Notes under the pieces: generated by a model
What the model was told of the DNA's origin: nothing
What the model saw: only the letters and a program-made list of their open reading frames with translations
Databases searched by the model: none
From: Patescibacteria group bacterium
Lineage (GTDB): Bacteria > Patescibacteriota > Patescibacteriia > Patescibacteriales > BM507
DNA length: 33,158 nucleotides
Direction: 5' to 3'
Assembly (NCBI GenBank): GCA_027858235.1
Contig: JAQIDC010000015.1
Location: 1 to 33,158 of the forward strand
Part shown: one piece after another, positions 1 to 33,158 of the stretch
Layout of the letters: each line of letters begins with the position of its first letter
Position numbering within the stretch: the first letter of the stretch is position 1
Made by a program: the position numbers and the translations under genes

Positions 1-123
1 CGTGTGTGATAAATACTAGGAAATCAGAAAAAGTTGCTTGTAAGCACAGATAAAAGGAAAGAATATAAACATTTACGATTGGGTTGTTGGGGCTCGCCCC
101 TTCAAATCCTGTACGGCGCGCTA
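1..123 (+). ncRNA. 3' end of a possible structured RNA (unclassified, cut by window edge)
   Basis: No convincing ORF lies here. The stretch from about 78 to 122 is clearly richer in G and C than its surroundings, as functional RNAs are in AT-rich genomes. It holds a perfect GGGG-CTCG-CCCC hairpin (about 97-108) followed by TTCAAATCC, which looks like the T-loop of tRNA or tmRNA, and then a GC-rich end. A small TGCTT-GT-AAGCA hairpin lies near position 40. However, the bases flanking the T-loop-like motif do not form a five-pair T-stem and no CCA is encoded, so tRNA or tmRNA identity is not established. A tmRNA 3' domain is the best guess. The 5' part lies outside the window. Confidence 0.28.
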
Positions 124-184
124 TAAAAAAATTCAATCTTTATTATTTTTTTATTGTATGCTATACAGACAATACCTTGCGAAC

Positions 185-225
185 AATAAATAAAAAATAA
201 AAGCCCCACAAGTTATATGCAGGGC
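185..225 (-). terminator. Rho-independent terminator of the DUF2059-like gene
   Basis: On the minus strand GCCCTGC (225-219) pairs with GTGGGGC (209-203). This is seven pairs, two of them G-U, around a nine-base loop. A T-rich tail follows directly. It lies about 35 bases after the stop codon of the gene at 260-652. Confidence 0.6.
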
Positions 226-259
226 AATAAAATATTTAGATTACAAAGAATAGCCTTTT

Positions 260-652
260 TTACTCAAATTCACTTACAACATCTTCATATATCTTAATAC
301 GTCTTTTTAAAAAAATATCTTCATTCTCATTGACAAAATTAGTTATTTTTTGAATAAGTTCGGGCATAATTTTATAATAATGCTGAACAACTGGAGAATT
401 AAAAAATTTGATTAATTCATTTATTTCCTCATCTGTAAAAGTCTCTTCGAGTAATCTTTTATTATTCTCCATGGTTTTTTCTTTAACTTCTGTTAAATAT
501 CTTCTTTTGGCTTCTGCTAATATTTCTTTTTCTTTTTCGTCAAATTCTTCAGCTAATAAAATTGCATCCATATTAGATTTAATAAATATACTTTGCTGAT
601 TTTCAAGTTTTGCTGCTATTACGAATCTTTCAACATTTTCTTTAGAGGCCAT
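260..652 (-). CDS. DUF2059-like small helical protein
   Basis: A 130-residue, highly charged, probably all-helical protein with no signal peptide or membrane segment. Residues about 68-105 (LLEETFTDEEINELIKFFNS, then PVVQHYYKIMPELIQ) match the pattern of the DUF2059 domain, where an acidic helix 'FT.EE..ELI.FF.SP.G' is followed by a helix ending in a proline-containing turn. The family has no established biochemical role. In diderm bacteria it is usually periplasmic, whereas this copy seems cytoplasmic. The start is well supported by a strong Shine-Dalgarno sequence, AAAGGAG, a few bases before ATG. That is one of only two clear ones in the window. It is a single-gene unit with its own terminator. 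Similarity is judged by eye only. Confidence 0.6.
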   Translation of the reverse strand: MASKENVERFVIAAKLENQQSIFIKSNMDAILLAEEFDEKEKEILAEAKRRYLTEVKEKTMENNKRLLEETFTDEEINELIKFFNSPVVQHYYKIMPELIQKITNFVNENEDIFLKRRIKIYEDVVSEFE

Positions 653-744
653 TGTGTACTCCTTTTTTAGTTTAGAGTATTAATTTTAATGTACTTTTCA
701 CTTTAGTTTACTACCTTATTATATTATCAACCCAATGTCAACAA

Positions 745-770
745 AAAACCCCAACAAAAGCCAGGGTTTT
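745..770 (-). terminator. Terminator downstream of the HU gene
   Basis: AAAACCC (745-751) and GGGTTTT (764-770) form a seven-pair stem with a 12-base loop. Read on the minus strand, the stem runs into TTTTTTGTTG. It lies 25 bases after the HU stop codon. The T-run on the plus side is shorter, so the main direction is minus. Confidence 0.7.
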
Positions 771-795
771 ATATAAAACTCAATTTTATTTTAAT

Positions 796-1107
796 CTATT
801 CCTCTTCTCTCTGTTCTGGTTGCGCTAATTTCCCTTTCAAAGCATCCTTTAGAGTCTTTCCTGTTTTGAACTTAGCCACTTTTACTTCTGGAATTTCTAT
901 TCTTTCACTTGGGTTTTGAGGATTTACTCCTCCTCTGGCATGTCTTGTTCTAGCTAGGAAAGTTCCAAAACCAGTGATTGTTACTTCATTGTCCGCTTGG
1001 AGTTCTGAAATAATAATATCGACTAAAGATTCAAGCATGGTTTCTGCTTGTTTTTTGCTAACCGATGATTTATCGGCAATTTTTTCGATTAAGCTTGCCT
1101 TATTCAT
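796..1107 (-). CDS. hup: HU-family DNA-binding protein
   Basis: A 103-residue histone-like protein that dimerises and bends DNA in the nucleoid. The N-terminal helical body starts MNKASLIEKIADKSSVSKKQ, the central GFGTF turn (about residues 46-50) is intact, and the flexible DNA-binding arm is present as GVNPQNPSERIEIP (about 59-72). The intercalating proline of the usual RNPQTGE arm tip is kept, but the tip reads VNPQNPSE. The C-terminal helix (KTGKTLKDALKGK) is followed by a short acidic tail, QPEQREEE, that most HU proteins lack. The start ATG has no Shine-Dalgarno, but a perfect hairpin lies ten bases upstream. The gene follows ymdB by 39 bases and ends at a terminator, so it may be read from upstream or from its own promoter. 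Confidence 0.95.
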   Translation of the reverse strand: MNKASLIEKIADKSSVSKKQAETMLESLVDIIISELQADNEVTITGFGTFLARTRHARGGVNPQNPSERIEIPEVKVAKFKTGKTLKDALKGKLAQPEQREEE

Positions 1108-1116
1108 AAATTTAGA

Positions 1117-1135
1117 TAAAAGCTGAAAGCTTTTA
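1117..1135. other. Perfect hairpin in the ymdB-hup intergenic region
   Basis: TAAAAGCT-GAA-AGCTTTTA forms an eight-pair stem with a three-base loop, between the ymdB stop and the HU start. On the minus strand it is followed by TCTAAATTT rather than a clean T-run. It could be a weak terminator of ymdB, a processing site or a structure affecting HU translation. Confidence 0.5.
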
Positions 1136-1146
1136 TATTAATTGTA

Positions 1147-1944
1147 TTATTTAAGTGTAAGGTATTTTTTAAATGATTTAATTTTATTTGCTTTTTTTGT
1201 TTTAGGATCAATATCTATTATTACTGAATTTAAAACACTCTTTCCTGTGTCTGGTATCCCGTGAGTGCTTCTCATCTGTGTTAAAAATGTCTCAATAACC
1301 CCCTCTGTTTCTATTCCAATACATCCATCATCAAATCCAGCCATCCCAACATCTGTAATATATGCTGTTCCTTCTTTGCTAACTTTCTCATCAGCTGTCA
1401 TCACGTGAGTGTGAGTGCCTAGAACGGCTGAAACACGAGAATTTGCATATCTAAACATTGCGTTTTTCTCAGATGTAGCCTCAGCGTGTATGTCTACAAT
1501 TATAGCAGAAAACTTTTGTCTTGCAAAGTTAGCCAAAATTTTATCTAATTCTCGAAATGGACATTCATAATCCATCTTCATAAACACTCTCCCAATCAAA
1601 CTAATATGAAGAATTTTATATTTACCTTTTTTAAATACAATATAGCCAAGACCTGGGACACCCTGACAATAATTAGCTGGTCTTACTATCGGAAATTTTC
1701 CGTTATAAACTTCTTCCAAAGTATGTTTGTCATCAAATGAATGATCACCACCACTAAACACGTCTACTCCAGCTTTTTGTATCTCTTCTAAAATCTCTGG
1801 CGTCACACCTCTCCCGTGAGCTGCGTTCTCAGGATTAGCTATAACAATGTCAATTTTTTTTTCTTTAATAATTGAGGGTAGGGTTTTGTTAATAATTTCT
1901 CTGCCTGGCTTTCCAATTATATCTCCTATAAATAATATTTTCAT
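1147..1944 (-). CDS. ymdB: YmdB-family metallophosphoesterase (2',3'-cyclic nucleotide phosphodiesterase type)
   Basis: A 265-residue protein of full family length, cytoplasmic, with the dinuclear metal site of calcineurin-like phosphoesterases. Visible motifs are GDIIGKPGR (D8), NPENAAHGRG (E39, N40), SGGDHSFDD (D67, H68), DIHAEATSEK (H153) and GTHTHV (H178, H180). In Bacillus subtilis YmdB the ligand at position 67 is asparagine, and here it is aspartate, which is unusual. Known members cleave cyclic nucleotides and interact functionally with RNase Y. The rny-ymdB order seen here is the widely conserved one. There is no Shine-Dalgarno before the ATG. A strong hairpin separates it from rny, so expression could be independent or by read-through. 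Confidence 0.92.
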   Translation of the reverse strand: MKILFIGDIIGKPGREIINKTLPSIIKEKKIDIVIANPENAAHGRGVTPEILEEIQKAGVDVFSGGDHSFDDKHTLEEVYNGKFPIVRPANYCQGVPGLGYIVFKKGKYKILHISLIGRVFMKMDYECPFRELDKILANFARQKFSAIIVDIHAEATSEKNAMFRYANSRVSAVLGTHTHVMTADEKVSKEGTAYITDVGMAGFDDGCIGIETEGVIETFLTQMRSTHGIPDTGKSVLNSVIIDIDPKTKKANKIKSFKKYLTLK

Positions 1945-1980
1945 ATTTTTATGCTAACATAAGTTGATTTATTAGGCAAC

Positions 1981-2010
1981 AAAAAACACGTTAATTAAAA
2001 CGTGTTTTTT
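1981..2010 (-). terminator. Strong hairpin terminator between rny and ymdB
   Basis: AAAAAACACGTT (1981-1992) and AACGTGTTTTTT (1999-2010) form a perfect 12-pair stem around AATTAA. The T-run works on either strand. It lies ten bases after the rny stop codon on the minus strand. Confidence 0.85.
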
Positions 2011-2019
2011 TATTTGATT

Positions 2020-3534
2020 TTATCTTGCGTATTCAATTGCTCTCATTTCCCGAATAACATTAACTTTAATCTCACCCGGATATTTTAATTCTGCTTCAAT
2101 CTTCTTTGCAATATCTCTGGCCATATTATATGCTCCCATGTCATCAATACTCTCAGGAGTAACAAACACTCTCACTTCTCTTCCTGCCTGGATTGCATAA
2201 GCCTTCTCTGCTCCCTCAAAAGAAGTGGCAATTTTTTCTAATTCTTGCAATCTTTGGATATATCTTTCAAAAGTATCTTGTCTAGCCCCAGGCCTTGCTG
2301 CAGAGATTGCATCAGCGACCTTAACTACGACTGAAATAATACCCCTTGGTTTATCGTCATGATGGGTTTCAATAGGATCTATAATATTTTGAGGTATACC
2401 AAATTTTTTAGCTATATCACGACCAATTTCAGGGTGAGTTCCTTGGACCTCATGATCAACTGCCTTTCCTATATCGTGGAGCAAACCACCTTTCTTAGCT
2501 AGGGTAACGTCTAAGCCCAGCTCAGCTGCTATTAGACCTGAGAGATGAGCTACTTCAATAGAATGTCCAAGGGCGTTCTGACCATAGCTTGTTCTATATT
2601 TAAGTCTACCTAGAATTTGTACCAATTTAGGATCAAAGCCAGTTATCCCTAGCTCATACATAGCTTCTTCCCCTGCTTTTTTGATATCTATAGCCAAATC
2701 TTTTTTGGCAGCTTCAATGGCCTCTTCAATCTTAGTTGGATGGATCCTTCCATCGAGCACTAACTTTTCTAAGGCTCTTTTTGCGATATGCCTCCTGATT
2801 GGAGAAAATCCTGAAACAGTTATTACATTTGGTGTGTCGTCAACGATAATCTCAGTACCAGTTAGCCTTTCAATAACTTTGATATTCCTTCCTTCTCTTC
2901 CAATAACTCGCCCCTTGAGTTCGTCATTTGGAATTTCAACGGCTGTTGTCGTAATTTCTGCTGTATAGGAAGAAACCAGCCTTTGCATTGAAGAAGTAAT
3001 AAGCTCTTTCGCTTTTTCATCGATTACCTCGTAAGATTCATCTTCAAGCTTTTTGATTCTACTCATCATGTCATCCTTGGATTGTTCTTCAATATTTCTA
3101 AAAAGAACGTCTCGAGCTTCATCCTTTGTCATAGCAGCAATTTTTTCTAGTTTTTCAAACTGCTCTTCTCTAATTTTTTTAATCTTTTCCTTTGCACTTT
3201 CAATCTGGGTCAATTTGTCGTACATTTTTTGTTGTTTGTCCTGTAGGTCTAGAAGTTTTTGAGAAAATGAATTTTCCCTTTGCTCTAGTCTTTCTTGCAT
3301 TTCTTTGATTTCCTTGTGCCTTTTTTCTTCTTCTTTCTTGGCCCCGTCAATAATTTTTAAGGCTTTTTCTTGAGCATTAAGCAATAATTCCGTTTGCTTA
3401 GATTTTGCTTCACTCAACAATCTTTCTGCTTTTTCCTCAGCCGATTTAACTTTTGTAGAAACGCTTTGTTTTCTGACAAAATAGCCAATAAAAAAACCAC
3501 CTGCAAGCACTACAGAATAAATAATATATTCCAT
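2020..3534 (-). CDS. rny: Ribonuclease Y
   Basis: A 504-residue membrane-anchored endoribonuclease that starts mRNA decay. It has the standard layout. One N-terminal membrane segment (about residues 3-20) is followed by a long Lys/Glu-rich coiled coil (about 25-175). A KH RNA-binding domain follows, with the GREGRN loop (about 205-265). The C-terminal HD domain carries the catalytic pair H353-D354 in GLLHDIGKAVDHE and an earlier histidine in NALGHSIEVAH. The C-terminus (PGEIKVNVIREMRAIEYAR) matches the family ending. The length is close to the usual 510-520 residues. The start is the only ATG before the membrane segment and has no Shine-Dalgarno. It is followed by a terminator and then ymdB, its common functional partner. 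Confidence 0.97.
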   Translation of the reverse strand: MEYIIYSVVLAGGFFIGYFVRKQSVSTKVKSAEEKAERLLSEAKSKQTELLLNAQEKALKIIDGAKKEEEKRHKEIKEMQERLEQRENSFSQKLLDLQDKQQKMYDKLTQIESAKEKIKKIREEQFEKLEKIAAMTKDEARDVLFRNIEEQSKDDMMSRIKKLEDESYEVIDEKAKELITSSMQRLVSSYTAEITTTAVEIPNDELKGRVIGREGRNIKVIERLTGTEIIVDDTPNVITVSGFSPIRRHIAKRALEKLVLDGRIHPTKIEEAIEAAKKDLAIDIKKAGEEAMYELGITGFDPKLVQILGRLKYRTSYGQNALGHSIEVAHLSGLIAAELGLDVTLAKKGGLLHDIGKAVDHEVQGTHPEIGRDIAKKFGIPQNIIDPIETHHDDKPRGIISVVVKVADAISAARPGARQDTFERYIQRLQELEKIATSFEGAEKAYAIQAGREVRVFVTPESIDDMGAYNMARDIAKKIEAELKYPGEIKVNVIREMRAIEYAR

Positions 3535-3581
3535 ACATTTAATGTTGTCAGGAGGTCTTAGAAAATTATTATTATAAAACT

Positions 3582-3603
3582 ATCAAGCATGCTTGATTTT
3601 TTT
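3582..3603. other. 16-bp palindrome (hairpin or operator)
   Basis: ATCAAGCATGCTTGAT is a perfect palindrome and is followed on the plus strand by six T. It lies in the 212-base gap between the kinase gene and rny. On the minus strand (the direction of both neighbours) the following bases are AGTTTTATAAT, a weak tail. It may be a terminator of the kinase transcript or a protein-binding site. The rest of the gap holds a nine-pair stem (3711-3719 with 3730-3738), nine bases after the kinase stop codon, and nothing else firm. Confidence 0.4.
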
Positions 3604-3746
3604 CATAATTTTGAAATTTTTATAGTAACGATCTTTCACAATTTTGCTAATATTAAAGTCTTTAGCAGTAAATCTAAACTCTCCCGATACAACTTTTATT
3701 TTTAAATTCAATTTATCAATACATTCGTTTTGATAAATTTATACTA

Positions 3747-6700
3747 TCATATAAAATTCCTATTTGCAAACTCACTGTTTTCTTGATTTAGGGGTAATTT
3801 TACAGTAAATTCACTCCCAACACCTTCTTCACTTTTTACCTCGATTTTCCCGTTGTGAGCGTTAACTATCCATTTACTTATAGCAAGCCCCAAACCTGTC
3901 CCACCTTCTTCTCTTGATCTTGCTTTATCAACTCTATAAAAACGTTCAAAAATATTTGATAGGTCTTTCTCAGGGATTCCTATCCCGTTGTCTACTATTC
4001 TTACTACAGCTTCTTTATTGTTTTTATTAATATATATCTTCACCCAGCCATTTTCGTCCGTATATTTTATGGCGTTTCTAACTAAATTGATAAATATTTT
4101 GTCCAACTTAGCTTCATCTCCCTTAATAATTACTTTTTTAATAAAATACTTAAAATTTAAACTAATATTTTTCTCTCTTGCAATCACAGTCAAAGATTTA
4201 ACAACCGATTCTAAAACCTTAACAACGTCAACTTCTTCATAGTACAGTTTCTCCATTTCTGAGTCAGCGTTAGTTAGCATTGTTAATTCAGAAATTATAT
4301 GGCTCATTCTAATTATTTCATCTTCTATGTCACGATAAACTTCTAAAACATTTTCATCTTTTATTTTTTCGTCCAAAAACAATAAATCAAGATTGCCTTT
4401 CATTATTGTTAAGGGGGTTCTTAGTTCATGAGAAGCATCTGATATAAATTTTAGCTTTAGATCAAGGGCTCTGTTAAGATTTTTATTTGCTATATCTAGC
4501 TCAGATGTTCTTTGTTTTACTTTTTGTTCCAAGTCTTGATTTAAATTTTCAATTTTCTCCCTATATATTGTTGATTCCGTATTATCAACGGCCATTGATA
4601 TCGCCCCTTCTACTTTTCCGCTTCTATCAAATAATGGTGCAGCAATTAAATTCAAATATTTAATATCACCCTTTTCATTTGTCTGATAAGAAAGATTTTC
4701 GTATTTAAATGATTTTCCTCTTTTTATCAATTCTGTGTATAAAACGGTTAATCTTTTGCTATTTTTTATTTCGTTTGTAGAAACTAATTTTTTATTAATA
4801 ACACCTTGCCCCATTAATTCTTGTGCATATTTATTTAAAGAAACTATTTTACCATGCTTATCAAGCATCGCTATACTAACTGGCACATTATTCAAAACTC
4901 TATTCTTAAATTCATCTAATTTTCTAATCTCCTCTTCTGCCTCTCTGCTTTCTGTTATATTATTTATAGTGACAACGGATTGATATGCTTCATTTTTTTT
5001 ATTTTTTGTTGGTGAAATATCTATTTTATAAAAAAAGGCTTTTTTCTTAAAGATGATTTTTCTTTCTATGTGTTTAGCTTCTTTAGATTTAAAAACAGCC
5101 GTTAAAAGATCTTTCATTCCTTCCTTTTTACTTAATTCTTTTGCAAATAAATTATTTTCATATCTAGGTAGTATTTTAGAACATTTTTTGCCCTTTATTT
5201 TCTCAACCGGCAAATCAACTTTTTCTGCAAAAAACTTATTATAGCTTATAATATTTGAATTTTTATCTACTACAAAGATGCCCTCCCTTATTGAATCTAT
5301 CACGCTTATATAATGTTTTTTTGTTTCATATAATTTTTGTTCTGCTATTTTAGTGTCCGTAATATCTCTAATAATTGCCTGTACGGCTATTTTTTTTCCA
5401 TCTTTTACTATGTTAGTAAAATTAGCATCGACGAATAAAATTATATTTTTTTTAGAAACCTTAAATTCAATCTTGTGATTGCCTTTATTATCAAGAATTT
5501 CTTTAAATTTTTCATCAAATTGATTTAGATAATCTTTATGAATAATACTTCTAAGCCCATTATTTTCATTTATTTGTTTTTTGGGGAAAGTATAATAAAA
5601 TGATTGGTTCGCAAACAGTATTTCTCCATCCAAACTTAGCATAACAAACATGTCCCCTGCATTGTCAATTAGTTCTCTGTATTTTTCCTCGCTCTTTTCT
5701 AATTCTATTTTATTTTTTTCTCTATCAATAGCACTTGAAAAGATATTGGCAACTGCTTTAAAGAAATCTAGTTCAACTATATTAAATTCTCTTTTTTCTT
5801 TAAACAAAAAACGCAGAGAACCCAAAATTGTCTTGTTATGCATTAGGGGGATATAGCAAGAATTCACATTAATTAATTCATTTTTTCCAAACACATCTTT
5901 TTTTATTTTTCCTTCATATATCTCAATTTTTTTATTTAAAATTACTGTTCCAAAATTATGTGAATCCAAGGAGTCAACGCTACATGTATTAAATGCTTCT
6001 TTAGGAAAATTTTTACTTGAAAAAAATTCCAAAATTTTTTTTCCTCCTCCCGGTAAAAGCCAAATAGCACCGCTAAGATCATTCATTGCCCATGGGATAT
6101 TAATGACTCTGTTTAATAATTTTGTTAATTTTTCATCTAAACTGATATTGTTGATAGAAATTTGCATCAAGTCATTCAAAAGGGTTTGATTTTCATTGGC
6201 TTCTTTCAATTTTTTCCAAGCATTCTTTTCATTGCTTATATCCTTAATCACAACAAACCATTCTTCGTCGTTTATATATCTACCAACTTTAAGTTTTATG
6301 TTTTTTTTAACTCCATTTTTAGTTAAAACCACGGTTTCATATGTCTTTGGTGATTTTAATGAATCTTTATTTTTCAAACGATGTTTAACATAAGCATCAA
6401 TTTTATCTCTTTCTTCTTTCGAAAAAAGGGTTATATAATTCATTTGAAAAAGCTCATCTTTTGTATATCCAGAAATTTTTACAAGTGCTTTATTTACTTC
6501 AACAAACTTCTTTTTTTTACCATTCAGTATATAGAAACCTTCTTCAGCGTTCTCAAAGATATTTTTAAATTTTTCTTCAGAATCTTTTAATTCATTAAAA
6601 AGCATTAAGCTAGAAATGCTTCTAGTTGTACCCTGGACAAAATTATCCAGAAGTTCTAAATATTCTTTTTTTATTTTTGGTGACAAAAATTCAAAAAAAC

Positions 6701-7160
6701 CAATTGTTTCTCCTCTTATAATAACAGGGCAAATTATAGAATTGAATGAAATTTTGTTTAAATCTTTTGTTGTCTTGTGATAGGTCTTATAAATATCTTT
6801 CTGTCTTTCTGGAATATATTGAGCCTCTTTTTTTAAATAAGGGCTAGCAAAATAATTTTCTTTTTCTACTTTTATTTTTGTATCAAGAAAAAAATAATTA
6901 AATGATTTTCTCAGGACCTTATCTTCACTAACATCGTTTAAATATCTCACTGAGATTAAATCATTTTTATCCGAAAAAATGGTTATCAATATTGAGACAC
7001 CATTTTTTTCCATATCCTCGCCAACCAGTAGAAAGAATTCATTTAGGTTAAAACTATTTTGTTTTAGGTCTATTGTTTTTTGAAGACTCATTAAAGATTC
7101 AAGCAATGAGCCATAAAATTTATCTTTCTTGTTTTCATTTTGGAATTTTAGTAATTCCAT
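3747..7160 (-). CDS. Soluble multi-domain PAS/GAF sensor histidine kinase
   Basis: A 1137-residue sensor kinase, partner of the response regulator encoded 65 bases upstream. In order it has an N-terminal GAF-like region (about 20-185), PAS (193-312), GAF-like (325-487), PAS (493-612), PAS (616-742), PAS (745-868), a coiled-coil linker, HisKA (about 903-970) and HATPase_c (about 1010-1125). The phospho-accepting histidine is H911 in SDASHELRTPL. The N box is NLVRNAIKYT (about 1025), G1 is DNGIGIP (1057) and G2 is GGTGLGL (1086). No membrane segment is visible, so the signal is probably cytoplasmic (ligand, redox or energy state), though the ligand cannot be read from sequence. The enzyme core looks intact. 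It is very large for a reduced genome. Domain edges are judged by eye. Confidence 0.93.
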   Translation of the reverse strand: MELLKFQNENKKDKFYGSLLESLMSLQKTIDLKQNSFNLNEFFLLVGEDMEKNGVSILITIFSDKNDLISVRYLNDVSEDKVLRKSFNYFFLDTKIKVEKENYFASPYLKKEAQYIPERQKDIYKTYHKTTKDLNKISFNSIICPVIIRGETIGFFEFLSPKIKKEYLELLDNFVQGTTRSISSLMLFNELKDSEEKFKNIFENAEEGFYILNGKKKKFVEVNKALVKISGYTKDELFQMNYITLFSKEERDKIDAYVKHRLKNKDSLKSPKTYETVVLTKNGVKKNIKLKVGRYINDEEWFVVIKDISNEKNAWKKLKEANENQTLLNDLMQISINNISLDEKLTKLLNRVINIPWAMNDLSGAIWLLPGGGKKILEFFSSKNFPKEAFNTCSVDSLDSHNFGTVILNKKIEIYEGKIKKDVFGKNELINVNSCYIPLMHNKTILGSLRFLFKEKREFNIVELDFFKAVANIFSSAIDREKNKIELEKSEEKYRELIDNAGDMFVMLSLDGEILFANQSFYYTFPKKQINENNGLRSIIHKDYLNQFDEKFKEILDNKGNHKIEFKVSKKNIILFVDANFTNIVKDGKKIAVQAIIRDITDTKIAEQKLYETKKHYISVIDSIREGIFVVDKNSNIISYNKFFAEKVDLPVEKIKGKKCSKILPRYENNLFAKELSKKEGMKDLLTAVFKSKEAKHIERKIIFKKKAFFYKIDISPTKNKKNEAYQSVVTINNITESREAEEEIRKLDEFKNRVLNNVPVSIAMLDKHGKIVSLNKYAQELMGQGVINKKLVSTNEIKNSKRLTVLYTELIKRGKSFKYENLSYQTNEKGDIKYLNLIAAPLFDRSGKVEGAISMAVDNTESTIYREKIENLNQDLEQKVKQRTSELDIANKNLNRALDLKLKFISDASHELRTPLTIMKGNLDLLFLDEKIKDENVLEVYRDIEDEIIRMSHIISELTMLTNADSEMEKLYYEEVDVVKVLESVVKSLTVIAREKNISLNFKYFIKKVIIKGDEAKLDKIFINLVRNAIKYTDENGWVKIYINKNNKEAVVRIVDNGIGIPEKDLSNIFERFYRVDKARSREEGGTGLGLAISKWIVNAHNGKIEVKSEEGVGSEFTVKLPLNQENSEFANRNFI

Positions 7161-7225
7161 ACAGTCGCATTAAAAAAATTAGAATTTGTTTATTCCTTTG
7201 TTAATAGAGTATCCTATATTATTTT

Positions 7226-7918
7226 TTAAGTTTTTGGAAGACCCTTGCCTTTGTCTTGTATTTTATATCCAACATCCCTGATTGTGTGAATCAGTTTGTT
7301 TCTATATCCTTTATCCACCTTTCTTCTTAAATAGCTTATATATACATCAATAACATTTGAATCATCTGTAAAATTATATCCCCAAATATGCTCTCCTATC
7401 ATTGTCCTTGTACAAACATGACTAGGACGTCTCATCATATAATCAAGAAGTCTATATTCTTTACTTGATAATTTTAGTTCTTTCCCGGCCCTTGTTACTT
7501 CATGAGTGGCTGGGTCTAGGATTAGGTCATCTACTTCTAGCCTGGTTGATTTTACAACTTTTTCTCTTCTGAGAAGTGCTCTAATCCTCGCCACCAACTC
7601 ACCAAAAGCAAATGGTTTTACTAAATAATCATCAGCACCAGCATCCAGACCCGCTATCCTATCTTTAATGGTATCTTTTGCGGTAAGCATAATTACTGGT
7701 GTCTCAATCTTTTTCTCCCTTAATTCTCTAACAACTTCAACTCCAGATTTTTTTGGAAGCATGATATCAAGAATAATAAGATTATAACTATTTAATTCAA
7801 TCTTTTCTGAAGCATCCTCACCATTATAGGCAACATCAATAGTATAATGTTCCATTTCAAGTCCACGTTTTATAAAGCGAGTTATTTTTATTTCATCTTC
7901 AACTACTAAAATAGTCAT
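7226..7918 (-). CDS. OmpR/PhoB-family response regulator
   Basis: A 230-residue DNA-binding response regulator. The receiver domain (1-118) has the acidic pocket E7-D8, phospho-acceptor D51 (LIILDIMLPKKSG), T79 and K101 (VKPF), so all key residues are present. The C-terminal winged helix (about 125-222) shows LSSKEYRLLDYMMRRPSHVCTR and the recognition region ending DVYISYLRRKVDKG, typical of OmpR/PhoB. The gene directly precedes the large histidine kinase gene in the same direction, forming a two-component operon. An AT-rich region upstream contains TATAAT (7950-7945, minus strand), a possible -10 box, with a poor -35. Targets are unknown. The target could be its own promoter. Confidence 0.95.
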   Translation of the reverse strand: MTILVVEDEIKITRFIKRGLEMEHYTIDVAYNGEDASEKIELNSYNLIILDIMLPKKSGVEVVRELREKKIETPVIMLTAKDTIKDRIAGLDAGADDYLVKPFAFGELVARIRALLRREKVVKSTRLEVDDLILDPATHEVTRAGKELKLSSKEYRLLDYMMRRPSHVCTRTMIGEHIWGYNFTDDSNVIDVYISYLRRKVDKGYRNKLIHTIRDVGYKIQDKGKGLPKT

Positions 7919-7987
7919 ATGTTTTAACTTATTTTATCTTATACATTATAATATATTACAAAAAGATTAAAAACAAATTAAATATAC

Positions 7988-8605
7988 CTAGTAGAACGAA
8001 ACATCGTCAAATATAGGCTTTTCTTCTTTTTTTTCTTTAGGTACTTTTAATCGATAGAGGAAATGAACAAAAAGAATGAATATAAAAAAACTAAGTAAAA
8101 TAAAAGAAAATCCCCAAATATTTTTGCCGTCTAGGGTGGAAAATGCAAAAAATGAGAACAGAATATATAATAAATATGCTATTAAAATACTTTTTATAAA
8201 CCTTTCTCTCAATGTTCCCCTGATCTCAATATCGATAGAAACCCTCGCAATTACAGCCTCAAGTGCTTTTAGGGAAAATAAAAATATAAAGGCCATTATA
8301 CCTAAATCATTATTAGCATTTACCAAAAATTCTATCAAAAATAATCCTAGAAGTCCTGAATAAAAATAATATAAAAGATATGATAAAAAAGGTTCTTTAA
8401 TTTTTAAAAATAAAAAATTTAGAGATACATATAAAAAAGAAAGAAAAACAAGCTCAATAAGGATTGTTGAAAAAAGTTTTGATAGTAATACCTGATAATT
8501 TATCGAAGCTTTGGCAACCAAAATAAAAATTAACCCAGTAACTACAAAAACCGGGAAAGACTTAAAATGTTTTTCTAGCTTTTCTTTGTTAATAAAATTT
8601 TTCAT
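7988..8605 (-). CDS. Multi-spanning membrane protein of unknown function
   Basis: A 205-residue protein with about six hydrophobic segments (near residues 18-34, 42-64, 74-94, 101-117, 138-155 and 163-183) and a charged C-terminal tail (KVPKEKKEEKPIFDDVSFY). I recognise no family. Its ATG follows the TAA of the methyltransferase gene with no gap, so the two are translationally linked. A charged loop, RVSIDIEIRGTLRERF, sits between the fourth and fifth spans. Codon use resembles the neighbours. No terminator is evident before the response regulator gene, so it could be co-transcribed with the two-component genes. Confidence 0.75.
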   Translation of the reverse strand: MKNFINKEKLEKHFKSFPVFVVTGLIFILVAKASINYQVLLSKLFSTILIELVFLSFLYVSLNFLFLKIKEPFLSYLLYYFYSGLLGLFLIEFLVNANNDLGIMAFIFLFSLKALEAVIARVSIDIEIRGTLRERFIKSILIAYLLYILFSFFAFSTLDGKNIWGFSFILLSFFIFILFVHFLYRLKVPKEKKEEKPIFDDVSFY

Positions 8606-9802
8606 TTACGTTAATTTTAATAAAACAATTTCTCTCCATATTTTTTGTCCTGGCCTTCCATAGACTATGCCCCCTCTCCTGCTTAAATAGGCAAATTCAT
8701 TATTAAGATATTTTTCTGAAAGTAATGGAATAGTTTTATACTTATCAATATTTATATTTTCCAAAAAATACTTTTTTTTGTTTCCTTCTCTGGACACAAA
8801 AACTGGCCAAACCATAACAACTGAAGCTTCTTTTTTTAAAATTTTAGAAAACTCTTCTAGACTTTTGGAATAAAGATCTTCAAGTGATGCTACTGTCTTT
8901 CTAATATCATGAGCCCCTCTTTGCGGTCCAAGATATGGTTCGGTCACAATCGCATCAATAGAGAATCTTTCCATTTTAGTAGAGATTTTTGTAGCATCAA
9001 TTTTATCGAGATGTAAGTTGGGTGTTTGTTCAGCGGTCCTTAACAGCCAATTTATATTTTTTCGAGAATCTTGAACGGCCTTTTCTGATGAATCAGAACC
9101 CCAAATATTTTTTATTCCCAATAATACTTCCTCGGCTAAAATAGTTCCTGAACCACAAAATGGATCAAGCAAATAATCGTCTTTTTGTGCCCCGGAAATA
9201 TTAATCATTATTTGAGCAAGCTTTGGCGGAATCATCCCTGACTCATCATCGCGTGCTGGTCTTCCATAATCCCTTCTTGATAATCCTTTAAAGTCTTGAA
9301 CTGCTAATGTTTTGCCAAGAAAAAATGAACTAGCCTTACGATATATAAAAAAATCTACACCCTTGTCTACCAATTTGTTTTGTTCAACAATAACACTGGA
9401 AAGACTCTTTTCCTTACTAATTACCCAGCGCGAAGAAATATTCTTTTCTTTCAGGATTTTTTTTAGATTCATGGCAATTGAATTTAAAGGCAAAGTATCT
9501 CCCCCATAAAAAGAAAATCCAAATTTAAACTTATAATCAAGATCTTGAAAATCAGAACCCAAAACATCAACAAAGTTATCTACCTTAATTTTTTTTGTTT
9601 CACAAAGAACCTCGCCTGCTTTTATCACTCCTCCGAGCTCTTTAATAATCTTTTCCAAATCAAGCTTTGTTTTTGTTTGTAAAAAAACGACATCCTTGCT
9701 TTGAATTTCCAAGTCAAAAGATACCTCCCTTTTTTTAAAATAAAAGTCTATTTCAGCAATTGATAATGCTGGATTTGTCCCTAATATTAAAAAATATTTC
9801 AT
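8606..9802 (-). CDS. Trm11/TrmG10-like RNA guanine-N2 methyltransferase (THUMP-type)
   Basis: A 398-residue SAM-dependent methyltransferase of the UPF0020 group. The N-terminal half resembles the THUMP-bearing part of Trm11/TrmG10 enzymes, including the RRDYGRPARDDESGMIPPKLA linker just before the catalytic fold. SAM motif I is LLDPFCGSGTILAEE (about residues 211-225). The catalytic motif, usually D/N-P-P-Y, reads TEPYLG (about 286-291), so the first proline is replaced by glutamate. A tRNA G10 N2-methyl role is the most likely, but the altered motif means the specificity is uncertain. An in-frame TTG two codons earlier (9808), closer to an AGGT, is an alternative start. I prefer the ATG. The downstream gene starts directly after the stop codon. 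Confidence 0.8.
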   Translation of the reverse strand: MKYFLILGTNPALSIAEIDFYFKKREVSFDLEIQSKDVVFLQTKTKLDLEKIIKELGGVIKAGEVLCETKKIKVDNFVDVLGSDFQDLDYKFKFGFSFYGGDTLPLNSIAMNLKKILKEKNISSRWVISKEKSLSSVIVEQNKLVDKGVDFFIYRKASSFFLGKTLAVQDFKGLSRRDYGRPARDDESGMIPPKLAQIMINISGAQKDDYLLDPFCGSGTILAEEVLLGIKNIWGSDSSEKAVQDSRKNINWLLRTAEQTPNLHLDKIDATKISTKMERFSIDAIVTEPYLGPQRGAHDIRKTVASLEDLYSKSLEEFSKILKKEASVVMVWPVFVSREGNKKKYFLENINIDKYKTIPLLSEKYLNNEFAYLSRRGGIVYGRPGQKIWREIVLLKLT

Positions 9803-9903
9803 ATGCAAATTTACCTATACTCATAAATTAGCACAAGTCAGAATCTCTTGCAATTATAAATATAATATGATAGAGTACTTATGAAAATTCAAAACCTTTT
9901 CCA

Positions 9904-9947
9904 TACATTCGATTCTGAATGTAGTTCTTAAATAAATTTAAGAACTA
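9904..9947 (+). promoter_or_regulatory. Tandem hairpins in the rpsF operon leader
   Basis: Two inverted repeats lie in the leader. TACATTC/GAATGTA (9904-9910 with 9917-9923) has a six-base loop. TAGTTCTTAAAT/ATTTAAGAACTA (9922-9933 with 9936-9947) has 12 perfect pairs. They share bases 9922-9923, so they compete at their boundary. A TATAAT at 9861-9866 is a possible -10 box, without a good -35. No clear match to the published S6:S18 leader motif is visible. Confidence 0.45.
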
Positions 9948-9951
9948 AAGG

Positions 9952-9996
9952 TATTCTTCCCACAAAAACTGGAGAATATCTCTGGTTTTTTATTTT
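9952..9996 (+). promoter_or_regulatory. Attenuator-like terminator with possible antiterminator, rpsF leader
   Basis: Bases 9965-9975 pair with 9979-9989 (11 pairs, two G-U, three-base loop), followed by TTTTTTATTTTAATAATT. This intrinsic-terminator shape lies about 27 bases before the rpsF ATG and not after a gene. An alternative pairing is possible between TATTC-TTCC (9952-9960) and GGA-GAATA (9971-9978), with one bulge. It would use the same bases as the terminator stem. Regulated read-through is inferred, not shown. Confidence 0.5.
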
Positions 9997-10016
9997 AATA
10001 ATTAATAAAAGTAAAT

Positions 10017-10616
10017 ATGTCAAGAACAAAAAAAATTACTGAACCGCATTACGAGCTTCTTTATATTGTTTCTAACAAATATACAGAGAAAGAGATTGCT
10101 CCTATTGCAGAAAAAATTCAAAAACTTATTAAGGATTCAGAGGGTGTGGTTACCTATACTGAAGATTGGGGGAAGAAAAAGTTAGCCTACCCTATTAACC
10201 ACTTTAACCATGGTTATTATTTTCTAATTGAGTTTGATTTAGTCGGAGTTAAACTAAACTGGGTAAACACCGAAATCAGGCATATGTCTGAAGTGTTGAG
10301 GCACCAAATTATTTCAAAAAAGAAAAGAAGTTCAGAAGAGATAGCAGATGAAAAAAGAATTGTCGAGAAACAAGCACAAAGAGCTTTAGAGAAAAAAGCT
10401 GAGGCTGAGGCTGAAGAATCAAGACCCTCTACTCTTGCAAAGAAAACACAACATACAAGTAAGCCAAAAGAGGAAATAAAAGAAACTATCAAAAAAGAAA
10501 AAATTGAAGAAGTAAAAGAGGAAGTTAAGCCTAAGAGCAAGGAAGAGGTTCAACTTAATCTTGATAAACTTGATGAGAAACTTGATAAAATCCTAGATAC
10601 AGACGATTTATTATAA
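10017..10616 (+). CDS. rpsF: 30S ribosomal protein bS6 with long charged C-terminal extension
   Basis: A 199-residue protein. Residues about 10-105 form the bS6 fold (YELLYIVSNKYTEKE, EDWGKKKLAYPINHFNHGYYFLIEF, LRHQIISKK). Normal bS6 is about 95-135 residues. The remaining 90 or so residues are Lys/Glu-rich, low-complexity and probably disordered or helical (for example KEEIKETIKKEKIEEVKEEV), ending in an acidic DTDDLL. bS6 binds bS18 on the platform of the 30S subunit, and rpsR is two genes downstream in the same operon. There is no Shine-Dalgarno. A terminator-like hairpin sits in the leader. Long C-terminal tails occur in some bS6 lineages, and no function is assigned to this one. Confidence 0.95.
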   Translation: MSRTKKITEPHYELLYIVSNKYTEKEIAPIAEKIQKLIKDSEGVVTYTEDWGKKKLAYPINHFNHGYYFLIEFDLVGVKLNWVNTEIRHMSEVLRHQIISKKKRSSEEIADEKRIVEKQAQRALEKKAEAEAEESRPSTLAKKTQHTSKPKEEIKETIKKEKIEEVKEEVKPKSKEEVQLNLDKLDEKLDKILDTDDLL

Positions 10617-10627
10617 ATAATAATTAA

Positions 10628-10660
10628 CCCGCCTGCAACGTTGTTGCACTTCGGGCAGGC
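10628..10660 (+). repeat. GC-rich palindromic repeat between rpsF and ssb
   Basis: GCCTGC (10631-10636) pairs with GCAGGC (10655-10660), and an internal GCAAC-GTT-GTTGC hairpin (10635-10647) overlaps it. The stretch is far more GC-rich than the neighbouring DNA and lies just nine bases before the ssb start. It resembles short dispersed palindromic repeats. It also supplies an AGG near the position of a Shine-Dalgarno. Confidence 0.5.
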
Positions 10661-10669
10661 TCTAATACT

Positions 10670-11122
10670 ATGAATTTAAACAAAGCAATGGTCATCGGTA
10701 ATCTAGTTAGAGATCCCGAAGTAAAAACGACTCCATCAGGACAAAGCGTAGCATCTTTTTCAATTGCAACAAATTTTGTCTGGACTGACCAAAGTGGTCA
10801 AAAACAAGAAAAAGCAGAATTCCATAACATTGTAGCCTGGAGAAGATTGGCTGAAATTTGTGGTCAATATCTTAAAAAAGGTTCAAAAATTTACATCGAA
10901 GGAAGATTGCAGACTAGAGATTGGGTAGGGCAAGACGGCATTAAAAGATATAGAACTGAAATTGTTGCCGAGAATATGATTATGCTTGATAGCAAAGGTG
11001 GAAGTGGAGGAAACTCTCAACCGCAAGCATCAAATCAACCGCAAGCACCTGCTGAACCTGTCATAAATATTGACGAAGAACCAAAAGAAGACGAAATCCA
11101 AGTGGAAAATATTCCATTCTAA
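10670..11122 (+). CDS. ssb: Single-stranded DNA-binding protein
   Basis: A 150-residue SSB. Residues 1-108 form the OB fold, with the standard start MNLNKAMVIGNLVRDPEVKT, the central FSIATN and AEFHNIVAWRRLAEICGQYLKKG, and IYIEGRLQTRDW. A flexible Gly/Gln/Pro linker (SGGNSQPQASNQPQAPAEP) follows. It leads to an acidic tip ending VENIPF, the conserved partner-docking peptide (E. coli: DDDIPF). The protein binds ssDNA as a tetramer in replication, repair and recombination, and its tip recruits partner enzymes. It sits in the conserved position between rpsF and rpsR. The ATG is preceded by the palindromic repeat. Confidence 0.97.
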   Translation: MNLNKAMVIGNLVRDPEVKTTPSGQSVASFSIATNFVWTDQSGQKQEKAEFHNIVAWRRLAEICGQYLKKGSKIYIEGRLQTRDWVGQDGIKRYRTEIVAENMIMLDSKGGSGGNSQPQASNQPQAPAEPVINIDEEPKEDEIQVENIPF

Positions 11123-11140
11123 ACTATTAAAATCTTAAAT

Positions 11141-11353
11141 ATGATTACTAAAGAAAAATATTGTCATTTTTGTGTTAACAATATGACTGAAATTGACTAT
11201 AAAAATACTCAATTGTTACAAAGATTCATAAATAATTTTATGAAAATTAAACAAAGAAAGAGAACAGGGACTTGTTCTTGGCATCAAAGAAAATTAGCAA
11301 CTGCCATAAAACGTTCTAGAGTCATGGCCTTATTACCATTTATAAGCAGATAA
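11141..11353 (+). CDS. rpsR: 30S ribosomal protein bS18
   Basis: A 70-residue protein covering the whole bS18 family. The core YKNTQLLQRFINNFMKIKQR and the ending KLATAIKRSRVMALLPFI are diagnostic. It is the zinc-ribbon (C+) form: C8, C11 (CHFC), C45 and H48 (CSWH) can bind zinc. It binds bS6 on the 30S platform. It lies 18 bases after ssb and two bases before efp. The usual next gene, rplI (bL9), is not here, and bL9 is known to be missing from some CPR lineages. Confidence 0.97.
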   Translation: MITKEKYCHFCVNNMTEIDYKNTQLLQRFINNFMKIKQRKRTGTCSWHQRKLATAIKRSRVMALLPFISR

Positions 11354-11355
11354 GT

Positions 11356-11913
11356 ATGTTGAGTTTAAATGAGATAAAGGTAGGGAAGGTGGTCGAAATA
11401 AATAACGAACCCTACATTATTATCAAAGCTGACCACCACAAAATGGGAAGAGGCGGAGCTGTCTTAAAGACCAAACTAAAAAATCTTATTACGGCCAGTG
11501 TTCTCGAAAAAACTTTTCAAGGTAATGACAAGGTTGCTGAAGCTGATATTGAAAAAAAGAAAGCAAACTATATGTACCATGACGAGAATGAGGCCTACTT
11601 CATGGACAATACTGATTTTGAACAGTTTAGTCTCCCCCTCGACCAACTTGGTCCTAAACAAAAGTTTTTAAAAGAAGATACCGATGTTGATGTTCTTTAT
11701 TTCTCAGGGAAAGCAGTATCAATTGACCTCCCTATCAAAATAAAATTGCTGGTAACAATGGCTCCTCCGGGAGTCAAAGGAAACTCAGCCGGAAATGTAA
11801 ACAAGCAAATTGAACTTGAGACCGGCGCTACAATAAACGCTCCTTTATTCGTTAATGAAGGAGATATAATTGTCATAAATACAGATACTGAGGATTACGT
11901 CGAAAGAGCATAA
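11356..11913 (+). CDS. efp: Translation elongation factor P
   Basis: A 185-residue EF-P with KOW-like domain I (1-63), OB domain II (65-125) and OB domain III (about 128-185). It relieves ribosome stalling at polyproline stretches. The tip loop that reaches the peptidyl-transferase centre reads HHKMGRGGAV, so the tip residue is R32, not the lysine modified by EpmA in E. coli. Arginine at this position is rhamnosylated by EarP in some bacteria and is unmodified in others. No earP or rhamnose gene is visible here. The end matches the family (EGDIIVINTDTEDYVERA). It is the last gene of the rpsF operon, followed by a strong terminator. Confidence 0.97.
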   Translation: MLSLNEIKVGKVVEINNEPYIIIKADHHKMGRGGAVLKTKLKNLITASVLEKTFQGNDKVAEADIEKKKANYMYHDENEAYFMDNTDFEQFSLPLDQLGPKQKFLKEDTDVDVLYFSGKAVSIDLPIKIKLLVTMAPPGVKGNSAGNVNKQIELETGATINAPLFVNEGDIIVINTDTEDYVERA

Positions 11914-11926
11914 AAACTTTTTCAAT

Positions 11927-11957
11927 AAAAACCACCAGCTTAGAGTTGGTGGTTTTT
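11927..11957 (+). terminator. Rho-independent terminator of the rpsF-ssb-rpsR-efp operon
   Basis: AAAAACCACCA (11927-11937) and TGGTGGTTTTT (11947-11957) form a perfect 11-pair stem with a nine-base loop, 13 bases after the efp stop codon. The arm itself ends in five T. Confidence 0.9.
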
Positions 11958-11990
11958 ATCTTGGCTGATTTCGTCCGCTTAGTAGACGAC

Positions 11991-12175
11991 TTCTCTTTAT
12001 CTCGAACATTGAAAAATTTTGGAGGAAAATGAAGCGTAAAAATCTCTGTAAAATATCCGCTGTTTGAGGAATGAAACGATAGTGGAATGACGAGTTCGGA
12101 ATTTTACTAGATTTTGTAGCGAAATGGTCCAAAATTTTTTCGTTCGATGTTCTTGTCACTTTTTCGAAAAAGTGA
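11991..12175 (+). repeat. Structured intergenic element, copy B (between efp and recA)
   Basis: This element fills the convergent efp-recA gap. It starts TTCTCTTTAT and then GAACATTG. The left arm GAACAT-TG-AAAAATTTTGG (12004-12022) is complementary to the right arm CCAAAATTTTT (12129-12139) plus ATGTTC (12147-12152). The element ends in a 20-base palindrome at 12156-12175 (TCACTTTTTC/GAAAAAGTGA). Inside are GTTTGAGG and AGATTTTGTAGCGAA, also found in similar form in copy A at 17.6 kb. Both copies lie in the same orientation. In both, the palindrome is nearest to the 3' end of a minus-strand gene. A further nine-pair stem (12175-12183 with 12205-12213) follows before recA. No protein coding is evident. 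A 67-codon ORF across it is probably chance. Confidence 0.65.
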
Positions 12176-12245
12176 ATTAGATTCTTGAGAGACTTAAATA
12201 CCTTAATCTAATTTATTCTTTTAGAAATCTTATCTAAAATATTTT

Positions 12246-13283
12246 CTATTCTTCGTTTTCCTTGCTCTTGGCTTCAGTTAATATTTTCTTTCTAATCTCT
12301 TTCATTATTTTTTTGTCAGCTTTTAAAAATCGTTTTGCCGTTTCTCTCCCAAGCCCCAATTTTATATCTTCAAACGAATATGAATTACCTGATTTTGTGA
12401 TCACGCCATAAGATGTTCCTAGGTCAAGCAAATCTCCTGCAATAGATATTCCTTCATTGTACATAATATCAAATTCGCAAGACTTAAATGGAGCGGCTAC
12501 TTTATTCTTAACTACTTTACATTTAATCCTATTGCCTATTATTTTATCGGCTTGTTTAATTTGGGCTGACCTTCTTACTTCAATTCTGAGGGAAGCATAA
12601 AATTTTAGAGCATTTCCACCAGTTGTAGTTTCTGGATTGCCAAAATATACTCCAATTTTCATCCTTATTTGATTTATGAATATAACAACAGTTTTTGATT
12701 TAGCAATAACCCCTGTAAGTTTTCTTAAAGCTTGGCTCATTAGTCTAGCTTGTGCTCCCATTTGAGCATCACCCATATCTCCTTCAATCTCTTTTTGAGG
12801 AACAAGAGCGGCTACACTGTCTATAACGATAACATCAACAGCATTCGACCTCACAAGTGTCTCAACTATTTCGAGGGCTTGCTCACCCGTGTCTGGCTGA
12901 GAAATTAGCATCTCTTTTACATCAATTCCAATTTTAGAAGCATATTCTGGGTCAAGAGCATGCTCAGCATCTACAAAGGCTGCAATCCCTCCAAGTTTTT
13001 GAGTTTCAGCAACTATATGTTGAGCTAAAGTAGTTTTACCAGATGATTCTGGCCCATAAACCTCAATTATTCTCCCCCTTGGGACACCGCCTATTCCCAG
13101 GGCCATATCTAGAGACAAGCATCCAGTTGGGATAGCGTCTACATTTACTTTCCTTGTTTCACCAAACTTCATAATAGCGCCTTCACCAAATTTTGTTTTT
13201 ATTTGTTCCATGGCAGAATCGGCAGCTTTTTTCTTTTCGCTGAGTTCCGCAGTATCATTTTTCGTACTTTTATCAGTTTTCAT
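12246..13283 (-). CDS. recA: Recombinase RecA
   Basis: A 345-residue RecA of normal length. Walker A is GPESSGKT (residues 77-84), Walker B is [10 protein letters not shown], and the DNA-binding loops L1 ([18 protein letters not shown]) and L2 ([18 protein letters not shown]) are intact, as is the [10 protein letters not shown] segment. It polymerises on ssDNA, catalyses strand exchange and may trigger SOS cleavage, although no lexA is visible here. The frame is open 18 codons further upstream (to an ATG at 13337), but the added residues ([17 protein letters not shown]) do not match RecA, so I chose the ATG at 13283. An AGGGAGGA lies far upstream (about 13323-13331) with no suitable start next to it. 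It is last in the comM-SBP-pilin-rodZ-like-recA run. Confidence 0.97.
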
Positions 13284-13369
13284 ATATTTTATTAATTTTA
13301 AACAATAAAAAAAGAGTCTACTATCCTCCCTTAACATAAGGATATCTTATATTTAATTTAAAGGCAACA

Positions 13370-14041
13370 TCAATCTTTTACCATAATCTGCTTTTCAATT
13401 ATATGTTTTTTACCATATTTTTTCTTTGCCTCTATCGTGATTTTATTAATTCCTAGTTTTAAGTTTAGTCTTTGTACAAAAGTTCCATCTAGATTAACCA
13501 GAATATTGTCACCATTAATTAAAATATTCGTGTCTTTTTCAACCAGGCCTTTTATTTCTACATATTTTTCATTTGTAATAAAATTATCAGGTGGGTAGCT
13601 CACTATCAAAGAAGGAGCCGAGTTTAGTTTTTGAAAACTAAATAATAAATATGAAAAGAATATTAAAACCACAGCAGAAATAAGTATATTCCTAAAAAGC
13701 TTCGGGATAGCTAGGAAATATTTATTTTTCACTACTTGGTTGGAAAAAAGATTTTTTGTTGGCTCTTTTTTAGTATTGTCTGAATCATTGTAAATTTCCA
13801 AAATACTATCTAGACTTAAACCAAGATAGCTAGCATATTGTTTCAAAAAATTTTTCCCATACAAACCTTTTGGTAATGATAAAAAATCGCCATTTTCAAG
13901 AGCGATTAAATACTTAATATTAATTTTTGTTTTCAATGAAACCTCTTCCAAACTCATATTACTAGCGAGCCTTGCTTTTTTTAAGTCATTGGAAATAAGA
14001 TCAAAGTCGGAATTAATTTCACTTTTAATAAACGAATTCAT
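13370..14041 (-). CDS. RodZ-like helix-turn-helix membrane protein
   Basis: A 223-residue protein with an N-terminal RodZ/Cro-type HTH (about residues 13-85: LKKARLASNMSLEEVSLKTK, then YLIALENGDF and LPKGLYGKNFLKQYASYLGL). One membrane segment follows near 117-138 (ILISAVVLIFFSYLLF), and then an extracytoplasmic beta-rich domain (about 150-223) of the glucodextranase-B/PEGA kind (YPPDNFITNEKYVEIKGLVEKDT... LNLKLGINKITIEA). RodZ proteins link MreB filaments to the cell-wall elongation machinery. This layout fits a RodZ relative, though the outer domain differs from the E. coli one. The reading frame is open to 14068, overlapping the pilin gene. The ATG at 14041 avoids the overlap. Confidence 0.75.
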   Translation of the reverse strand: MNSFIKSEINSDFDLISNDLKKARLASNMSLEEVSLKTKINIKYLIALENGDFLSLPKGLYGKNFLKQYASYLGLSLDSILEIYNDSDNTKKEPTKNLFSNQVVKNKYFLAIPKLFRNILISAVVLIFFSYLLFSFQKLNSAPSLIVSYPPDNFITNEKYVEIKGLVEKDTNILINGDNILVNLDGTFVQRLNLKLGINKITIEAKKKYGKKHIIEKQIMVKD

Positions 14042-14042
14042 T

Positions 14043-14420
14043 TTATAAAGACTGATACCAAGGTCCATCCCTTGTAAAACCGAGAGTATCCATTGTGAAT
14101 TGAATAATCATAAAACTAGTAAAAACAATTAATAATCCAATTACAGAATTTATTAATATCTGTTTTCCTTTTGACACTTTTTCAGAACTCCCACCAGAAA
14201 TCAAAAAGGTAACCCCACCATAGATAAAAAACAGCAATGCAACAGAACCTGACAAGCCAAGAAGTATCTGTGTTGCATTTACACCAACCTGAACAATATC
14301 ATTTAAAGAACATTTTCCACTTTCTATACAATCAATCCTGTCGAGTAGGGCAGCGGAAACTTTATTAAACGGCAAAAAAATTATCATTAATGTTAGTACT
14401 CCAAATATATTTTTTATCAT
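14043..14420 (-). CDS. T4SS-type pilin-like small membrane protein (VirB2/TrbC-like)
   Basis: A 125-residue protein with an N-terminal signal sequence (about 1-23, MIKNIFGVLTLMIIFLPFNKVSA). A short loop with two cysteines (DCIESGKC) follows, then two hydrophobic helices (about 48-72, ILLGLSGSVALLFFIYGGVTFLISGG; about 85-110, QILINSVIGLLIVFTSFMIIQF) joined by SSEKVSKGKQ. This pattern matches the short 'T4SS pilin' proteins common in Patescibacteria, which resemble VirB2/TrbC. No VirB4, VirB6 or coupling protein is in the window. It starts one base after the solute-binding protein gene ends, so they are probably co-translated. The role (pilus, DNA uptake or secretion) is inferred. Confidence 0.75.
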   Translation of the reverse strand: MIKNIFGVLTLMIIFLPFNKVSAALLDRIDCIESGKCSLNDIVQVGVNATQILLGLSGSVALLFFIYGGVTFLISGGSSEKVSKGKQILINSVIGLLIVFTSFMIIQFTMDTLGFTRDGPWYQSL

Positions 14421-14421
14421 A

Positions 14422-15852
14422 TTATTCTGTTATAGTTTGTTGAATTTTTTTAGAAGCAAGCCCCAATATATCTAAAATGTCTTCTTGACCTGAACCCACG
14501 CTTTCAATAACTTCTCCAATATACGCTTCTGCTGCTACTGCATTGTTACCTCTATACCAACTTTTGGCAGTCAAGACTTGGTCTACAAAAATACCAAGAT
14601 CAAGATCATCTAATTGACCAGAAACTAGAGCTCTAAGTGCGGTGGGTTTATTAGTTTTCTCTAGGTATATTTTTGCTTGTTCTTCTTTGGTAATAAATTG
14701 AACAAAATCCCAAGCGGCATCTTTATTTTCACCTTTACTTGAAACCACTTCAACCCAATAGTTTGCAAAGTTAACATTTTCTTCGTTTCCTTCAATTTGA
14801 GGAAGTTTTGAAATATTGAAATTTAACTTAGGGTTTTTAGCCTTAATCACAGGTAAATGATAAGAATAAGCGAAAAGCATGGCAAGTTTTCCGTCAGCAA
14901 ACATATCGATTGAGTTGTCAATTTCACTGTTCCAAGAAAAAACTTCCTTCCCTGGATTGGCAAAATCTGTATAAAACCTTACCGCTTCAAGGCCTGGATT
15001 ATAACTCTTGTCTCTAAAACTTTCTGGGATTGTATGAAACATAACTCTTCCATTATCATCAATCATTTCAGTCCCATTTTGCATCATTAAGACTGATAAA
15101 ATATCGGAAAATCTTTCAATATTATCACTCCCCCCGAGGGCAACCCCTGATTGAATAATATTACCTTTAACATCTTGTTTTGTTAACTTTTCTACATCTT
15201 GCTGAAATTTTCTATTCCAATATGTTGAGGGACTAGTGATGCCGGCATTATTAAGAAGGTCTTTATTATAATACATGGCAAGAGTATCTACAAAAAGCGG
15301 GAGACCATATATATCATAAGTTACTTGTTTTGTATCTACATCTTGTTCTCTATAAACAACATCATCATAAACAACATCAACAAATTTATTTTCTATATCA
15401 CGAGAATTAACACTTTTTACTGTTCTTAGTTCAGGGACAATCTCTTTTTTTATAGCTCCTTTCGTCACTGGATAAGCCATGGTTATTTGTGATGGTAGAG
15501 GAGTTATCAGTTCTTTTGATTTATATTTACCGATCCAGGTATTATGAATTGAAAAAATATCCGGCCCCCTGTCAGTCGCAAAAGCCTCAAGGAGTTCTTG
15601 CTCATACTCATCATAACGAAGTTTTTTGTATTTAATGGTGATGTAGGGATGAACGGCATTGTAATGGTCAATCATGGGCTTAAAAACATCTGGTCCATCA
15701 TAAACACGCCAATACTCTAGAGTTCTTGCTTGCATTAAAACTTTAACTTCGGGATCATTGTTTTGAAAAACCGAAAGTTGAGTGGCTGTAAACCAAAGCC
15801 CTGCAGTTAAAAATATAATTAAAATAAAAATTAAGATGTTTTTTTTCTCCAT
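14422..15852 (-). CDS. Family 1-type extracellular solute-binding protein (sugar ABC type), membrane-anchored
   Basis: A 476-residue protein. The N-terminal membrane segment (about 5-27) contains no lipobox cysteine, so it looks like an uncleaved anchor or a plain signal peptide and not a lipoprotein. The rest has the two-lobe fold of carbohydrate-binding SBPs: LEYWRVYDGPDVFKPMIDHY, FATDRGPDIFSIHNTWIGKY, YGLPLFVDTLAMYYNKDLL, FADGKLAMLFAYSYHLP and ENKDAAWDFVQFITKEEQ. No ABC permease or ATPase gene lies nearby. Instead the gene sits between comM and a T4SS pilin gene. It may serve a permease encoded elsewhere or bind a ligand for a surface structure. The ligand is unknown. Confidence 0.85.
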   Translation of the reverse strand: MEKKNILIFILIIFLTAGLWFTATQLSVFQNNDPEVKVLMQARTLEYWRVYDGPDVFKPMIDHYNAVHPYITIKYKKLRYDEYEQELLEAFATDRGPDIFSIHNTWIGKYKSKELITPLPSQITMAYPVTKGAIKKEIVPELRTVKSVNSRDIENKFVDVVYDDVVYREQDVDTKQVTYDIYGLPLFVDTLAMYYNKDLLNNAGITSPSTYWNRKFQQDVEKLTKQDVKGNIIQSGVALGGSDNIERFSDILSVLMMQNGTEMIDDNGRVMFHTIPESFRDKSYNPGLEAVRFYTDFANPGKEVFSWNSEIDNSIDMFADGKLAMLFAYSYHLPVIKAKNPKLNFNISKLPQIEGNEENVNFANYWVEVVSSKGENKDAAWDFVQFITKEEQAKIYLEKTNKPTALRALVSGQLDDLDLGIFVDQVLTAKSWYRGNNAVAAEAYIGEVIESVGSGQEDILDILGLASKKIQQTITE

Positions 15853-15903
15853 AAAACGTATTTCTTTTCTTTTATTATACTACAATTAAACCTTAAATCA
15901 AAA

Positions 15904-17424
15904 TCAAGCATTTTTCGCTCTATATTGGAGAGCCTCGACAACATGTTCTTTTAAAACATTTTTGCTATTATCTAGGTCAGCTATAGTTCTAGCTATTTTT
16001 AATATTCGAAAATATGCTCGAGCAGATAAATGTAGTGAGTTAGCAGCTTTTTTGAGAATTGCTTTAGTATCCTCATCAACAGGGCAATATTCTTTAATTG
16101 AGTTTGAGCTCATCTCAGAATTTGACTTATAGTTTGTATCCTTAAATCTGGTGGTCTGAATATTTCTAGAAGATTGAACTCTCCTGCGAATAATCTCTGA
16201 ATCTTCCTCATCATTTTGAGAAGATAATTTTTCAAAACTAATTCTTGGAACTTCAACATGAAGATCAATTCTATCAAGAATGGGACCTGATATTTTTTTC
16301 TTATAATTCATTACTTGCGAGGCGGAACAGATGCATTCTTTTTCGCTATCACCAGAATAACCGCAGGGGCAAGGGTTGGTAGCAGCTACTAAAACAAATT
16401 TTGAGGGAAAAGAAACACTTCCTGAAGCTCTACTAACATTAACTATCCCGTCCTCCAATGGTTGCCGAAGATTTTCTAAAACTGAACGAGAAAATTCTCC
16501 AAATTCATCCAAAAACAAAACACCCCTATGTGCAAGAGAGATTTCCCCTGGTTTTGGCCAAACACCACCACCTACAAGAGAAACACCAGAAGAGGTGTGG
16601 TGAGGCGATCGAAATGGTCTAGTCTTGGCCACTCCATTTCGAAAATTTAGTTTTCCTGAAACACTATATATTTTCGTTACTTCTAGAGCTTCATCGTTTG
16701 TCATCTCAGGTAATATTGACGGTATCGTTCTAGCCAACAATGTTTTACCTGAACCAGGAGGTCCACTCATTAATATATTGTGTGAACCAGCCGCAGCTAT
16801 CTCCATTGCCCTTTTTGCAAACGATTGCCCTCGAATATGAGCCATATTAAAAACACCATCTTCCTCTTCTGATTTGAAATCTTGTCTTTCACTTTTCTCA
16901 ATCATCTTCCCACTGTTCAAATGATTGACTACATCAACTAAGTTTTTTACACCAAAAATATTCAGCCCTGGAACCAAAGAAGCTTCAAAAACATTTTCAC
17001 TAGAAACAAAGATATTTTTAAATCCCTTTTCACGGGCAAGAAGTGCAATAGAAAGAGTCCCATTCACCGAACGTAAAGCACCCGACAGGGCAAGTTCTCC
17101 TACAAATAAGCTATTAGCCAAAAATTCAGAAAATTTAATCTTATTAGTTGCGAGCAATATACTGATAGCAATGGGCAAGTCGTAACCAGGTCCTTGTTTT
17201 TTAATATCGGCCGGTGCCAAATTGACGGTTGTCTTCACGCGAGGAAATTGCAAACCAGAATTTTTAATAGCACTCCTAACTCTTTCTTTGGATTCAGAAA
17301 CAGCCGTATCAGGTAAACCAACAATAGCCACCATCCCAAAATCGCCCCCACCCATATCAGCCTCAACTTCAACTAATTCAGCATCAAGCCCAAGAACCGC
17401 TGCAGAATATATTTTTGATGACAT
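15904..17424 (-). CDS. comM: ComM/YifB-family AAA+ ATPase (Mg-chelatase-like)
   Basis: A 506-residue protein of full family length. An N-terminal ribosomal-S5-like domain (about 1-165: VEVEADMGGGDFGMVAIVGL, LAPADIKKQGPGYDLPIAI) is followed by the AAA+ core. Walker A is GPPGSGKT (about 221-228), Walker B is GVLFLDEFGEF, and NPCPCGYSGDSEKECICS carries a probable zinc-binding cysteine cluster. The C-terminal domain has LSARAYFRILKIARTIADL. ComM is a hexameric helicase that extends branch migration during natural transformation, and the homologue in CPR genomes is usually interpreted the same way. It is first in the run that ends with recA and includes a pilin, which fits a DNA uptake and recombination theme. 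There is no Shine-Dalgarno. Confidence 0.93.
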   Translation of the reverse strand: MSSKIYSAAVLGLDAELVEVEADMGGGDFGMVAIVGLPDTAVSESKERVRSAIKNSGLQFPRVKTTVNLAPADIKKQGPGYDLPIAISILLATNKIKFSEFLANSLFVGELALSGALRSVNGTLSIALLAREKGFKNIFVSSENVFEASLVPGLNIFGVKNLVDVVNHLNSGKMIEKSERQDFKSEEEDGVFNMAHIRGQSFAKRAMEIAAAGSHNILMSGPPGSGKTLLARTIPSILPEMTNDEALEVTKIYSVSGKLNFRNGVAKTRPFRSPHHTSSGVSLVGGGVWPKPGEISLAHRGVLFLDEFGEFSRSVLENLRQPLEDGIVNVSRASGSVSFPSKFVLVAATNPCPCGYSGDSEKECICSASQVMNYKKKISGPILDRIDLHVEVPRISFEKLSSQNDEEDSEIIRRRVQSSRNIQTTRFKDTNYKSNSEMSSNSIKEYCPVDEDTKAILKKAANSLHLSARAYFRILKIARTIADLDNSKNVLKEHVVEALQYRAKNA

Positions 17425-17426
17425 AC

Positions 17427-17467
17427 ACTTGTGAATTATGAATTATGAATTTTGAATTATGAATGAA
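17427..17467. repeat. AT-rich tandem-like repeat (GAATTATGAATT units)
   Basis: Directly upstream of the comM start, GAATTATGAATTATGAATTT and the bases after it repeat GAATTATGAA and TTGAATTATGAATGAAT several times. It looks like a short dispersed or tandem repeat. A promoter for comM, if present, must lie in or beyond it. Confidence 0.5.
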
Positions 17468-17483
17468 TCCTCCTTGTTTTTAA

Positions 17484-17530
17484 TCCCTTCTTGAGAGGGG
17501 TGCCGAAGCAGGGCGTAGGTGGGGTGTGTT
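17484..17530. repeat. GC-rich dispersed-repeat-like segment upstream of comM
   Basis: The segment has a sharply higher GC content than its surroundings and contains TTGAGAGGGGTGCCGAAGC and GGTGGGGTGTGTT. It resembles short dispersed repeats with 'CCCTCTC...GGGGTGTGTT' composition that I associate with several bacterial genomes. No other copy lies in this window, so repeat status is an inference. Confidence 0.35.
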
Positions 17531-17559
17531 TTTACATTAAAACTTCCTTATTTTTCTTT

Positions 17560-17732
17560 TTTCTCTTTGTGAACATTGAAAAATTTAGAATAAATTAAAT
17601 TTATTTCGAAATTCGCCAAAAAATGCTCATGTTTGAGCGAAGCGAGTTTGAGATTTTTTGAGTGAATTATCGTAATAAAAATATTCTAAATTTTTTCAGT
17701 GAACGTTTTTGGTACTTTTTCTAAAAAAGTAC
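17560..17732 (+). repeat. Structured intergenic element, copy A (between smc and comM)
   Basis: Same architecture and orientation as copy B at 12 kb. It begins TTCTCTTTGT and then GAACATTG. The left arm TGAAAAATTTAGAATA (17577-17592) pairs with TATTCTAAATTTTT-T-CA (17682-17698, one bulged T). The interior has GCTCATGTTTGAGC and GTTTGAGCGAAGCGAGTTTG, and AGATTTTTTGAGTGAA. The end is a hairpin, GTACTTTTT-CTA-AAAAAGTAC (17712-17732). In this copy the inner arm is TAGAATA/TATTCTA where copy B has TTGG/CCAA, and the outer pairs of the final hairpin differ too, yet pairing is kept. The final hairpin lies 12 bases after the smc stop codon and could act as its terminator. Confidence 0.65.
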
Positions 17733-17743
17733 ATAGAAAAGTC

Positions 17744-20383
17744 TTATTGTTTATCAACAGCCTTAGCCTCCTCCAGTTTAACAGAAAGCAATTTAGATAC
17801 TCCATCATCCCCCATAGTCACTCCGTAAAGAATACTAGCCCTTCGCATTGAAGCCCTATTATGAGTAATAACTATAAACTGAGTTTTATGAGATAGGTCA
17901 TCCAAAATTTCAGCCAACCTTTCAGAATTTGCTTCATCTAGAGCTGCATCAACCTCATCCAAAACTACAAAAGGTGATGGGTTGGCAGAAATTATAGCAG
18001 AAATAAGAGCAATAGCGGTCAAGGCTCTCTCTCCTCCGGACAACATAGAAATAGAAGAAATCTTCTTCCCTGGAGGTGTCGCCTGTATCTCAATGCCGGC
18101 TAGCCCAGTTGCATTATGTTTTTGTAAAAATTTAATTTTCTTAGCATCAATTGCTGATTTAAAAACTACTTCTTTTTTTTCTTCCTCTTCCCCCTGCCCT
18201 GAGCTTGTCGAAGGGTCTTCGTCTTTTTCCATAACTTTAATAATACGAGCCTTCCCTCCACTAAACAAAATTTTAAAATACTCTTCAAATTTAGTTTGAA
18301 TTATTTTGAATTCTTTATCAAAAATTTCCTTAATCGTAATATCTAATTCTTTAATTATTTTTTCAAGTGAACCAATGGCATCGACCAAATCGGTGACTTG
18401 CCCGGATATAAAATCGTACCTTTCCTTTGTGCTAATAAATTCATTTTCAACTTCTGGATCAATCCCCCCAATATGTTCTAGATGTTTTCTGGTGTTTGAA
18501 ATTTTATTTTTTAGTTCTTCAAGTTCAACATGTCCCTCGGCTCTAGTGTCACGAACTTCACGCATACCCCCAAGGTTTTGTCTTATTTCTACTTCCAGGT
18601 CCTCTAGCTTAGTTTCTCTTCTGGTTGCATTAATCTTGACCTCATTTAATTTATTTGTGATGATATTAATCTCGTTTTGTAAAGATTGAATGCTTCTCTG
18701 TAGGGAAAAAAGCTTACTTCTCTTTTCTTCTTCAGCCTGTGATATATTCTCAATCTTTTTCTTAACTTCGTTAATTCTAGAATCAACTGTCTGTAATTCT
18801 AAACTAAATTTATTAAGAGCCTCAGCTATTTCACTACTACTCAACTTGTTAGCACTTTGATCTATTCGTTCTTTTAGAGAACTCAATTCGTTTTTTAGTT
18901 GACTTAATTTTTCCTTTTTCAAAGAGGCTCTTTCTCTCTTTGAGGCAACTAGTAAATTTATTTCCGAAACGCGAGACAATACCACCTCTTTCTCTTCTAT
19001 ATATTTATTAATCATTGCTCTTGCTTCTGACAAAAACTTCACCTTTTCTTCATCATCTTCGTCGGTGGAAACTACTTTTTTTAAATCATTCTTTATTTGT
19101 ACTAATATCTCTTTTACTTTTGCAAAGTCTTCACTTTCCTCAGCCTCTTTCAGTTTATTAAGAACCGAGTTAATTATATTTTTAATATCATCGCCGTCTT
19201 TATTTTTCGGGGATGATGAAAAAGAAAATATCCTATTATTGATATCGTTTATCTTTTTATCTAGCTCTCTTTTTTTGTTACTAAACTCTTCTAGACCCTG
19301 AGATTCTTTCCCGGCCTCAGTATCTGCAAATAAAATTTCTTCTTCCAATGACTCAATTTCTTTTTTCATGTCCGAAACTCTCCCTGTCAAAAAAGACAAA
19401 TCAAATTGGCCCCTAGACTCTAAATCAACTTCATTTTCAACCTCGAGCCTAGCTATCTTTTTATTCAAATCATTTTTCTCAATTTGTAGTTTATTTAAAT
19501 CTCTTTGCAATTGATTAAACTCTTCACTCACAGTATTTTCAGATTCCAAAACAGCTAAATTTTGGTTCAATTTTTTCATTGAATCCTCTTTGGTGTTTTT
19601 TTCTTTTTCAATTTCCAAATACCTTTTATTGAAATCTGAAAATTCATCGTTTATCTTGTGCCAAGTGTTTCTGTAATATACCAAGCTCAAACTTCTCAGC
19701 TCTTTTTCAAGTTCTTCTTTTCTCTGAATTTTATTAACCTGCCTAGTAAGACTTTTTAGTCTTGGCTCAATTTCAACCAAAATCATTTCCGCTTGATTTA
19801 GATTTTCATAGCTGGCTTTCAGTTTATTTAAAGCGTCATCTCTTTTTATTTGAAATTGTTTTACTCCAGTTGCTTCATCAAAAAATTCCTTACGCTCAGA
19901 AAGAGAAGCGCTTAAAAACCCCTCAACTGTTCCTTGCCCAATAACTGAATATGTCTTTTGACCAAACTTTGCCTTTGCGAGGAGCATCTGCACATCTGAC
20001 AATCTAACACGACTATTGTTTATTAAATACTCACTATCTCCATTTCTAAAAAGTCTCCTAGTGATAACTAATTGAGAATAATCAATTGGGGCTTTTCTGT
20101 CTTCATTGTTTAGATGAAGAGAAACTTCGGCCATTCCCAGCTTGCCTTTCTTGTCAGAACCCGAAAATATCACATCTTCACTTTTCTTGCCACGCAAGGA
20201 TTTCATACTTTGCTCACCAAGAGCCCAACGTATAGCATCGGCCACATTAGATTTACCAGAACCATTAGGTCCAACAACTGCCGTTAAGCCTCTTTTGGTG
20301 TCATTAAGCATACCAACAAAAGTTAGTTCATTTTTGTTAGCAAATGATTTAAATCCTTGGACTGATAGCTTTTCTAAATACAT
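17744..20383 (-). CDS. smc: Short, apparently hinge-less SMC chromosome-segregation ATPase
   Basis: An 879-residue SMC, against about 1180 in typical bacteria. The N-terminal head has Walker A GPNGSGKS (38-45) and the following VADAIRWALGEQS. The C-terminal head has signature LSGGERALTAIALISAI and Walker B/D-loop FVVLDEVDAALDEANSERL. Between them are two coiled coils. The globular hinge of about 150 residues is not visible. At the midpoint (about 390-455) there is instead a short helical stretch (DIKNIINSVLNKLKEAEESE, then FAKVKEILVQIKNDLKKVV) flanked by polar linkers. Near residue 725 an insert, PSTSSGQG, is encoded by a palindromic dispersed repeat. It loads onto DNA to organise chromosomes. 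No scpA/scpB is in the window. The reading frame is intact. Confidence 0.93.
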   Translation of the reverse strand: MYLEKLSVQGFKSFANKNELTFVGMLNDTKRGLTAVVGPNGSGKSNVADAIRWALGEQSMKSLRGKKSEDVIFSGSDKKGKLGMAEVSLHLNNEDRKAPIDYSQLVITRRLFRNGDSEYLINNSRVRLSDVQMLLAKAKFGQKTYSVIGQGTVEGFLSASLSERKEFFDEATGVKQFQIKRDDALNKLKASYENLNQAEMILVEIEPRLKSLTRQVNKIQRKEELEKELRSLSLVYYRNTWHKINDEFSDFNKRYLEIEKEKNTKEDSMKKLNQNLAVLESENTVSEEFNQLQRDLNKLQIEKNDLNKKIARLEVENEVDLESRGQFDLSFLTGRVSDMKKEIESLEEEILFADTEAGKESQGLEEFSNKKRELDKKINDINNRIFSFSSSPKNKDGDDIKNIINSVLNKLKEAEESEDFAKVKEILVQIKNDLKKVVSTDEDDEEKVKFLSEARAMINKYIEEKEVVLSRVSEINLLVASKRERASLKKEKLSQLKNELSSLKERIDQSANKLSSSEIAEALNKFSLELQTVDSRINEVKKKIENISQAEEEKRSKLFSLQRSIQSLQNEINIITNKLNEVKINATRRETKLEDLEVEIRQNLGGMREVRDTRAEGHVELEELKNKISNTRKHLEHIGGIDPEVENEFISTKERYDFISGQVTDLVDAIGSLEKIIKELDITIKEIFDKEFKIIQTKFEEYFKILFSGGKARIIKVMEKDEDPSTSSGQGEEEEKKEVVFKSAIDAKKIKFLQKHNATGLAGIEIQATPPGKKISSISMLSGGERALTAIALISAIISANPSPFVVLDEVDAALDEANSERLAEILDDLSHKTQFIVITHNRASMRRASILYGVTMGDDGVSKLLSVKLEEAKAVDKQ
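18197..18215. repeat. Palindromic dispersed repeat inside smc (encodes PSTSSGQG)
   Basis: CCCTGAGCTTGTCGAAGGG reads, on the minus strand, as CCCTTCGACAAGCTCAGGG and translates in-frame as PSTSSGQG with the adjoining bases. This sequence and its peptide are a widely seen short repeat in bacterial genomes. Here it interrupts an acidic loop (KDED...EEEEKK) near the start of the C-terminal head. Confidence 0.7.
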
Positions 20384-20455
20384 TATTTTATCATTAAGAA
20401 AAACACGGAAATGCCGTATTTATCCTTAATTATACAACATATTAAAATATATGAC

Positions 20456-20475
20456 AAAAGACCTTTTCAGGCCTT
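20456..20475 (-). terminator. Terminator of the TSP3-repeat protein gene
   Basis: On the minus strand AAGGCCT-GAAA-AGGTCTT (20475-20458) forms a seven-pair stem (one G-U) closed by a GAAA tetraloop, followed by TTGTC. It lies about 27 bases after the stop at 20502. A second weak stem (ACGG-CATTT-CCGT then GTTTTTC, about 20417-20400) precedes the smc start. Confidence 0.55.
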
Positions 20476-20501
20476 CTTGATGTCATTAAAATAATATAAA
20501 A

Positions 20502-21563
20502 TTATCCGACAAAAAATTTAAATATTTTTCTAATTACTAAGTATACAATAAAAAATATTAATAAAAAAAGAAAAATTGTATGACTTAAAAAGAAAATCAA
20601 TACGTTTACAATTAAGAGATAAGTTTTTGAAAAAAGATTCTTAAAAAATACACTTATTTTATTCTTTACCTTCGCTTCATTTAGATCTTTAGGTAAATAT
20701 TCACTTGTTATGGTTAAATCTGGAGGATTTGGGGCAATCTCGGTTGAAGAGGCTGTAGAGGTGGATTTTACTGTTTTTAACTGGACAATATTGTCTAGGC
20801 TATTATACAGGGTATCTGTAATCTTTTCTTCTAATTCCCCCTTTTTTGTCTCTAGCTTTTCTATTTGAGATATGCTTAAGCTATCAACCAAGCCATCAAC
20901 TTTATTTTGAGTTATTTTATTTAAAAACCCCATAACAGAATCGTCTATTTTATCCAAAAACCCCTTTTCCTCTACTATTTGTATTTCAGATTCAACATCT
21001 TCATTGGGGGTTGTAGTAGATATAATTTGGTCATGCTCAAAAGGATTGGTTCCTTCAGCAATCTCTGCTAAGTCGTTTTTCCCGTCATTGTCATCGTCAT
21101 CGTCAGCTATGTTGCCTATACCATCCTTGTCGTTATCAAAATCAATAAATATTTTACTTTTTGCAATCTGGGTCTCTTTAAAATCAATATCTGCAACAAT
21201 ATTTTCAATACTATTTATAATTGAAACATTTTTAATTTCAGCGCCGACTTCTATTTCTCCTTTTTCAGCCACCCAGTCTATCCAAACATTATGGGCGCCA
21301 GAATTGGCAGGCATTTCAAAACCTGTATCTCCAATAAAACCTTCATTATTAAAAAAATGAAGTTCACCAGAAATATTATACTGACTATTGTTGTAGAGAG
21401 CTGTATATATTTTCACTTCATCGTCAACAAAAACTGGATATTTTGAAAACCAAATAGGACCAGGAACAAAACCAGCATTATCAATATTTTCAATCGCCGC
21501 AAAAATAGCAAAAGGGGAAAATAGAATAAAAGAGATTATAAATATTTTCAAAATATTTTTCAT
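20502..21563 (-). CDS. Secreted/anchored protein with TSP3-like calcium repeats
   Basis: A 353-residue protein. It has a signal peptide (about 1-22, ending IFAA) and a beta-rich extracellular region (about 35-120; WFSKYPVFVDDEVKIYTAL resembles CARDB/Ig-like domains). Asp-rich thrombospondin-type-3-like motifs follow (DFDNDKDGIGNIADDDDDND, about 141-160, then a second with GTNPFEHD near 172-179). After these come a charged, partly coiled linker and a C-terminal membrane helix region (about 312-350). TSP3 repeats bind Ca2+ and stiffen surface proteins. Orientation suggests that the repeats are outside and the C-terminus anchored. Function is unknown. It may be a cell-surface stalk or adhesin, as is common in CPR bacteria, which live attached to hosts. 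A terminator follows. Confidence 0.8.
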   Translation of the reverse strand: MKNILKIFIISFILFSPFAIFAAIENIDNAGFVPGPIWFSKYPVFVDDEVKIYTALYNNSQYNISGELHFFNNEGFIGDTGFEMPANSGAHNVWIDWVAEKGEIEVGAEIKNVSIINSIENIVADIDFKETQIAKSKIFIDFDNDKDGIGNIADDDDDNDGKNDLAEIAEGTNPFEHDQIISTTTPNEDVESEIQIVEEKGFLDKIDDSVMGFLNKITQNKVDGLVDSLSISQIEKLETKKGELEEKITDTLYNSLDNIVQLKTVKSTSTASSTEIAPNPPDLTITSEYLPKDLNEAKVKNKISVFFKNLFSKTYLLIVNVLIFFLSHTIFLFLLIFFIVYLVIRKIFKFFVG

Positions 21564-21595
21564 ATTATACTAATTGTAGCAGATAAGCTTGGAAA

Positions 21596-21633
21596 CCAAA
21601 AATGTCACCAATTTGAGTCCGGTGACATTTTGG
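21596..21633 (-). terminator. Bidirectional terminator-like hairpin
   Basis: CCAAAAATGTCACC (21596-21609) and GGTGACATTTTGG (21621-21633) form about 13 pairs with one bulged A and an 11-base loop. On the minus strand the stem ends in ATTTTTGG. It lies between a structured intergenic region and the start of the TSP3-repeat gene, so it ends transcription coming from upstream. Confidence 0.7.
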
Positions 21634-21639
21634 AAACGC

Positions 21640-21862
21640 TAAAGTTTAAAACCCTAACATTTTAAATCCCCATGCACGACCCACCGCCGCAAAGACGATG
21701 AATCATGTGTGGGAGCCAAGCTATAAATAGTACCTTGCTGGGCTATATACAACTTGGCTCTTTAGTTTTTGAAAAGAGCGGTAAATTTAGCAAAATAATT
21801 GGCTAAACTTATTACTTTATGATCTTTTTAGATCATAGAAAAGCACTCATAAAAGTAATTTT
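21640..21862. ncRNA. Structured intergenic region, possible non-coding RNA
   Basis: This 311-base gap has no gene. Several stems are visible: GAGCCAAG/CTTGGCTC (21713-21720 with 21753-21760); an internal TAGTACC/GGGCTA; TTTAGC/GCTAAA; TATGATCT-TTTT-AGATCATA (21818-21837); and ATTACTTT/AAAGTAAT (21811-21818 with 21852-21859), enclosing it. Bases 21668-21720 are distinctly GC-rich for this genome. Read on the minus strand, the stretch would end at the strong hairpin 21596-21633, as a transcript of about 230 bases or a long 3' UTR of the 100-residue gene upstream. I do not recognise a known RNA family (no RNase P, SRP, tmRNA or common riboswitch core motifs). Confidence 0.4.
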
Positions 21863-21874
21863 CTATAAGCTAAA

Positions 21875-22177
21875 CTAGGAATATCTATTTAAATAGTAAG
21901 AATCGCTAAAATCGCTATTTATTACAGATTCATAATAAATATGATTTTTAGAGTTTTCGCTAAAATTTATCGATTTTTTCTCCAAAACTGAATAAAAGCT
22001 CGACAATATAAGCGCAGCTCCAATCACAACAAAAAAAGCAATGGACAAACTTAATACGAGTCCAGACCAACTGAACTCCTGCTCCATTGCTTTCTTTTTT
22101 ATTAAATTGTACTGCCTCCAATTGATATGACTCAATTTGATCTCACTATAATCAGAAGCTACATGTGAGCTAATCAT
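21875..22177 (-). CDS. Small one-span membrane protein of unknown function
   Basis: A 100-residue protein. A polar N-terminus (1-37) precedes one hydrophobic helix (about 38-62, GLVLSLSIAFFVVIGAALIL), followed by a Ser/Tyr/Asn-rich tail of about 35 residues (SENSKNHIYYESVINSDFSD). I recognise no family. The gene has a good sigma-70 type promoter upstream and an almost pure A leader, with no Shine-Dalgarno, which suggests real expression. A later in-frame ATG at residue 31 (MEQEFSW) is an alternative start that would still keep the helix. It stands alone between the nucleoside-kinase-like gene and the structured region. Confidence 0.55.
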   Translation of the reverse strand: MISSHVASDYSEIKLSHINWRQYNLIKKKAMEQEFSWSGLVLSLSIAFFVVIGAALILSSFYSVLEKKSINFSENSKNHIYYESVINSDFSDSYYLNRYS

Positions 22178-22217
22178 CTTTTTTTTATTTTTTATTTTTA
22201 TTTTTGTCTATGATTAT

Positions 22218-22246
22218 ATAGTATCAAATATAAGCTATTTTGTCAA
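22218..22246 (-). promoter_or_regulatory. Sigma-70-like promoter with A-rich leader
   Basis: On the minus strand TTGACA (22246-22241), a 17-base spacer and TACTAT (22223-22218) lie upstream of the 100-residue gene. The following leader to the ATG at 22177 is almost only A and T with long A-runs. A perfect 8+1+8 palindrome, ATAAGTTT-A-AAACTTAT (22253-22269), ends six bases upstream of the -35 box and may be an operator. Confidence 0.55.
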
Positions 22247-22293
22247 CTGGGGATAAGTTTAAAACTTATGATTATTACCTAAAATTAGCTAAA

Positions 22294-22860
22294 TTATATA
22301 TTAATCCACTTTTTTATATCCTCAACTATACCGCAGTCAGGTAATTTGTCGGTATTAACTACAATCTTATCTAGAGTAGACCTTCTTATCTCTTTCTCGT
22401 ACTCTTTTTGTTGAGAAATGTACCACTGCGGTGACTTTAGTATTTTTTCGTAATGTGGGTATAAATTTAATCTATCTTGAATTCTTTTCTCTATTACTTC
22501 AATTTTCTCTGGAAATTTAATAAAAACAATCTTAAAATTAAGGTTTTTTAGTTCATTTTCAATCTTTTGATAGTTCTTTTCTTCTTTATTATACAGTCTG
22601 TTGTAAATTAGGTCTGAAATATGAAATTTCTCTAAAATTATATTTTTATTATTTAATTCCTTGAAAATTTCTATATAATGTTCTAAAACTGCCGCCCCCT
22701 TATCGCTCCCAAATACACCATTATCACAATTAAACCAATGGCAACCATTTAAAATATTGTTGCTAGTATTGGCATCTTTCTCTAAATATTCATATACTTG
22801 AGACATTATCCAACTTTTGCCTGATAGTTCAGCCCCTTCAAAGATAAGATGTTTTTTCAT
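22294..22860 (-). CDS. Deoxynucleoside/thymidylate-kinase-like P-loop protein
   Basis: A 188-residue P-loop kinase. Walker A is EGAELSGKS (about 8-16). The motif LEKFHISD (about 76-83) corresponds to the E-R-[FYW] region of deoxynucleoside and thymidylate kinases. The lid-like region IEKRIQDRLNLYPHYEK (about 122-138) contains arginines. These fit a dNK/TMK-like fold, transferring phosphate from ATP to a nucleoside, nucleotide or other small substrate. The exact substrate cannot be read. Its ATG overlaps the TGA of the preceding glycosidase-type gene (ATGA), so translation is coupled. That partner suggests the substrate may not be a nucleoside at all. Confidence 0.65.
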   Translation of the reverse strand: MKKHLIFEGAELSGKSWIMSQVYEYLEKDANTSNNILNGCHWFNCDNGVFGSDKGAAVLEHYIEIFKELNNKNIILEKFHISDLIYNRLYNKEEKNYQKIENELKNLNFKIVFIKFPEKIEVIEKRIQDRLNLYPHYEKILKSPQWYISQQKEYEKEIRRSTLDKIVVNTDKLPDCGIVEDIKKWINI

Positions 22861-24050
22861 AATTTTATATCATTATTTACGACATGATAAGCTAAAATGT
22901 ACATTGCGGCATTCCAGGACTGACCTTTCATTCCTAGCGGTTTGTAGTTCTTTGAATTAAACCACTCGTTAAACTCCCAGTTGTTTTTTTTGTTTAGTTC
23001 GGCTAATCTTCGTAATTCTTTCTTTGCCAAGTCATGCTGACCGGCTTTTTCTAGGGCAATTATCCAAAACCCACCAACAAATGGCCAAATACCGCCATTA
23101 TGATAGCAATTCGCTTTATTCAAACTTGGCTCTTCATCTAGATATTCTCTGTAATCTTGGTCTTTTTTTGTAATTTCAGGGAATAGTATTTTTACTGGAT
23201 ATTTTTTATTTGCTTTCTTATTTATTATATATCTTATTATTTCGTTAGATTTTTTATTCTCAGACACATTAAATAAAATTGCTAGAGAATTTGCAAAAAC
23301 ATCGCATCTGTCTGATGCATATCGATATGAAATATATTGCAGATAACATGGGATATTTTCTACATCTTTTTTTAAAAAATCCAGCGTTTTTCCCCTATAT
23401 TCTTCTTTTTGTAAATATATTGATTTACTAGCATCTGCCTGATGAGGCAAGAATATGCTATTTAGCCCATCTAGAGCTAATTCTCTTTCGTCTTCATAGC
23501 CATAAAGGTGCAGAACTCGATACCACAAAACATTTGTATATAAAACAGCCCCATTGTTTGGCATATAGTCTGCCCAATCGCTTGCCTCGCCCTGTTCCAA
23601 AAGACCATCATTATTTGTATCTTGATAAAAAAGCCAATTGATTGCTTTTTCAATTTTGGGTTTTAGTGCTTTCTTTAATTCATTGTCTTCTGAGTGTTTA
23701 TCATAAAAATCGACAGCAATTAGCCACCACAAAGTAGAATCAATACTTCCTAAATAATAGAAATAGGAATTTTCATTATCCGGGCTAATGGAGGATGGAA
23801 TCTGTCCTAGACTTGTTTGGTGTTCGGAGAGGGTAGTTAGGCTTTTTCTAGCCACCTCAATCAAATCTTTGTTTTTTGAAGCGACCATTCCCATTGATGA
23901 AATCGAAGCATCTCGAGCAAAAATGTTTACATACATTTGTTCTCGAGCTTCTTCACCTGGGGTTGATGCCATTAACCCAAATTCTGTTGAATTTTTCAAA
24001 AGAAGCTCAACTGATTTTTCATAAGCTTCTTTTCTTATGTCTTTGAACAT
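22857..24050 (-). CDS. Glycogen-debranching/GH100-like (alpha/alpha)6 glycosidase
   Basis: A 397-residue protein with the pattern of (alpha/alpha)6-barrel glycosidases: NIFARDASISSMGMVASKN (about 42-60), a repeated barrel helix SIDSTLWWLIAVDFYDKH (about 102-119), DTNNDGLLEQGEASDWADYM (about 144-163), GAVLYTNVLWYRVL and, near the end, NGGIWPFVGGFWIIAL (about 325-340). It resembles the GDE_C amylo-alpha-1,6-glucosidase domain and the neutral-invertase GH100 enzymes. The D-W-A-D motif contains the likely catalytic acid. No signal peptide is seen, so it acts inside the cell, perhaps on glycogen branches or a disaccharide. It is close to the glgA/GH57 cluster but is separated from it by an opposing small gene. 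Confidence 0.7.
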   Translation of the reverse strand: MFKDIRKEAYEKSVELLLKNSTEFGLMASTPGEEAREQMYVNIFARDASISSMGMVASKNKDLIEVARKSLTTLSEHQTSLGQIPSSISPDNENSYFYYLGSIDSTLWWLIAVDFYDKHSEDNELKKALKPKIEKAINWLFYQDTNNDGLLEQGEASDWADYMPNNGAVLYTNVLWYRVLHLYGYEDERELALDGLNSIFLPHQADASKSIYLQKEEYRGKTLDFLKKDVENIPCYLQYISYRYASDRCDVFANSLAILFNVSENKKSNEIIRYIINKKANKKYPVKILFPEITKKDQDYREYLDEEPSLNKANCYHNGGIWPFVGGFWIIALEKAGQHDLAKKELRRLAELNKKNNWEFNEWFNSKNYKPLGMKGQSWNAAMYILAYHVVNNDIKL

Positions 24051-24058
24051 GTTATATA

Positions 24059-24086
24059 TTGACTTTTTATCTATTTATGATATCTT
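24059..24086 (+). promoter_or_regulatory. Promoter candidate for the 108-residue orphan gene
   Basis: TTGACT (24059-24064), a 16-base spacer and TATCTT (24081-24086). The start codon follows at 24142, after a good Shine-Dalgarno-like AGAAAGGG. Confidence 0.45.
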
Positions 24087-24141
24087 ATTATTATTCAATG
24101 TAGATCTTTTCAACAACTAACCAGGAAGAAAGGGAAAAAAA

Positions 24142-24468
24142 ATGACTAAAGAGAGTTCTAGTGTTATGAGCGAAATTTCAAGCACTTTTACCCCGACTGC
24201 CACTGTTCAAGATAGTGACAGGCTGTGGGGGAGGTCAGTTGAACTCAACAATGTCCTCGGGAAAGAGGTGACTATCAATCCAAAAACTGAGCGTAACTTC
24301 AAGGTCGAAGGTCAACCAATGAAAAGTTTTGAAGTTACAACCTGTGACCGAGCAAGTAGTTACCGAGTAGCAACTAATTTTCTCACTACAATGTGTGAGC
24401 AAACAAGCAAAATGTTTGGCATCAAGTTTGTCCCCATAGACCCACCTCTTCAACATTTTTCAATCTAA
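24142..24468 (+). CDS. Small hypothetical protein, lone plus-strand gene
   Basis: A 108-residue soluble protein with no recognised family, signal peptide or membrane helix. The N-terminal 25 residues are Ser/Thr-rich and probably disordered, and the rest is mixed alpha/beta (LWGRSVELNNVLGKEVTI, then SFEVTTCDRASSYRVATNF), with cysteines near positions 68 and 84. It is the only plus-strand gene within a 20-kb minus-strand region. It has its own promoter candidate, a clear Shine-Dalgarno (AGAAAGGG, rare in this window) and its own terminator. Base composition is visibly less AT-biased than that of neighbours. Together these suggest a strongly expressed or recently acquired gene. The reading frame is supported by these signals, not by homology. 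Confidence 0.7.
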   Translation: MTKESSSVMSEISSTFTPTATVQDSDRLWGRSVELNNVLGKEVTINPKTERNFKVEGQPMKSFEVTTCDRASSYRVATNFLTTMCEQTSKMFGIKFVPIDPPLQHFSI

Positions 24469-24496
24469 ACCTCGGTCTCTATAACTGGGGTTTTTT
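24467..24496 (+). terminator. Terminator of the orphan gene (overlapping its stop)
   Basis: AAACCTC (24467-24473) and GGGGTTT (24487-24493), seven pairs with one G-U, followed by TTTTTTATTT. It overlaps the stop codon of the 108-residue gene and touches the 3' end of the convergent PHP gene. Confidence 0.65.
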
Positions 24497-25364
24497 ATTT
24501 GCCTATTATTCTATCTATCTTTCTTAAATATTTTGATTCAATTTGAAAATAATTCCAAGAATTTTGAATTTTTGCTCTACCTCCTTCAAAGATGTGAAAA
24601 TCTGACCCACCGGTTTCAATAAAATCAAGTTCGTTAGAAAGGTATTGAAAATACATTACTGCTCCCAAAGAATGATGTGGAGATAAAACTTCTATGCCGT
24701 CTATTCCCATTTTCTTAAGATGCTCAAATTGTTCACGTTTAAGATGTCCATTTTTCCCTGGGTGATTTATAATTAATTGACCACCAATTTTCTTTCTTAA
24801 TTTTATAATCCTATTTATATTAACATAACTCTCATTCAAGACACCATATTTTTTATTTTTTAAATACTCCATCATTATATCTTCTTCGCGAGGATTCTTT
24901 ATTTCTAAATCATTTTCAAATATTTTTTGATTTTTTTTTGATTTCCACATTTCATATACTATCCCATTAATAGGAATGTAGTGATTATGAGAATCTAAAA
25001 CTTTCTCTACATTTAGTTCTATTCCTTTTTTTTCAATAACCTTACATAATATTCTCCTAACACTTGCTCTTCTTCTGATTTGGGTTTGTCTCAATAATGC
25101 GTGTAGTTCGGGACTGGCGTCATCAAAATTATACCAAAGTAAGTTAAATCTTTTATGACCCAGCTTAACATATAGCTCTAGCCCAACTATCGACTTCATT
25201 CTCCTTTTTTTGCATGCTTTCTTAAACTCATCAAGACCTGCTACTGTATTGTGGTCAGTTAATGAGGCAATTTTTACTCCATTTGAATACGCAAAATTTG
25301 CTACCCCCGTTGGAGTTAATTGTCCATCAGAATATGTTGAGTGATGTTGAAGGTCTATCCTCAT
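24495..25364 (-). CDS. PHP-domain phosphoesterase
   Basis: A 289-residue protein of the TrpH/YciV type. PHP motifs are DLQHHSTYSDGQLTP (H7, H8 and D13 region), SLTDHNTVAGLDEF (D37, H38), GLELYV (E63), NHPGK (H about 202) and GGSDFHIFEG (D about 256, H 258), which together form a trinuclear metal site. Members hydrolyse phosphates, for example 3',5'-bisphosphonucleotides or RNA 5' ends. Here an inserted region (about 85-190) is basic and rich in Lys/Arg, which would suit a nucleic-acid substrate. The gene starts one base after the APH-type kinase gene stops, in the yebC-ruvC-glgA-GH57 run, and is the last of it. Confidence 0.85.
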   Translation of the reverse strand: MRIDLQHHSTYSDGQLTPTGVANFAYSNGVKIASLTDHNTVAGLDEFKKACKKRRMKSIVGLELYVKLGHKRFNLLWYNFDDASPELHALLRQTQIRRRASVRRILCKVIEKKGIELNVEKVLDSHNHYIPINGIVYEMWKSKKNQKIFENDLEIKNPREEDIMMEYLKNKKYGVLNESYVNINRIIKLRKKIGGQLIINHPGKNGHLKREQFEHLKKMGIDGIEVLSPHHSLGAVMYFQYLSNELDFIETGGSDFHIFEGGRAKIQNSWNYFQIESKYLRKIDRIIGK

Positions 25365-25365
25365 A

Positions 25366-26403
25366 TTAACTTTTTTTAGTAATTTTTAATTTCCTTTTTA
25401 CTTCTTTAATTAACATATCTGCTCTTTGTGGCTGTGGATGGTCCATTAATAATAAATGAGTAGCTGTTCGTAATGATGTCCAATTATAATACATTTCTAT
25501 CCTTTCCTCCAAAGATTCTGTCATTTTTATTTTAGCATTTTTAAGGTAGGCATCCAAAAATATTTTTTTTAATTTATTCCCATATCGCCTGTCGTTTGTT
25601 TTTCGCTTTGACATGTAAAATAGTTGCTGTAAAAATGAACCAATGTCTCTTGCTGGATCAGAGAGGCTCATATCAGCAAAATCAATTACTCCTATTTTCT
25701 TTTTACCCATTTTTATAATATTTTCAGGGTGAGCGTCACCATGAACTAGACAATGTTTGTTGTTTGGATTATTTAGGTATTTATTTTCTTTTTTAATAAA
25801 AATGGCATAAGCTTTTTCATAAATATATAAATATTTTGGATATTGATAAAATATTTTCTCAAATAATTTCTTCTCTCCAGGAACAACTGTTTTTATTCGG
25901 CTATTGTTTTTATTAAAGTTCCTAGCTCCTTCTGTGTTCAGGTTGTGCAGTTTAGCAAACCAGGATGCCACCTTTGGCAATATTTCCTCAACGTTTTTCC
26001 TGTCGTCCTCTTTAATATAATAATATAAGGTGTGTCCTTTTACCCCCCTATAGAACGTTGCCCTAAATTCGTTTGAATAAAAAAGAGGGTGTGGAATAGA
26101 AAGATGGCCCTTTGAAAAACTATTTTCCCACAAATATTTTAAAACTGCATGAACATTTTTCCTTGGTTCAGAGTCATGAGCAGAGCAAAAAATTGGAAGT
26201 TCTTTTATTTTTCCCTCTTTTGTAATAAAAACTGTTTTAAACTCTATAACAACATGATAATAATACTTACCCCAAATACCTTTTTTGTGCGGGATAATTT
26301 TAATTGATTTTATTTTATCAAACTCTGGGTAAAGAGGTAGAACTTTTTTTGTAAATAGCTCCTTAACAAATTTTTCGTCAAAGAGTTGATAAATTTTATT
26401 CAT
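25366..26403 (-). CDS. Aminoglycoside-phosphotransferase-fold small-molecule kinase
   Basis: A 345-residue protein of the APH/choline-kinase fold. Catalytic loop LVHGDAHPEN (H221, D223, N228) and the metal-binding D241 in VIDFADMS are intact, and the middle region SDPARDIGSFLQQL is typical. The N-terminal beta lobe is present (IKIIPHKKGIWGKYYYHVVIEF). Such enzymes phosphorylate small hydroxyl compounds including sugars, as in maltokinase. It lies between GH57 and PHP genes, ten bases after the GH57 stop codon. A carbohydrate kinase role is therefore likelier than antibiotic resistance, but this is an inference from neighbours. Confidence 0.8.
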   Translation of the reverse strand: MNKIYQLFDEKFVKELFTKKVLPLYPEFDKIKSIKIIPHKKGIWGKYYYHVVIEFKTVFITKEGKIKELPIFCSAHDSEPRKNVHAVLKYLWENSFSKGHLSIPHPLFYSNEFRATFYRGVKGHTLYYYIKEDDRKNVEEILPKVASWFAKLHNLNTEGARNFNKNNSRIKTVVPGEKKLFEKIFYQYPKYLYIYEKAYAIFIKKENKYLNNPNNKHCLVHGDAHPENIIKMGKKKIGVIDFADMSLSDPARDIGSFLQQLFYMSKRKTNDRRYGNKLKKIFLDAYLKNAKIKMTESLEERIEMYYNWTSLRTATHLLLMDHPQPQRADMLIKEVKRKLKITKKS

Positions 26404-26412
26404 AATAATAAT

Positions 26413-27570
26413 TTATTTCCAATAAACCTGCCAATGCTTTTCCCAGATTTTGTATCTTAACTCTGAGGCCATTTTTTCTATTTCAATTTTTATATCCTTT
26501 GTTTCTTTGTTAGCCAAAGATCTAACTGCTCTTGTCAGGTCGTTTATTCCCCTCTCTATCTCATCTGGGTTCCAAGTTACTCCTGAAAATAACATAAAAT
26601 CCTTTTCACTTGCCCACCAGTAGTTGCAGCTAATAAGACCCCGTACCAAATGCCATCTAGCCCAGTAAAAATTATCGTCATCTTTATAATCATAAACTGC
26701 TGTGTAGGCTATCTTTTGCATTTCCCAGAGTCTCATTTGTATTTTGTTTTTTTTGTTATACCAAACAAAAAAAGGTTGGCCCCGCTTTATTTCAGCTTCA
26801 GATGAGTTCCAATTACCTGAAATCGGTTTTATTTTTTCTATTTTTGTTTGCGTACCAATATAGTCTGATATTTTTTGCGTTTCCAGCCCAGCTCTTTTAA
26901 GCAGTTTTTCAAATTCACCTGTATGGTCTATATGACGCAAGCCATATAACTCTCCGTCGCTTGCTGTTATGACTGTTTTTTCTTCACCTGCATCAAGTAA
27001 CTTAGCTATTTTTTGAGGAACATAAGTATTTGATTCACTTCTCGTACGAATGACTAACTTTAGACCACTATTCTCATCCCCGTAAATTTTCCCAACATCC
27101 GTTTGATTCAATTTACCATTGCAAATAATTTCATCAACTATTATCCACTCATAGCCGAGCTCTTTTATTGATTTGGCCACAGATGGACTGTAGGCCATTT
27201 CAGGCAAGAAGAATCCCTTTGGTTTATACTTATCACTGAGATATTTTTTTAAAATCTTTTCATTCTCCTTAACTTGTCTAACAATCTCCTCTTTTGGCAT
27301 TAGGGGTAATATTGGATGATACATGGCTGTGCCTGTCAATTCAATTTGTCCTTTTTTAACTAAAGAAAATAATCTTTGAATTAACTCATGCTCCCCCATT
27401 TCTTCCCACCTTTGAATAAGGCAACCTGCAACATTAAAAGTAAAATTAATATTTTTATTTTCCTCTAAAGCTCTTATTATTCTTTTATAGCTTTTTTCTG
27501 TTGCCTCTTTAATGTTATGGGTATCTGTATTTACTGGTTGATACAGGTGTAAGAAATTTATCCACTTCAT
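26413..27570 (-). CDS. Glycoside hydrolase family 57 (alpha-amylase/branching type)
   Basis: A 385-residue cytoplasmic GH57 enzyme. Conserved regions are FLHLYQPVN (region 1, His-x-x-Gln-Pro, about 6-14), GTAMYHPILPL (region 2), FFLPEMAYS with probable nucleophile E124, and TASDGELYG with probable acid/base D205. GH57 includes alpha-amylases, 4-alpha-glucanotransferases and 1,4-alpha-glucan branching enzymes. The length is close to short archaeal-type members, but the sequence alone does not say which activity is present. A branching role would complete glycogen synthesis with the adjacent GlgA. It starts one base after glgA stops. Confidence 0.88.
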   Translation of the reverse strand: MKWINFLHLYQPVNTDTHNIKEATEKSYKRIIRALEENKNINFTFNVAGCLIQRWEEMGEHELIQRLFSLVKKGQIELTGTAMYHPILPLMPKEEIVRQVKENEKILKKYLSDKYKPKGFFLPEMAYSPSVAKSIKELGYEWIIVDEIICNGKLNQTDVGKIYGDENSGLKLVIRTRSESNTYVPQKIAKLLDAGEEKTVITASDGELYGLRHIDHTGEFEKLLKRAGLETQKISDYIGTQTKIEKIKPISGNWNSSEAEIKRGQPFFVWYNKKNKIQMRLWEMQKIAYTAVYDYKDDDNFYWARWHLVRGLISCNYWWASEKDFMLFSGVTWNPDEIERGINDLTRAVRSLANKETKDIKIEIEKMASELRYKIWEKHWQVYWK

Positions 27571-27571
27571 A

Positions 27572-29050
27572 TTATTTATGGTTACCGTTCATTTTTATTG
27601 CTTTTCTAAATAGAACCACATATTTGCCTGCTGGGATTTCCCAAGAGCTAGAGTTTTTCATTGCTCTTGAAACAAGATTTCTCCAATTACTTTTGTATTT
27701 ATATGTCTCAAGCGCCCTAATAATAGCCGCGTGAAAAGAAAATTCATTAAAGGACTTAAAAACAAAGCCTGTTCCATTCTCTTTACTAGGCGAATAGTCC
27801 ACAACTGTATTGTGAAGTCCACCAACTTTTCTGACAATTGGAATACAACCATATCTCATTGCTATTAACTGATTTATTCCACATGGTTCATGATGAGAAG
27901 GAAGCAAAAACATATCAGAGGCAGCATAGATAAGAGTTTCTATGCTTTTGTTGCCAGTAAAAGGAATCCAAATAATTTTCTTTGGATATTTTTTTTTATA
28001 CTTTTTTAGAGTGCTTATATAATTTTTATCGCCGTCCCCGAGTATAATAAATTGAATATCCATTCTTACAATTGATTCCATTAGATTTTCAATTAACTCA
28101 AAGCCTTTTTGAAAAGTAACCCTTGAAGTAGCACAAACCAAAGGAATATTTGAATTAACTGGAAAGCCTATTTTTTTTTGTAAAAATTCTTTGTTTAGTT
28201 CTTTTCTGTGAATCTTTGAAAAATTATAATTTTTATACAAACCCCTGTCACTCACTGGACTGTAGGCATTATAGTCAATCCCATTCACTATCCCAAAGAC
28301 ACGTTCTTCTCTGTTTTTTAAGATTCTATGTAAATCTTGTCCAAACTTTTTGGTTAATATCTCATCTCTATATTGTTCTGAAACTGTGTTAATAATATCA
28401 GCCGATAGTAATCCTCTTTTGGCAAAATTAATATACTCAATGTCTGGGTCGTTTATATGGGGGAGTCTTTTTTTGCCGTAATCTTTTTTGCTAAGTGGTG
28501 TATCCCACCAATTTTGACCAAATTGAAAAACTAAATTATGTATAGTAAATATCGTTTTAGCATGACTAAGTGTTTTTGAATATCTAAAATCGGTTTTTAG
28601 ATAATAAGGGATGAGGCCGGTTTGCCAATCATGACAATGAACAATATCTGCTTCAAATTTAAGAAGAGAAATTAATTTTAGAGAGGCAACATTAAAAATT
28701 AAAAATCTTGCATTTTCGTGACCTGACCCATACAAAGATTTTCTTTTTGAGAAATACTTTTTCACTTCTACAAAATATACTGGGAGATCTTCCATTAAAT
28801 ACCCTTTCCAATAATTTACATTTACTGTTTCTTTAGAATTTAAAATAACATTAACATTTTCATAAACTATTTTTAGATTATGTTCCTTTTTATCAATAAG
28901 TTGTCCATAAAGCGGGGTTATAGCTATAACATCATGACCTAGTCTATTTAGGGCTTTGGGAAGACTTCTGGCCACATCAGCAAGACCGCCTGTTTTTGAA
29001 AAAGGAGCTATTTCTGATGAAACTGAAACTATTTTTAATTTTGCTTGCAT
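27572..29050 (-). CDS. glgA: Glycogen/starch synthase (GT5)
   Basis: A 492-residue GT-B fold synthase. The N-terminal acceptor and nucleotide site is FSKTGGLADVARSLPKAL with K19 of the KTGG motif. HCHDWQTGLIPYYLK and the C-terminal nucleotide-sugar motif HHEPCGINQLIAMRYGCIPIVRKVGGL are typical of GlgA. It adds glucose from ADP-glucose (or UDP-glucose) to alpha-1,4-glucan chains. No glgC is in the window, so the donor source lies elsewhere. The spacing (three bases after ruvC and one before GH57) indicates one transcript with the recombination gene upstream. Confidence 0.95.
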   Translation of the reverse strand: MQAKLKIVSVSSEIAPFSKTGGLADVARSLPKALNRLGHDVIAITPLYGQLIDKKEHNLKIVYENVNVILNSKETVNVNYWKGYLMEDLPVYFVEVKKYFSKRKSLYGSGHENARFLIFNVASLKLISLLKFEADIVHCHDWQTGLIPYYLKTDFRYSKTLSHAKTIFTIHNLVFQFGQNWWDTPLSKKDYGKKRLPHINDPDIEYINFAKRGLLSADIINTVSEQYRDEILTKKFGQDLHRILKNREERVFGIVNGIDYNAYSPVSDRGLYKNYNFSKIHRKELNKEFLQKKIGFPVNSNIPLVCATSRVTFQKGFELIENLMESIVRMDIQFIILGDGDKNYISTLKKYKKKYPKKIIWIPFTGNKSIETLIYAASDMFLLPSHHEPCGINQLIAMRYGCIPIVRKVGGLHNTVVDYSPSKENGTGFVFKSFNEFSFHAAIIRALETYKYKSNWRNLVSRAMKNSSSWEIPAGKYVVLFRKAIKMNGNHK

Positions 29051-29053
29051 AAA

Positions 29054-29530
29054 TTATTTATAATTAGAGGCACAAATAGCTACAGCCAAAGCATCGGCTG
29101 CATCATCTGGTCTTGGAATTTCCTCTAAATTAAGAATCATTTTTACCATTCTTTGAATTTGAGCTTTATCAGCTCTACCATAGGTTGAAACTGCCTGCTT
29201 AACTTGCAAGGGTGTAAATTCTACTAATTTAGCCTTACTCATTTTCGCTGCCAATAAAACAACACCTCTGGCTTGCCCAACAATAAGGGCGGTTTTTACG
29301 TTTTTATTAAAAAACAATTCTTCAACAGCAATAATGTCCGGTCGGTGCTTTTTGATTATTTTATTTAAATCAATAAATAGTTTCTCTATCCTGCTCGCTA
29401 AATCTTCTTTTGGGCTAGTTTTAATTGAGCCATATTCAAGGCAAAGCAATTTACCATTTTGTTCTATTCTAATAATACCAAAGCCTGTGTCAGCAATCCC
29501 GGGGTCAATTCCTAAAATTATTTTAGTCAT
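29054..29530 (-). CDS. ruvC: Crossover junction endodeoxyribonuclease RuvC
   Basis: A 158-residue Holliday-junction resolvase. Acidic catalytic residues D9 (GIDPGIADTG), E70 (AVEELFFNKN), D143 and D146 (DDAADALA) are all present. It acts as a dimer with RuvAB, which are not in the window. The ATG begins directly after the yebC TAA, and yebC-ruvC is a common bacterial order. RecA, which acts upstream of it, is 16 kb away. Confidence 0.96.
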   Translation of the reverse strand: MTKIILGIDPGIADTGFGIIRIEQNGKLLCLEYGSIKTSPKEDLASRIEKLFIDLNKIIKKHRPDIIAVEELFFNKNVKTALIVGQARGVVLLAAKMSKAKLVEFTPLQVKQAVSTYGRADKAQIQRMVKMILNLEEIPRPDDAADALAVAICASNYK

Positions 29531-30253
29531 TTAAATGTTTAAATTTGAGTAATAATCGGAAACATCTTCATCATCTTCAAGGGATTCTATAAATTTTTCA
29601 ATTTTATCCTCATCCTTTTTTTCTGGAGTGACGTCTTCTTTTGCAACATATTCTATATCTGCCGATTCTGTGTTTATATTTTTTTCTTCAAGGAACGTTT
29701 TTATCTTGGACAAATCATTCACTGGTAAATATATTGTTATTCCTTCATCTTCCTGTTTAATATCTTCTGCTCCAAGATCAATTAATTCCAATTCCATCTC
29801 ATCATCAATTTTCCCTTCAGCTAAATTTTCTTTCAGTATCATAACAACACCCTTCATTTCAAAATTCCACATTACCGACCCTAATGAACCGCTTCCTTTT
29901 GAAAAAAGATGACGAATGTTTGCAGCACTTCTATTTTTGTTGTCAGTTAATACTCTTAAAACAAATTGTGAATTAGCAGGACCAATTCCTTCATAAATAA
30001 GTTCTTCAATTCTTCCTCCCTCAAGCTCACCCGTCCCTCTTTTAATTGCTTTTTCAATATTGTCCTTTGGCATGTTGGCTGCCTTGGCTTTATCCACTGC
30101 AAGACGCAAGGAAAAATTAGTATCAAGGTCGCCACCTTTATCACGAGCGGCAATGTTTATAAGCTTGGCGATTTTTGTAAACACAGCACTCCTCTTGGCA
30201 TCTTTAGCTCCTTTGGCTCGTTTTATTGTTGACCATTTGGAATGTCCACTCAT
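29531..30253 (-). CDS. YebC/PmpR-family regulatory protein
   Basis: A 240-residue three-domain protein. The start MSGHSKWSTIKRAKGAKDAKR is family-diagnostic, so I use the ATG at 30253 although an in-frame ATG lies two codons upstream. Typical blocks are AARDKGGDLDTNFSLRLAVD, AKAANMPKDNIEKAIKRGTG and GPANSQFVLRVLTDNKNRSA, which has no truncation. Members act as transcription regulators in some bacteria, and recent work links the family to resolving ribosome stalling. Either could apply here. The acidic C-terminal extension (ending SLEDDEDVSDYYSNLNI) is longer than in many relatives. It is first in the long minus-strand run. Confidence 0.93.
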   Translation of the reverse strand: MSGHSKWSTIKRAKGAKDAKRSAVFTKIAKLINIAARDKGGDLDTNFSLRLAVDKAKAANMPKDNIEKAIKRGTGELEGGRIEELIYEGIGPANSQFVLRVLTDNKNRSAANIRHLFSKGSGSLGSVMWNFEMKGVVMILKENLAEGKIDDEMELELIDLGAEDIKQEDEGITIYLPVNDLSKIKTFLEEKNINTESADIEYVAKEDVTPEKKDEDKIEKFIESLEDDEDVSDYYSNLNI

Positions 30254-30278
30254 ATTCAAAAATTAAATATAAATAAAA

Positions 30279-30372
30279 AACTCATAGCTTAATTTTATTT
30301 GCTATAAGTTCTACTGACAAGGTACCATTTTTATTTTGAAAAATCAAGAGCTCACTTCTAAAAATAGCTCTT
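30279..30372. promoter_or_regulatory. Two hairpins in the yebC-pgi divergent region
   Basis: AACT-c-ATAGC/GCTAT-a-AGTT (30279-30288 with 30301-30310, one internal mismatch) and AAGAGCT/AGCTCTT (30346-30352 with 30366-30372, 13-base loop) lie between the two diverging genes. They could be operators or leader structures of either transcript. Confidence 0.35.
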
Positions 30373-30411
30373 CAAACAAAGTCTTTCTATATTAGTTTTT
30401 TTCTTTGTATC

Positions 30412-30432
30412 TTGATATACTAACTATATCAA
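30412..30432 (+). promoter_or_regulatory. Inverted repeat over the pgi promoter
   Basis: TTGATATA-CTAAC-TATATCAA is a perfect 8-5-8 inverted repeat ending 15 bases before the pgi ATG. It contains TATACT (30416-30421), a good -10 box, so a bound dimer would block or shape transcription start. The -35 is poor. Confidence 0.45.
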
Positions 30433-30447
30433 AATTAATTAAACTAT

Positions 30448-31530
30448 ATGAATCTAGATAATATCAAAGAAATTTCAAAATTAGACAAAGACGAGGTTGC
30501 TAAATCAATTTCTCTTTTACCAGAACAGATTAAACAAGTTCTTGGTGACACAAAAAATATTAAACTTCCGGAATCTTACAAAAAGTGTACAAAAATTATG
30601 ATAAATGGCATGGGTGGTTCAAATCTTGGTGGCTGGGTCTTAAAAAGACTATTTTCTGATCAGCTAAAAGTTTCTGTAGATATTCTTGATGGATATACTG
30701 TTCCAAAATCTGTCGACAAAAACACTTTATTCCTTTTTTCTTCCTACTCCGGAACAACTGAAGAAGTTTTAAGTACCTACAAAGAAGTTAAAAAAAGAGG
30801 AGCGAAAATGTTAATATTAGCTTCTGGAGGACCTCTCTCTAAAAGAGCTCAAAAAGACAATGTTCCTGGTTTTGTTTTTAATCCTTTATTTAATCCTTGC
30901 ACCCAGCCACGAATTGGCCTTGGCTATTCTTTGTTTGGATTAATTTATTTATTCGTAAAACTTGGATTTATAAAAATTAGTAAAAATGAAATTGCTGAAA
31001 TATTAGCCTTATTAGAAAAAAATAATTTAGAGTTGTCATTGTCTGTTAAAATAAACAAAAATAAAGCAAAAAAAATGGCTCTCAAGATGCATGGTAAAAT
31101 GCCAATTCTAGTTGGCTCAGAATTTCTAATGGGCAATATCCATATTTTCAGAAATCAGATTACAGAAACATGTAAAACTTTCTCTACTTTTCTAGAGCTC
31201 CCCGATCTAAACCATTTTGCAATGGAGGGATTACAATATCCTCATTCTAATCAAAAAAATATGCTTTTCTTTTTTATCGACTCAGAGCTTTATCACAAAA
31301 GAATATGGCAAAGAGCAATTCTTACAAAAAAAGTAGTTAAACAAAATAAAATAGAAGTCCTTGATCACAAGCTTTCAAGCAAAACAAGATTACTCCAATC
31401 ATTTGAACTATTACAATACGGAACATGGCTTAGCTATTACTTGGGCATACTAAATAATGTAAATCCGTCTGAAGTTCCTTTTGTCTCTTGGTTTAAAAAA
31501 GAACTCTCTAAACATCCTTTTAGAAGCTAA
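30448..31530 (+). CDS. Bifunctional phosphoglucose/phosphomannose isomerase
   Basis: A 360-residue SIS-domain isomerase of the archaeal/CPR type. It has NGMGGSNLGGWVLKRL (about 54-69), FSSYSGTTEEVLSTY (about 98-112) and the C-terminal ELPDLNHFAMEGLQYP (about 249-264) carrying the likely catalytic histidine and glutamate. It interconverts glucose-6-P and fructose-6-P and, in this subfamily, mannose-6-P and fructose-6-P. That would feed mannose-6-P towards GDP-mannose, whose final step is encoded next door. The promoter lies under an inverted repeat. There is no Shine-Dalgarno before the ATG. Confidence 0.88.
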   Translation: MNLDNIKEISKLDKDEVAKSISLLPEQIKQVLGDTKNIKLPESYKKCTKIMINGMGGSNLGGWVLKRLFSDQLKVSVDILDGYTVPKSVDKNTLFLFSSYSGTTEEVLSTYKEVKKRGAKMLILASGGPLSKRAQKDNVPGFVFNPLFNPCTQPRIGLGYSLFGLIYLFVKLGFIKISKNEIAEILALLEKNNLELSLSVKINKNKAKKMALKMHGKMPILVGSEFLMGNIHIFRNQITETCKTFSTFLELPDLNHFAMEGLQYPHSNQKNMLFFFIDSELYHKRIWQRAILTKKVVKQNKIEVLDHKLSSKTRLLQSFELLQYGTWLSYYLGILNNVNPSEVPFVSWFKKELSKHPFRS

Positions 31531-31544
31531 AATTAGCCTATCTA

Positions 31545-31595
31545 TTGACTTATAGCTCGGATTGTTATAGTCTAAATTAATATTAATTCAGACTA
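31545..31595 (+). promoter_or_regulatory. manC promoter with overlapping inverted repeat
   Basis: TTGACT (31545-31550) and TATAGT (31566-31571) are spaced 15 bases apart, short but usable. A 28-base near-perfect inverted repeat, TAGTCT...AGACTA (31568-31573 with 31590-31595), overlaps the -10. Its centre AATTAATATTAATT is itself palindromic, with one A/C mismatch in the arms. It ends one base before the manC ATG. Confidence 0.45.
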
Positions 31596-31596
31596 T

Positions 31597-32976
31597 ATGT
31601 ACAGTGTTATTCTTTGTGGTGGTTCTGGAACAAGGCTTTGGCCATTAAGTCGAAAGAACTTCCCAAAACAATTTTTAAGCCTTTACTCTGACAACTCTTT
31701 ACTACAAGAGACTTTTTTGCGCATGACAAAAATCATGCCAAAGGAAAATATTTTCTTTGTCACCAATAATGATAATTTTTTTAATGTTCTCAACCAAATC
31801 AAAGAAATCGAAAAAGACTTTACTGAAAAACAAATTATTATAGAACCAGCTAGTCTAAACACAGCCCCAGCAATAGCTCTGTCCGTAAAATATTTACTTG
31901 AAAAAATAAGGATTAATCAAAATGCTCCAATTATTTTTCTCCCCTCTGATCATTATATAGGAGAGAATGAAGAGTATTTATCAATAGTCAAAAAAGCACT
32001 CTCTGATGTAGATGATAAAATTGGAACTATTGGAATAAAGCCATTAAGTCCAGAAACTGGATACGGATATATTAGAAAAGGAAACCCGATAAACTCATAT
32101 CGAAAGGTGGTTGAATTCAAAGAAAAGCCCGACAAAATAACAGCAAATTTTTACCTACAATCTGGACAATACGTCTGGAATGCAGGAATGTATATTTTTA
32201 ATTCTAAAACTTTTGTTAATGAATTAAAAAAACACGAACCAACAATTTACAAGCTTCTTGTAAGCGACTATGAAAATTTTGTAAAAGAGTTTGAAACACT
32301 ACCTAGCATCTCGATTGACTTTGCTATTTCAGAAAAATCAGATAATGTTGTTGTGATAGAAGGTGATTTTGGATGGAGCGATATTGGCTCTTTTGATTCC
32401 CTGGCTGAACTTAGTTTAAAAAATGGCAATAGAAAAGGAAAACACATTAGCTATGATTCAAAAAACATTTTCACTCATTCTCAAACAAATAAACTAATAA
32501 CAACAATAGGAGTAGAAGATCTAGTAATTATTGAAAATAACGACAGTATACTTATTCACAAAAAAGGAAGAGGTGAAGATGTTAAAAAAATTGTTGATAT
32601 CCTTAAAAAAGAAAACTCAACTTCACTAGAAGACAATTTAATTGTTCACAGACCTTGGGGGAAATTTGAAGTTTTAATCGATGACAAGTTTCATAAAGTA
32701 AAAAGAATTACCGTTTATCCTGGAGAAAAACTAAGTTTACAATCTCATTATCACAGATCTGAGCACTGGATAGTTGTTAAAGGAATTGCAACCATAATAA
32801 ACAATGATAAGGAAATATATTTAAGAGAGAATGAAAGCACTTTTATCACCCCAACCTCAAAACACCGACTAGAAAACCCTGGAAAGATAAACTTAGAAAT
32901 AATCGAAGTCCAAACTGGCAGCTATTTAGAGGAAGATGACATCATTAGATATGATGACATATACAAAAGGAGTTAA
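31597..32976 (+). CDS. manC: Mannose-1-phosphate guanylyltransferase / mannose-6-phosphate isomerase
   Basis: A 459-residue two-domain enzyme. The N-terminal nucleotidyltransferase has GGSGTRLWPLSRKNFPKQF (8-26), EFKEKPD and WNAGMYIFN. The C-terminal cupin isomerase (about 350-459) has HRPWGKFEVL, LQSHYHRSEHWIVVKG and FITPTSKHRLENPG. It makes GDP-mannose from mannose-1-P and GTP, and the cupin half isomerises mannose-6-P. The length matches the type II (AlgA/ManC) family. Together with the isomerase encoded upstream it supplies activated mannose for surface glycans. No phosphomannomutase is visible here. The stop codon lies two bases before an insertion sequence end. Confidence 0.95.
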   Translation: MYSVILCGGSGTRLWPLSRKNFPKQFLSLYSDNSLLQETFLRMTKIMPKENIFFVTNNDNFFNVLNQIKEIEKDFTEKQIIIEPASLNTAPAIALSVKYLLEKIRINQNAPIIFLPSDHYIGENEEYLSIVKKALSDVDDKIGTIGIKPLSPETGYGYIRKGNPINSYRKVVEFKEKPDKITANFYLQSGQYVWNAGMYIFNSKTFVNELKKHEPTIYKLLVSDYENFVKEFETLPSISIDFAISEKSDNVVVIEGDFGWSDIGSFDSLAELSLKNGNRKGKHISYDSKNIFTHSQTNKLITTIGVEDLVIIENNDSILIHKKGRGEDVKKIVDILKKENSTSLEDNLIVHRPWGKFEVLIDDKFHKVKRITVYPGEKLSLQSHYHRSEHWIVVKGIATIINNDKEIYLRENESTFITPTSKHRLENPGKINLEIIEVQTGSYLEEDDIIRYDDIYKRS

Positions 32977-32978
32977 TA

Positions 32979-33158
32979 GGCTCCCCGTCAAACAGTGTGA
33001 TAGTTTAATATGAAAGAAAGTGGTAAAAAGGCCAGAGTCATTTTGGCAATATAGTTATCAATATTCCTAAAACCAAAAGATACTCTTTTAATCATTTTAA
33101 TTTTTGTATGACAACCTTCGGTAAATCCATTGGTTGTTTTGTTTTCAAAATAGTTAAG
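32979..33158 (-). mobile_element. Insertion sequence end (ISL3-like), truncated by window
   Basis: The stretch from GGCTCCCCGTCAAACAGTG (32979) to the window edge is one end of an insertion sequence. Its terminal sequence is the likely inverted repeat, and transposase coding begins nine bases inside. The insertion point lies two bases after the manC stop codon. Target duplication cannot be tested because the other end is missing. Confidence 0.65.
32988..33158 (-). CDS. ISL3-family transposase, C-terminal fragment
   Basis: Partial gene, 56 residues plus a stop, open at the right window edge. The motif NKTTNGFTEGCHTKIKMIKR followed by VSFGFRNIDNYIAKM matches the end of ISL3-type DDE transposases, where TNG.EG.N..IK..KR contains the last catalytic glutamate. 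The reading frame has no stop within the fragment. It sits in opposite orientation to manC. Whether the full gene is intact cannot be judged. Confidence 0.75.
   Translation of the reverse strand, partial: LNYFENKTTNGFTEGCHTKIKMIKRVSFGFRNIDNYIAKMTLAFLPLSFILNYHTV

Follow-up and report, generated by a model that had tools for sequence, protein, structure and literature searches.

Phylum-wide intergenic hairpin repeats with covarying stems in Patescibacteria

Analysis of a 33,158-nucleotide stretch of a Patescibacteria group genome (hereafter the window) confirms that two of its intergenic elements, one next to recA and the other next to smc, are members of one family of hairpin repeats of about 170 nt. 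The family is phylum-wide and previously unnamed, as judged from Rfam 15 and the open-access papers searched. Its most probable nature is that of a non-autonomous, mosaic palindromic repeat resembling BIME/REPIN or MITE elements, which, we infer, is copied or moved as hairpin DNA; the likeness concerns its manner of working rather than membership of either class. To our knowledge, Patescibacteria have tiny streamlined genomes with few described mobile repeats. One family that can be recognised across classes of the phylum, its bubble and end motifs conserved on freely varying stems, suggests that a shared, undescribed enzyme acts on hairpin DNA (or that an undescribed RNA is involved), and its motifs and covariance model make the idea of such an enzyme or RNA testable.

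Distribution and anatomy of the family

The original prediction had singled out two look-alike structured elements, with stems that pair in both despite different bases. Both points stand: TTCTCTTT is present at 11991 and 17561, GAACATTGAAAAATTT at 12004-12019 and 17571-17586, and AAATTTTTTC is common to both copies, while the stem arms read TTGGA/TCCAA versus TAGAATA/TATTCTA between the two copies and the end hairpin is closed by TCAC/GTGA in copy 1 and by GTAC/GTAC in copy 2 (Table 1). The AGATTTT part of the proposed common core, on the other hand, is not homologous, since its place in the stem is not the same in copy 1 and copy 2; the true shared core is the tip, TGTTTGAG...CGAGTT. A covariance model (R1) was built from 16 seed sequences, drawn from the window's own genome (G000; 1.43 Mb, 72 contigs) and other genomes of the order, with the recA copy included and the smc copy left out; it recovers the smc copy at an E-value of 1.5e-11, far beyond chance.

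The further copies that had been anticipated in related genomes were found. A DNA search of the window's genome gives a dozen relatives, and R1 gives 13 matches there, 12 of them at E <= 4e-5. Across the order, R1 has about 108 matches in 24 of 111 genomes, the other 87 being without a match. Detected copies per positive genome range from 1 to 18, with 11-18 in the window's genome, G009 (the 'bacterium' MAG DBS2-1.bin63), G015, G039 and G068. Among 380 genomes drawn evenly across the phylum, R1 yields weaker matches in 13, the window's own among them. Most of the matches inspected (L286 and L304 excepted, whose locus flanks were cut short of the element) combine the same tip and right end with unrelated stems, for example TTTGTTTGAGAGAAGCGAGTTAA and GCCGCGATTTTTGCTCCACTTTTTCTAAAAAAGTGG, and include divergent relatives in other classes; three matches of this draw (L289, L290, L307) are without the standard tip. 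Public genomes matched by an exact pattern include the Patescibacteria group MAGs STD1_31 and STF1_116. Copies within one genome are mostly 72-92% alike, and therefore do not reflect very recent transposition.

That no named family was known for the element is likewise borne out: an Rfam 15 scan of the window has zero matches at gathering score, the loci of four copies searched by E-value give only matches far below it, and the open-access papers searched hold no account of such a repeat in Patescibacteria. Hence, a described Rfam family was rejected as its identity. Two further candidates were set aside, namely carriage by viruses, as viral contigs have no match to three exact end-motif patterns, and a DNA-uptake-type motif, as the tip with a 4-base loop, present at 0-2 places per genome in the 7 genomes searched, is not dispersed through them.

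The element consists, in order, of the following parts: a left motif (consensus GCGAGCAT; window form GTGAACAT), a nested long hairpin (P1 and P2) with an unpaired tip, a right motif (GCGATTTTTG) and a short hairpin, P3 (CCACTTTTT..AAAAAGTGG). The P1 and P2 stems are highly variable in sequence with their pairing kept. In the genome-weighted consensus, the left end reads GCGAgCATtgAAAAATTT; the tip is TGTTTGAg...cGAGTTtg, unpaired and often with a variable small hairpin; and the right arm is followed by GCGaTTTTTg and then by P3, ccaCTTTTT..AAAAAAGtgg. The conserved positions are GCGAGCAT, TGTTTGAG/CGAGTT and GCGATTTTT. Additionally, 54 of 109 copies have an exact repeat of the left hexamer at their right end, versus about 14 with shuffled partners; the repeat is direct in 18 of them, inverted in 26 and, the hexamer being self-complementary, both in the other 10. 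Reduced versions consist of P1 and P3 without P2 and the tip (L053, L227, L185, L171).

Table 1. Coordinates of the two window copies, their neighbouring genes and three copies with a second repeat inside them elsewhere in the same genome
Feature	Position	Strand	Remarks
EF-P	11356-11913	+	
Copy 1 (recA copy, type A), whole element	12000-12179	+	between EF-P and RecA; CM R1, 158 bits, E 8e-25, model 1-176; seed member
Copy 1 left conserved motif CGAACATTG (family consensus GCGAGCAT)	12003-12011	+	most positions strongly conserved among genomes
Copy 1 P1 outer stem, left arm AAAATTTTGGA	12013-12023	+	partner 12128-12138; helix 1: 94% of cells paired
Copy 1 P2 inner stem, left arm	12034-12059	+	partner 12097-12120; helices 3-6: 83-96% of cells paired
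Copy 1 unpaired tip, left half TGTTTGAG	12061-12068	+	87-100% conserved across genomes, fixed positions
Copy 1 unpaired tip, right half CGAGTT	12091-12096	+	GAGTT 92-100% conserved, fixed positions
Copy 1 P2 inner stem, right arm	12097-12120	+	partner of P2 left arm
Copy 1 P1 outer stem, right arm TCCAAAATTTT	12128-12138	+	partner of P1 left arm
Copy 1 P3 terminal hairpin TCACTTTTTCGAAAAAGTGA	12156-12175	+	helix 7: 97% of cells paired, 8/8 pairs with double changes
RecA	12246-13337	-	
Mg-chelatase/ComM-like	15904-17424	-	
Copy 2 (smc copy, type B), whole element	17567-17736	+	between SMC and Mg-chelatase/ComM-like gene; CM R1, 83 bits, E 1.5e-11, outside seed
Copy 2 left conserved motif GAACATTG	17571-17578	+	
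Copy 2 P1 left arm AAAATTTAGAATA	17580-17592	+	partner 17682-17694
Copy 2 tip, left half TGTTTGAG	17630-17637	+	
Copy 2 tip, right half CGAGTT	17643-17648	+	
Copy 2 P1 right arm TATTCTAAATTTT	17682-17694	+	partner of P1 left arm
Copy 2 P3 terminal hairpin GTACTTTTTCTAAAAAAGTAC	17712-17732	+	
SMC	17744-20383	-	
Copy holding ~95-nt second repeat (L011)	G000:C28:43791-44066		
Copy holding ~95-nt second repeat (L012)	G000:C38:16482-16763		
Copy holding ~95-nt second repeat (L219)	G000:C55:32883-33161		

Sites, composites and nested repeats

The element is gained or lost between species. In a congener (G001), the EF-P/RecA and ComM/SMC neighbourhoods are conserved and the proposed check for empty sites in relatives finds the element absent at both, an absence that could represent loss; five further genomes likewise have no element in the 3' regions of RecA and SMC. 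At other places, the element lies between the same genes in related genomes (G000/G001, G041/G060 and G061/G064), sometimes with a different stem subtype. Further, copies form composites: in G027 (the 'bacterium' MAG WY3.bin75), two different subtypes are joined head-to-head in one and the same pair that is present four times, and G069 has head-to-head and G068 tail-to-tail pairs.

Both window copies had been placed just 3' of a minus-strand gene, and the recA and smc flanks agree with this. Across the family, this placement is a statistical tendency confined to the right end, which points towards the neighbour's 3' end in a ratio of 56:22 (p 1.5e-4), as against 40:36, i.e., no preference, for the left end (paired copies excluded from both counts; the ORFs follow a simple longest-ORF rule, and single cases may be wrong). 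This bias may reflect an insertion preference, tolerance or a 3'-end function. The genes beside copies are varied and housekeeping in nature; no recombinase or other gene recurs beside copies in the fetched loci, and a recurrent neighbour gene was accordingly rejected as the mobilizer. Among 98 copies there is no signal of a target-site duplication (flank common-substring score 3.47 versus 3.46 shuffled). The same copies give no signal for insertion into hairpin loops as a rule, complementary flanks being confined to the f20 subgroup (G047/G060/G061/G062). The f20 copies (L213, L214, L215, L225, L226) are without P3 and their palindrome continues outward into the flanks, as if an older hairpin or terminator had received them in its loop.

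Many copies have other palindromic repeats nested in the tip, stem or right end. A second repeat of ~95 nt (CCCGCCTGGCTCGAAGTTAAC...GTTAACGCCATTTCGGACAGGT) occupies the same internal position in three copies of the window's genome (Table 1). Some G015 and G039 elements (L146, L172, L174) hold the palindrome CACCCCTCTCAAGAGGGGA...GGGGTGTG inside their right end, and it is found near L219; this other widespread palindromic family is also present at window 17482-17532, just left of the smc copy. Several unrelated genomes (L006, L018, L169, L184, L193) have a short palindrome, CCTGCCTGCCGGCAGGCAGG, inserted in or near the stem or between P3 and the right arm, and in five copies of the window's genome (L006, L012, L018, L053, L219) the P3 loop is exchanged for a longer conserved sequence (TGCCCGA..GACAAAATGCCCTTGGGGTGAAAA).

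Covariation and the choice between RNA and DNA

The original prediction read the base changes in the stems as compensatory and as a sign of selected structure, and would have fallen had further copies or compensatory pairs been lacking in a larger alignment; both are present. When 17 copies are aligned by MAFFT alone, 11 of 26 predicted pairs have double changes. In the alignment of 109 copies fitted to the covariance model, 92.6% of cells are paired and all 37 pairs have double changes, with 682 double-change cells as compared with 164 (sd 15) after shuffling, and the covariation score is 0.449 versus 0.135 shuffled and <= 0.090 when slid by 1-3 columns. The fitted alignment is biased towards structure, with the effect size and the unfitted MAFFT result in agreement; P1 counts were taken from it because some rows of the MAFFT alignment have the right arm of P1 out of place. 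Selection or maintenance of the stem structure is thus strongly supported. Further, the long hairpin and the end hairpin fold in both window copies, the smc copy much better than its shuffles as RNA (z -5.2 on the + strand, -4.8 on the - strand) and the recA copy moderately so (z -1.9 and -2.5 on the two strands).

RNA tolerates an intermediate G-U but not the mirror C-A, and a comparison of the two is a straightforward check on whether RNA or DNA underlies a covarying structure. The element stems have 80 G-U and 65 C-A among 3720 cells, whereas a small benchmark of 33 tRNAs from three of these genomes, adopted since the order gave no small SRP RNA match, has 24 and 7 among 561; the difference gives a Fisher p of 0.027 with all cells and 0.19 without the weakest helix positions. 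Because G-U barely exceeds C-A, and both strands of the two window copies fold about equally well, a palindrome maintained as DNA more than as one-strand RNA is favoured, which is suggestive rather than proof. As regards the SRP RNA itself, Bacteria_small_SRP (RF00169) has matches in none of the 111 genomes of the order versus 11 of 14 control genomes, and the SRP RNA of the order may be of another type or divergent.

An RNA, a MITE-like element and a transcription-stop module had all been proposed, and of these a mobile or repeat DNA palindrome is now favoured. The main rival is an RNA or 3'-end role, in which the element would act in transcripts as a 3'-UTR stabiliser, as a processing or termination module of the gene facing P3, or as a small RNA. 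We consider this unlikely, even though it would account for the strong covariation and the right-end bias, and the + strand hairpin followed by a T-run (GCGATTTTTG after P1) does resemble an intrinsic terminator. However, the element is far larger than such a terminator and has a conserved sequence at its tip and ends, and the lack of orientation bias on its left side argues against a + strand terminator of the upstream gene. The one terminator-like site that a consensus scan finds lies in the smc copy, on its - strand, the recA copy having no match; in the recA/EF-P gap an ordinary hairpin-plus-T-run terminator is already visible by eye. The low wobble excess, the near-equal folding of both strands, the vacant sites of the congener and the absence of an Rfam match also speak against this role.

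Mode of spread and likeness to known systems

The reading as a DNA repeat is preferred because the element is multicopy, has empty orthologous sites, forms composites and shows almost no wobble excess. Points that weigh against it are the lack of a target-site duplication and, in the loci covered, of an autonomous element or linked recombinase, the element-rich genomes with no Y1/RAYT gene, a wobble deficit that loses significance on the best-paired subset, the chance that the congener lost its copies and the limited likeness of copies within a genome. Fixed ends (GCGAGCAT; GCGATTTTTG with P3) and a fixed unpaired tip flank and top stems that are free in sequence as long as they pair. Under this reading, the element would spread, or have its sequence rewritten, in the form of hairpin DNA that is single-stranded or cruciform; an enzyme acting in trans would recognise the end motifs and might also read the unpaired tip, and copies would survive mainly where they are harmless, with P3 towards a gene's 3' end. 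More tentatively, the family might constitute a new, Patescibacteria-specific class of hairpin-DNA mobile element, in which a trans-acting recombinase reads the bubble (TGTTTGAG/CGAGTT) and the end motifs and the stems are rewritten by fold-back synthesis. Such rewriting would renew the stem sequence and leave its pairing almost perfect.

A host DNA site kept as a palindrome, for instance a binding site of a nucleoid, gyrase or replication/recombination protein, is a doubtful alternative. Conserved bubble motifs that stay unpaired in a palindrome able to form a cruciform, and the element's persistence between orthologous genes in the three genome pairs named above, are consistent with such a site; the strong variation in copy number (0 to 18 per genome), the many genomes of the order without a match and the lineage-specific positions are not.

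REP/BIME/REPIN elements are palindromes of about 20-40 bp tagged with GTAG or CGTC (PMC3733652), usually at more than 100 copies per genome (PMC2817692). Our family resembles them in its intergenic, non-coding, multicopy palindromes, its lineage-specific subfamilies and its mosaic composites of alternating orientation (head-to-head in G027 and G069, tail-to-tail in G068), and differs from them in its length of ~170 nt, nested stems and conserved unpaired tip. Despite the similar mosaic arrangement, membership fails because its ends are without the GTAG/CGTC tag, its detected copy number is far from such values and Y1/RAYT genes are not associated with it. Mobilisation as a REP/BIME element by RAYT (Y1) transposases is very improbable: the window's genome does have 11 Y1_Tnp matches and the head-to-head composites would fit, but none of these Y1 genes is flanked by the element, the nearest lying ~400 bp from a copy on contig C28; the element-rich G039, G068, G069, G027 and G085 have no Y1_Tnp match; and its presence is not associated with that of the element (15/24 versus 40/87 genomes, Fisher p 0.17). 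Together, these observations largely rule it out as a general mechanism.

With MITEs, the element shares its short, non-coding, palindromic and multicopy character and its presence or absence at a given site between species, empty orthologous sites being found at the recA and smc 3' regions in the congener and the five other genomes. It differs in having no target-site duplication, and in stems that change wholesale between subfamilies while the ends and tip persist. As regards terminal inverted repeats shared with an autonomous transposon, an imperfect palindrome is present, and no autonomous partner was found in the fetched loci or beside Y1 genes, in a survey that covered Y1 among the transposase families. 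Integron attC sites are comparable as hairpin DNA with conserved structure, a few conserved unpaired bases and free stem sequence; the element, in contrast, has an extra hairpin (P3) and no R''/R' boxes (RYYYAAC...GTTRRRY), cassette arrays or adjacent integrase. The attC candidate was rejected since the consensus, by inspection, is without core boxes and no neighbour gene is recurrent.

Two genes in the window are of separate interest. The SMC reading frame (17744-20383, -) encodes 879 aa, and those of six other genomes of the order 879-903 aa, whereas SMC elsewhere is usually ~1180 aa. A histidine kinase of 1137 aa (3747-7160, -), which combines several PAS domains with a GAF domain, is unusually elaborate for a small Patescibacteria genome.
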